Assembly (NCBI RefSeq): GCF_964204645.1
Contig: NC_134027.1
Location: 2,778,485 to 2,842,484 of the forward strand
From: Tubulanus polymorphus
Lineage: Eukaryota > Nemertea > Palaeonemertea > Tubulaniformes > Tubulanidae
Reading direction: 5' to 3'
DNA length: 64,000 nucleotides
Below are positions 1 through 64,000 of this stretch, piece after piece. A program made the translations under genes and the position numbers. Under the pieces are notes generated by a model, which saw only the letters and a list, made by a program, of their open reading frames with translations, was not told where the DNA came from and ran no database searches. The number at the start of each line of letters is the position of its first letter. Position 1 is the first letter of the stretch.

Positions 1-965
1 CGTAACGAAAAATGATAGTACTTTGAAGGTTAACGTGATTTTAAAAAAAGTTCCAGATTTTGCTACTAGTGTATAGTATCTTAACTTGATTTACCTGAAT
101 TAGTCAACGTCTCCGATGAAGATAATAAATCTAGTTAACCTTCAACGAATTATTTGTTATCTTATATATTATATATTACGCTTACTGTATTTTACGGGGC
201 AACATACATTTCTATGGACAACTGAACAATAAATATGTCGATATGTTATCGTAAATATGTAATTTCGAATTTCGAAATATATGAAGATCATTGAATAGTT
301 GATACATAGGATATTCATTCATAATTCAGCCGATAGTTCAATTTTGGTTTCGCCTTCATAATTGGAATTGATAACAGTTTAGATATTGAAATTAAAAGTA
401 TTGTGACATGACATCGAATTGCAATTAAACTAATTTTGTGCACGCACCTAATTTACCTGCTAGCCCGCGCACGCGTATCACTTTTTAACTGGTTGTTAAC
501 GTGGCACGGGTTGAACGGATATGCTTGATGTTTGTACCTGGGAGATACATAATGATACTGATGTGATGTGACGTATAGCGCGCGATATATCGTGTGTCGC
601 AGATGTCATTACTGACTGAAGATACGACGCACAACTTCAGTTCTTATCATTCATTAGCACCAAGGATAAGCAACTCTTTGCGGATTCTACATTTAGGGAA
701 CTCTTTTCAATAAGTGAGTAATTCAAACAACAACTTGTCGGACCTGGGCATTTTACCTTTTTACGTTGCATCTTTAATTAGTTTTAATTTGAGCTCGTTG
801 CTTAAAATGAATTGAAATTTAGTGTTATGATTTTGCTCTTCTGGAAAATCGAATATTCTTCTCAGTAATGTGATTTCTGCCGTCACAGAGAAAAAAGAAT
901 CCAAATAATCGAAAAAGAGTAAATTCATCTTCTCGAAGAGTACAATATTGAAAAAGGCAGCACTT

Positions 966-1015
966 TCGGAAATCGTGCTTTTAACAAAATAGAATTTCCT
1001 CGTTGTTTGAAATGA
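966..1015 (+). repeat. 50-bp direct repeat, copy 1
   Basis: This 50-bp segment is identical, base for base, to 2027-2076 in the same orientation, 1,061 bp away. The flanks diverge immediately on both sides. It shows no coding potential and no internal symmetry. The identity implies a recent copying event or gene conversion. Confidence 0.9.
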
Positions 1016-2026
1016 AAAATACTGATCCGCGATCAGTATTATACAATTGAATTATATGCAGTAACACAAAGATTTTACTAATAAAATTGACGTTTTAGTT
1101 TTAATGCACCCGTATGCAGTATTGCCTCGCCGGTAAGTCGGTATGCAAACAAAGTACGTATGAATACGGGAGTATGGGTAATTGAGTGAACAGGTGTCGA
1201 AATCATTGAAGTCAACAGTGCAACGGATTGGTTGATTAATACTTCAAAAATTATTAACATAAAAAATATGGAATGGAAAAATTCGAATTTAATTTTTACC
1301 GTACATCGAAAAATAGAGACGCGTGATAGATATTCAATACATATATTATTATATGCATTACATATTATTCGCATGTTACTCATTTATCGATGTTATAATG
1401 TTTCCAATGAGAGTCCTTCAGTTATCCCGGTCCGTTGCTCATGTAAGTAGATATCAGGGTTATGTGTTATAACGTATAAATGAATTATAAATATTTATAG
1501 TCAAGGTGGCTCCCTAAAAATTGGAGACAAACTTCAAACATCAGGTTGATTTTCAAATTTGAATTCAAACACCACGTTGATTTTCAAAATTGGAATACCA
1601 ATCGTGGCAAAGTTCAAAACAATATGCGACGCATCTGTACAGTCATTTATCATCATGAATTATCACAGCCATCTCTTACACTTTCTCGTCTCATTGACTT
1701 TTCTCTCTTCCTTTTATTTGTGTCTCCACTCTCCTGATAACAATGTCGAGAATCATCCCATCTCTCCGTCAATTTGATGTTCGTTACTGGCCTTTGAAAT
1801 ATCGCGACAGTTTCGCGTAAGGATCTCTTCATTTCCGCTGGTTCGCTTTGGATTCTGACGATTAAAGAACGACGTTCATCCCATCAAACTAGCGCAGGAC
1901 AGAAAAATTCACTGAAAGGCGACGATCGTTATATTTTTCCTCTCGTCTTGAACATCGATGACAGCGGAGCATTTGAGTCATCCAAAGTACGTTTCAAATA
2001 CAGTCCGTTATCCCCCCGCAAAAATC

Positions 2027-2076
2027 TCGGAAATCGTGCTTTTAACAAAATAGAATTTCCTCGTTGTTTGAAATGA
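2027..2076 (+). repeat. 50-bp direct repeat, copy 2
   Basis: Second perfect copy of the 50-bp segment at 966-1015, in the same orientation. Neither copy has an obvious target-site duplication, tail or terminal inverted repeat, so I cannot assign an element family. Confidence 0.9.
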
Positions 2077-5000
2077 CGAGTTGGAGGGACCGTTCCGACG
2101 ACTTGAAAGCTTCTTTAAAATTTCATTAGGATTGTGTTATCAAGAGTAATGGGACTTTCGTTCGACTTAAGAACGGGCCCTTACTCTCACGACTAATCCA
2201 CTATTGATTAGAGGATCTAGAAGTGCGGGTGTGGATCGGTTTATACAAATGTCGGTGTCTGCTTTGATCAGTTGCCGGTGATATTGATACTTATCTGGTT
2301 CGATACGTTGATAACACTTTACGCGGGAACAGATATACGACCCGACCGAAGCATCCTGCGATAATGTGGCCTGGTCGATTCGGGTCCGTGGCGGCCATTG
2401 TCATACGAATAATATCGTAAAGACCGCTGCGAACGCAAATTTAAATCGACCAGATTTACATTCATCAAAGGATAAGAAAGGAATGAAATATGCAATTATT
2501 CATTAAGCTACCTCTGGGAGGCTGTTTTACGATAATACCAGGGTGTTCTGTAGTAACATCATTATATATGTAATGCAATCCTTCAAATTTCTTGGCACCT
2601 ATCATTATGTTTGGTGTATAATGCTCGACTGACATCAGACTGGTTTTAATACTATGTAGCAGATGAGTCTATATACGTGTAATTAGCTGTCGATCATTCG
2701 CAATAACATCATTGAATTAAATGCGTGATAGGATACGTGTCAATAATGTTGGTAATTCATATCACAACTATTGTGGAGGTGATTGTAATGGCTGCAGACG
2801 AATCAGATGGGTTTTCATTAGCGCAAAGCCTTGTATTAGGTCAGTGAGGGATGTGACTCGTCATCCTACGCGCCCGCCAGCGACGCCAGCAACGCCAGTT
2901 TCACATGTTCAACTTTCTGCGACGCCACCGACATAAGCTGCTCGCAAATGACTGTCGCTGACGATCGTATCGCAGTCAACCTACGCACCCAGTTTCGACC
3001 AGTTGCAACCGCCTCGAGTAGTTCCGGGTCAACCTATATATACACCCGCCTAAATCGTATTCGTGATTCTAATCAACTCAACTCGTAGCTTTTTCGGTAT
3101 AAAGGTTAGAAATTGCTCGAATTCTAAAATTCCTCTTTAAACTGATACCACTTGAACGTTTCACTTGATAACGCGCACGGTAGAAAGCTGATCCGAACGC
3201 ATCAATCACCATTCGGTTTCTATAACCACATCTATCTGATGAAGCATCATTCAAATTTAAACACAAAGTGTCCATTTAGATCAAGCTATCGGCCTTTTCG
3301 GTTGCGATAGGCAACAGTTATGACACGGGGATGAATTATCATGTAGCAGAAAAAAAAAACGTCTAACAATCGATGTTTCTTATCGAATGGCGGTCAAAAA
3401 TACGATACGTATCGTTAGGGTTGTGGTATGATCATATTTATCTTTCTAATTGACAGATTATATGATGGAGCAAATCGATTCTGTTCCGTTACTTATTATT
3501 GGCATCGATCACAAAGATGTAATCGGTTGCCTACATTTATACCACGTCAATCTTGACAAAACGGTTTCAATCATTGCAATTGAATTAAACAGAACGTTTT
3601 GTATCGTTTCCGATGATCATGTGTTAATTTACGCGTTATATATACGAAGCAAAATACGACACTAAATCGCTACTGTAACTGGTGATAGATAAACCTTTAG
3701 TGCCAGCCACGGCTTGGTCATCTAGCTTGTATGTGCGTATCTCAGATAATCAGACTTGAAATAGCCCGTAGATTCAATTTCCGACAAATTCCTCTTGAAT
3801 AAACAATCAGCCGCCAGACATTGACTGCATATAAACATATGATATGCAGAGTCCGAACACAAAAATAGTGTCCACGAACTCAAATTCTTGATTTAAACTG
3901 AATATTGCATTGTCTTATATAATGTGGTATTCTAGACGTGACAGTTTAATTTCCTTTTTTTGCGAAAATAAGTTAAATTTCGCCTCGTCCCATTGCGACC
4001 TATTACTTTCCCAATATCATTCATTATTCAAAGCTTATTCTAAAATGTCTGTTGAGAATCGCGCAGGCTTAATCTCATGACTTCCAGATTTAGAATCGAA
4101 ATTTAACCATTTGGCAATTTGAAGATTAGCCCGTAAGCTACATTCGATCCATACGTAAAAACAAAGAGCCATTTACAGACGCCATTCGTATAGATGCAAG
4201 GGACCGTTTTGAAATGGGTAGAAAATTAAAACTCCATTTGCAGATCTACGGGCTCAAAGATTTGTAGAAAATAAGATTACTTTCATTCATTCGGTCGCTT
4301 GATGGATCATTTAGTACGTTACATCTTATTCAAATGTATTAATTTTCCTTTTATTTTCTATCCATTTGTAAGAGTGCTACAGCTTTGTAACCCTCGCACG
4401 CAAACGGCCGGTAGCTTTTTATAGTGCCTTGTATTCCTTATGGGCAAATGACTTTCAAGTTTTATAGAAATCGTCGATACATCAGCGACAGAATGATTTT
4501 CCGGTTTTACTAAGCGGAACTTTCTGTCATTAAAAGGTCGTTTTGTAACTCGTAAAATGAAGAACGAAAATAAATTCAATAAAAACCGCGTCAGGAGTCT
4601 AATTTGTCATTACTTTGATGGAAATTGATCACACAAAACCGAACATTAATTTCTAATCAGTTGAGAAACCTTCCATCAGACTACCAATAAAAGTTATGAA
4701 TTATCACGAAGGAACTCGATGGAGTCCATTTTAGAGACATTATGTCGCTAACGCTGGTGGATTAGTTAAACAAACGGAAAATATTCCGTCCGCGATTCTA
4801 GCAAAGTAAATACATTTCCTTCTCCTGGAATATCTATACAATTGCCTGGTTACTGAGAGTTGACCGAGCACTGATTCGATGCAAGATATATAGCAATACG
4901 GTTACTATCCTGTTGATAATACATAATAACCCTTGGTGTCGAGTCTCCGTGGCATAAATTGGGATTGATTAATGAAATAATATGACACGGTACTTTGTAT

Positions 5001-8000
5001 TTGTGGGTATTTTGGCCGTCACACTCCCAGGGCGCTGACAAGATAATATCAGATGTTTTACGACATAATTTTACTACTTCCGCGAAACGAGATGGTTTGA
5101 GATCGGACGGTTCGGTATTATGCAAGAAGAAAGATATAGGAGCTGTCTCCGCAATCAGAACATTATACTACAGTCTGTCAAGCATCGCGCTCGTAAAAGC
5201 GTAATAAACCTTTTTTAAACACTTCTCCTATATTACTGCTCCTTTATGCGGGCACCGTAAACACATTACGGGGGATTATTTAAGATTTGGATTTGAATGA
5301 ATAATTCCAGTCGACTTCGGATTTCTAGGCTGTTTTTCTCGAGCTATGGAAAGCTAAATTGTGTTCATTTTCGCCGATATCAGCTTCTCCTCGGTCATTT
5401 GAATAACTGTCATTAATTTCATCCGGAGGATTTCATCGCGGACGAGTTAGTCTTATGTAATTTACTATTCCATCGAACGTAGTGCGTAAGACCAAGTACA
5501 CACGTGTGGCTTCCACAACTTCAAAAGCAAGATTAATTACCTTCGCTAATTGAAAATAATATCACCACTTCCATATTGGAAAATGATTAATCATCGAAAT
5601 TTGATTTTTTTTACAACTTATACTGACAATGTATTCACCTCGTTCCGTTCCATTCATTAAGGCAACGTATTCGACATTTTACAATTTGACGCGTAGCTAT
5701 CGACGATATCGCTTTTAATGATCAAGATCGCATCTGTCATATCATCTACAGGAAAAATCCTCAATCGATTCCACTTATAAATTGGGAAAACGAAACACGT
5801 CTTTAATTCAGAGAAAAGTTACTCGCTTCACTTGTTTGCAGACTATGAAATAAACTAAACGCTCAATTCGTCACAGCCGTTGACACTTTCCATTTCGTAT
5901 TGTCATCCATATACATCTTGAGGCTGTCACGATTTTACGTCTAAATTTACATTGCCATTGAGATGCACGGGTGAATTAAGTTAACTAGATAGAAATTGAT
6001 GATAGGGAAAAAAGTGAACCAGAAACGAAATGTCATCAGCTCGTTTGATTTAAGCGGTCTTCTCATCGTGCGAACACATATTTGAACATTCGATCCAACA
6101 TTCAACATTTCTTTGTGTTTCTTAAATTGCAATCGTTATGAGTTATAATGGAGAAATGTTCTTGATAAAACGACGTATCACTTTTCAACCATTCAGCGAA
6201 GTACTATTAACTTGCGTTGAATTCCATCGTTTCCTAACGTAGAGATCCTACATTTTTTCTATGTAATGTATTCGTTTCTAAGTCCGGTAATTGCACTTCG
6301 ACCTATTTTCAGGTGTTGTCCAATCGGATGGTAAGATATTGAGATGATCTTCCTGTCTAGCTGGGGTCCGTTCTGTGATGTGTTTTAATCGGAAGAGAAA
6401 TCGAATTTCATCTACAGATTTTGTCGAGTCGCCCAGGCAACCCTTCAGACAACCATCCTATTACTTTACAGCTATTTAGTAGGTAAGCCATGATTCAATA
6501 AAAACGTCAACTACTGGAAAGGCCATGCGCGCTCTGACTAGCATTTCATCTTTTCTTTTTTGGCTTAGTCACCTGAGAAGCCGATGAAAAAGCTCGCTCA
6601 TGCATTTTCTATTCGAATAGTGTGCCTTATCGAAGTTAGTTTTAATCAACCATTTTCAAGTAGTTTGCGTTCATTCTCTTCGGAATTAAGACGGTTTCTT
6701 TGCCAATATACTTTTGCGAGCTGAACTGTCAGCTTCTCTTAGACGAGAAGAGTTCGTTCATACACGTTATTCGCCTTTAGTTAGTGTATCCAATCCATCT
6801 TTATTACTTACAATCAGTCAATTTCCTACTAAGGTACAATCAGTTCATGTGACCTAGCAACCACATAAGCTAGCAGCCGCTAATCAGTCGCCTGAATTTG
6901 TCACCTATTCGTCTTCTTTGGTACGCATGGAATACCACAAGAACTGTCACATATTTTCAACAGGTTCACGGCGCCGGTCACTCTCACTTCATCTACATAC
7001 GTCGCTTAAATGAGTCCATCCACATTTCGATGAATATTCCGTTCACTCCTCGCAAAACTAACCGACTTTCCTTACAAGCCTGAACAATTATTGTTTCGAT
7101 AAATTCAAAAGGTACTTTTTGCTAAGATGAACAGTGCACAGGTAGAGTGAACCATGAGATTGATTCATCTCGGTGTATAGTGAAATGTAATAAAGTCATC
7201 TCTGCATCTAATTTATAACTGTAATCAACCATTGTCTAACTATCAAACCAAACAACATGTGATTTATTCGAACGATAATGTCACGGACGCAAGAATGTGT
7301 GACTAAATTAATATCCACCAATTGGTACGTAAATCATTGCCTGAAAAGGAAAAGTCCGAATGGCACCTTGGGACTATAGTTTGTGCTTTAAACGACTGAA
7401 TTTATTTTCGATTGCTTTCGGTAAAAGGTTTATCTTCATCTAAAGATGTAAGACGCATCTGTGGTCATAGGATGTAAACGGATTTCACTTTGCCTCACTA
7501 CAGAATGCTTCTAAATATGGCACTAACAGTCAGCAAGACGATCAATCTTCTTCGATAAAGTATTGTTTCTCTTTGCCCGTTATTGACAGAATTTTAGTAC
7601 TAAGAATGTTCCCAGAATCGTCTAGATAATCACGTCCTGAAATGATATAAGCATTAATGCGTACCTTGCGGGTGGTAAGCCATCTGGAACATGGCGAATC
7701 TCCGGTACCCATTAATCCACCATGCATCCATATTTATACACCTAATATACCACGTAGATCATATGTATGCCTAAAGCATAGACATACCACGAACTTCAAT
7801 GGGAGAGTAATAATATTTGATGTCTCTGCGCGGACTTAAGATGGATATTACATGTACGTATTATAAGGACAAAGATCTAGACGACAGGAGTAGTTCAGCT
7901 GCATTTGAGCTCGGTGTCAAAATAAGTATGATGAATGTTTATCTTGCGTCTGATGATTGCGCGTGACTTACCTGACCCCCAACTATAGTCACCAGTATGG

Positions 8001-9918
8001 CCACTTTCCGCCTGATGCCATTTTGAATATTTTTCCCTTAACGCATCTAATTTTCCACATCAACAGCGCAATCCGTCCGCAGGGATTCGAACCTGGTGGA
8101 ATCAAAACTATTCGGGTACAAGGAGCTTGTGTGCAGCCAATCATAAATATGTTTCATTTTTATCCGGGGCATTACATTCATATCAAGTTTTAGGAGTGAA
8201 TCTTAATTGGATGTCTGTCCCAGATTTTGACTAGCGAATAAGTATCTATGTTAGTGATTTAATACCTTAAAATATTTTGCAGCTATATATTTCTACATTA
8301 TCATACATACTGACAAGTGAATATGGAAGGTGAAAATTCTGAGCACGAATCATCTCAGTGTGTGCGCGGCTATCTACTGATATTTGATCGTATTACTTAG
8401 TTTACCTTGGTTTATTTATGTGCACGGCCAAAATGATAGACTTTGTATCTTGTAGAAACTTCGTGTAGGGATAATTGGCTCTAAATCGGATTTTCTATCG
8501 GATGATATCATCAGGAATATTCGGAACGCTAACAGCATCTCACGGAAAATATGAATATTTTCATAAAGTGTTTTGAACTTCTGGACATGTTTGGTTATAT
8601 GTTAGATTAAGATTTTTTGCCAGATTCATAACTTTTTGTGATTAAGAATGAAATTGAGAATGGTATATCGCTGTTGGAAAGCGAAAAATAGTCCACATCA
8701 TGGATCGTATGCTAGCTTGAAGGATATTGCTGTGTGTTCGCGGTCTGTTTGATCAACGGACTTCAGTTTGATGAACAGCGTATTAAACACTACGGATGGC
8801 GGTTGACTAGTAAGCCCCTGTGATTGTGTGGAATACGTCTTCAGTTTAAGGAAGTCACGCGACAAATACATCAAAGTTAGCAGACAGACAATCGTCCGTG
8901 ATTAATTTATAACCGCCTGTTTATCAAAGGAATGAACACACGTGCAAATATGCGACTCACGTGTTGGATTTTGAATTCCTTCTGTTAGGTCTATTTATTG
9001 ACTCTGCTTCGGAGCATATGATTTTTCTATGATTATTAACTGACGTAAAAATATCAATCTTTCGAACGAATCCGATATGATTGATGACATAATCTACGCG
9101 TGAATCCCGTCATATCCATCATAGACTTCTAATATTTACATTTAAGAAGTAAATAGCTTTCATTCCGTTTCGTATTTGACTAGCGGGTTGGAATTTGAAA
9201 AAGGAAATAGAAACGGCATCAACGTTTTCAGCGTGTGACGACACAATTCCAATGCGTTGCGATGTTCATTCCCACGTACCTTTACTCATTAGAGCTGTAT
9301 ATATTGAATCGCCGTATTTTTATCATCGAACTATAATGGTGACATTCGTTTCTTTTAGACAGTACAGTGCACTACAATTAAGCGGTAGAATTATAAGGTT
9401 AACTCGGTTTTTATGTCACCCTCGGTGATTCGTGTGGACATTATTTAGATATTACTCGTTGACCAGGTATCCTTCTCTAGTGACTATTCATTACGCTGTT
9501 TTCGTTGCGGAAAGAATTAACGACGCATAAATATTTATCAAGCATCGCCCCGTTATTCCTGTAAGACCAGAAATTATCGCTTATCGTTGATAATTTGCCT
9601 CAAATCTATGAATAATTATCTTATACACATGCCAGGGGTCTAGTTAGCAGAACGGTTTTTCTGTCAATAAAACGAACAAAAGCTCCGGACAATGTTTACG
9701 AAATGACCAAACCGCAGACCTCTCATATTGACGCATTAATCATATATGAGACACTCGTTTCACAGAATTTGTCCATCAAAAACTGTATTAAATATGTATG
9801 ATATCATCTGTCTGTGTTTACCTTTCTTTCGTCTGAACACAATTTTGTAAACATGACATCAAACAACAAATGTCGAGGTCGAGAATATGATTTCTGAACG
9901 CAGTGCTGTGAGCTATCC

Positions 9919-10430
9919 GTGCATACACGTGTATACACTGGTGCAGGTGCTCGAATATTTTTTTTTCGATTAACCAGAAAACAACTATTGGCCTTGGGTA
10001 GCAAATATGGTATCCACCTAATGTGGCATAGAGACTTTCTCCCTGTTCTTAGACAAGGTGTAGAATGCTGTGGACCCCATGTACACATGACGATGATGTC
10101 ATACTTCGTGAATCTAAAATGGCCATTGAGGCCCGTGCCGATCTGGCGGGGGTTTTCGGAGGTAGCGAACGAACCCCCTAAAACTTTCGAAGTGCCCTTC
10201 GAAATCCGTGTCAAAAATTTGGATCATGATTTTGCGAAATTTGCATGCAATTTTCAGGTTTTTTTTCGGTAAATGAAAAGCAATCCATTCTCATATGATT
10301 TATTCAGGTACCCGGGCACTTCATATTTTAGACGTAACCTTTTTCAATAGGAAAGCGGCTCTTCTTATGGTGAAAAGTGCCATTTTTCTTGAAATAGAAC
10401 TGCCCCTCAAAATGCTCGGCACGGGCCTGG
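9919..10430. other. Hairpin-rich island with long ORFs on both strands
   Basis: ORFs of 117 codons (+, 9,919-10,272, first codon not ATG) and 136 codons (-, 9,804-10,214) overlap here. The patch is richer in G+C than its surroundings. It holds three neat symmetric units in a row: the palindrome AATGGCCATT (10,118-10,127), a GGGGGTT/AACCCCC stem (10,148-10,154 with 10,172-10,178), and a TTTCGAA/TTCGAAA stem with a 6-nt loop (10,185-10,191 with 10,198-10,204). A 13-bp inverted repeat, AGGCCCGTGCCGA (10,129-10,141) against its complement at 10,416-10,428, spans the block. The proteins match nothing I know. It could be a decayed mobile element or a structured non-coding RNA. Confidence 0.35.
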
Positions 10431-10529
10431 GCATCGCTTACTGCAGACCCGACGACGACATACAATTCTTTCCATATTCTAGTTGTTATTGTTTGGTTTT
10501 ACATGATATACATATATAATGTTTGTGTC

Positions 10530-13500
10530 GCTCAATAATGAGATTACGTGCCCGCGTAGGTTTACTAATTGTTAACTAATTTCATCCTATTATCGCCCGT
10601 TCTGCGTTTCGTCAATCGCCGTTGTACTGAAATAACCCGTTAAAACTATCACAGTAGGCCATATCGAACACCCCGGCGTCTAAATTATTCAAAATTCCAG
10701 AATATAGATTTTCAAAGTGATATATACAATAACAAGCTGTTGGTAGAACTTATATAGTGCGACGAAACCAGCTGTTTGCTCGATATTGAGAACTCGTAAA
10801 AATCTGTTTGGCAAAAATAGGAAAATATATCATATCACCATTGAGCATCGTAATGCGTTAGGAAAATATGTTGTGGTATAATGGTTATTCCTACACATTG
10901 TAATCTCTCATTCATAATCCACAGAGGAGCATTTGGCGATGTTATATGTACTGGTGATAATGTGACTTGAGTAGAAGTTGATGCAGCTGACGCCTGAAAC
11001 TGCGCATTAAAACCTGTCCAAAAATGTCGCTTACATAAAATGTTTACACATTTCACGCTTTCAATTCTTAGAAAGTCGTCAAAGATACCGCTTTTCTCCA
11101 CCTTAAACTCTTACATGAGAAGATCGCCCGATTTTGTAGGCTCCTTGACTGTAGGATCTGAGATCGAATCCTCCCAAACCTAAGTTAGGTTACGTATTTT
11201 CTATCTTATGGACTTATTCAAACTTGATTACGGTACGGAGCCAGGTATTTTGTTTCCGACACTTGGATCATTAATTCTTAGAAAAAAAGATATAACTTTC
11301 AAGCTTGATATATATCATAACCGGCTTGGAGATAACTAATGTGTAATCCCTAGTTTTCAACAAATAGGTAATTACTAGACGTCATTTATTTAATGTAACT
11401 GCCGTAAAAACCTTCACGCTCCAAAGCAGGTTGTAATGCGCTATCACGCTCTAAAAAATCCTTTTAATGTACTTAACGTGGGAAAACTGAGTTACTGTAC
11501 TGTCACGCGAACGACGGCATTTCTTTTGTTTATGAAAACATTCGTATTTGCGGCCGATAGCGTTTTGGTAATGCTCGTACAACGACATTATACATCACTA
11601 ATAGGTTCACATAATATTCATTCATCCGAATGCAGCGTATCTCTGTTGTAAAGTGTATAATTTTCACACATAATAATCAAAACAATTCGACACCGCGTAA
11701 GGCAACCATTAGCACATCGTACAGAAATTCTGATTCATCACATGAAACTGAAATATTGTATTACCGATGATTTAAGTATATCTTTAAAAATCTGAAAGTG
11801 AATAAATGTCGCTATTTATAGTGAATGTGTAATATCGGTGACGATCGGGTAATTTTACATGCCGACCGCAACGGATCATATACAGCTTCAGATTTGAGAG
11901 ATTCATTAGCGAGCGAGAGTTGACATTGGAAATCCATGAGATCAGCTTCATCGGTCGAAATGTCTCACATTACATCCATCAAATTATAATTATCTGAAAT
12001 ATATACACTGAGTTCGAACTTCTAATCCGTTAGCTTCAAAGCAGAGCGAACTAATTTTTGTTCTTCGTTTTGACGTTGTTTTGAATGTTCCAACCCAGTT
12101 CGTAACCACCTCAGGGATTCGTCTATTTATTATCTCTGTATTTGATAGTCACTGGATCAGAACCAAGTTATAGGGGTCGGAATCCCGTTGATGTTTCTAT
12201 TTACGCATCACGTTATATTCACCCTTCAAATAACGTAATAACCTTTACAGCTTGTGCCGTTAATTAACATTTCGCGTATCCATATCTTGTATAACATCAA
12301 ATAGATTTGGAATATAAGAAATATCGCCACAATTTCATCGTCATCAGACTATAAAAAGAGAAGTCATCGCTCATGTTTCCAATTTTCCCTGTCAAGCGTA
12401 TGTGAATAAATTCTAATATGAAACAGAATATTTTACGCATGGTTCACCAACGCAGGGCTGATAAACTCCATACATTATCAGCTAATCGACCATAGACATT
12501 TTCAAACATTTTTTAATGAGATTTTGCTTATTGACAGCGAGATACAGACAATCTTGCTATCAAAAATGAGTTTCTTTGATGGTAAGTCCTTTTATTTTTC
12601 TTTCGTTCTCGTCATTTTTTTTCAATATTTCCATAATTTTGTCAATGATTCTATACGTGAAAGAGAGAGCAATGACTAACGACTGCGATTCGAGGCAAAA
12701 CGAAAAAGTGGCTCAATAAATCTCTGAGATAATCTGACAGTGATCAAATCATTGGGACCTTCTTCAAAATAATGAAGTACGTCTACTTCAGCTTTCCGTC
12801 GCCAATAAATGTTTATCTGACCGGTCGTATCATAGATCCTCGCAAAAGTGGCCGTCGCGAATTCAAATCGTCTGCGAATTGTTGCACAATGATTGGAGCT
12901 ATCTATTCCCGAGCTGATGCAGTTTTCAGAGAAAAATACTTCACCCTATCGAACGTTTCGTCTTTGTGAAGACGTATACCAGCAGCGAACTTCACCACTC
13001 GCATTTTCTATTTGGTTTGATTTTTTGCCGCTATATACGCCACAAAAACAAAAGATGTGCGAATGACCAGTTGCCCATCAGCATTTTTGCGACAGAAAAT
13101 GAAGTCCTTCTCCCGGCGGGCAACATAGCACCAACCGGTGGCGCCGCCCTCGTGCGATTAGCCAACCAGCCAATCAACGCGAAGTTAACATGTCCTTTTC
13201 AGTTCCGGAACTCAGGCGTATTATTATTTTTATTTCTCCTTTTTTAATCGTTGATTATCCTCTTTTTTCGTACTCATCCGATATTTTTGTATACCAAATT
13301 TTTAGATAGGATGTCTAAGAACATTGCTTGCTACATAATGTGTTAGGGATAGTGTTCGAGTCGATGTGTACTACGTCATCAATATTTGGGCTAGACTGGT
13401 TGCCGGTCAATTCAATGCGATTGATATTTTTCGTGGCGCTAATAAACTTTCGAGTTAGTTTTTTGTTCATTCTTAAGTTGTGCTCTTATTCATCGTCCCT

Positions 13501-16500
13501 GTTTAATGACACTAATGAATTATGAAACAGTCTTCATCGATTGATTGATCGATGCACTTAACACAGGGAAGCATTTTTGAAAACAAAGTCACATGCTGTT
13601 AAACTGAAGTAGGCTGCAGTCACCTCATCCTAGAAAATCTCAGTCGCCATCTCGTCGTTGCGGTGTTTACGTCTGTTTTTCCGAATGCGTCAGACATTCT
13701 TCACGCCATATTTATTCATTTAACACTTACCAATTTACCAGTAAAATTTTAACACCTATACGCCTCTGCAAGGAAATTAAACCTCTGCGGGGCTACTACG
13801 ATTTAATGTGTACCCAGTTACATTAGTTCCATCAGGGGATGAATTCGGTTTGTAGTTAGAGCCGATTTGAATTGTAAGTAAACATCTATTCGCCTCCTGA
13901 AACTGATGTATTTTTGATATCGGGATTTCATCAAATCCTTTGATACATGAAAATGATACATAGATTTTAATCTATAAGGACGTCTTCGACTCAGTTGCCA
14001 CTGGTTACTCCATAATCTACGATTAATGATATCTCCAGTGACAGTATACAACGCGTTCGGGATTAGAATTCGAATCTATGGTAAGATAATTGTAATATTT
14101 GAAAAATGAAAAAAAAAATGAAATCATTATCAAGAATTAAAATCAAAGTTAAAAGACACACCGCTTTGGACTCTTTCAAATAGCGGGTATCGGTCTTACT
14201 ATCTAGTCTGAGAATAGTTATTCTGATATTTTGACACTCTATTCAACTCCTCAAAGTTTTAACGTTTTTGCGAAAATCTTATAACAAAAACACAACGATC
14301 TAAGCTCAAATTGCAGTTATTACTGATTAACACGAGTTGATTTTTTTCCATAGCAATAAACTGGGTCGTAGATATCTTTCAGCGTCGTGCAGCTTATTGA
14401 CTAACTCTCGGCAAAAATTGACATGCGGACATTTGGCGCGTGATTAAATCCGATTCGGTCAATACAGATCACGAATCCGTTTATTTGGCATTAATAGACT
14501 GTTCGTCTTAAGTTTCAAGAATGGAACAGAGTCAACAGTAAACGACTGACACATGTCGGTTTCAGGCGTCAGTTGACTAATTATTTCTCCCAGATTTGAT
14601 ACCGCAGCATGTCTTACCAAATGGATTCGGGATCTACTATTTCAATTGTCCATTTTTAGGAACTTTATGCACAGATACCTACGATAGATAAGAACACGAT
14701 AAAACCCCTGCTGGTATTCTTCTTTGACATTTGATATTGGCCAGTATTGAATTTCATTTAAGGGTAAACTTGTTTGTTTGGGGTGAATGGCATATCTATC
14801 GCTGAATGTCTGAATTGCGACTGTATCATGACGTCTAGGGTTTCATATCTGCTCTATGGACAGAATACCCGATAATGACCACGGTGAGATACGGTGATAA
14901 TAACCGATAAACTCGAAAAAACTATCATTTCAGCTTCGGGTGAATCACACGGCATAAATTCATTTCAATTATCCTTTCATTTTACTGACGATTGAAAAGT
15001 CAGTTGTTATGATATCGAAAATCAACGGTTTCTAGCCGCGAGTTGAGTATCGATCTGCAAAAAAACTCGAATATTGTAGCTATGGTTCAATCAATCGAGT
15101 TCCTGTTTAGCAAACGTTTATTTCAGCTGATAATTCCCAGAAAAAAACATCAATAACACCTGTGATTCGCGTGCAACTACGAAATAAATATTAAGTCGGT
15201 ATAGTTGTAATACTATTTGTCGCATTTACGTGAATATCTATCATCCAACGTGATATCACGGGTCATTCGTTGTTGGCGCGTATCTATAAAAAGTCGCTTA
15301 ATAAACTATAAGAATGAACACCGCGTTACATGGATTCAGCTTCTGATTGCATTGACCCCGTATTCGATACCGTCCTCACAACGGTTATTTATGTAAAAGT
15401 AGACATCATAAATTGTAATCAAAACGAGCTTCGGAAATTCGCCGGTTTTTGCGACAAATGTTTTCTTAGTTATTGATACGAATGCGAATACACGACATAT
15501 TAATCAAAATAAATTCATCGGCGAATTGTATAAATTCTATTCGCGCTGTTCGGTATTTGTTCCTAATTTCAATACGAGTTACAAATATAAACCACATCTA
15601 TATTCTGAAATATAATTTCATGATTTTGATATAAAGATAGATGGAAATATGAGAATTTTCATTTAACGCGAGTCACTTAATATGTCGACTTTGTACAAAT
15701 TGAATTCTGTGCTTTCGACCACAAACAAAAAATCAAATTATTCATTTCTGTCTGGGATACAGCTCTCGTGCTCAACGCTGTAAATTCGATTTCTGATGAC
15801 GAACAGCAAACCTTTTTGATGTTAGAATCAGACGTTTTTGCGCTATGGTGTCGATTATTTTAGCTTTATAAAGTAATATGATACTGAAGTAGGTCCCGTG
15901 AGTCTGTTTAGAAAAAACTGCTCTTCGCGCATAGTTCGCCCTGTATATCCCGCTTGATGCGTTAATTCGAGGCAGAATATTCTGGAAGAAATTTAAAATT
16001 CTTCCACTAAAAACAAACACTTCCATTGACATCAATAAATTTTGAATAATTTTCGTATCATATTTCAAGTATCGTATTTATGTATCGTGAAACTTCGTGC
16101 TGGTGTTAACATTAATATGCACGTTTCATTCCCTTTTTACAACGAGTCATCCTAACCAACGAACAAACTATTATTTTCCCTGTTTACCCCGCACAAACAA
16201 TCGGCACTAATTCGGGGCGAGATGTAAATATAGATTGTTTGTGATGTAATTTTGCCCAAAAATCGGCATAAATTGTCACGTTTTATTTGATTTCTTCTTG
16301 CTATTTTTTTCTCCTTTTTGATAAAAGAAACATATGGTGAATACGGGGCATTTTCCGTAGTTATTAAAGAAGGCTATGATTGAAATTGAATTTCCATACT
16401 GACTGATAATACGTCAATATCCAATTCTGCATTTGACATAAAAAATTCATTTGATCCCATAATCTGTGCTCATGATACGCATGCTCGTCATAGATAACCG

Positions 16501-16900
16501 AAACGTCCGTTGTTCGCTGCACTGTGGTTATTGAATTGAAGTACTTGTTCTATGTCGATTGGTATTGCATTATCAAGAGTCGTCGAATGCCTTAAAGTCA
16601 GTTATCAGCTGCATGTCGATATTGTACTTGTAACACATTAATATGTCAAATTTTTCGGCTTAAATGATGTTAATACCGTACAGAGAAGGATCACTCGATC
16701 GTATCGGTGTATGACGAGCATGACGAGCATGCCGAACATTTCATCAAAACCATCAAACTGAAATGAAAAGTAACCAGATACGGAGCGAATCAAGTGCAAA
16801 TTATTTCCTTAATGATTAAGGAGAGAAAATAAATGTTTCACTTTTTAAAACTCATTTCGTGCTGGAAAATTACTCAGTTTTTGCTATTCTGCTGATACTT
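10530..16900. other. Gene-poor intergenic DNA
   Basis: No recognisable gene. ORFs on either strand are below about 95 codons, and their translations lack known motifs. Small symmetries exist, such as CATCGAT/ATCGATG with a 6-nt loop at 13,537-13,556 and ATGCTCGTCAT-type inverted copies near 16,480 and 16,720, but nothing that defines an element. Confidence 0.5.
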
Positions 16901-16951
16901 TTCGTTAAGGTGTTTCGACGATGCTCGGAACTGATTTTTTTTCCGCTCCGC

Positions 16952-16959
16952 TATAAATA
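16952..16959 (+). promoter_or_regulatory. TATA-like box upstream of a coding-like patch
   Basis: TATAAATA lies in a stretch that also has TCAGTT (16,971-16,976), which resembles the invertebrate initiator. The 21-bp spacing from the TATA start to the initiator A is shorter than the usual 30 or so, so the pair may not be functional as drawn. A 9-bp inverted repeat, GGAACTGAT near 16,927 and ATCAGTTCC at 16,970, brackets the box. The first coding-like ATG follows at 17,239. Confidence 0.2.
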
Positions 16960-17238
16960 AAACGAACCGATCAGTTCCACGGGTCAAGGACGCGCTATAC
17001 CTCAAGAAAATTCACCGCGATGTCACGTGTTGTCATTACGGCGTTACTCGAGCAATCTAAAAACAAGCAAAATGCCGCACGTAAGAATAGCCTAATGCCG
17101 GATGTCATTTATCGTTTGTGGGCCACGATTGAACGATCAATGATATGTTTGACTGTCATCAGTCACTAAGATTTGTCTGTCACCGTCGAGCTTTTCTCCC
17201 AATTTTACCCTAATCCCATCCCATTTCCTACTCCTCGA

Positions 17239-17337
17239 ATGACAATTCATGCAAAGCGCATTCAACGATGGCCGAAGGAGTCGACGCAACTTATCACGAC
17301 TTATGTGTTTGGTGAAGATGTTAATCGCGCTCGACAG
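17239..17337 (+). CDS. Candidate first coding exon, unknown protein
   Basis: An ATG opens 33 codons beginning MTIHAKRIQRWPKES and ending at CGACAG followed by the plausible donor GTAATC. If not spliced, the frame stops two codons later. Nothing in it is recognisable. The support is the clustering of a TATA-like box, an ATG, a donor, and a GC-richer composition. I found no partner exon with a matching phase, so this could be chance. Confidence 0.2.
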
Positions 17338-17345
17338 GTAATCTA

Positions 17346-17567
17346 ATGGTTCCGCTAGACTGCAGTTTGTATAACGACAATTGTCTGCGGCCGGTAACAG
17401 TGATCATTCGGACTATTCGGAAAATTTACTTAGCCACATCCCGCAGACAACTTCCGAAAGCCGAGTTCGAGGCGCTGAAAAAGCGTCGCCGACCTATTTT
17501 CGACGTGACGGTTATCACCGGCACAGCGCGACTCCTCGCTACAGTCACACGTTCATTTGATGATTGA
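17346..17567 (+). CDS. Coding-like 73-codon ORF, unknown
   Basis: An ATG-started ORF of 73 codons ends with TGA. Its translation is unusually protein-like for this region: basic, with a helix-prone LPKAEFEALKKRRR segment (about residues 36-49) followed by a beta-prone IFDVTVITGTARLLATVT segment. It begins 8 bp after the donor of the candidate exon at 17,239-17,337, but in another frame. I do not recognise any family. It may be an orphan small protein, a relic exon, or chance in a GC-richer patch. Confidence 0.2.
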   Translation: MVPLDCSLYNDNCLRPVTVIIRTIRKIYLATSRRQLPKAEFEALKKRRRPIFDVTVITGTARLLATVTRSFDD

Positions 17568-17639
17568 AATCACAATTTTCGCTCACTCGTCACAGAGACA
17601 TGCAATTCTGTAAGTGATACGAGATTATATCCCTTTCGC

Positions 17640-19270
17640 GAAGGGAAATGTCAGCCATTGAAACCGTCCGTCATTCTCGGAGGTGATCTTCAGTCTGAAT
17701 AAAAGTAGTAAATTAAAGAACTGTGTTTTCTCGCGTGAATTACCCGTGTCCTATTGGAAATTGGAAAATAAACGCAATGTTTGACGTGTTACTCGGCAGT
17801 TTTGCGATCTCTATCGAGACGTGAAAGATTCGTACAACTCACGCGACGAGGCTGATGATCTTTAAACAGCAGGCGAGAAATACCAAACAAAATCAACCAT
17901 TATAAAGCACTAGATGCATTAAGAGAACCAAGTCCTCACTGGAACAAACAACTGGTTATTTTATTATAGGTTATTCCGATTTAGAAAAGAAGTTTTTGTT
18001 GTTTATTTGATTGGTAGATTTCGCTTGATTCGTTTTGATTCTGTATTTTTTACAAACCCGCCACACCTATCGGGAGCTAAACGGGCGTTTGATTTTGAAA
18101 TCGGTAGTAACTGTGTCCGGTGAAGTCTACATCCAAACACCGATCAATGCCGTGGAGAAGTCGCGGTAAAACAGCTGCAGGAAGTTAGGGTATTAATCGA
18201 ATTTGGAGAATGCTTTGTGTGATTATATGGTAATATTAACGTTTATGAGCTACTAATACCACTGTTGAGCGAGATTTCGACCACAATTCTGTCGTATTAT
18301 CCAACCCTCATTACCACTGTGCTCAACATCAAAGTATAAATTATGGCCAGCTAATGTAGATACTTAAGGTGTGTTATGGGGGAGGCAGAACTGAGTTATG
18401 AGGTATAAACCGGTGACAAAGAAAATGCACAATGTCTGCAGCGTCAAGATAATTAAATAGCCAGGTAGAATTTATGCAGTAATCTCTTTTTATGAAGACT
18501 TTGCGGATTTGTGTAATGAGGCAAGATCACGAAGGCACCAGTATAATAATTATATTAAGTAACGTGAATTGATACCATACATCCCGTAGTGTTATGATAT
18601 ATTATGCTCGGTTTTGTATTACGAGAAGTGATTCTTATGAAACCGTACGGTTCCAATTTCTACCATAGAACGCGATATTTCTGGTAAATTGATATGGAAG
18701 TCAGAATATCTGACATGAACATCGAACACTACACGTATAGAATATACACGAGAGAAAAAAATGTTCTATATACATCTTTGATTCGATCTACTTGCCCAGA
18801 CTTGTCAAGAAAATTTAGGAATTATCTGAGATGATTGTTCAACGTGCCACGGAAACCATCTATCTGCTGTATTGTCGGGTTTGCGATACCCGTAAGAATA
18901 TCGCTGAATAAATATCAATCTAAATCGTTTTTGTGTGAATTACGAAGCTTTTCGCTGAAAACTACGTTATCACTCGGTGTAAAGCCAATTTCTCTACGCG
19001 TGTGGTCGGCATTAGCTCGTCGTTTTCTGAGAATTGATTAACCTAAATAGGTGAGTGTTGATTATAAGTGCATTCTTAAATTTTAATCATGACGACCACA
19101 CCTCAACGCGTTGCAAAGTAGGTAGCTTTCAAGTATTTTAAAATGAATGCGTCTACCGGTAGTCGAGGTAACATCAGCCATTGGAATACAAACTCCTGCA
19201 AGTAGTAGACCATTGACACCCTGTTATACCTCTCCAGCCCCTCAGGTATAGATCATATCGGCTGAAGTCA
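17640..19270. other. Intergenic DNA, nothing recognised
   Basis: Only short ORFs occur here, without recognisable motifs. I see no repeats of note and no RNA genes. Confidence 0.5.
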
Positions 19271-19274
19271 TTTG

Positions 19275-19410
19275 GAAGACGTATGTTTTGTACATTTTAC
19301 ACCCATCTTTTGGAATACCCTACCCCGACTCCTAAGTGATATCGACACTCTTTCAATATTCAAAGGACAGATCAAGTTATGTTCAAGTCATCACTTATAT
19401 TTCCGCGGTG
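19275..19410 (+). mobile_element. Decayed non-LTR retrotransposon ORF2 C-terminal fragment
   Basis: The plus-strand frame reads FTPIFWNTLPRLLSDIDTL followed by SIFKGQIKL. This follows the pattern seen at the very C-terminus of many LINE-type reverse transcriptase proteins: hydrophobic-x-P-x-(F/L)WN(T/S)LP, then L.-.I....LS.FK..(I/L)K. No reverse transcriptase or endonuclease domain is preserved next to it. The upstream frame is interrupted, so this is a short dead remnant. The family (CR1, Jockey or other) cannot be told from this piece. The assignment rests on motif memory, not on an alignment. Confidence 0.45.
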
Positions 19411-19419
19411 CATCTTTGA

Positions 19420-22400
19420 TAATAGTTCTACAATTTACAACGCGCTATACAAATTCATAATCCAATCCGATCACAAAGTGTTTCGCATTTTATTCTTTAA
19501 ATCGATTCAACTATTTCCACCTAATCGAAGACATTTAGATGTTTTCCATGATTTCCTGATTCGAATCTACCTCTAACTGGGATTTCAGTTGCCAGTTATA
19601 TCCGATACCTGGCAATTCGGTTCCTGGCTTGCTGCAATTATTCATACTGAGAGGTAAAGCACCCTCCTCTATCTGTCTCATTTTTCAACCCCACAGGTGA
19701 TTTTTCTTCGCCAGTGACAACTTTTTTCTGGGGACATTCAATTTCAAGCGGATACTAAACGTCAGGTGGTTGGTGATTAATCATGCTTTACTGAGCTCAT
19801 CTCACTAATATAATTCTTATTCAAAAAGTGAACTGATCCAAGACTTTCCTGTAAAACGGTGAGAATCGGTGAAAAATGGTACTGGTAACCGCTGGTAAAA
19901 TCTTTAATTGCATGCCACACGACATGATCGATGAAGGAATGCATGAAATGTCCTTCCTTTTACAGAATAACATCGTTGCATTGCCTTTTATTATGTCATT
20001 ACGATTACAATTTTCAATGTAAAATTCTGCACTCGGTAACCCACTAGTCATTTCACCATCTTGACGACGATATTTTACAGCCAGTTTTATCTACGAGAAC
20101 TTCTTCTTTTGGAAAAAGCGACAGTAATAACACTCGCTGATAATGGTGTTTCGTTTCTTCAATTCAGTCGTAAATTAGCGATAAATATACGGTACAATTC
20201 GTCCGACATTTATGTTATTAATTTTACCGTTTGAAATGCGATTCTCATGCGTTTATCAGACGATAGCGGTGACTAAATGCCTCGAAATATGACGACAAAC
20301 TCTACTTCGAATGTTGGCGGTTTCTTCCGATATTCATCTGCGTATTTCCCGACGGTAATATTACAATCTATGAAATGGTCATTAAGACTATGTCTTGTGA
20401 TCCGGTGTTTTCGCATGGCTAGATCGACACTTCAATAAAACTGCAAGATAAATGTACAAAGAGAAATCATAAATTGGCCGCCATGACGTGCATCCTGATT
20501 GATTACGAGCTAGAGTTTATCTTACAACGACACGGGCCGAGATTGTAGAAATGAATCCTGTTTTTAGGTAGATAATCTCGCTTATCTGTAGACTATATAT
20601 ACGGTATCGTGTTATATTTTACCCAATTGACCGAAAAATTCCTCGATTTCTTAAGATGCAAATATTCAGCAGTAAACTGTATACGATTTACCAGTTGTAA
20701 ATTTCAAAAAAAACATTACGCCATTTGAAGTGACAATCTTGCTTTCTCTAACTTCTTTCTCTTTGTGATCCTATATTAGCACTGTAACATTGCCATAAGA
20801 ACAAGAGAGCTCGTTTATCAGGCTCAACCGCGACACGTCAGAAAAATATCGATATACAGATAGATAGTGTGAGAGATTGTAGAATAACAGTAAACGTTAA
20901 TAAACGGGTCTTCGATGTCAATCTGTCATATGAAGAATTTCTATAAAACACAATAATGACCATAGAGACGATCTCATATATTGTATAATTATTCCCAAAT
21001 GAGTGTCCGATAAATATCTCAATTGCCTGCAAAATCCAGCCCTAGCTTGATTCGAAGGCTAATTGGGAAAATGAGGGTCGTCGGTCATAGAGCAATGGCA
21101 GAATCTGTTATTAGAATCGGAGTATGTGCATGATGCAATATGTTCATTTAGTTTAGTCATTTTCGACGTTTTACTGTTAAATTATTTACTCAAAAACGAT
21201 ATATCGATATTCTACGCTGCATTCGTAACTAGATATGAGTAGATATAATTTCGGCGTCGATACCAACAGCCAACCTGATGTGATAGAATTCTGTTCCTGT
21301 TATTCTGGGATCGGAAACGTGCGCATTGTATCAGATCGTTTTGTTGAGGGGAAACATATGTTTTCTCCTATGAAATGTCGACAATTTTTGTGTGATCGCT
21401 TTTTTCGATATCAATAACAACCATCCGCGAAACATCAACTTGCACTTTCCTGTGTTTGAAGATGTGATACAACGCTGTGTATATAGATCACAGAAAGATG
21501 TTACCGATGAAATTTTCAGGTTTTCAAACAGAGAACTTCTGTAACACGATGTAGTTTAGTGATTCCAGACTGGATGCGCACTACTGACATACATTCTTTC
21601 TAATCATTGGTTTGTCGAAACTTTGAGGAAAGTTGCTTCATCTCTGGTTCCAGCAATCTGTTTTTTTATGTTTTTTGAGACGGTCTCGATCGCACAGATA
21701 TTAGCCTCGTTAGGTTCACGCATGACGCGGGACGGAATCTCCTGGTTCTCGTATAGCACTCGCGTCGCGTTTACGATTTGACTCATCAATTAATTACACA
21801 CAATTTGGATGTCCACTAAAAATATGATGATTATCGGTGCTAACGACCCAACAAGGCACACGAAACAAGCATTAGAGTTATAGTTTTGATTGGTTGGTGA
21901 GATGTCGTTTGGCGCAGTGTAACGCGATGGTTACGCGTTGCTGCTGCGGCGTACGTCCTAACAGCGTTGAGGCTTTTTTCAGAACGCAACAGCTCACAGT
22001 TCAGTGATTGAGAGGATCAATTAACTTTCTTAGCTCCGTCATTACTTAAAACTTTGAATCACTTTACGGGTGAGTGATTCCATTGGATTTGTTTCATCAA
22101 AGATTTAGACCGGGATGGACTAAAATAATCGAGCCTAACATTTTGAATATTTTTGGGGAACGAGAAGTGTGTACTCATACTGTACAAGGTAAGCGAGCAA
22201 ACCTGGAAATAAATCAGTTACGAATGCCATCAACTATTTTCTTTTACAGTAAGCCTAATAGTCGTATACCTAATATTAAGTATTTTTTCAGCTATCCATG
22301 TTATCAACGCAATCTTAAAAAAGCATTTATCAAATTGCGTCTCAACATCTCCTTGCACTCGCAGATGCATTTAAATTCCCATTCGGCTCAACTATCTTCA

Positions 22401-25400
22401 ATTTATATCTTCTTGTATTTTATGGTTGATCTTCTATAGAGAATTGACTCGTCTATTAAGTGTCAAATGAAAAACTTCAAATAGAACATAAAGCTTGTTC
22501 GTTTTACAGCTGAACCGTGCCACAAATTAATAAACCCCTCAAAATTATGTTTCCCGCGAGATTCGCCGTTAAATATGACTATCACAATGCGCGGTTGTGT
22601 TTATTCAACTAGGAAATCAATCCAGCACGGAAAATATACACATAGAAATATAATTTTGCTTTTACAGAAAATTGACATTACAATAATCTAACTAACAGTT
22701 CATTAACGCTATCATTTTCATACTAGCTAGGGAATTAATTACATATATGAAAATACTGACAGTTAACTTGGCCGCTTGATTTTAATCATCGTGGATCGTT
22801 TCAGAAAACTCAAAAAAACATTTATTCGTCATTTCAAACTCAACTCTGATCATGTATGACCGGTTAACTGTACGTCTCGAAACAAGTCATCTCTATTTTG
22901 ACTGACTTGAAGAATGGGGGGAACTCTCTAAAACGAATCAATTTAACGTTTAATGTTTTGTCAATGAGCATGTATTGCGTCAGCTTTTAGACGTGGGGTA
23001 TAAGCGATCGCCGCACAATTTCTGTAAACCGAGCATCTAAAAATTTGAGAATTCACCTGTTAAAGGTATCAGGTGCCTCTACGGATTTCATTAGCAGCGA
23101 AACAAAAGATTGATTGTGGATATAATCCCATTCCGGGGAAACATACAGCTCTTAGTGGCCATTAATCATTCGTTTAAATCATTAGTTTAACAGGTTTCAC
23201 CCTCGGTCCAATACAACATAAAGATCGTTTCTAGTTCCCGGAAATCGCATCTTTCTGGCGAAAAGCACGATTTCTTTTTTTAACTTGAATGGAACTTTAG
23301 AAACTTTCGATCACCGGCAGGATTAGATAAACTACAGTTACATTTTTCGCACTTAATCTTTTTATTCGGTGAACCTCGCATACATCACATACCACAACAA
23401 AACTAAAACGTACAAAAGTTTCGAGGCAATATCGTAAAAATAGTCGCAGAAAATCGCTTCCTGCATCGCAACAACCTGCGAAGTTGCAATAAAACTCACA
23501 GCTCGCTTGATAGTTTATGAACGCCTTACTGGTAAACTGTATTACCATCGGCAAATTGTTTTCTGGCTGGTGAAACATGTAACGAAGGCGCCTAATTTGA
23601 GTATTTCATCGAAAAATAAGTTTCGCATCTTCATATGATCAAATCACTTCCACTGGTCGGTTTTTACATTAATAACATATCGAGAAATATTGAGATAACG
23701 AACGTGCGCAGATAGCTCTGAGCCATGTTACAAAAAGCCACCGCTGCCCGAGACGGATACGCATCAAACAGGCTTTTCAACGGGATGAAATAAAGGTCGT
23801 GGACATCGAGTAGTCTTTTGGTCGTAATAAGGTTGAAATCAGTGATCGTCATTTTCTGATAGAGTTACTGACTGATCTACCTGATGCACCGACATCATAG
23901 ATATAATGCAGATGGGTCTTAATGGTTCATAACTAGAAAGCATATTATGATATTTGAAGGGAAGGCTATGAGGTACATGTATATTAGAGAAACATCAACG
24001 GGATTGTATTCCCTTCCCAGCAATAATCCACGTACTGGTGACTGTTGAATGTAGATAGTTAATAGGAAATGACAATACTTATGGGTCTGAGTTGTATTAA
24101 ACAGTATCTATTTACGATCTTTGGCGATCTAACTCGTTCAAATGATGGTCGTTCATCGGAGTGACCTTGACATGTGTGCATATGAATAATAAAGTAGCTT
24201 CGGGGGTATGGAATTGTAGTACCTTTCTAACAGGTGTTTAAACATACAAACGATACTTCGCGAAATTGATCTTCCTCTAACGATATAGTTATATTTGAAA
24301 TCCAGACGGCATGTTCGCCGTTTCATAGACAAATATGTGAACCATAGATAGATATGTCCCGTCGGTCCATCGGGTAAATAGCATCTTGGGATAAAGGGTA
24401 CTTTACGTATCGGCTCATGTTGACACAAGGCTGCAGTGATTGAATGTTCTAGCTAGAACATAGTCTGATCCGTGCTGATACTTTGTCGAGGCAGTTACCC
24501 GGACGGATTGGATCAGTCACGAAATGTAAACACCAGCTAGCAAATGATCAAACTGTTTCTGGTGCGTAGGCCTATCATCTCGAATTGAACGTGTGTTTTT
24601 TAGAGTCGCGACATGTGCATGAATACGTTTTCCAATTTCGAGTGGAAATCTATATATCGTATTTTTCACAATGAATGAATCTGTATCGGACGGATCAGCA
24701 TTCATATCAATTTGGAAGATAGAAATCGAGTAGATTTTGACAGAGCCTTGTCCCGTGGTTTTCAATGCGATCACTCGTTCATGAATAAAATATCAAATTG
24801 AAGCCGTATCAGTCACTGCTGGCATGTAATATCGAGTCTCAATTGGGTCGAGATTAAAATTTATGGTTTACGACGTATACGACACACATTTTCTCAAATA
24901 TCGGTATTCCATTCAGATATACGAGTCACCTCGTATACATTGCATGCGGAATACTACCATCAAAAATTCAATATCAATTTCATTTTAATATTAGTTTCAC
25001 CATAGTTACCGAGGTCGACTGGGTGGAGGGTAAAATCGACTCGGGCGCCTGTATTTGTTTTTTTAAATTAATATTGACTTCAGTTAACATCACGTTTTGC
25101 TCATTTTATGACATGGATTTTCGAATCTACGAAGTTTTGTCAATGCTACATCGCGTAAAAGAAGTAAAAATTTGTCTGGCTAATTCCGTTACATTCTTTT
25201 TTAGCTTTTAGTCGACGCCAACGCGTCATCGAATATTCAATGATTCTTTATGTAAATTAACGATTTTCCCGGCGGATAAAAGCAGCTCAAACAACCTGCT
25301 CATTTCGGAACCGTAGCGGTGTAACGATACTCGATTTAATTGCGATGCGATGCATATAAAACCGTGGACAAATATTGTGGGAAATGGCATTTATATTGGC

Positions 25401-28400
25401 GAAAATAACACCGTAATTGTACTTCAGTATTCAGCGTAATGGAAGCTATTCCTTTGAAACTTCAATAGGAAATACATATATTGCAGGAACTTTTCAACTG
25501 AACGATGAACTTTCGGTCAGATTAATTCATAAAGGCGTGGATGACGCGCTGTTACAAAACAAACGCGAAACACGTGAAATATTTCATATTGTATTCGAAT
25601 ATTATTTTCTCTTTGTATTCAATACTTTATCGTGCACTTTTAGTATCGACATTTAATTATTCATCGAGTGATATGGATTGATGTACAAAATGTGCCGGAA
25701 AACAGAAGCTAAGAATCGGTTTGTCGAGTGAAAATGTTTACACGTTGAGGCACGTCTAAGAGTGAGCATCTGAACCTGGTTGATTATTTTTGAACGCTCT
25801 TTTTTCGACGTAATCAAACCGGGGGAAATTGACAGATGATACTATTCACCGGAAAAGTCTTTGATCAATGATTATTTCGTAAATACGCTACTCACCGTGC
25901 AAAATACTTACAGCCGTTTGCTCAAGTGGGAGTTATGTTTGAACAAACTCAGTCTGTTTTTATACGCAATATAAACATTGTCGAAAATAGTCGACTGTGG
26001 ATGAAATCCGACTTGTTCTATACCTTTCAGTAATATGCTCTCTGCAGCCATTAAATGTGATAAATACCCGCTTTCCAAATCTTTCTATACATAAAGATAG
26101 ATTTAATGGAGTTCTATAGTAAAATCTGAACCGATTAGAGATAATCGTGCTGCTTTAAAGCGCCATTAAAAACTAGAAAAAAAATCGGAGCTGATACAAG
26201 ACACCTGAAGAAAATACAACGTATAACATGCTACTAGGCATTCCAAGCGTCTTTTTCTATCGACAAAAACTTTTTGCCTGTGAAAAGTTTTATATTTCTA
26301 GAAATGGAATTAAAACCATATTTGGATTACGTCGCGATCACATGCGAATAACGCGCAGTGTGATTTTGTTTGAATTTCAGTAGCGTACTATAAGGTTCAG
26401 TTTACCCGTTGAGATGCGAGATTCACGTGCTGAGGTGTGAGATAATCCCTGCTGGTTTTCCATATCAACGCGTCATTGGCTTTTAAGTAACAGCCGATCA
26501 ATAAATAGGGTTAGAGTTGACCTTTCAATTAAATGCACAATTGAAATTGCAACACGTGTCTCTAATAATGGACATCTAAATAGATACAGCACTGCAGCGA
26601 AACGAGCACCAGGTGTCTAATAACACAGACATGTCATCCTAATGTAATTAACCATATAATTTCAACAGAAATAATCATTGGTTTGATATCAACTACTATT
26701 CTTTCGACGACCGCCCATTTTTTAGATCTCAAAGACGGCTTTCATAAAAAAGAAGAAAGTGAGAAGCCCTTTGAAGTCGACATGTTACCAAACTAAAACG
26801 TGTTTGTTCATATTGAAGTTCGCTCAGGATGTTCTCCATTTGGAACCAGCTGTGATATTCTGCAATTTCCATTGTCACGAGGTTCCACAGCGTATGGCGT
26901 GGATGCTTCTTTAATGACTAGTTTGATGTATGAATATTGGAAAAGTACACTGACCAAACTTTTTGTCGAGACTAATGCTTTTTTTCCGATGAATTCGATG
27001 GATTTCTTTGATAGATTTTGTTGGGAAAAAGGCACAATATTCGTTCTTCTATCAAAGCGTTCGCGTTTTTATACTGATGTGACAGCTGCACTCCTTGACG
27101 ATTAAAACCAGACTTGTACGACCATATCGATTAGATAGTCTGAATGGAAGTTGGAATCGAATCTAGTGGTTATATTATGCGATGAATTGAAGTACTTCAG
27201 ATAAAATTATCCGTTAAGGTCAACTGTGATTAAACATCGCTACTTATTTATGAATGCAACGGTATGTAATTCCACTTTTGCCAAGGTTGCAAATCGATGC
27301 AAAGTCTAAGTATTTTTTTATTTCATCAATTAGTGAACGCCATTCAATTCAGCTTTTCAATTGTGATTAACGGTCCATAGTTAAGGAAACTTTACGCGCG
27401 AGGAATCCTATCTTCACCTACACGTTTCATAGCGTGCATATATCTGAAAGATTTATATTATAAGAAAACTAGAATACGCAAGATTCAAATAACATTCGTC
27501 GATTCGTTTCACTGATAAGTGACATTAAGCGCTTTTCGTGAATACGTTTGTTGTATTTGGCTTGAAAAAAAGCGATCCATCAAAGAGAATAGAAACAAAG
27601 AATAAAGAATACGCGATGACAACTAAAAGCAACGAAAAGCCAAGATCTTTTCAACGTGTGTGATGAATAAACATTATAGACTGAAGCTCTCACATCTGAG
27701 CAACGTATTAAGTAAATTTTCGCACTAATGGAGATTAAGAAATCGGTAATCCTTCTTCACAAGACTCGAACATTAAAAGCCGGATTAGTGTTTATCTTCC
27801 TAGACAGGGTGAGAATAATCCCTTTTTTTCGAACGCACTATTTTACACTCGTTGTCAGTCCGTTCAATTATTTTTCGTACTATCTCTTGAATAAGACGCA
27901 TGTGCCATATATCCCTAGTAAGTTAGATTTTCAGTGGGTTTATTGAAATTTCTGGAATCCTGAAGTGGCCAATTTGTCACGTTAAATGTGACAGGTCTGG
28001 AGAACCGAAGGACTACGTCACATACCTACAAACGTTTACACACACAAGTGTTACGTCAATTAGAATCACTGAGATCTTCAAAGCTCGATAAAATGTCAAT
28101 TATAGTAACGCACGAATTTCAGAGATTTCTTTACTTGCTCTTTGTTAATGGCATTTCCGTGAAAAATTGATAACGTTTATTCATTACTCAAGATATACAT
28201 CGTTTTCTGGCGAAAGACGACATTGATATATAAATATCATAACGTCTCGTGAATGAAAGCTAAATCCCGGTAGTTGTCAGCGTTGATGAAACCAGGAAAG
28301 GAAACTACAGATGAAATGAGCTCAACTCCGTGTGATATTTGAGCTCTCGAGTGCAGCATAGTTTGAGAACTCGCAATCATTGAATAAAAACTGCGTCTTA

Positions 28401-31400
28401 GGACGTTTGAAAAAAATTTGTTACTTAAGACGTAAAAGCAGATAAGCTGCTTCCGTCTTTAATTATAATCGTGAGAATATCATTCCATCAGAAGAAATTA
28501 ATCCCTGATCTTCAGTAATGTTTCGAAGTCGGAAACAAATGTCGTAAGGCTTCGCTTCCCGAACGTGCGTCAATTTCTTATTTCTTTCGCTAACATTAAC
28601 TGTAAGGTTTCACATCGTGATGATGTTCTTATTTTCTATATTTCGTGCATTAGAACCACTCTAAATGCTTCGTATTGTTTATTTGCTGTCTTCAAATGAT
28701 GCTCACGTGGAAACCATTGAAAGCAGAAAATGAAAGAACTACGACGGCGACCGCTTATAAATACTTCACTAATAATGATGTGATTCAGGTACACAGTCAA
28801 TCAGACTGCTGATAAATGATATGTCAATTTCAAAGGGTACGTTGACAACTACACGAATACTTGCATCTCTGTCAAAGATATGAATCGAAGTTTGATGTTA
28901 TACAGTTACTCGTTTGAAACGAGCTCCTTACTTCGGGGGCATTCTCTACGGCGCAGTCGTGTTCACTGACGCAGCGCCTGAATACGTAATGAAGGTGGAT
29001 ATCAAGGAAAAAAACGCCACGGTAAAAATGACGGAAATATAAATGCCACAGCTCATGTCTGATGAATAATGCTGGAGGTAAAAGATATCGAGGGGTAGAA
29101 TTTCAAAAGTGGGACGATGCAGTCGGAAGATATACGAGATCGTCAATATTTTTGAATGGTGATTGCATCTATGCAATGAAGCGGGACGCAATGCTCAAGG
29201 TGTCTGAATATTTATTGTCTATCATATATTGGTGTGCCTTCACAACCGGATGGGCAACAAATGGACCGTAGCTAATGGTTGATTATTGCGCGTAATACTA
29301 AAAAGGCTAAAAAGTACAGTTACTGAGTACTGTATAGACGTAGACGCCGTATCTTTGCGCAGTAGCTTCTGAAATGTCAAATGCACCAGTGGTCATACTG
29401 TGCACCGCATCTGACAATTTGGGATTCTTTATTGCCTCCTGATATACATATGTGTGTGACAAACTATTTGGGACCTTGATGAGATGTCGCCGTCTGCTGT
29501 ATGCAATGCTCTTAGTGTATTGCAAATACGAGCTGTAAATCGCCGATCAATACGTCAATTATTCGTCCGAATTTGTATTATCTAACCGAGTATTAAAATG
29601 TGTTGGTATAATTTCTACATGTTGTAATGGTAATAAAAGTTTCCCAGCTGTCGCGTATGCTTTAGGAAGCAAAGGACACGATAAACCAGCCACGGAGAAT
29701 GTCACGAAAACGTCGTAAAATTGACAAACTGCCGTAAACCGTGGATCGTCTGTTGGCTAATCTCATCAGTAACCGGTATCTGTAACGTGAACACAATTAG
29801 TGATTCGGCATTTCCTACTGATACAATCAAAACTCCAAGGAAAACATTGATCTAATCCAATTGTGTTTGTTTCTTGTTAGTGGAGTCCGAAGAGATTTGC
29901 CCCGAAAGACACTTATATTGTTAGACACAGTGCTGTGATCCTTCGGGAATCCCTGATAAAATGCACCTCGACAGCTACCAGTCTTAGTCACTTTTTCCCC
30001 CGAACGTCGTGGGAATAACAGAGGCATCACAGACCACCTGCAGCAAACTAACCTCACATAGAATGCTGGGTGCGCGGTGCAGGATGCGAGCTGAAAATCT
30101 CGCTAAAATATTTTGATATGTTCTTGTCTATTCACCTTGTTATTGGTTCGTATCATATTTCCAGGCCTGAAATCTTATTTACATCAATATTTCGTATGTT
30201 TTGATGATTTAACACGTAAAAGCTTAAAAAAAATTTTGTTGCGTACACACGCAACGCACGACGCCTTAATTTCAAAGCGAGAAGTCGTAATTGAACGCAC
30301 GCCGTGTAAATAACTCGATCATCGTCTAAGACAAATTTCTAATCTAATAAAGTTAATGACTTGTTCAAGCGTTCGACAATTCCACGACTCCTATTCGGTG
30401 ATTACCGTCAATATTTTCGCTTTGATCGAATCGAAATTAACTAAATAGATTGTCGGTAATAAGAAAATCCAAAATGTGAAAAATGACTTCAAGGATTTTA
30501 AACTCCTGAAGGTGTATGGCGAATATCGATACTTTTCTAGGATTTCTATTCCGGATACATTGTGACGTAGAGAATTACTTCGATGGTAAGTCCTAGCGGT
30601 ATACGGAGCTGTTGTTGACATCGTATCAGTCACCTGCACGGGTATCAAGAGAATGGTTTCTTGTCTCGTCGGATTTTATGGGTTTCTCTGCATCACAACT
30701 CTTTCACGGTTATGAATTCCCGCCGGACTCGTAACAAGAGTTCGTACATTTATCAACACGTTAAACAAACACTTGTGTATAACGACATGTGTAATATGTC
30801 CAGTTTCTATCGTCCGTATCAACAATGTCCAAGAGGATATTGCTCTAACTCTTTATTTTGCCGCTGGAATGTGTACTCTGTGCGTCCATTACACGGGCGA
30901 ATTCCGGATAAGGGTTGAAAGATTTTTCCGGTACTTTCTGCCGTTCGTACGGTTCATATTACTAATTCTTCGTCCTACTATCAAAGTACGATGTTATTCA
31001 AAAGTCCTCACTAATTACGGTTGTTAGCAACAGCCTTCACACATACGTGTAAGTGCGTCTAAGTCAAAGCAATAACGCAGCATTTTCGAAGAGCTTTAGT
31101 TGAACTTGAAAATATCGCGATAAACGAAAAACTCGAGACGGGAAGAAAATGACACGACAGGAAACTTTCAAGTGCGCGTAGTTTTCAAGAGAATGCGCGC
31201 AGTAAAAAACTAGTTACATTAGGCGGGATGTTAGATGATAGTTCTTATTACCCAAGATGTAATTACTGTAGTTCGACATATTTAGCGTCGGTGAATTCAT
31301 TCTAGTCAATACTTGAAAAGAATGATTAATTACCTACAATATTGCGGCTTCACTACATTAGCTACGTACGATATCATTAATTTGTCCAATTCGACTATTT

Positions 31401-32320
31401 TTAAAAGAAATGGAACGTTATTGAAAAATGATTATGAAGCATGAAGAAATTGCAAATGAAACAGTGCATATGTGATTATAGTTCGTGGGTGAGGCTCGTT
31501 CTTGGACCTCCGGTCTGTGCTCAAATATCAAATGTAATATAACAGCGCTGGATTTCCTTTATAAGCCTAAGTATCAACATCGTGGGAGATGAATCCGCTA
31601 TAGGCCTACAGGTCGAATAATTGCACTTAGAATAATTTTCACTTGAACCCACACAAAGAGTTTGATAACAACAGCGAAATTATATAAGTGTATATGATAA
31701 TTAGAAAGAGGTGACAATTAATGGGTTCTGTGAAAAGTCACGTCACATGGTGCACATTGTTGCATCCGTTCTTCACGTGTTTAAAGATATCAAAATTCAC
31801 AAACAAGTTCATTTGAATTGTAGGACTCGTCTAGGAATGGTGTATTCAATTTGATCAACTTCGCACAATAGGCATTACTGCTGCAGGCAAGTAATGAAAA
31901 AATATTTCTATTCACGTGTCTGAATAGCTGAAATTCATGGCGGGGTTTGGATGATTACGGGTGTAACGCGTGCCGCATATCTCTTATACTCTGAACATGT
32001 AAGTGTTAAGTTCTTCGCGAGGATGATTTTTGTACAGATTCAGTGATTTCCCATTTCAGACTAGTGGTCAATAATGCTCAATGTTCAGGGCAATTGTGCC
32101 ATCAATTTGTAGCGATATGTCAGAGAATTAATGGGGTTATCTGTCACTCGTGGCTTAGGTAAAAATTCAGACCTCATTCACGCCAACACATTAGACATAT
32201 GGTGGGTTCGGAACAATAGGCGATAACCAATAAAGCAGTTAGTTAAAAAGAAAAGAAATCCAATATTTTCGTAAAAATATTCTAGAAATATATGCATGTC
32301 CTTGAGTAAAAAAGAAATGG
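19420..32320. other. Gene-poor intergenic DNA
   Basis: No gene recognised in about 13 kb. The longest ORFs are about 100-120 codons (for example 22,074-22,439 and 26,800-27,105, both +). They are low in known motifs and often have open antisense frames, as expected of AT-rich DNA. The minus frame at 26,808-27,035 looks somewhat protein-like (TPYAVEPRDNGNCRISQLVP) but has no usable splice sites that I could see. Confidence 0.5.
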
Positions 32321-32325
32321 GATAT

Positions 32326-32631
32326 TTAGTTTTTATGATGATATCGGCATAAGATGCCGCCAGTTAGGAAGAGTAATCTCTCATATTGTTGTTCCTCGGG
32401 TGATTCCGATGTATGTATATAAACATCGGATTGGTTTAATGACCTGTACTTATCCGAGGAGCTGATATCGTGGGCCATTTCGTGCTTGGCTTCACGGGAA
32501 AATGATGTAGATCTTGTTTGTTGCCTGCGAGTATTTTGTGATGGTGGCAAAATTACGCGATTATGTCTCCGTTGGTTCTCTTTGTGGCGGGATTTATCTG
32601 GGGGGCTGCATCTGCAGTGACATTTACAAAA
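32326..32631 (-). CDS. Candidate terminal exon of an unknown minus-strand gene
   Basis: An uninterrupted 101-codon frame runs from a possible acceptor (TATGTTAG, with a TACTAAA branch-point-like sequence shortly upstream) to a TAA stop. The exon starts in phase 0 with FCKCHCRCSPPDKSRHKE, a Cys-rich then very basic stretch like a membrane-proximal cytoplasmic tail. It continues with a polar Ser/Arg/Glu-rich segment (RSTSFSREAKHEMAHDISSS) and ends ILCRYHHKN. The composition is far from random AT-rich DNA. The rest of the gene would have to lie at higher coordinates on the same strand, and the GPCR at 34,340 would then be antisense or nested. I do not recognise the protein and found no confirmed upstream exon. 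Confidence 0.35.
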   Translation of the reverse strand, partial: FCKCHCRCSPPDKSRHKENQRRHNRVILPPSQNTRRQQTRSTSFSREAKHEMAHDISSSDKYRSLNQSDVYIHTSESPEEQQYERLLFLTGGILCRYHHKN

Positions 32632-33205
32632 CTAACATAGGAATTTAGTAGTTGTCGAATGAAAATTGCCTTAAATAAGGGAATATTTATTTACCGAATG
32701 TTCAAATAACCTGTCTGAGTTTTGCCTTAAAGTCAGCGACGCGGCTATCTATAAGAGCTGTTCATTTCACTGGAATCTGATGTTCACGAATATTTCAGAT
32801 CTCATATTTATTTTTTCTTCATTTTATTTCCAGGGTGTTTATAATAAGTGCATAAGCTTTCATGTATAACTGTGAATTTTTGATGAAGAATACTCGTAGG
32901 GTTTTGAAGAATAATCATGAAAATGTCTCTTAAGAGACGTTTCATGTTCTATAAATAAATGATATTGTTGGCATTTATGTAATAACATTTGGTCTACTGG
33001 TGTCATAAGATCTTGATGTCGACATGAAAAATATCGGCATTTTTTGCTGTAATTTTTCGTTAATCAAATATATCTCATGCATCTCATGGTTTGGCATCTA
33101 CACATAAGAATAATATTTATTTCTCAAATATATAAAGATAAACAAATATAGATATAAGATAAACGTATATAGTATAAATACATGGGTCAATTGAATATTG
33201 TTATT

Positions 33206-33296
33206 ATTGTCATTATCATCATCATCATTTTTAAGTGGAGCCCCGAGCTCTAAGAGAGTACTCGAAGGGGATCCCCTCTTTTAAAAATGTAACAAT
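33206..33296. repeat. Composite hairpin flanked by CAT/ATG repeats
   Basis: CATTTTTAA (33,226-33,234) pairs with TTAAAAATG (33,281-33,289). Inside, GGAGCCCC-GAG pairs with CTC-GAA-GGGG-ATCC (one bulge, one mismatch), and the apex CTCT-AAG-AGAG forms a small loop. Outside, ATTGT (33,206) pairs with ACAAT (33,292). The 12-bp palindrome AGGGGATCCCCT sits at 33,266-33,277. The whole could extrude as a cruciform. Confidence 0.6.
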
Positions 33297-33340
33297 AGCG
33301 ATCATATGATATAATAATCATATTCATGATAATGATAAAT

Positions 33341-33341
33341 A

Positions 33342-33373
<32 letters not shown>
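33341..33373 (+). repeat. (ATG/GAT)n trinucleotide microsatellite
   Basis: About eleven uninterrupted units of GAT/ATG. A shorter complementary CAT run at 33,217-33,228 lies about 120 bp upstream, so the two microsatellites are inverted relative to each other around the hairpin at 33,206-33,296. Confidence 0.9.
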
Positions 33374-33374
<1 letters not shown>

Positions 33375-34260
33375 GTAATAAAAGAAGAAAAAAAATGAAA
33401 ATAATGAAAGTGATAGAATTATTGATAATCATGGGGAAAAAAAGAGAAAAAATATAATACAAAAACAGAATAAAAGCAACATGATTACTTTATGAATATG
33501 ATTAAAAAATCATTAAATTAGATGTAACAGCATTGTAGGACAGATATACATAAATACAATACAGTACAAAGAATATTGTCAATGGGCAATGTAAAAAATA
33601 CATTAAGATAATTTATGTATTTTTGGTATAATTCAAACTTGATTATCAGTATACACATTTATTTGTATGTGTGTGTCATTGAGTCCTATGGTATCATATG
33701 GTAAACCCATTTCAGTTATTCTACTGACCCGTTTCGTTTCTATGACGTTATATTTATTATTTCGTTAGGTGATTTTTCGATATTTTATAAAACCGTTTCA
33801 AAAATTCAATTTAAATAAAATCCGTAGTGCTTATGTATATGATATACATGTAGAATAAAGGAACATACTCTGAAACATAAAAACGAAAAATAACTATATG
33901 AATTGGAGGTTAAATGATTAAATCGATAAACCACAGCAAATAGAGAAAAAAGCATAGTTGGTGATGATACTTGGAAACATTAGTTGGTGGTGATTGGGAG
34001 AGTATAGATATCGTTGAGTAGAATTACATATAGATGTTTCCAGATTCGAAGCTCCAGTGTGTTACAGTACAATCAATGATTGAATGTCATTCATCTTCGA
34101 TTGTTTGGCATGCACAAATATTCTCCTCTCGGTAATCCAATATATATCTTTGTTATCTTTGATATGTCTTTGTTATCTCTAAACGATGGGTACTTAATCG
34201 TAATTTGGGGATGAATTTGTGAAATAAAGTGATCTAACCTTTAGGATGTATTAATCGTGT

Positions 34261-34278
34261 ATTTTGTTGTCTTTTCAG
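34261..34278 (+). other. 3' splice site in the GPCR 5' UTR
   Basis: ATTTTGTTGTCTTTTCAG is a strong pyrimidine-rich acceptor 62 bp upstream of the GPCR start codon, so the mRNA very likely has at least one upstream non-coding exon. Its donor could not be placed. A five-codon upstream ORF (34,297-34,314, ending TAG, out of frame with the receptor) lies in the leader and may lower translation. Confidence 0.6.
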
Positions 34279-34339
34279 TTTGATTCACACTGGAGGATGA
34301 ATTATCGAGTATAGCGAGATAATACACTCGAGCAAACCA

Positions 34340-35515
34340 ATGATGGATGACACGGCTAATGTTTCATCCCTTACTTCCGGTTTGAACTCTGCCGGCGAGG
34401 TTTCGTATGACGTCATATCTACGACGATGAACACACTTTTAAACAATGGAAGTTTCAACGGATCAAACGTTACCGTAGAAGAACAGAAATCTGGACTAAA
34501 ACTATTTTCGAATTGGTACACGGGCGTACACGGTTACGTCAGTGTAGTGGTATGCGTTTTCGGTATTTTTTCGAATATTCTAAACGTCATAGTATTAACG
34601 CAGAAACACATGATTTCTTCAACAAACTACATACTGATAGCTCTGGCCGTCGCCGATCTGCTGAAAATGATGTCATATCTTCCATACGCGATGTATTTCT
34701 ATATAATCACAGCCCCTTCGGACGCCGCATCGCATCCCAAAGGTTGGATAATTTTCATCCTATGGCACAATGCGTTCGTGATAACTTGTCATACAATAGC
34801 TATGTGGCTAACGGTGGCTTTGGCAGTGTTCCGCTATATCGTGGTATGCCATCACACCCAGGGGCCACGACTTTGTAACTTATATCGTGCCAAAATAACA
34901 ATTGGATCTATAATCGTAGCAACTCTGTTCTTTTGTATACCGCAGTATATGCTACAAGAGATTATTCCAAGTGGTGATGGGTATTGGTTCAAAATTAGTG
35001 CCATAGCGGAAGCTAACAACGGCTTGTTGCAAGGCATCAGTTTCTGGGTGTACGGGGTTTCTATCAAGATCGCCCCTTGTATTGTGCTTACGCTTTTGAG
35101 TGCGCTGCTGATTCGAGCGATGTATATAGCTAACGAGAAACGAGCCCGATTGAAGTCTCAAGGAAAAAGAGCCGAATCTGAACGAACTCATGAACACAAT
35201 CGAACGACCGCCATGTTGGTGGCCGTCGTTTTGTGTTTCGTAATTACCGAACTACCGCAAGGTATTCTGATTCTTATCAGTGGAATACTTGGGAAATGGT
35301 TTTTCGAAGATGTGTACTCAGCTCTGGGCGATTTTATGGATGGTATTGTGCTTATTAACAGCGCTGTAAACTTTATTCTGTACTGCGGTATGAGCAAACA
35401 ATTTCGTGATACGTTCAAATCAGTTTTTCTTCAATCGTGTATCCCACCGCACAACAGTAAGCAAAATGGCCTGGTACACTATAGCACTATAAATACCGAG
35501 TCAACCCGGGTATGA
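34340..35515 (+). CDS. DMSR/FMRFamide-receptor-like class A GPCR
   Basis: This 391-aa seven-helix receptor is intact in one coding exon. The extracellular N-terminus has N-glycosylation sequons at about N7, N36, N40 and N43. Helices lie near residues 65-87, 96-123, 135-166, 184-206, 236-262, 288-316 and 332-349. Family signatures are LAVADLL in TM2, HTIAMWLTVALAVFRYIVVCH at the end of TM3 (FRY in place of DRY), FVITELPQGIL in TM6 (no CWxP) and INSAVNFILYCGMSKQFRDTF in TM7/helix 8. These are typical of Drosophila myosuppressin-receptor (DMSR) and nematode dmsr-like receptors for RFamide-type peptides. No Cys is present at the usual TM3 start or in extracellular loop 2. The C-terminus STRV fits a class I PDZ ligand. 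It probably signals through G proteins at the neuronal or muscle plasma membrane. The exact ligand is unknown. The first ATG in the exon was taken as start; a second ATG follows directly. Confidence 0.9.
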   Translation: MMDDTANVSSLTSGLNSAGEVSYDVISTTMNTLLNNGSFNGSNVTVEEQKSGLKLFSNWYTGVHGYVSVVVCVFGIFSNILNVIVLTQKHMISSTNYILIALAVADLLKMMSYLPYAMYFYIITAPSDAASHPKGWIIFILWHNAFVITCHTIAMWLTVALAVFRYIVVCHHTQGPRLCNLYRAKITIGSIIVATLFFCIPQYMLQEIIPSGDGYWFKISAIAEANNGLLQGISFWVYGVSIKIAPCIVLTLLSALLIRAMYIANEKRARLKSQGKRAESERTHEHNRTTAMLVAVVLCFVITELPQGILILISGILGKWFFEDVYSALGDFMDGIVLINSAVNFILYCGMSKQFRDTFKSVFLQSCIPPHNSKQNGLVHYSTINTESTRV

Positions 35516-35871
35516 ATGGACATTCGGGTCCGAGAAGACTAGGGCAGAATTTTACCCTTGTTTAGGTCGATGAGTCGACTTAAATGTAGACTATACACAT
35601 AGCAGCAAAAGTGTACATTTTAGGTGGTGCATAAGCTGTGATGGCGTGTAGACGGTCGAAACGCTGCGAGATTTCTTGTTCTTGTTTTTCATACAGATGC
35701 TACTTAAAGCTCCTTTGGTAGTTAAACAAGTAAACTCTGCGCTTAAGTTGTGGTACTTGAGAGATAAGTTTGCTTAAAATGTGGAAGTTAGCTATATTTT
35801 TGTTCGAGAGACTTTCCATATAATCTATTATCTTCATAAGTTGTTAATACTGTGAAAAGCTAATAACTATG

Positions 35872-36003
35872 GTGGTTGATTTGGCCATAACGTAGAATTC
35901 TTGGTGCAATGACAAGCTTTTTGAAAAAAAATGTTTTGGTTTTGGCGTCCTGACGTCCTCATTTGCGTATCAGGAATTCTACGTTATGGCCCGAATCTAC
36001 TAC
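35872..36003 (+). repeat. Long imperfect hairpin in the GPCR 3' flank
   Basis: GGCCATAACGTAGAATTC (35,883-35,900) is a perfect 18-bp inverted match to 35,974-35,991. Pairing extends outwards (35,872-35,880 with 35,995-36,003, 7 of 9) and inwards (GCAATGA near 35,906 with a complementary stretch near 35,961). The loop is about 50 nt. The structure ends one base before AATAAA (36,004-36,009), so it probably lies at the end of the GPCR 3' UTR. It may be a MITE, a microRNA-like hairpin or a processing element. Confidence 0.75.
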
Positions 36004-36009
36004 AATAAA
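36004..36009 (+). terminator. Likely GPCR poly(A) signal
   Basis: AATAAA, about 490 bp after the GPCR stop codon and immediately after the hairpin. No cleavage data are available, so this is the most plausible of a few AT-rich candidates. Confidence 0.4.
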
Positions 36010-39000
36010 TTACTGATTTACAATATCGTTTGATTCTTCTTAATGAACTGTCTTAAATCTAGTAAATATGTGTCATCAACTAATATCAATAATGACTTTA
36101 AGGTACATAAACGTTGTACCTGAATATTAATTATGATATGTTGTAATATCCAAAAGTCGTTTCATATGATAATACTGTTTATGTTGTGACCCTCTGGGCA
36201 ACATTTGATATATTTATTTGTTAACGGTTGACTGACGAGCGCCACCTTCCCATTTTTTTATGGCACAGATCTCATCCTGAAGGCTGTTCGCGTTTGATGG
36301 AAAAATGAATTTTCAGTTATATCCCGAGGTAAAACAAAGTCTCGCTCTTGTAAATCAAACATGTTTGCTGTTTCTAACCCTGAGACATTTTGTGTCGAAA
36401 GATCTTTTTTCAAAAACAAATAATCAATTCCCCGAATGTATCTACTTGCAATTCATCACGATACGTGGCCAAAATCAGCGACGGGTTAAACATATGTTGC
36501 TGCCGAACAACATATCTTATTAACGAGAGATTTTTTAAAAGGATTTCTCGTTTTCCGAAACAGAGACTTAACTGGTGCTTCATATATACAACTAACAGGT
36601 GTCTTCGATTTCCGATATCGACATTATACGAATTCACCCACTATTTTTGAGATCATTTATTATACGTCAGCCATGCTAGCTAGAAAGTCGCGTTGAGTCC
36701 AACACAAAGAAAGGTCGTCATTAATTTGCTTGTTATTTTATACTGGAAAGCAGCTGGATGGTTCTCACGGTGTGTTGACTAGATGGCATATTCAATCAAG
36801 ACAAAAATCCAACCGCGGCAATCAAATTCATTATTTATCGTCTGCCCCATGTAATATTACAAATCGAATGTCGAATCGTCGTAAAGTTGATCGATAGAAG
36901 ACATAAGTCTGATAAGATCGATTATATTCCTATGATTATCAGCACTTCTAGTATGGATCATTCCCGTATATTAATTACCTCCACTAAGGATGATGTTGAA
37001 GAGTGTGACAATAAATTTATGGTTTTGAACGGCCATGTTTATCATTTCTCCTTAAGATATATCATGGTTTATGCGATAGAGCTTCGACAGTTTGTCTCGC
37101 GATATTTTCGCCTCAGAAACACATTAAATAATCCGCTTGAAATAAACGATTGGTTGCAATCGCCCACATATCGAGATGGGCTTTTTAAGGGGGCAATGAG
37201 AGAAATTTGTGAATTTGCGTAAATGTTTAATGGTTTTGAATGTTTGAACGAATGAATGGAATGTAATATCTCTATTAGCGGCTAAATCCCTTTTAAGTGA
37301 TTATTATAACGCATTACGGTTATTACTATAGGGATATTAGCATTGCTTCGTAGATCAGCTAATTTGCTAAAACCTTGCATATATTTTACGAGTGAATTTC
37401 GCTTCCCGATTTCGATATTTTTTTGCAATTTTCTCATATTATTTCTTCTCAATTTCGGCTCGTATGTGCCACAGTGATTGTTTGGTGCTACTGTATTGTG
37501 ATATTGTATATAGTCTGAATGTCAGTCATGTTGTTACGACGAATCAAATGTATATATGATGTGTGAATGTGAATCGTAAGATTTTTCTGCAATTTTCTAG
37601 TTTCTTTAGTGTATTTGTTCTCTATTATCATTATAATCGTCGAGCTATATCGATTTTATTTCGAAACAAACCGTAGGAATTGAGCAGAATTCCATTAACA
37701 TTTCGGCAATCAGTATTTCGCATTCTGAACAGCACAACATTGAAGCTCTCGTTGAGTATCAAAGTAAATACACTACCACTAAATTCGCTTGTATCTGAAG
37801 CATCCTCCTCGCCTAGCTGTCAAAGGTCTGCCAAATTCATGTTGAATTGGTTCAATTCCGTTTCTTTCTATCTAACGTAATTATTCACCGAGAATCGATA
37901 AGCGTCGCTGAAAGGCTTTTTGAATTTTACTCTCGCAAACGAATCAGAATTTCTTTAATCAAGATGCATTTTGTACGGCGTCTTCAAGTTTTCTGATAAA
38001 TTGACTTTTCATTTCAATATTGTACCGGGGAGAACTTGAATAACGATGGAGTCAGTTGATTGATGATACAAACGGGATTTTGTTATAACCGATTGTAAAA
38101 ACATGTTTCCATTCGGACACTTGTTGATTGGCGCATGTTCTATTATTTAGCGAAGTATTTCCTCTTATGACTCTTAAATGTAGCATAGAAACATAACTCG
38201 ATACAGTTTTCGAGTGCAATTTTAAAAGGATGTGTATATGTACATTTAGGCTCGATCAATTTTTTGTGTTAACCTCAGTTCTTGAATCTGCATGTGTTTG
38301 ACTTACTTTTTCAATTAGAGCCATATCTAATGTGGAGGATGTTGTTGTAACGATTCTAAATCTGGTTCAAAAGTCTTATGATTATGTGAGTGACTTGGAT
38401 CTGAAAGAAGTGTTCATTCGCATATTGCGATATGTGAGTGTTTGGGCTGAATGCTTGTACAGAATCTGAACTACGTACTCTATTTGAGAATGAAATGTCT
38501 GATGATATCATTATTTACTGAATATCATCTTCAAATAACAGTGTAGGTTTATCTCTTAATAGCTTAACAGGTTTCGGTCAGTTACGGGTAAACCCGTCAC
38601 AATCGTGAGAAGTTTTTTTGCGTAAACGGTTTCATTTAATTTCGTGTGCTGGAAGAATGCGAATGATGTGCAAGTGAAAAAGTGAATGTGTGTAATCGTG
38701 GATGTTACGTCCATGGTGTAATTAATGTAATGTTGGACAGCTCGGTTCTGTGTGTATGATTGATATTACAGACACTCATTATTCCGTATAATACGGAATT
38801 ATTGTAACGAATGGTTGATAGATTTCGTTAACTGAACTGCCGTATTTCCCAATTAGCGCAATAAACCACCACGACCACGACTCCATAAACGTCAAATTCC
38901 TTTGAAAATACATAAAATGTATCTATTCAAAAGTTTGCGAGTTGTTGCTATTTTCATAACTTTTTTCTTTGACCGTGGATGATTTATATTCACCAGACAG

Positions 39001-39800
39001 TCGATCTATCGTTGTGGTGTGTTAGTTAACAGGAACAAAGAAGAGACGTTTGCTTTTGTTTTATTGGATGTACTTCTTATCCATCACCAAAACGATCATC
39101 TACTTCATTTCCTCGCGACTTCTCAGACGCGTTGTCAGATACTAAAGACATTTCCGCTCGAACCTCCGCGATAAGCCTTTAAGGACAATAACGGGAAACC
39201 AGTGGATGTGTTCGGACTTTCATTTATCCCGCTTATTGACTTCTAAGATGAAACCCTATTATACGTGACCGTGTATCAAATTAGTCGTTGACCGGAAAAT
39301 GTTTTGTACGTTGAGCCAGGGTAGTCTTTATCTTCGGAACTGGACAACATAATTGTAAGCTTTAAAAACAAGATAAGAATTTACTTGCTGATCAACTTCC
39401 CCGAGCTACCTCCACTAAAGACAAACAATGATTAAGATAGGATACGGCTCCTTTACTTCTGACTATTCATCCACAGTTACGTGCACAGATATATGTATAA
39501 AATGTCAAATGCTAAAAGAATGTGGGCGTACTTCCCCCGATGAGGAGAAGTAGTTCGGATTACATAGTGTGCGATGGAGTGGAATTGTTCAGTTATGTTT
39601 GGCTGTGCTTCACGAACTCATTTAGACAGAATGCATCATTACGAACCTACGGTCATTATGAGAAAAAAAGAATAAATAGAAGTTATTTAAAAAGTATCTA
39701 TAATTTTTCTATCATTTGCGTATAATGGTCCCATTTTCAGAACACTGGCTACTGATACGGACTATTAAGTTGACAACTCGCGTTTGAAGCCGCATGATTC
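36010..39800. other. Gene-poor intergenic DNA
   Basis: No gene recognised. The longest plus ORF (36,887-37,222, 111 codons, non-ATG first codon) has no known motif and no good splice sites around it. Confidence 0.5.
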
Positions 39801-39804
39801 AGTA

Positions 39805-40000
39805 ATTTCATATAAAGCTATTTTCATGTCGTACGAACGACGATGATTCTGTCATGGGTCTACGACTACGCGATCGAACGACGGCGCGTGAGTCGGCTAA
39901 TTTGGCACAATTGTTGGCGGAGCTAGCAGAAGCTCGTCTGGTTGATGAACTATTCGTGACTGCACAAAATAACACTGCGGTAGCCGTGGACAGCATCTAA
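39805..40000 (+). CDS. Candidate coding exon with Ala/Leu helix, unknown
   Basis: The plus frame is open for about 64 codons up to a TAA at 39,998-40,000. It contains an ATG from which it reads MGLRLRDRTTARESANLAQ and then LLAELAEARLVDELFVTAQ, ending AVAVDSI. This Ala/Leu/Glu/Arg-rich amphipathic helix and the GC-rich codons contrast sharply with the surrounding DNA. A 62-codon antisense ORF is its shadow. No convincing acceptor or promoter is visible and the protein is not recognised. It could be the last exon of an unseen gene, a small ORF, or a transferred or relic fragment. Confidence 0.25.
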
Positions 40001-40240
40001 CGTGACTCGACTGTCATTGGTAACGGTTAGGTTTAATTGGACCATCAAACGTGTGACATGTCTTGATTAGGATTGACTATGAAAAAAACCTCTTCGGAAT
40101 GACGGAATTACATGACACAGGAGACGCAGTTAACATTCAGATTGCGCTTAAAGAATGCAAGCTCCTGGTGATTTAGGACAGGAATCTCGAAACTAACGAC
40201 CAACGTTTCTCATCCATTTCCTTAATGTGTGTCTTCTTAG

Positions 40241-40339
40241 GAGTGCGTTAAGGCAAAACGTCTCCGAGATCGACGCCCTTTGGCCATGAAACCGATAAAA
40301 TGCATTAAAACAACGCAATTTCTGATATTTTGGAAATTG
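40241..40339 (+). CDS. Candidate internal exon, unknown
   Basis: A strong acceptor (TGTGTGTCTTCTTAG) is followed by 33 open codons in phase 0, starting ECVKAKRLRDRRPLAMKPIK. They end before a plausible donor (AAATTG then GTAATT). The exon is basic and lies 241 bp after the coding-like frame at 39,805-40,000 on the same strand, but that frame ends in a stop, so the two do not join in an obvious way. No family recognised. Confidence 0.2.
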
Positions 40340-40344
40340 GTAAT

Positions 40345-43300
40345 TGGTGAATTGGTTTTTCAATGGCTATACTGCAGAAATAAAGTTCATACACCTCTTT
40401 TGAAATCTGATAAAAACATATTCCCTGCATGCATTATAGACGTTTATGTATCAACATTTTTATGCTTGGCTTAAATTATGTAAACGCTCTCTAAGTATCA
40501 CGAAGAGCGTGAAATGTGTGTATCTTGCACGACACATCCTGAAACATCTCTTCTGACAAGCGATAATTAATCTTCTAATAGCGGTAAAAATTCTGAATGA
40601 GACTCTGAGAAAAAGTGATTGAAGCGGGTTTGAAACATGCAATAACGGTATGTGACACGTGCAAGCAGCCTGAAGATGAAAGCATTAAATCTTTAATAAG
40701 TTTTTGTCTTGTCATATCTCCGTGTTTAAGCGTTGACTGGCGGCTAATCCTTGTCACTTCAATAAGCCGCGTTTGACAAACTGAATAAACAGAATCCACC
40801 TTTAAGCGACGTATTGACAACCTGCTTATTTATCATCAGGGGAAAGTAGGTAAATATCGACTCGTGGTTGTAATAATTCACATTTTTGTTTTCGGAAATC
40901 TATGCGGGAAGAAATTCGCGCGAACATGCCACAAGTCAAAAGTTCATGGAAAGTATGTATCGACCGATCAGATGTGATGACCAGCGATAAGAACGGACAA
41001 CTGTTAATCTTCCGATAGGTCCATCGATCTTACATTGATTAGTTTCATTTGACAGCCACAGACAAAAACGTCGAAGCTTTTTGGCTAAGCTGTCTTACTT
41101 CATCTTCTTTTCAGCGTCAAGTGGAATATCTGTGTGTTCTAGGTCGGCGAGTCCGGCATTGATATCCGACCTAAACCACTATCTATACAGCTGACATAAT
41201 TCACATAATATTCTTGGTAATACATTTAGTGATACTCAGAAAGATTACAACATGATTATCCTCGATGTCTTCTAATATCATATACAGCCCTGATTATCCA
41301 TTACAGGTTTTGTTTATATGGTTAATTTTTTGCTCAGAGGGACATTACATGATGTAAAAATACCAATTCCTATTGTAAATTACCTGAATATGTCATACGT
41401 ATTTGTAACATGTAAAAACGATGCTTCTAGTAAAATAAATTACAAAACAAAACGATACTTGAAAACGGTTTGTGTGAATTTTTATTCGTTAACTCGTTCC
41501 ATATATCCGTGCGAATATTCAAGCATCGAATTTCCAATATTGTGGAATTTCATTTTTCCAACCGCTGTAGGCCTGTATGAATAACATGGATTCCTAGACG
41601 CTATTGTGAGTTCATCTGATATTTGATTCTATTCGCATGTAAGAAAGCCTTTAGTCGAGGGATTTTAGTAAAACACAGTCAAAATTACTAACATTGTTTG
41701 CTTCTCGTTCGTGGCTGTTCGTAATGATTGTGTCGAATAATAGTCAACATTTTCAAGATTTTCCCAATATCTTTCGTGTATTCATTTAAACTAAATATTT
41801 ACCTACAAGGCCACATTTTAAATGTGTTTGCCATATTTGAAAACCTCAGAGTTATCCATTCAAAATGTCGCCTACGCAATTAGAAATTTACTTATAGACG
41901 ACAAAAGCTTTCGATGGTGTTTAAATGAGTCAAATTATCTCCTCATCTATCAAACTTTACGTGTAACACGCGGGTAATTACTGCTCTCAACAAGATGACA
42001 CCAAGGTATACTACCCTACATCACAGATTATGTTTCGGATGTCAAGTGCTGTTTAAGATGACTTCATTAGTCGTATCAGTGCAGTAAATTTATGGTTTCT
42101 GCAAACCTGGCTCTTATATTGACAGTTCTAAATCAATTCATGTGACTTTCAATCACGTTTCAATAATTCAACACGCCACAGAAAACCGTCAAGAAGGAAA
42201 CCGATTTGAGTTACGAGAAAGCTCATAAAGAATATTGGTTACGAATCAGATTCTTCGGTCGACAAAAGATGTTAAGACAATATTATGATACAACCTCATA
42301 AAGCTTCGCAACCTGCAACATCATTCATAAACGCAAAAAATACCTAAACGAAAAAAAATAATGTTAGTTATCTAAACGTGGAATGCCTTCCTCACGAAAC
42401 ATACCTCCGTGGACCTGTATCACTGGGTGCAGAAGAATCCTGACATCATTAAACAACCATATTTAGAATTGTTTATTCTATCTGTTTCCAGGACTACGTC
42501 CATAATAATGAATTCTTTCTTATCCCGGAGTTGAAAGTGAAGGAAAAGTTTCCGACGTCGTAGGGTTGACACACACACCTGCCTGGCTGAATAAAAAAAT
42601 ACTGACGTGGGCGACTTGCTGCTAGTACATTTGGCTTTTGCATATTTTCTGTTCCTACGTGACCTTGTAAAAACTCGTACAGTCACAAAGATTTCAATTT
42701 CGATAAAAGCAAAGCTTTCTTCAATGCTCTCTTGGTACTATTATCTAATTATAGAAATACCGAGAACAGAAAATTGCCAGATCCTTGTCTAAGTGACTAT
42801 CAATTTTCGTTTGAAAAGTTCACTCAACGAGTTGACTCAATCTATGTTACCACGTATACTTTTAACAACGATACGGATTCAAGACTTAAGAAGCTTTGAA
42901 GTCACTCGTGTCCCAAATGATTAACGCGCCGCATAAAAAAAACCATGCGACGAAAAAGAACAAAGAATATTCCGTGCGTAGATAAATGGACGTCTGTGAA
43001 CAGATAATCTTGAGACAGGAAAGTAATAATCTGGAAATCTCTGAAGGGTAGGTCGACGAGGACAGCTTTAGGGTCTAACTAACAACGGACGAATAGAGTC
43101 AGATTGTACGCGAACATAATTACATGATTGGCGTAATTTCAAACAGTCAGAGAAACCAGATACGATGCCGTAAAGATTCATGGATTCATGAATTCTGTGG
43201 ATTTCGGAGCGTTCTGGATGCTGATACACTATCCGCCGCGAACATAACCTCCCCCTCGATGCTTCATTCTTGGGTAATCCCCTATAGACAATACATGAAA

Positions 43301-44780
43301 AATCGTTATTGCACCTGTCTAAGATTGCAGATAAATTCGGGTTGTTTTTAGCAGTTTATAATCTGTACTCGTCGTGGAGCCAGTCAGATCTAATCGCACT
43401 TTCCAGACTTGATTTTTGTTTTAAAAACAGACGAAGAATATTGTGATAAAATACATGTTAGGTAACTTTGACTCAGCAAGCGACCGATCAAACAAATATT
43501 TGATATATAAGTCCGTGGGATGCTATCGGGACTCCATCGTTAATGGATTTACACCATTAACCAATCTCAGAGACGCCAAACCAGAGTAGTCAGATGATGT
43601 TTGATAAACTAACAAACCAAGTAATGTATATACCATGCTGAGAACACGTATTAATATTGAGTCGAAGTGCACTACGTAATCAATTTTGGCGTTTCAAAAT
43701 AGCCATTACACTGGTGAATTTTGGCGTTTATTTTTCTAGTTCAACATATTTCGTGACTCTTATCTCATTTTTGATAAATTTTGATAATCAATATACGTAT
43801 CGGGGCCGGTCAATTCAATTCAATTTTCGATATACTCGAATCCAAAGTAACTTTATTGATCCGTAACATCATATAATCTATATTATATCATTTGTTGTCG
43901 ACAGTATATTATGTGTCATTTTTCAAGGTGTCAATAAACTTTCAATATAGTTGCCTTGTTATTAATTGGTTTAGATGAACTATAACCAAAACGTTATTTC
44001 TAAGGTAACATACACTGAGCAGAGTTTGATATAAATATGCTTGCGTAATAACCAAGTCACCTTATCGGCTAGTGAGATACGACATCATCTACCTAAATGA
44101 GGTTTCATGGTTGACATGAATCATGTTGTCGTATATCTCCACGCAGCTAAGAAAAGGTAAGATAAGTGGGGGCAAATTTGTCAAAGTTTCACGACACAGC
44201 TGTGCTGGCGACGCTTTTCGCGACCCCCATCAATAATGTCTCCCGATTCAATTATATCTACAATGGATGGCAAGAAGCAATATCTGGTCGTGTGAACATC
44301 GATCACGTGCGCCGGCTGAAATGACTTGATAGCTCCAATTGCTGTTTGATTTAATGCTGTAATTTACCAACTGACTGGAGCACATGCAACTTGTGCGACA
44401 AATAACAGTGGAAAATACATATATTTTATTCATCCTGGGAGAGTTTTACGCCAATCAACTGTTGCTTCTGTCTCTATTCAATCAGTCGGGGTCGTCGTGC
44501 ACTTGCCTTCAACAATTTCCAATCAGTTGCCTAATGATTAATCATGTTGTTGAAATAAATTCTACGTAAATTCGAGAATGCACTCTGCGCATATCGTCTT
44601 CGTCCACAGAATAAAGGCATATTCCAACAAATTGTTTGCCTGGTTAGCGATTTGCGATTTAATCTGAATGCAGGATTTCCAATTTCGAACTAAAAAGAAA
44701 ATGAACAAACGACGCAAATTCTGCGAGTTAAGAATTTAAGCTTTTTAAATCGCGGACGTTTTCGCAGGATGGATCGGATA
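40345..44780. other. Gene-poor intergenic DNA
   Basis: No gene, RNA gene or large repeat recognised. ORFs stay below 90 codons and have no recognisable domains. Confidence 0.5.
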
Positions 44781-44791
44781 AACATTTCATT

Positions 44792-45010
44792 TCATCGATA
44801 GAGTAAATAATTAATACTCGCTTCGAAGAAAATCTCCTCTGAAAAATAATCTTCGTGGGGAGGTCTTGAATGGAAGAAAATTCCAAATGAGAAATGTGTC
44901 ATCCGTTCGTTACAAAAGGAAATTAAAACACTGTAAGGGCTTGCATAATTCATAGTATATGGACCAAAAATAAAATTCGCTCCAGCGCCATCAGCTCCAC
45001 CGGTCTGCAT
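44792..45010 (-). CDS. ATG-started 72-codon ORF with coding-like N-terminus
   Basis: The minus-strand ORF starts MQTGGADGAGANFIFGPYTM. Its first 25 or so codons are GC-rich and protein-like. The rest is AT-rich and ordinary, which would fit a first coding exon ending near residue 27, but the only GT there (ACA then GTGTTT) is a poor donor. A pyrimidine-poor AG lies 11 bp upstream of the ATG. Not recognised; a chance ORF remains possible. Confidence 0.2.
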   Translation of the reverse strand: MQTGGADGAGANFIFGPYTMNYASPYSVLISFCNERMTHFSFGIFFHSRPPHEDYFSEEIFFEASINYLLYR

Positions 45011-45320
45011 CGTCTTCTTTCCTGCTCAACAAATAGTAGATAAAAATGATAGATTGGAATAACAGCACTGTAAATCTCGGGTTCAAGTGAAATGAATTAC
45101 CTTTATATGCGTGCAAAACAAAACGAAGATTTCTGTGAATTCTAATTAATACTTCATACGCTTACGAAATACACTACGCGGTGGGAAGGACACGACTTCC
45201 TAAGTGCTAATCACAAGAGTATTTGGACATCAATCATGGAGTTCTCTTATTCGGGGAACACATTAGTCACAATTCGCTGTGTTGACTAGAGCGCAAATTT
45301 CCGAAATGGTTTAATCTTTT

Positions 45321-45629
45321 ATGTCAACGAGTGCCTTCAAATTCCTTCCTCTAGTAACAGATACATCTGCAAGCTGCGTGGTTTTTACTGACCGCAATAT
45401 AAAAACCTTTAAGCGAGAGCAAGAAAACTTGACGACAATTCGATTGACTCGTGACGCAACGAAAAATTGCATTAATGGACTCTATATTCTAAGTTTAGTG
45501 TTCCTTAATAGCAGAATTTATGGCACTTGGAAAAGCTTTCATGAATTCATGTTTATCCTGTTGAGTTGGTCAGTTTTTTTCCAACTAGTCTACATCGTCA
45601 GATACCACGGCTTTGATGCCACGGGCTAG
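45321..45629 (+). CDS. 102-codon ATG ORF, unknown, possibly chance
   Basis: An ATG-started ORF of 102 codons with a hydrophobic stretch near the C-terminus (FMFILLSWSVFFQLVYIV). No signal peptide, conserved motif or splice context is recognisable. In AT-rich DNA an ORF of this length is rare but not exceptional. Confidence 0.12.
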   Translation: MSTSAFKFLPLVTDTSASCVVFTDRNIKTFKREQENLTTIRLTRDATKNCINGLYILSLVFLNSRIYGTWKSFHEFMFILLSWSVFFQLVYIVRYHGFDATG

Positions 45630-45888
45630 CTTGTGTTACGATTCGTAGAAATGTAAAATGAATCCATTTCTTTCATCGCGAGATTAAAATATCCACCTGA
45701 CACTCGACTCATTAAATTCTCGCTACGTAATACTAACTCGAGGCATCTTCGATGAGCTACGCTTTCCTCGTTCGAATCAGTAGTTAAAGCACTGGGGAGA
45801 TTCTCAGACGTGGTAAACGTGGTATACGACGTTCCGAGTACCTGGTCATATTAATTCGTCATTCCCGGTCGTAAATCAGTTCGGGCGG

Positions 45889-45944
45889 ACGCAGAAAACT
45901 CTGTTAGCCTCAGCGTGGTTTAGCACTAACAGGGTTTTCCTGCA
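45889..45944 (+). repeat. Strong stem-loop
   Basis: GAAAACTCTGTTAG (45,894-45,907) pairs with CTAACAGGGTTTTC (45,926-45,939), 13 of 14 Watson-Crick plus one G-T, with an 18-nt loop. Pairing continues outwards through ACGCAG/CTGCAC with one bulged base. It stands in a GC-richer patch that also has several GGTTAGG-like words (45,990-46,040). No element family assigned. Confidence 0.7.
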
Positions 45945-46065
45945 CCCACCCCTTGGCGTTTGGCCGAGCAGATAATTAGGTCTTCGGTCTCAAGGTTAGG
46001 TCATGTTACGTTAGGCTAGGTTTCAAATAGGTTAGGCTTCGCAGACACGCATACCTGTACAACTA

Positions 46066-46257
46066 TCAATCGACAAACCACGCCGCAGAGCAATATTTCT
46101 CCAAAACTTGTCTAACTACGTATTTTTCGAATCTTCTTTGTAGGCAATAACGTAGTCTTTCTACTTTTCCAGCTTTTATCATAGACTTACATATATCAGA
46201 TGTATATCTTTCGACAAAGTATGCAGTTAAAGCTTGAAATAAGACTCTACCTTTCAT
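46066..46257 (-). CDS. Small ORF kept open in one duplicate copy
   Basis: The 63-codon ORF begins with ATG in a fair context (AAGATGA) directly after two in-frame stops and ends with TGA just outside the repeat. It encodes a basic helical peptide containing KAGKVERLRYCLQRRFEKY. Copy 2 of the duplication carries three stops in the same frame. There is no recognised domain, promoter or splice signal, so function is unproven. Confidence 0.2.
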   Translation of the reverse strand: MKGRVLFQALTAYFVERYTSDICKSMIKAGKVERLRYCLQRRFEKYVVRQVLEKYCSAAWFVD

Positions 46258-46541
46258 CTTATTATTAAGAGTTTTCTAACTTGTCAGAAGCGATGGGGCA
46301 TTTCGTTAGATTGTATTTTTTCTCCAAAACTTATCTAACTACTTATTTTTCGAATCTTTTTTGTAGGCAATAACGTAGTCTTTCTACTTTTCCAGCTTTT
46401 ATCATAGAATTACATATATCAGACATATATCTTTCGACAAAGTATGCAGTTTAAGCTTGAAATAAGACTCTACCTTTCATCTTATAATTAAGAGTTTTCT
46501 AACTTGTCAGAAGCGATGGGGCATTTCATTAGATTGTATTA
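46095..46541 (-). repeat. 223-bp tandem duplication
   Basis: Two head-to-tail copies (about 46,095-46,317 and 46,318-46,541) differ at only about ten positions. On the minus strand, copy 1 contains an intact ATG ORF of 63 codons (46,066-46,257; MKGRVLFQALTAYFVERYTS at its start). The same frame in copy 2 is broken by three TAA codons. The predicted peptide is helical and very basic, with no known family. Confidence 0.85.
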
Positions 46542-46549
46542 CTCGTTTT

Positions 46550-47930
46550 TAACAGATACAATGAACACATCCACCGATACGTATCACGACTCGGAGGACA
46601 TGTAAAAAGATGGTAATCCTGTTTACTGATTGCAAATCACGAGTTTCTGGCTGGTAATCTAATATAGTTCGATCGCATGCGTGACATGTTCATTGTCAGT
46701 GTCGGATGCAGTGACAACCTTAATATAATATTTGCATTTATGTACAAAAATGCTGCATGACACTTTCAACGTGAGCATCGCGCGTGGTTAGTTCGGACGT
46801 TCCTGTTTGGTCATTTACGAAGCACGAGTTAAAAACACTGCGCGCAGCTGATTATTTCCACGGTCGACCTTAATCAAGTCCAATTAATTTATGCATTGCA
46901 TTTTTGTGCAAAGTACAGGAAGGAACGCGATGAGAGATGTCATTTGTCTTGTTGAATCCTCGATCACAAGTCTCCGCGGACTGTCTCAGAATATCGATGA
47001 TCCAGTCCCCTTTTCAACAAGGATCAAATGAAGCAGATGAAATAACTTTTGTCCACAAAATGAGGAAACGGTCCTTTTTCGTATAAGGTCTCGCGGTGTC
47101 TGCTATTGAAAAGTATTCAACAACAAAAAAACTTCATATCTGAAGCTTAATTGTGTGATAAATCATAATATATCACAATGCGTTAGATTGGTGGATTGAT
47201 AATGAAATAAAACGATGAGCCAATTCAATTAGAGTAAGAAAACATAAATTGAAGGATTCAATTATTTCCAACACTGTAATGACTGCCACGCTCTAAACTC
47301 GTAAACTTTATCAGATTGTCTATTGGGAAATTTTACTAATGGAATGTATTCATTCCTTCATCATGTCTGAAAAAACGCGTCTATTTCATATTCAATAATT
47401 AATGAACTACGAAATTATTTCGCTTTTTACTGGTTGCGTCGATATCGTCCATGGCGGTTTTGATGACGTACGAATATAATGATTATATCGATCATGATTT
47501 GATTTTGTTATCAAACGTACTTGCAAAAGTTAATCACCCCGTTGCACGATATATGAATGACAAAACAGCTACATATAACAAGAATAAATTAATTAAGACA
47601 AATTCCACGCTCAGAGACTAAATGGAAGAAATTGAAGCTAGATATATTGAGACTACGACGTTTCCGCTGTTTCCTAACAACCATCATCAAGTGGAATGAT
47701 AATATCGCGGTATCGAGACCTCGTGAACAAACTAATATTGAGCCTAACAGTATAGAAACAATCGTTGACTTTTTCTATATATCGAATTTACGGTCTTCGT
47801 AAAGTTATACAGCGAATAGCGTCTGGAAATATCATTTTATTTCCAAACTTGTCAGAGTTTTATGATGGTTTGAGGGCTGCGTAAATCAACCTCGGAATGG
47901 ATGGTTTCATATAATACTTAACAGCGTACG
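46550..47930. other. Intergenic DNA, nothing recognised
   Basis: AT-rich with no ORF of note and no clear repeat. Confidence 0.5.
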
Positions 47931-47944
47931 AGAAGAGCTGTGTA

Positions 47945-48170
47945 AATATTTATTTATTACCATCTGGTGGTCTGCAAGTCCTCCCCATCAAAACGTCCGA
48001 GGTGCCGTTTGATTGCCCGTTGGAAAAATATCGCCATCCAGGGTCATAAAATCCCCGTCGCTGTTAGGTTTTAACGAGACCAGGGCGAACAGTATTGGGA
48101 TCAAGTTAATCTACCTGGGTCGTGGCATTTGATGTGGCATCCGCCCTAAGTGCAATACGGCACTGACATG
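47945..48170 (-). mobile_element. Possible retroposon 3' end
   Basis: Read on the minus strand, a GC-richer block ends in CCACCAGATGGTAATAAATAAATA, split here as a short GC segment followed by an (ATAA)n-type tail. This is the look of a SINE or non-LTR element 3' end. No target-site duplication was found and no second copy exists in the window, so the call rests on composition and tail only. Confidence 0.25.
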
Positions 48171-48199
48171 ACGATAAACATTTAGTGCTCGTCTCTATC

Positions 48200-51100
48200 C
48201 AGATTCTTGGAGTTAGGAACAGACATTCTTAATCACTCAGATGCGTTCAAGTAACTGTTTTTCTTTTTTTTGTGAGGAACAGGGTTAAGCGAACACTTGG
48301 TATCCATTATCGAATACAACTAGTTGTTTACCTAGACTCATTGATATATTTGATCACTTTGTGATTGGATTGTAATTGATTAACACGCACTTGTTGATGG
48401 GTAGGCCTGTTACGCATTAAGGAAGAAGTAAAGAATGGTAAATCCTACTAAGCGTTCGAAGAAAATGTTATTTGTGGCCAGCACGCAGGCAATTTCTTCG
48501 TGGTAAGTGTTGCAAAAATTTGCGATTTCCCCGGACAATTTGCGACATAAATTTTGGAGAATGGAAAATCCTAAACAAAAAATTACGGTGGCGGCGAAGA
48601 TTGTCACATCTCATAAATAAAATAGGGATGCAATCACAAGATAAATGATAAGAAATATTTCCTGGCTGATCTGGCTTTTATCCGTGTTATCCGACTGATG
48701 ACACGTAAATATACACGCTGCCGTATTGATTAGACCCAATTATCGCAACCGGACCAGCAGACGTCACTGATCGATTTCCGTTATAGAACATTTTATGGTC
48801 GGACGGGTTACAGTAGAACACGGACGTGGAAGTTAAAGTGACCACGCCAATGACACATTAAGTACTGGCCATACATCATAGAAATAAACCTCGCATCGAA
48901 AGTAAAACCGCGTATTAGGACTAGTACCAATACCATCAATCTTATTGAATACACAGGTTTCACGGGCAAGTCAAATAAAGAAACAAATTAGGAGAAAGTT
49001 AACTTATAAAAGGGTTATTTATTTCCTGTCAGACTTAGAGAAACACACGATCCTCGCAAGTCTAAAACAAGCTGCAACGACTCCAAATCTATATATTGTG
49101 TCCCTTCACATCTTACCGAGGACATAATCGAAGCTCAAAAGTATTTGCTCAAAGAAACCTTGCAGACACGTTTTTCCTTTCTTACTGTACGATTCATCTT
49201 ACCTGACGAATGTATGTTATATTCAGATCATTATGGTTTTTATGTCAGTGAACCGATACAGTTTATCAATGATCGGATCAAAGATGCACGTGTTGTTTGA
49301 TGTAAGTATCTGCTATTTTGGACAGTGACCAAGGCCGATCAGTCATTCAGATACATATATCAAGAAACATTTGTAGGAAATCTTGTCTGGTAAAAGTTCA
49401 CTGGAGCGTATTATTACCTACTAATGAGAAAGATGAAATAGCGCGACTTATTTGTCAGAAATGAATGATAGTGGAATGACTGAACTCACACCACACAACA
49501 CACTTGTATGTGATAATCAGATTCGAACCGTGTCAACAACTTCCAATCAAAACAATTACACGACTTGGGTAACGAGTAGCTATCGGGTGTGTTTAGGATG
49601 ATATATTTTCTGTCGGTTATTGCGGGTTCATTCGCTGGTCAACGACATTAACCCATGCTGGCAAATTTCATCAAATCCGTAATAGAACATTCATAATCAA
49701 TTAGCTAAACGGGATGGATGCGAATTGTCACAAAATACGTAATAACCATCGTTTTCTGCTGATGTCGAAAAGCAAAAATTGACACTAATGGCATTCAATT
49801 CATCATTTCGATAGTGCTGGTATGGAATTTTTATCGTCGTCAAACGGTTTCAATAATGTTCATAGATACGAGCGAAACTAACTATGAGTGATAAACCGTA
49901 TTAATTGCGTGTATTGATATGATCTATGAAGCCATCAGTATATACGACAAAGAATGTCAACATGACATCCATAAACAGCTTACGACAACCGACATAAAAA
50001 CTAATACGACTCACTCTCATCTGGCGAGGTGGCAGCAAGTCCGACCTCTGATTACGGATAAGATTAAATAATCATTCTGTGAGAACTTGCCAGATTGATG
50101 TGGGGATTTTTCTAGCTGAAAAATTATGTTTGCGATGAACTATAACTAGGTCAAAAGACTGCACGAGTTTTCTTAGCAATTACCTCATACTTGAATTAGT
50201 TGTCGCGTGGGAAAGATTTGATGGTCTCCAACCGTTCGGAAGAAGAGTCGACTGTCGACTTGTTGTATTTACACAGCGAACGAGTTTATAGTTATGTAAC
50301 CAAAGCCGTTACGGGTATGCCTACCAGAAGAATGTCGTTTCGAGTAACGATGCAGAATATTTCTAAATGGCAATGAGTTAGATGGGAATTTAGCGTCATT
50401 CTGGGGCTATCGGTTATGTCAATGTGCTCTCTGGAATTAGTAATGATTAAAACATTCATCTGAATAAATGAACTAATACCCAACGCGCTAAATTTTTAAT
50501 TCTAGATTTTCGACGGTGGGGATTTTGTATTGTTTGACCATGAATGCAGCTCATCGACTGTCCAACAGTCGTTTCCAGCAAACCATAATCAATCGCATTG
50601 TACCGCGCACGAATCGAAAACGCTTTGAAGCCGTGTTCAAACAAGAGCAAATTGCAGCAGTATTCCCAGTTGAATTTTCTTTGCTTCAATCAGATGAAAA
50701 TAAGCTGGTTAATGGGTAGTAAAACGTATGTGTCTCCCCTGCATTCATAATTTCGCCTTCAGTCGTGAAAATGCAGGTGATCACCGTCATTCAAAATGTA
50801 GAAAAAAATCATATCTATCCATTTCAGTGAATTTAACGCTTAATGTCATACTATAATTTTCGGATCCATTCAATATATCGCGTAATAGGTTTTCCGTATA
50901 CCAACTACGGCGAAATTCATTAAAACAAATAAAATATCCCATTAATGTCTAATGGATTTTGCCGTTTTTTCATCAACGTTTTAGATAAATGTGTATAGCT
51001 ATCATCATTATTTCAGTAACGTGGGACACTCCATGCTCCAACTGATTCATATAGTACAGACAGACTCAGTCATGCTTTCTAGATATTGGATTCACCGTTC

Positions 51101-51200
51101 TCGACACAATTTACTCATGAAGACCTCCGATCAAACAACGGCATCGTTAAATTAAACGTTGAATGGCCTTCCAACGACCACCACCACAGAAAACCAATAA
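48200..51200. other. Gene-poor DNA downstream of the FASTKD gene
   Basis: ORFs below 80 codons only. Overlapping opposite-strand ORFs at 50,456-50,719 have no recognisable motifs. This is the 3' flank of the minus-strand FASTKD gene. Confidence 0.5.
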
Positions 51201-51222
51201 AATATCGTTATGTTTTAGAATG

Positions 51223-51228
51223 TTTATT
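51223..51228 (-). terminator. FASTKD poly(A) signal
   Basis: AATAAA on the minus strand begins 17 bases after the FASTKD stop codon. If used, the 3' UTR is very short, about 40 nt. Confidence 0.5.
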
Positions 51229-51244
51229 ATGTTATAGTTTAACA

Positions 51245-54200
51245 TCATAATTGAATTTTATGACGATCAATTATTTTTTCCTGTACATAATGTTCCAATT
51301 CGGCGGCTGGTAATTCTTCTAACAGTTGACCTTCATCGGATGAAATCTGAAATAGATGAGTAGAAAATCATAACCGCGATCACAAGGAGATTATTGGGTC
51401 CGGGTCAAACTGACCGAGACCAGACAAAAATTAAATTTGGCCCATGCGGAATTAGAATTCATACGTAAATCACTCATTCACAATGCTATCAAAATGAACT
51501 GTGGCAACTGAGGAGAGTCACTTCCAGACCCAGTTAGGATGACACATGGAATAATTTGACCATGTCTATATTTGGCACAGGCCCGCCCCATTTTGGTAAT
51601 GGTGTGGAAAGTTGGGCCGGGTCTAATCTGGTGGATCAAACACTCATGTGATCAAGACTCTTTATGTGAAACTGTTTGGTTCACAAAATGCAGCGACACT
51701 TAACTCACCACGTGTAAATCATATCCCAATTTCTGTAGATGACGATGTTTTAGTCTAGTATTTGCGAGTGTTATATCTTTATGATTAAAGGCCACTTGAT
51801 GCCATCCCAGGATATCAATTGCTATCCTGTAAGCAGAAAGAAGAAATCCAGTAAAACTCCGAAGCTGAAAATCATTCAATCACACTATTCATCATTTTGC
51901 AACACTAACTTTCGTTTAATTCTAATCGGACGATTACCATTCCTGCAATTATCATCTAATTCAATCCTGAAATTGATAGAACAAAAACTAACATCATTTA
52001 AACCATTCAGAATTCACCTCAAAATTTAAACACATTGATCAAGAAACATAGATGGCATCTGTGTGTAAACAGAGATGACTGTTCTTCAGTGCAACCCCTT
52101 ACAACGAACTTCGACGGACCAGAATATCTGGTTGTTATAACCGATAGTCCGTTTTGTAATCAGTATGAAATTAACTAAATTATCTTAATTTGGGATAAAA
52201 TTCTTATTTTGCAATATCCAATTCGAGTGAATTGAGTGAAAAACTAGCAAAAAAACTGGGGCTCACGTTAAATTTGACATTAACCATATGGGTTTCAAAA
52301 ACTGCTACCCAAATGGTTCAAATAATCACCTGGAAATTTCTGGAATTGTCTGCATGTTTTTAATGAGATCACCCGATATAGAAACGAGTTTCTGATTGTT
52401 TCCTTGACGTCGACCAGTCACAGACGATAACCAATCTATATGCGCGGGCAGATCATCATGACAGTGATAATACTGGATCGGAACAGGTCGATTATCTTCA
52501 TCCAAATGTATCTCAATACCTGAATAATGTGACGATTCAACTTAATCTATTATATAATTTTATACAAATTTAAAGGAGGTTTGAGATCCTTGAAGACATT
52601 TCTTAAACCTTAAGGAATAAACAACGAACCCTGAACCCTAAGATGGTTTTTTACATTAATTACCAGCAGTTAAAATGTGTGGCAGAATAAAGTGACATCG
52701 GACTTTCTCTTCTGCATTGAACAATCGTTTTAATTCACCAAACAGAACATTCATCCCTTTCCGCCGACTTAGTTCGATTGGTAAGTATCCAAAATTATTT
52801 CTGTTACACGTTTGCAAGAAATTCTGAAATAATTCAGATTCGTAAGTATTTTCACTAGGCATCGACATCACAAAAAAAATTATTTCTGTTACGCGTTTGC
52901 AAGAAATTCTAAAATAATTCAGATTCATGAGTATTTTCACTAGGCATCGACATCATAAAATAAAATTATTTCTGTTACACGTTTGCAAGAAATTCTGAAA
53001 TAATTCAGATTCATAAGTATTTTCACTAGGCATCGACATCATAAAATAAAATTATTTCTGTTACACGTTTGCAAGAAATTCTAAAATAATTCAGATTCAT
53101 AAGTATTTTCACTAGGCATCGACATCATAAAATAAAATTATTTCTGTTACACGTTTGCAAGAAATTCTAAAATAATTCAGATTCATAAGTACATGTATTT
53201 TCACTAGGCATCGACATCATAAAATAATCTTAGCGCATACATACTTTTGGTAATAAGAATCCATTATACGATGGATTTTCAATGATCATACAAGAATGCA
53301 GCAGAATCAACTGAAGTTTTTTATCCAAGAATTTTGCAGCTGAAAATAAGGTAAAACGTTTCATATTTTAAAAAGTATTACGAATAAGAATCAGGAAATT
53401 TTTAACTCCACCTACCTGCCAAACGATTCAGAAATGATGAACTGAACAGTTGATTGACTAGATCTACAGGAATAGAGTCTAAGTATGCTAACGCAGTCAG
53501 TGCAGTAACTAAACTCTCCGGAAAGGAATTAAATTCTCCAGCATTAAAACGACGTCTGAGCTGTTCGCAAACCAGATCACACGTAGATCGATCTAATTCC
53601 GAACTGAACAAAGAGTAACCCCATAAATACGAAGCGATATCCTTCGATCTGACTAGTTCAGTATTTGTATCGCGTTCGATTAATCGTTGAAAAACTTTTA
53701 AAGTCGATTCGAGTAAATTTTGATTGTAGATACGTAAAGACGCGTACGATCTCATTAATTCCATAATTCGAGTGAGATTAGTCTCCTTTTCCAAAAGTTT
53801 TTGATTCAATAAATGTGACGCAACTCGTTCGAAAAAGTTCACATTGTGGAATCCAGCGTGTCTGAACACTTTCAGAAACGGAGTCAACTGCATGAGATCA
53901 ATTGTATCCAGTTCATTTAACACTTTCTCAGCGATTCCGTCGAGAAGTTCTTGACTTTTTATACGCGAATTACAGCGAAAAAAGCCATTACAAATTATAT
54001 TCAACTGTTGCAGAGAATATGAAGATAGACATTTGACAATCATTTCTTCGATATAGTTCATTAATTGACCGGATGTTTCTCCGTAGATCATTATATAGAA
54101 CATTAACTGTGGAATTTCCTCCGGTTTATAATCCAATGATTTCCACCGACTGACACATGCGCTTATTAGATGTCGCATGAAATCTACGAATTCGCAATCG

Positions 54201-54790
54201 CATTTATAAAGTACATCGGCAATTTTCAGTAAGCTTTTTGAATCGAATGAATCCACTAGCTGACAGCTGAATTGTTTTAATTCTCGTAAATGACGCCTGT
54301 TCTGCTCCGATCCGCGTAATCGATCGCCATAGAATTGAAGCATTGCTACAACATCTGATTGACACATGCTTCGTAAAAATTCATATTTCTCATCAATTGT
54401 CGCGCGTCTTTCAAATTCAATGATCATATTAGTCGTTTTCATATCTACCATTATTTTAGCACCTTTGCTATTTTTGTAAAAATTGTTCTGCATTGATTGC
54501 GGAGAACAGTTCACCAGATTATAGTGTAAAGCTTTGATCAGTTTATGTGACACTTTTCTACTGTCCTCAACCGCAGAAGAAATATCATTATGATTTTTTA
54601 AGAATACTCTTGCGCCAATCTTCTTTTCTTCTGTATATTCCATTCTTTTTCGACTAGTTGACATTGCAGTTGACGTTGATAACTGCCTGACATAGCGATT
54701 AGATCTCCAATCACAAATGAGTCTGTATATTTGTGGTTTAAATACGGAGGACATCACAAGTTGTGACTTAAGATGGGTAATTTTCAGCAT
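51245..54790 (-). CDS. FAST kinase domain (FASTKD) mitochondrial protein, six exons
   Basis: Joining 53,416-54,790, 53,245-53,339, 52,664-52,823, 52,330-52,519, 51,709-51,826 and 51,245-51,346 gives one frame of 679 codons with GT-AG introns and matching phases. The N-terminus is basic, Ser/Thr-rich and acid-poor (YVRQLSTSTAMSTSRKR near residues 33-49), fitting a mitochondrial targeting peptide. The large first exon has the helical repeats and FAST_1-type region. Exon 2 (FLDKKLQLILLHSCMIIENP) fits FAST_2. Exons 5-6 form the C-terminal RAP domain (LKHRHLQKLGYDLHV, about residues 630-646). Family members act in mitochondrial RNA processing, stability or translation. The length is typical. Which vertebrate paralogue (FASTKD1-5, TBRG4) is closest cannot be settled here. 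A pyrimidine-rich acceptor 6 bp before the ATG shows a 5' UTR intron. It diverges from BLOC1S4. Confidence 0.9.
52793..53226 (-). repeat. Five-copy 86-bp minisatellite over a FASTKD 3' splice site
   Basis: Copies start at about 52,795, 52,880, 52,966, 53,052 and 53,138 (periods 85, 86, 86, 86). They differ at only a few bases, and the last carries a 6-bp insertion. Copy 1 contains the acceptor and first 30 or so bases of FASTKD coding exon 3. Copies 2-5 lie in intron 2 and repeat the same splice-site region, with TTTCAG in copies 1 and 3 and TTTTAG in copies 2, 4 and 5. Confidence 0.95.
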
Positions 54791-55388
54791 ATTTTACTGA
54801 AATAGAAAAGAAAGAACATCTCAACTATTATGGCAGCACCCAACATACGCAACAAACAGTAATTTACTGAGTAAATGCTTAGGTATGTTGGGTCTATGTG
54901 AACATTCAAAGAATTGAATTGAAAAACGACTGAGTAATAAAGCCCCTCCTGAGACCTGTCTGATATACAACGGCCTGCTAAAAACAGTACTGAAGTGTCC
55001 TGGACTGTGAAGGCACACAAGCATTTCAAGCATAGATCTGTGGTCTATAAACTGGCAACTGCAGTTTGGTTGGGTCACCTATCCACTGGGTGGTGCTAGT
55101 GTTATTAAAGAATAGTGTTATGGTAAGGTTAGGTACATAACCATTATGGACACCTAAACTGCAGTCATACCGTTGTCTCTGTGAAAGATGCCCCGTATTA
55201 CAATTTCAAATCTGATTTTTTGATTTTTTTTCACACAGAGCAGTAGTTTTTAGCAAAGTTGTTGTAGTATGGATGTAATGATAATACAGGAATCCCTAAT
55301 CGCCGGGTTTGGAAAAAACGATAACCTAACTCCACGGATTCGGTAATGTCGCACTATTTATCCTATAAAACCAACGAACGATCTAAGT
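54791..55388. promoter_or_regulatory. Divergent FASTKD/BLOC1S4 upstream region
   Basis: Only 598 bp separate the two start codons. The left part is probably the FASTKD 5' UTR intron: CTTTCTTTTCTATTTCAG on the minus strand, ending 6 bp before the ATG. It contains a nested hairpin, ACCCAACATAC (54,838-54,848) against GTATGTTGGGT (54,883-54,893), with the inner arms ATTTACT/AGTAAAT. A bidirectional promoter between about 55,100 and 55,380 is inferred; no TATA box was identified. Confidence 0.45.
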
Positions 55389-56349
55389 ATGGAGATCGAA
55401 ACAGTGACAGTTGAAGAAACTGACTCGGATGCTGTCGTTAGTGGCGGCAGCGTGTTCAGCGAACCTGGTGAAAGTGATGTTCAAACTGAGGACACGTTAG
55501 TGAATGAAATGTCTGATGAATATGCCAATTATCTTGACTTTGAAACGCCAAAAGAAGTAAGATAGAAATCATTACAAATTAAATTCAATTAAGTTAGGCC
55601 TATCGTATCGTTGTACGCGACGTTTTCTGTCACGGTTTGTTGTTGCATTGCAGAAAGTGAATTTTGAAGAAAGCATCGAAGATATGTTGACGCGTCTTGA
55701 TGAATACTGTGGCCTTGTCGATATGGTAAGACTTACAAAATTACATGGAAGTTGCACACGATGTTAGTTACACCTTATGTCGACCACATTTCAGATTAGA
55801 AGTGACACCTCCCTTTGTTTGAATAAGAACATGATGGATCTACAACAGAAGAGCATGCGAATGCAACGGATATTTGAAAGGATTGATAAATTAGAGGTGC
55901 CTGAATTGATAAAAGTCCTGTCCTGAAAGGAAGATTTTTAAGGCTCTTGAAACTATATTCTAATCTTCTAGGAATTTGTTGGGCATGTTCGACAAAATGT
56001 AGCGACAATGGAAGATTTGGTAAATAAAGCTGAGGATGAAATGGGAACATTTAGCAATATCAAGAAAATGATCACAAACATAAGTCTACCAACATTTATC
56101 GTAAGTATCTACCCTACTTCAGATAGTGACTGATTATTGTTCAGCGTACATATTTCCAGATCATATGTCTCTGATTCATTTCAGAAAAAGCCCACCCAAA
56201 GCAAACCAAGGTCGGATTCGCGGCCAAAGTTCATTCAGCCAGAAATATTCTGTACTGACGATTATTTCGGTTCTAAGGATCGGGTCGTAAATGAACCGAA
56301 TGAAGAGAGAATTCATATCGCTGCTGAAGTATTTGAGGGAGAGGCCTAG
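55389..56349 (+). CDS. BLOC1S4: BLOC-1 subunit 4 (cappuccino), five exons
   Basis: Exons 55,389-55,556, 55,654-55,725, 55,795-55,896, 55,972-56,100 and 56,185-56,349 are all phase 0 and encode 211 aa, close to the human 217. The N-terminus is acidic and disordered. The conserved core starts near residue 57 and includes MLTRLDEYCGLVDMIRSDTS, shared almost word for word with vertebrate cappuccino. A helical coiled-coil region follows (KLEEFVGHVRQNVATMEDLV), then ISLPTFIKKPT. The protein is a subunit of the cytosolic BLOC-1 complex, which sorts cargo from early endosomes to lysosome-related organelles. The donor of exon 3 (GAG then GTGCCT) is weak but required by homology. The C-terminal tail (about residues 160-211) is divergent. 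Its promoter region is shared with FASTKD. Confidence 0.95.
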
Positions 56350-56617
56350 AGACAAAAATAATTCAATTTTGAAACTTTAAAAGAAATGTTTTATTTTCAT
56401 ATTTTAAGTTTTTGATACACAAATGTGTCGAGTTGAAGTTAGTCCGTTTTTATGGTGCTGATAAAAGTGTCATGATTTCCTGATAATTTACTGGTACATG
56501 ATAATGTATGATATATGTACCGGTATAAGATTGATAAATGTGTAATACTTGTCAAGAAGCCTTGATATATGTGCTATATCTTTTGTAAAAAATCTTAATT
56601 CAAGTTGATTGTTAACG

Positions 56618-56623
56618 AATAAA
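56618..56623 (+). terminator. Candidate BLOC1S4 poly(A) signal
   Basis: AATAAA, 269 bp after the stop codon. The intervening 56,350-56,617 would be 3' UTR. Confidence 0.35.
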
Positions 56624-57025
56624 CTAGATATGTTATAAATGCCGAGACTTACTTCTTGGATCATGCATTTTGTCTGAATTCCCTGCTGCTCATACATAGT
56701 GAATATCGATTATTTCATCAGTGCAGTACTGCTTTATGCCATGCCGACCTACTTTTTTATCTGCTGCACTAAAAATGGCACATTTCGAGAATTGATAGGT
56801 TTGTAGCAAGTCTACTAAGTGCTACCTTTTGAAAAGAAATAATTAAGTCCCCGATCTGTGGTATTTTTGGAATTTCTAAGAACTGTTGCATCTGCTACGA
56901 TGTCATATTTCGTCGATAACTAACACCGTCTTTCATTTGGAGCAAATTTAGGGTAACTTTCCATGAGATCCTACGAAAGAAGATTTCACCAGATGTTAAG
57001 AAGTAATGAATCAATTTAAGCATCA

Positions 57026-57031
57026 TTTATT
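57026..57031 (-). terminator. Candidate ENTR1 poly(A) signal
   Basis: AATAAA on the minus strand about 450 bp after the ENTR1 stop. The region 57,032-57,479 is AT-rich and would be 3' UTR. Between here and the BLOC1S4 signal (56,624-57,025) I see no gene. Confidence 0.35.
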
Positions 57032-57479
57032 TACATTAAAATCTGTACATAATTAAAATATGTTAATAATCATTACAAAAATCATCATTATATAATACAG
57101 TATATTGACAAGATATTACATTACATATTTACAAACTATCACAAAAATAGCTACTGGTAATTATACTCAGCATCAATAACAAATATTGATTTTTAGATTG
57201 TGGAGATTTAAACTCAGATAAAGGCCATAATTCATTACTGGTATTTGCAAAAAATAAGCATCATTTGAACAATTTTGATATCATGATCAATCATTTGGAA
57301 GCTTCGGTTGGCATTTTTTGGAAAAAAGTCTACTCAACAATTTCATACTTAGGTATTTTTCAGCGCTCTTATGCGGATAAAAATTAGACAAGGTTTGCTC
57401 TATCACAATGAACTATTAGTTTTCTATTACTCAGAGCTGCAATAGAATTCTCTAAATGATATTTGAATCAGTGATTCAA

Positions 57480-60057
57480 TCAACCAGTTTGCTTATCATC
57501 TTTCTCGGTTGCGTGCGATTTATCACCATCTTCGTCAGCAGTTTGTTTATCATCCTCTGGAGATGATGCCGATGATATCTTACCCAAAGAGCTCAAAATA
57601 TCTGACATCAATTTCAAGTTATCGACACCTCCAATCAACTGCCTAGAAATATTCCAATTCAATTCATCAAATTGATCGGGTGTCGCTGGATTAACACGCA
57701 GATCTGTTGGATGATGATAGTCACTCATTGTTTTAGATTTTAGTACAATTTTCCATGTATTAAACTCTTGGTTTTTTCACTTACTTGAGAGTTTGTTCGG
57801 CGGTATTTGCTGCTGCGAGGAGTTGTTGAGAAACGTATTTAGTCTGATCGTGAACATCAGCAGAAGCCGGATGACCGGCGCGTAGTATCTCATTCTCGGC
57901 ATTCAAACACGTCAATTCATTCTACGAGATAAGATATTTCTAGTTCTAAAACGCATACCGGGCACCGGTATCTTAATACAAGATAATTGATTGTATTAAA
58001 CTGACCTGCAGAGATTTCATTTCTTGTTTGAGCTTCGTTACTGTATTTTCAGCTTTTACAGCTCTTTGCTACGAAAAAATGAAAATTCAAGTCAAATACC
58101 CGGTATTATCAACAGAATCGTATTCTAAGAGACAGTTATTGTTTGATTTAAACGCACCGTTGAAGTGATCAGATTTGCCTCGACTTGCTGAATCATTGTA
58201 GCCATCGCAGCAGTTTCTTCGGCTTCTTTCGTTTGACTTTTTTCACGGTCTCGCAATAATTCTGCGACTCTGCAAGAATAAAGGAACGGCATCGAAGAAT
58301 TGACCTCCTATTACATACACAACCAAAATCTGTTATAACACCATCATTTTACTGACTTAACACCAACAATTTAACTCAACAATTTTGCTCAATTCAACTT
58401 CATTTCAATAAAGATATCCTTCTTTATAAAGCTGAATTTGCTAATAACGCTAAATAACGACATATTTTTCATTCACCCCAACATCAGCGTTATAAAGCAT
58501 TTTTGCTATAGTCGTGGTTACCTCTGTGATTCCTTCTGGGCAAGTCTTTGATTATCTTCCATTTCTCTCCGTAAATGTTCATTCTCTTCTTGAAGCTGAA
58601 AAGTAGATCAGAGATTTTTCTCTCATTATCAACATTTATGACGCAAGAAACATTTCATTTGAACTTAATCTAAACGTTTAAAAATTACTAACTCTTTTCA
58701 CTTCTTTTCTCTCATTACCAACATTCATAACGGAAGAAACATTTCATTTGAACTTAATCTAAACGTTTAAAAATAACTTACTCTTTTCACTTCTAGCGCT
58801 AAGTTATTATTTGGAGAGACACGAGATGAGTTTGGTCTGGAACTGTGAAGTCTATTCGCGGTAGAAGAATTTGACTGATTAGCACCATCATTATTGTTCA
58901 TATTGCTCAATACACTACTGTCCGTGAGGAAATCGGGAAGAACTCCCGGTGACATACTAACAGCGACCGTATCGTCACCATCGCCGTTCGATAAATTACG
59001 ATTATTAAACCTCGAATCACTTCGAACGAGCGCGTTACCGATAGCGTCGATACTGGGGAAAGATGTCCGATTGTCAGGCGACGATGGTTCGACGGCGCCA
59101 CTGTCTAAAGCGAAGTCCGGCAGCGAAATATCGGATTGAGTTCGACTTCGAGCACTTCTACTACTGACCGTCCGTGGACGACCGTCGTGATTATTGATGT
59201 GATCTTGCACGAAGTCGGGTAGATCGCTAGCGACATCTGGCGCGATGCCAGCGACTCCGTTTACGTAAAATTTTGATCCAGAATGTCCCGGGTTTGAATT
59301 GGCAGCGATGAACTTTTTAAAAGAAAATGGATTTTCATCCTTTTTCTGCGGTTTCTTGCTCTTCTTTTCCACTGAAAACAGAAATTCTTACGATTAAAAA
59401 GATCATACATTTTGTATTTAATGTGGAGTTGAGTAGTTTAAGCCATCTGACATTATTTCTGGCCTCCGCTCAATCCATTCCAGGATTCATGCGAACAAAT
59501 CCTAACAAGTGGAATGATTTTTTCTGGTCGCTTTCCCCTTGACTTGGAACACAGAATCTTTAACCTGCTTATAAAGACCTGAGTGGAGCAGGTTTTGCAA
59601 GTTTGAGTGTGAACCGGCTGAGGGATGAAAAATATTCTTATACAAAGTAAATAGACTTTGAGGCCATGAAACAGACAGGTCAATATGGCACGAACAAGTC
59701 TTACATTAGGACTACACATAGTCTACTAGAGATACATCAACTACATGACATTATTCATCCGTTAGTTGTCATGTTTTAAAAAGTATGATTTTTATCATCA
59801 ATTTTTATATCTGAGGCTGAGCTGAACTTTCCCAGACTATTCTTACCATCGTCGACTATTTTAAGATGTGATCTCTCGCGTTTTGGAGATGGAATATCCG
59901 GTAAATCAAATATATCCACTTCATCTGATGCTGAACTTTCATTCTGATGATTTTTCGTATCGGGGTTTGATTTCTTTTTCACGTAATTTTGGAATGAAAA
60001 TGGATTTTCATCGTCGTCTTTCCTGCCTCCTTCAGCCATATTGACACCTAGCGCCAT
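57480..60057 (-). CDS. ENTR1: ENTR1 (endosome-associated trafficking regulator 1; SDCCAG3), eight exons
   Basis: Exons 59,847-60,057, 58,782-59,371, 58,522-58,595, 58,158-58,269, 58,006-58,068, 57,785-57,921 and 57,480-57,642 join in phase. That is seven coding segments, giving 449 aa; an eighth, non-coding leader exon cannot be excluded. The N-terminal half is Ser/Asn/Asp-rich and disordered with short LPDF motifs. It carries ENPFSF twice (exons 1 and 2). The C-terminal half is coiled coil with the family hallmark QRAVKAENTVTKLKQEMKSL and the end block KQLIGGVDNLKLMSDILSSL, matching the C-terminus of human ENTR1. ENTR1 works with retromer/sorting-nexin and ESCRT partners in endosomal recycling and cytokinesis. 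The first ATG (60,057) is used; a second in-frame ATG follows six codons later. It diverges from RTCB. Confidence 0.93.
58621..58794 (-). repeat. 89-bp tandem duplication across an ENTR1 5' splice site
   Basis: Two head-to-tail copies (about 58,616-58,704 and 58,706-58,794, period 89). The higher-coordinate copy contains the real end of ENTR1 exon 2 and its donor AAAAGA/GTAAGT. The lower copy, inside the intron, has the donor changed to GTTAGT. Extending the exon to that second site would run into a TAA a few codons after the true donor. Confidence 0.9.
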
Positions 60058-60503
60058 CTGGTAATGTTATGACTCAAGTCGCATGAATTGGACTTATGTC
60101 GTATGTCTCACTAGATTTACGATATACGTCACACGTTACGGTTGTGAAGCACCTTTCTCAAGGTCGTTGAGTACTGCTGAAAATTTCTAGTAAATTTTCT
60201 ACTTTTTTCTCAAATCAAAGGTAAATTCATGTAAGATAAGCAAAATAAATTGTGACAGTGAATTCAGTATACTAAAAAAGCTTGCTGGCTTGCCAAATAA
60301 TAATTAGCCTAAAAGAAAAACGGTACTATCGCAATTGTGGTTTTGTTGGGTCCACAAAAAAGGCAAAGCCCAAAGGGCAAAGAAAGACAAAAAATGAAAA
60401 AATTCCCTATCCCCAACCAATAGCCAATATCCTGAAAGTTATTTTTTTCCATTTTTCAGTTCAGTTAGCGGAATACTTTCGCTCCAGTTAATTGGAAAAT
60501 AGA
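60058..60503. promoter_or_regulatory. Divergent ENTR1/RTCB upstream region with RTCB 5' UTR intron
   Basis: The start codons are 446 bp apart. On the plus strand a donor (CAAAG then GTAAATT, exon end 60,220) and a strong acceptor (TTTTTTTCCATTTTTCAG, ending 60,459) outline a 239-bp intron in the RTCB leader. The core promoter is therefore likely within about 60,060-60,180. No TATA box was identified. Confidence 0.5.
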
Positions 60504-63507
<3,004 letters not shown>

Positions 63508-63560
63508 TGCTCTTTACACCTTTAAACTGTATATAATGTATTTTTCATTATCAGTTATAT

Positions 63561-63596
63561 CAAAAATTCATAAAGACTAGTCTTTATGAATTTTTG
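63561..63596. repeat. Perfect 36-bp palindrome in the RTCB 3' UTR
   Basis: CAAAAATTCATAAAGACT (63,561-63,578) is followed directly by its exact reverse complement (63,579-63,596), with no spacer. The centre is ACTAGT. It begins 54 bp after the RTCB stop codon, upstream of the likely poly(A) signal. Confidence 0.97.
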
Positions 63597-63827
63597 GTTA
63601 TATGTTATTCTTTTTTTCATTAACATTTTGATGATGGTTAAACGCATTGATTTCGAACCTTTTTGTTCATTTACAATAATATTATTGCTGCTTTATTTCA
63701 ATAGTTTTGTGTTCAATGTTTATTTGTTTCCTCTGATTACGATGTTTTATGCTCAACCGAATCTGTTCTATAAGCGCTGATTCGTTCTTCTGTTCAAAAA
63801 TGTATATGACGAATGAATTGAAATCAG

Positions 63828-63833
63828 AATAAA
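63828..63833 (+). terminator. RTCB poly(A) signal
   Basis: AATAAA, 321 bp after the RTCB stop. The ORF at 63,586-63,780 in between is a hydrophobic chance frame in the 3' UTR. Confidence 0.5.
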
Positions 63834-63835
63834 TG

Positions 63836-63866
63836 CAATGAATGAAATGAAATGAAATGAAATGAA
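63836..63866 (+). repeat. (AATGA)n pentanucleotide microsatellite
   Basis: About six units of AATGA/ATGAA directly after the RTCB poly(A) signal. Confidence 0.85.
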
Positions 63867-63972
63867 AAACCAGTGTCTTTTAGTTAGTTTCTTCTTTTGC
63901 GTTTTGTTGTTTTGGGGTATCTCGGCAGATGTCACTATCATCGATTCCCGCCCAGCATCACTGATGGTAAAG

Positions 63973-64000
63973 ATGGCTGATGACAAAGGAATACAATTAA
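63973..64000 (+). CDS. Possible start of the next gene, cut by the window edge
   Basis: An ATG in strong context (AAAGATGGC) opens a frame that reads MADDKGIQL and is still open at the window end. The GC-richer 60 bp before it could be a 5' UTR. Too little is visible to name it, and it may be chance. Confidence 0.25.

Follow-up and report, generated by a model that had tools for sequence, protein, structure and literature searches.

An 86-bp tandem array over an intron/exon boundary presents a FASTKD-family gene of Tubulanus polymorphus with five potential 3' splice sites

A gene of the FASTKD family was modelled manually on the minus strand (51246..54790) of a 64,000-nucleotide stretch of Tubulanus polymorphus DNA (contig NC_134027.1; hereafter, the window). 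Seven coding exons (54790-53416, 53339-53245, 52823-52664, 52519-52330, 51966-51910, 51826-51709 and 51346-51246) are joined across introns that are all GT-AG to give an unbroken frame of 698 amino acids, the exon structure being predicted from the frame, the splice dinucleotides and the encoded domains and not from transcripts. Searches against Pfam returned matches for FAST_1 (27.9 bits, only narrowly over the cut-off of 27.4) and FAST_2 (29.9 bits versus a cut-off of 26.9), the latter covering the full profile (1–89 of 89) at residues 466–557, so that both domains used to assign the protein to the family exceed their thresholds. The C-terminal RAP domain, for which the protein was also tested, scores marginally above its cut-off with a partial match (24.3 versus 24.2 bits, profile positions 14–39 of 58). 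The N-terminus of the protein appears basic, and a paralogue encoded in the same genome (L008) is 26% identical.

The adjoining region on the plus strand contains a small five-exon gene (55400-56350) that resembles a BLOC-1 subunit; the BLOC1_2 match is weak and below the cut-off (E 0.0023), and one of its acceptors apparently ends in TAG. Exons resembling the RNA ligase RtcB were recognized by eye further along the same strand (60492-63295), where one piece was scanned and gave no Pfam match.

Extending over the boundary between intron 2 and exon 3 of the FASTKD-family gene, which is otherwise intact with its seven exons, is a minus-strand tandem array (52791..53227) for which Tandem Repeats Finder (TRF) reports a period of 86, 5.0 copies, 95% matches and a score of 771. 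These are head-to-tail repeats within the 10–100 bp range of a minisatellite or VNTR, and they agree almost to the base with the five 86-bp units, each with an acceptor-like AG, described in the initial annotation. Alignment of the units indicates that each is composed of about 53 nt from the end of the intron, with a branch-like CTNAY, pyrimidines and YAG, followed by the first 33 nt of exon 3, where about 30 had been proposed. On the minus strand the units thus make five YAG/AATTTCTTGCAAACGYGTAACAGAAATAATTTT boundaries, and the 33 nt of exon sequence are common to all units the one exception being a substitution in copy 2. The acceptors differ at the -3 base, with TTTTAG in copies 2, 4 and 5 and TTTCAG in copies 1 and 3, as originally reported. 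At the actual unit junction, the sequences overlap by a microhomology of only 2 nt (TT); a 5-nt AAAAT microhomology was ruled out there.

Pairwise substitutions among the units range from 0 to 5.9%, the upper value being that between copies 1 and 2, where it amounts to five changes over 85 nt and is blurred as an indicator of age by exchange among copies. Only 0–1 substitutions separate copies 3 to 5, copy 1 is 85 nt in length, and copy 5 has a 6-nt insertion. That copies 4 and 5 are distinguished only by this insertion and two edge bases, in a single assembly, might point to an assembly artefact, or to a rare or heterozygous allele of the sequenced individual instead of a fixed feature. We consider this very improbable, as 437 bp is a small span for long-read sequencing and the copies carry private differences that would not be expected from stutter; moreover, a search of the whole 268-Mb genome found no other copies of the array sequence, leaving a single locus with no second locus or haplotig.

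The consequences of using each acceptor can be followed from the donor of intron 2 (GTATGT, 53239..53244 on the minus strand in the manual model), which is common to all five. Exon 2 ends in phase 0. The nearest acceptor is that of copy 5 (53167..53168, exon start 53166), which would define an intron of 78 nt, followed by those of copy 4 (53081..53082, exon start 53080), copy 3 (52995..52996, exon start 52994) and copy 2 (52909..52910, exon start 52908). Splicing to copies 5, 4 or 3 reads NFLQTCNRNNFIL, that is 13 codons and then TGA, and splicing to copy 2 reads NFLQTRNRNNFFCDVDA, 17 codons and then TAG. The acceptor of copy 1 is the farthest, with an exon start at 52823 and an intron of 421 nt; it alone keeps the frame, with exon 3 then occupying 52664..52823. 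The earlier claims that the upstream acceptors lead to stops and that only the copy adjoining the rest of the exon gives a full-length protein are therefore both upheld, the latter with 698 residues. Inclusion of individual units as cassette exons was ruled out, since the unit contains no good donor and the frames fail.

The assignment of the copy 1 acceptor is well supported by the coding counterparts that residues at the start of exon 3 have in L008. Across the exon 2/3 region, the paralogue reads LLPEDMLVQIQ/DHANINSLKLP, versus LLPK/NFLQTCNRNNFGYLP in the FASTKD-family gene. The junction, at residue 490/491, is spanned by the FAST_2 domain, and all domains are intact only with copy 1; the truncated product predicted for copies 3 to 5 keeps FAST_1 and has no Pfam match for FAST_2 or RAP. 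A stop codon lying well ahead of an exon junction directs an mRNA to nonsense-mediated decay (NMD). Measured upstream from the exon 3/4 junction, the stops of copies 5, 4, 3 and 2 are at distances of 461, 375, 289 and 191 nt, in each case more than the roughly 50 nt that characterizes poison splicing, and mRNA spliced to these decoys should accordingly trigger NMD.

The array, its junction motifs, the frames, the stops and the intact domains can be read directly from the DNA; from them we infer how the array arose, which acceptors are chosen, the involvement of NMD and the lack of an adaptive role. In the simplest history, the gene would at first have had just one intron of about 78 nt at this position. 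Its entire 3' splice site, from the branch-like site and pyrimidines through the AG to the first bases of the exon, would have been copied by a local tandem duplication with breakpoints in intron 2 and 33 nt into exon 3; the array would subsequently have grown to five copies by unequal exchange or slippage. Because the duplication crossed the splice boundary, the productive acceptor would have been shifted to the far end. The 78-nt intron defined by copy 5 is close in length to intron 1 (76 nt) and intron 5 (83 nt) and is probably the ancestral one. The 5.9% divergence of copies 1 and 2, together with the intact reading frame, suggests that the gene's tolerance of the array is probably not recent.

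A second duplication of this kind lies about 5.5 kb away in the window and argues for a mutational process behind the array. An 89-bp repeat in two copies (58616-58794, minus strand; 83 of 89 positions identical) has duplicated the last bases of an exon and the adjoining 5' splice site in another gene, making it the mirror image of the FASTKD case. With donor A (GTAAGT, exon end 58782) the frame stays open across the junction, reading ...LALEVKR/LQEENEHLR, and with donor B, the downstream copy (GTTAGT, exon end 58693), it would meet a stop after a few codons. The encoded protein has an NPFSFK motif and is perhaps ENTR1-like, for which Pfam gave no confirmation. Roughly a dozen arrays with a period of at least 25 were found in 264 kb (the window and the next 200 kb), and no clear crossing of an exon edge was seen besides the two in the window, the genes in the next 200 kb being unannotated. 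Elsewhere, a 223-bp tandem duplication in two copies with 95% matches (46096-46540) is clear of any long open frame, and a 58-bp repeat of about 27 copies is located in the 200 kb past the window (bases about 6281-7824 of L021, G000:C3:2902485-2912484).

Precedents for the choice between duplicated acceptors are opposed. Where 3' sites compete, the upstream, intron-proximal site tends to win (Reed and Maniatis 1986, as described in PMC9225289), a rule that would favour copy 5. Duplicated beta-globin 3' sites followed by 14, 55 or 205 nt of exon were instead spliced exclusively to the distal site (PMC5389562). As the 33 nt of exon in each copy falls inside the 14–205 nt range, and a preference for the proximal site has also been reported, the outcome of splicing in the FASTKD-family gene is not predictable from these experiments. 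Exon 3 contains purine tracts (GGAAAGGGA and AGAAGAGAAAG) past the repeat that are not found in the repeat unit, and these could favour the copy 1 acceptor. A near-perfect inverted repeat (TCTGAA-TTAT-TTCAGA) holds each acceptor, and the corresponding hairpin (UCUGAA-UUAU-UUCAGA) can cover the AG. The pairing is slightly stronger in both of the CAG copies, 1 and 3, so that the hairpin does not explain a preference for copy 1 and was ruled out as its cause.

It is conceivable, though unlikely, that the decoys are silent, with exon definition, through the enhancers and donor of exon 3, and the shortness of the 33-nt exon pieces leaving copy 1 as the sole functional site and the array serving simply as intron. 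The confinement of the purine tracts to the true exon 3, the exclusive use of the distal beta-globin site and the intactness of the gene despite moderate divergence of the array would all fit such silence. However, copy 5 retains the geometry of a short, 78-nt intron together with near-identical splicing signals, and is the copy expected to be used under the proximity rule. The UAG at three of the four decoys is also not disqualifying here, as acceptors ending in TAG are apparently in use in both L008 and a neighbouring gene. Opposing precedents, purine tracts restricted to the true exon 3 and apparently usable UAG acceptors together favour partial mis-splicing with sufficient productive mRNA. 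The near-equal 3' sites would compete for their one common donor; some pre-mRNA would be spliced to an upstream copy and then lost, probably by NMD, and enough would be spliced to copy 1, aided by the remainder of exon 3 and the donor that follows it. This productive share would keep the gene functional despite the partial mis-splicing.

The initial annotation had proposed that a length-variable set of decoys could tune the level of productive FASTKD mRNA through NMD, which as a function maintained by selection appears improbable. The position of the stops is as this proposal expects, since all four decoys yield an early stop at a distance compatible with NMD. Such stops require no selection, however, because they would result from nearly any insertion of 86 nt of intron-derived sequence, a length not divisible by 3. 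Tuning itself is not borne out by the units, in which the decoy signals are not better conserved than other positions; of the five substitution sites in the aligned copies, three fall within the stretch of about 20 nt that holds the branch and acceptor. We would give very little credence to the further possibility that array length is a selected, evolvable dial on the productive fraction of FASTKD mRNA, and as such a natural allelic series. The preferred explanation, which we regard as probable, is that duplication across a splice boundary generated five competing acceptors and that the array is a bystander tolerated by the gene rather than an evolved regulator.

The nearest natural analogue of the FASTKD array is the VNTR in intron 18 of human ABCA7, where every repeat unit begins with a splice donor and a premature stop results if one unit is retained (PMC5954066). 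Both are exon-adjoining minisatellites that provide a splice-site dinucleotide in every unit, the use of which retains repeat sequence and leads to a premature stop. The ABCA7 repeat acts on the donor side, has 25-bp units in at least 12 copies, is polymorphic and has been measured in RNA, whereas the FASTKD array lies on the acceptor side and has five copies of an 86-bp unit with 33 nt of exon. The duplicated 3' splice-site minigenes (Reed and Maniatis 1986, described in PMC9225289 and PMC5389562) similarly place an entire 3' site and a short exon piece upstream of the real one, but they are artificial two-copy beta-globin constructs, in contrast to five natural copies with 33 nt of exon each. 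NAGNAG acceptors are likewise alternative 3' splice sites in tandem; they are only 3 nt apart, whereas the FASTKD acceptors are separated by about 86 nt, have a branch-like site each, and are out of frame or stopped. Literature searches for FASTKD together with NMD splicing, and for repeats bearing several acceptors, returned no paper on such a case.

Tandem duplication is recognized as one way in which introns are gained (PMC3443670, PMC2891723), a process in which NMD is a possible buffer (PMC2809761). The FASTKD array resembles these events in that a short duplication alters the exon–intron structure, but here the existing intron 2 has been lengthened and its acceptor multiplied, with no new intron: the units contain no GTRAGT donor, such that a duplicated AGGT does not create an intron between copies. 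The neighbouring donor duplication suggests that introns may recurrently lengthen through short tandem duplications that span a splice boundary. With five near-identical sites, one donor and the productive site the farthest, the array is a natural counterpart of the classical duplicated-3'-splice-site experiment. RNA reads at this locus would show how the choice among nearly equal acceptors depends on proximity and exon context, and would also reveal how much mis-splicing a gene tolerates.
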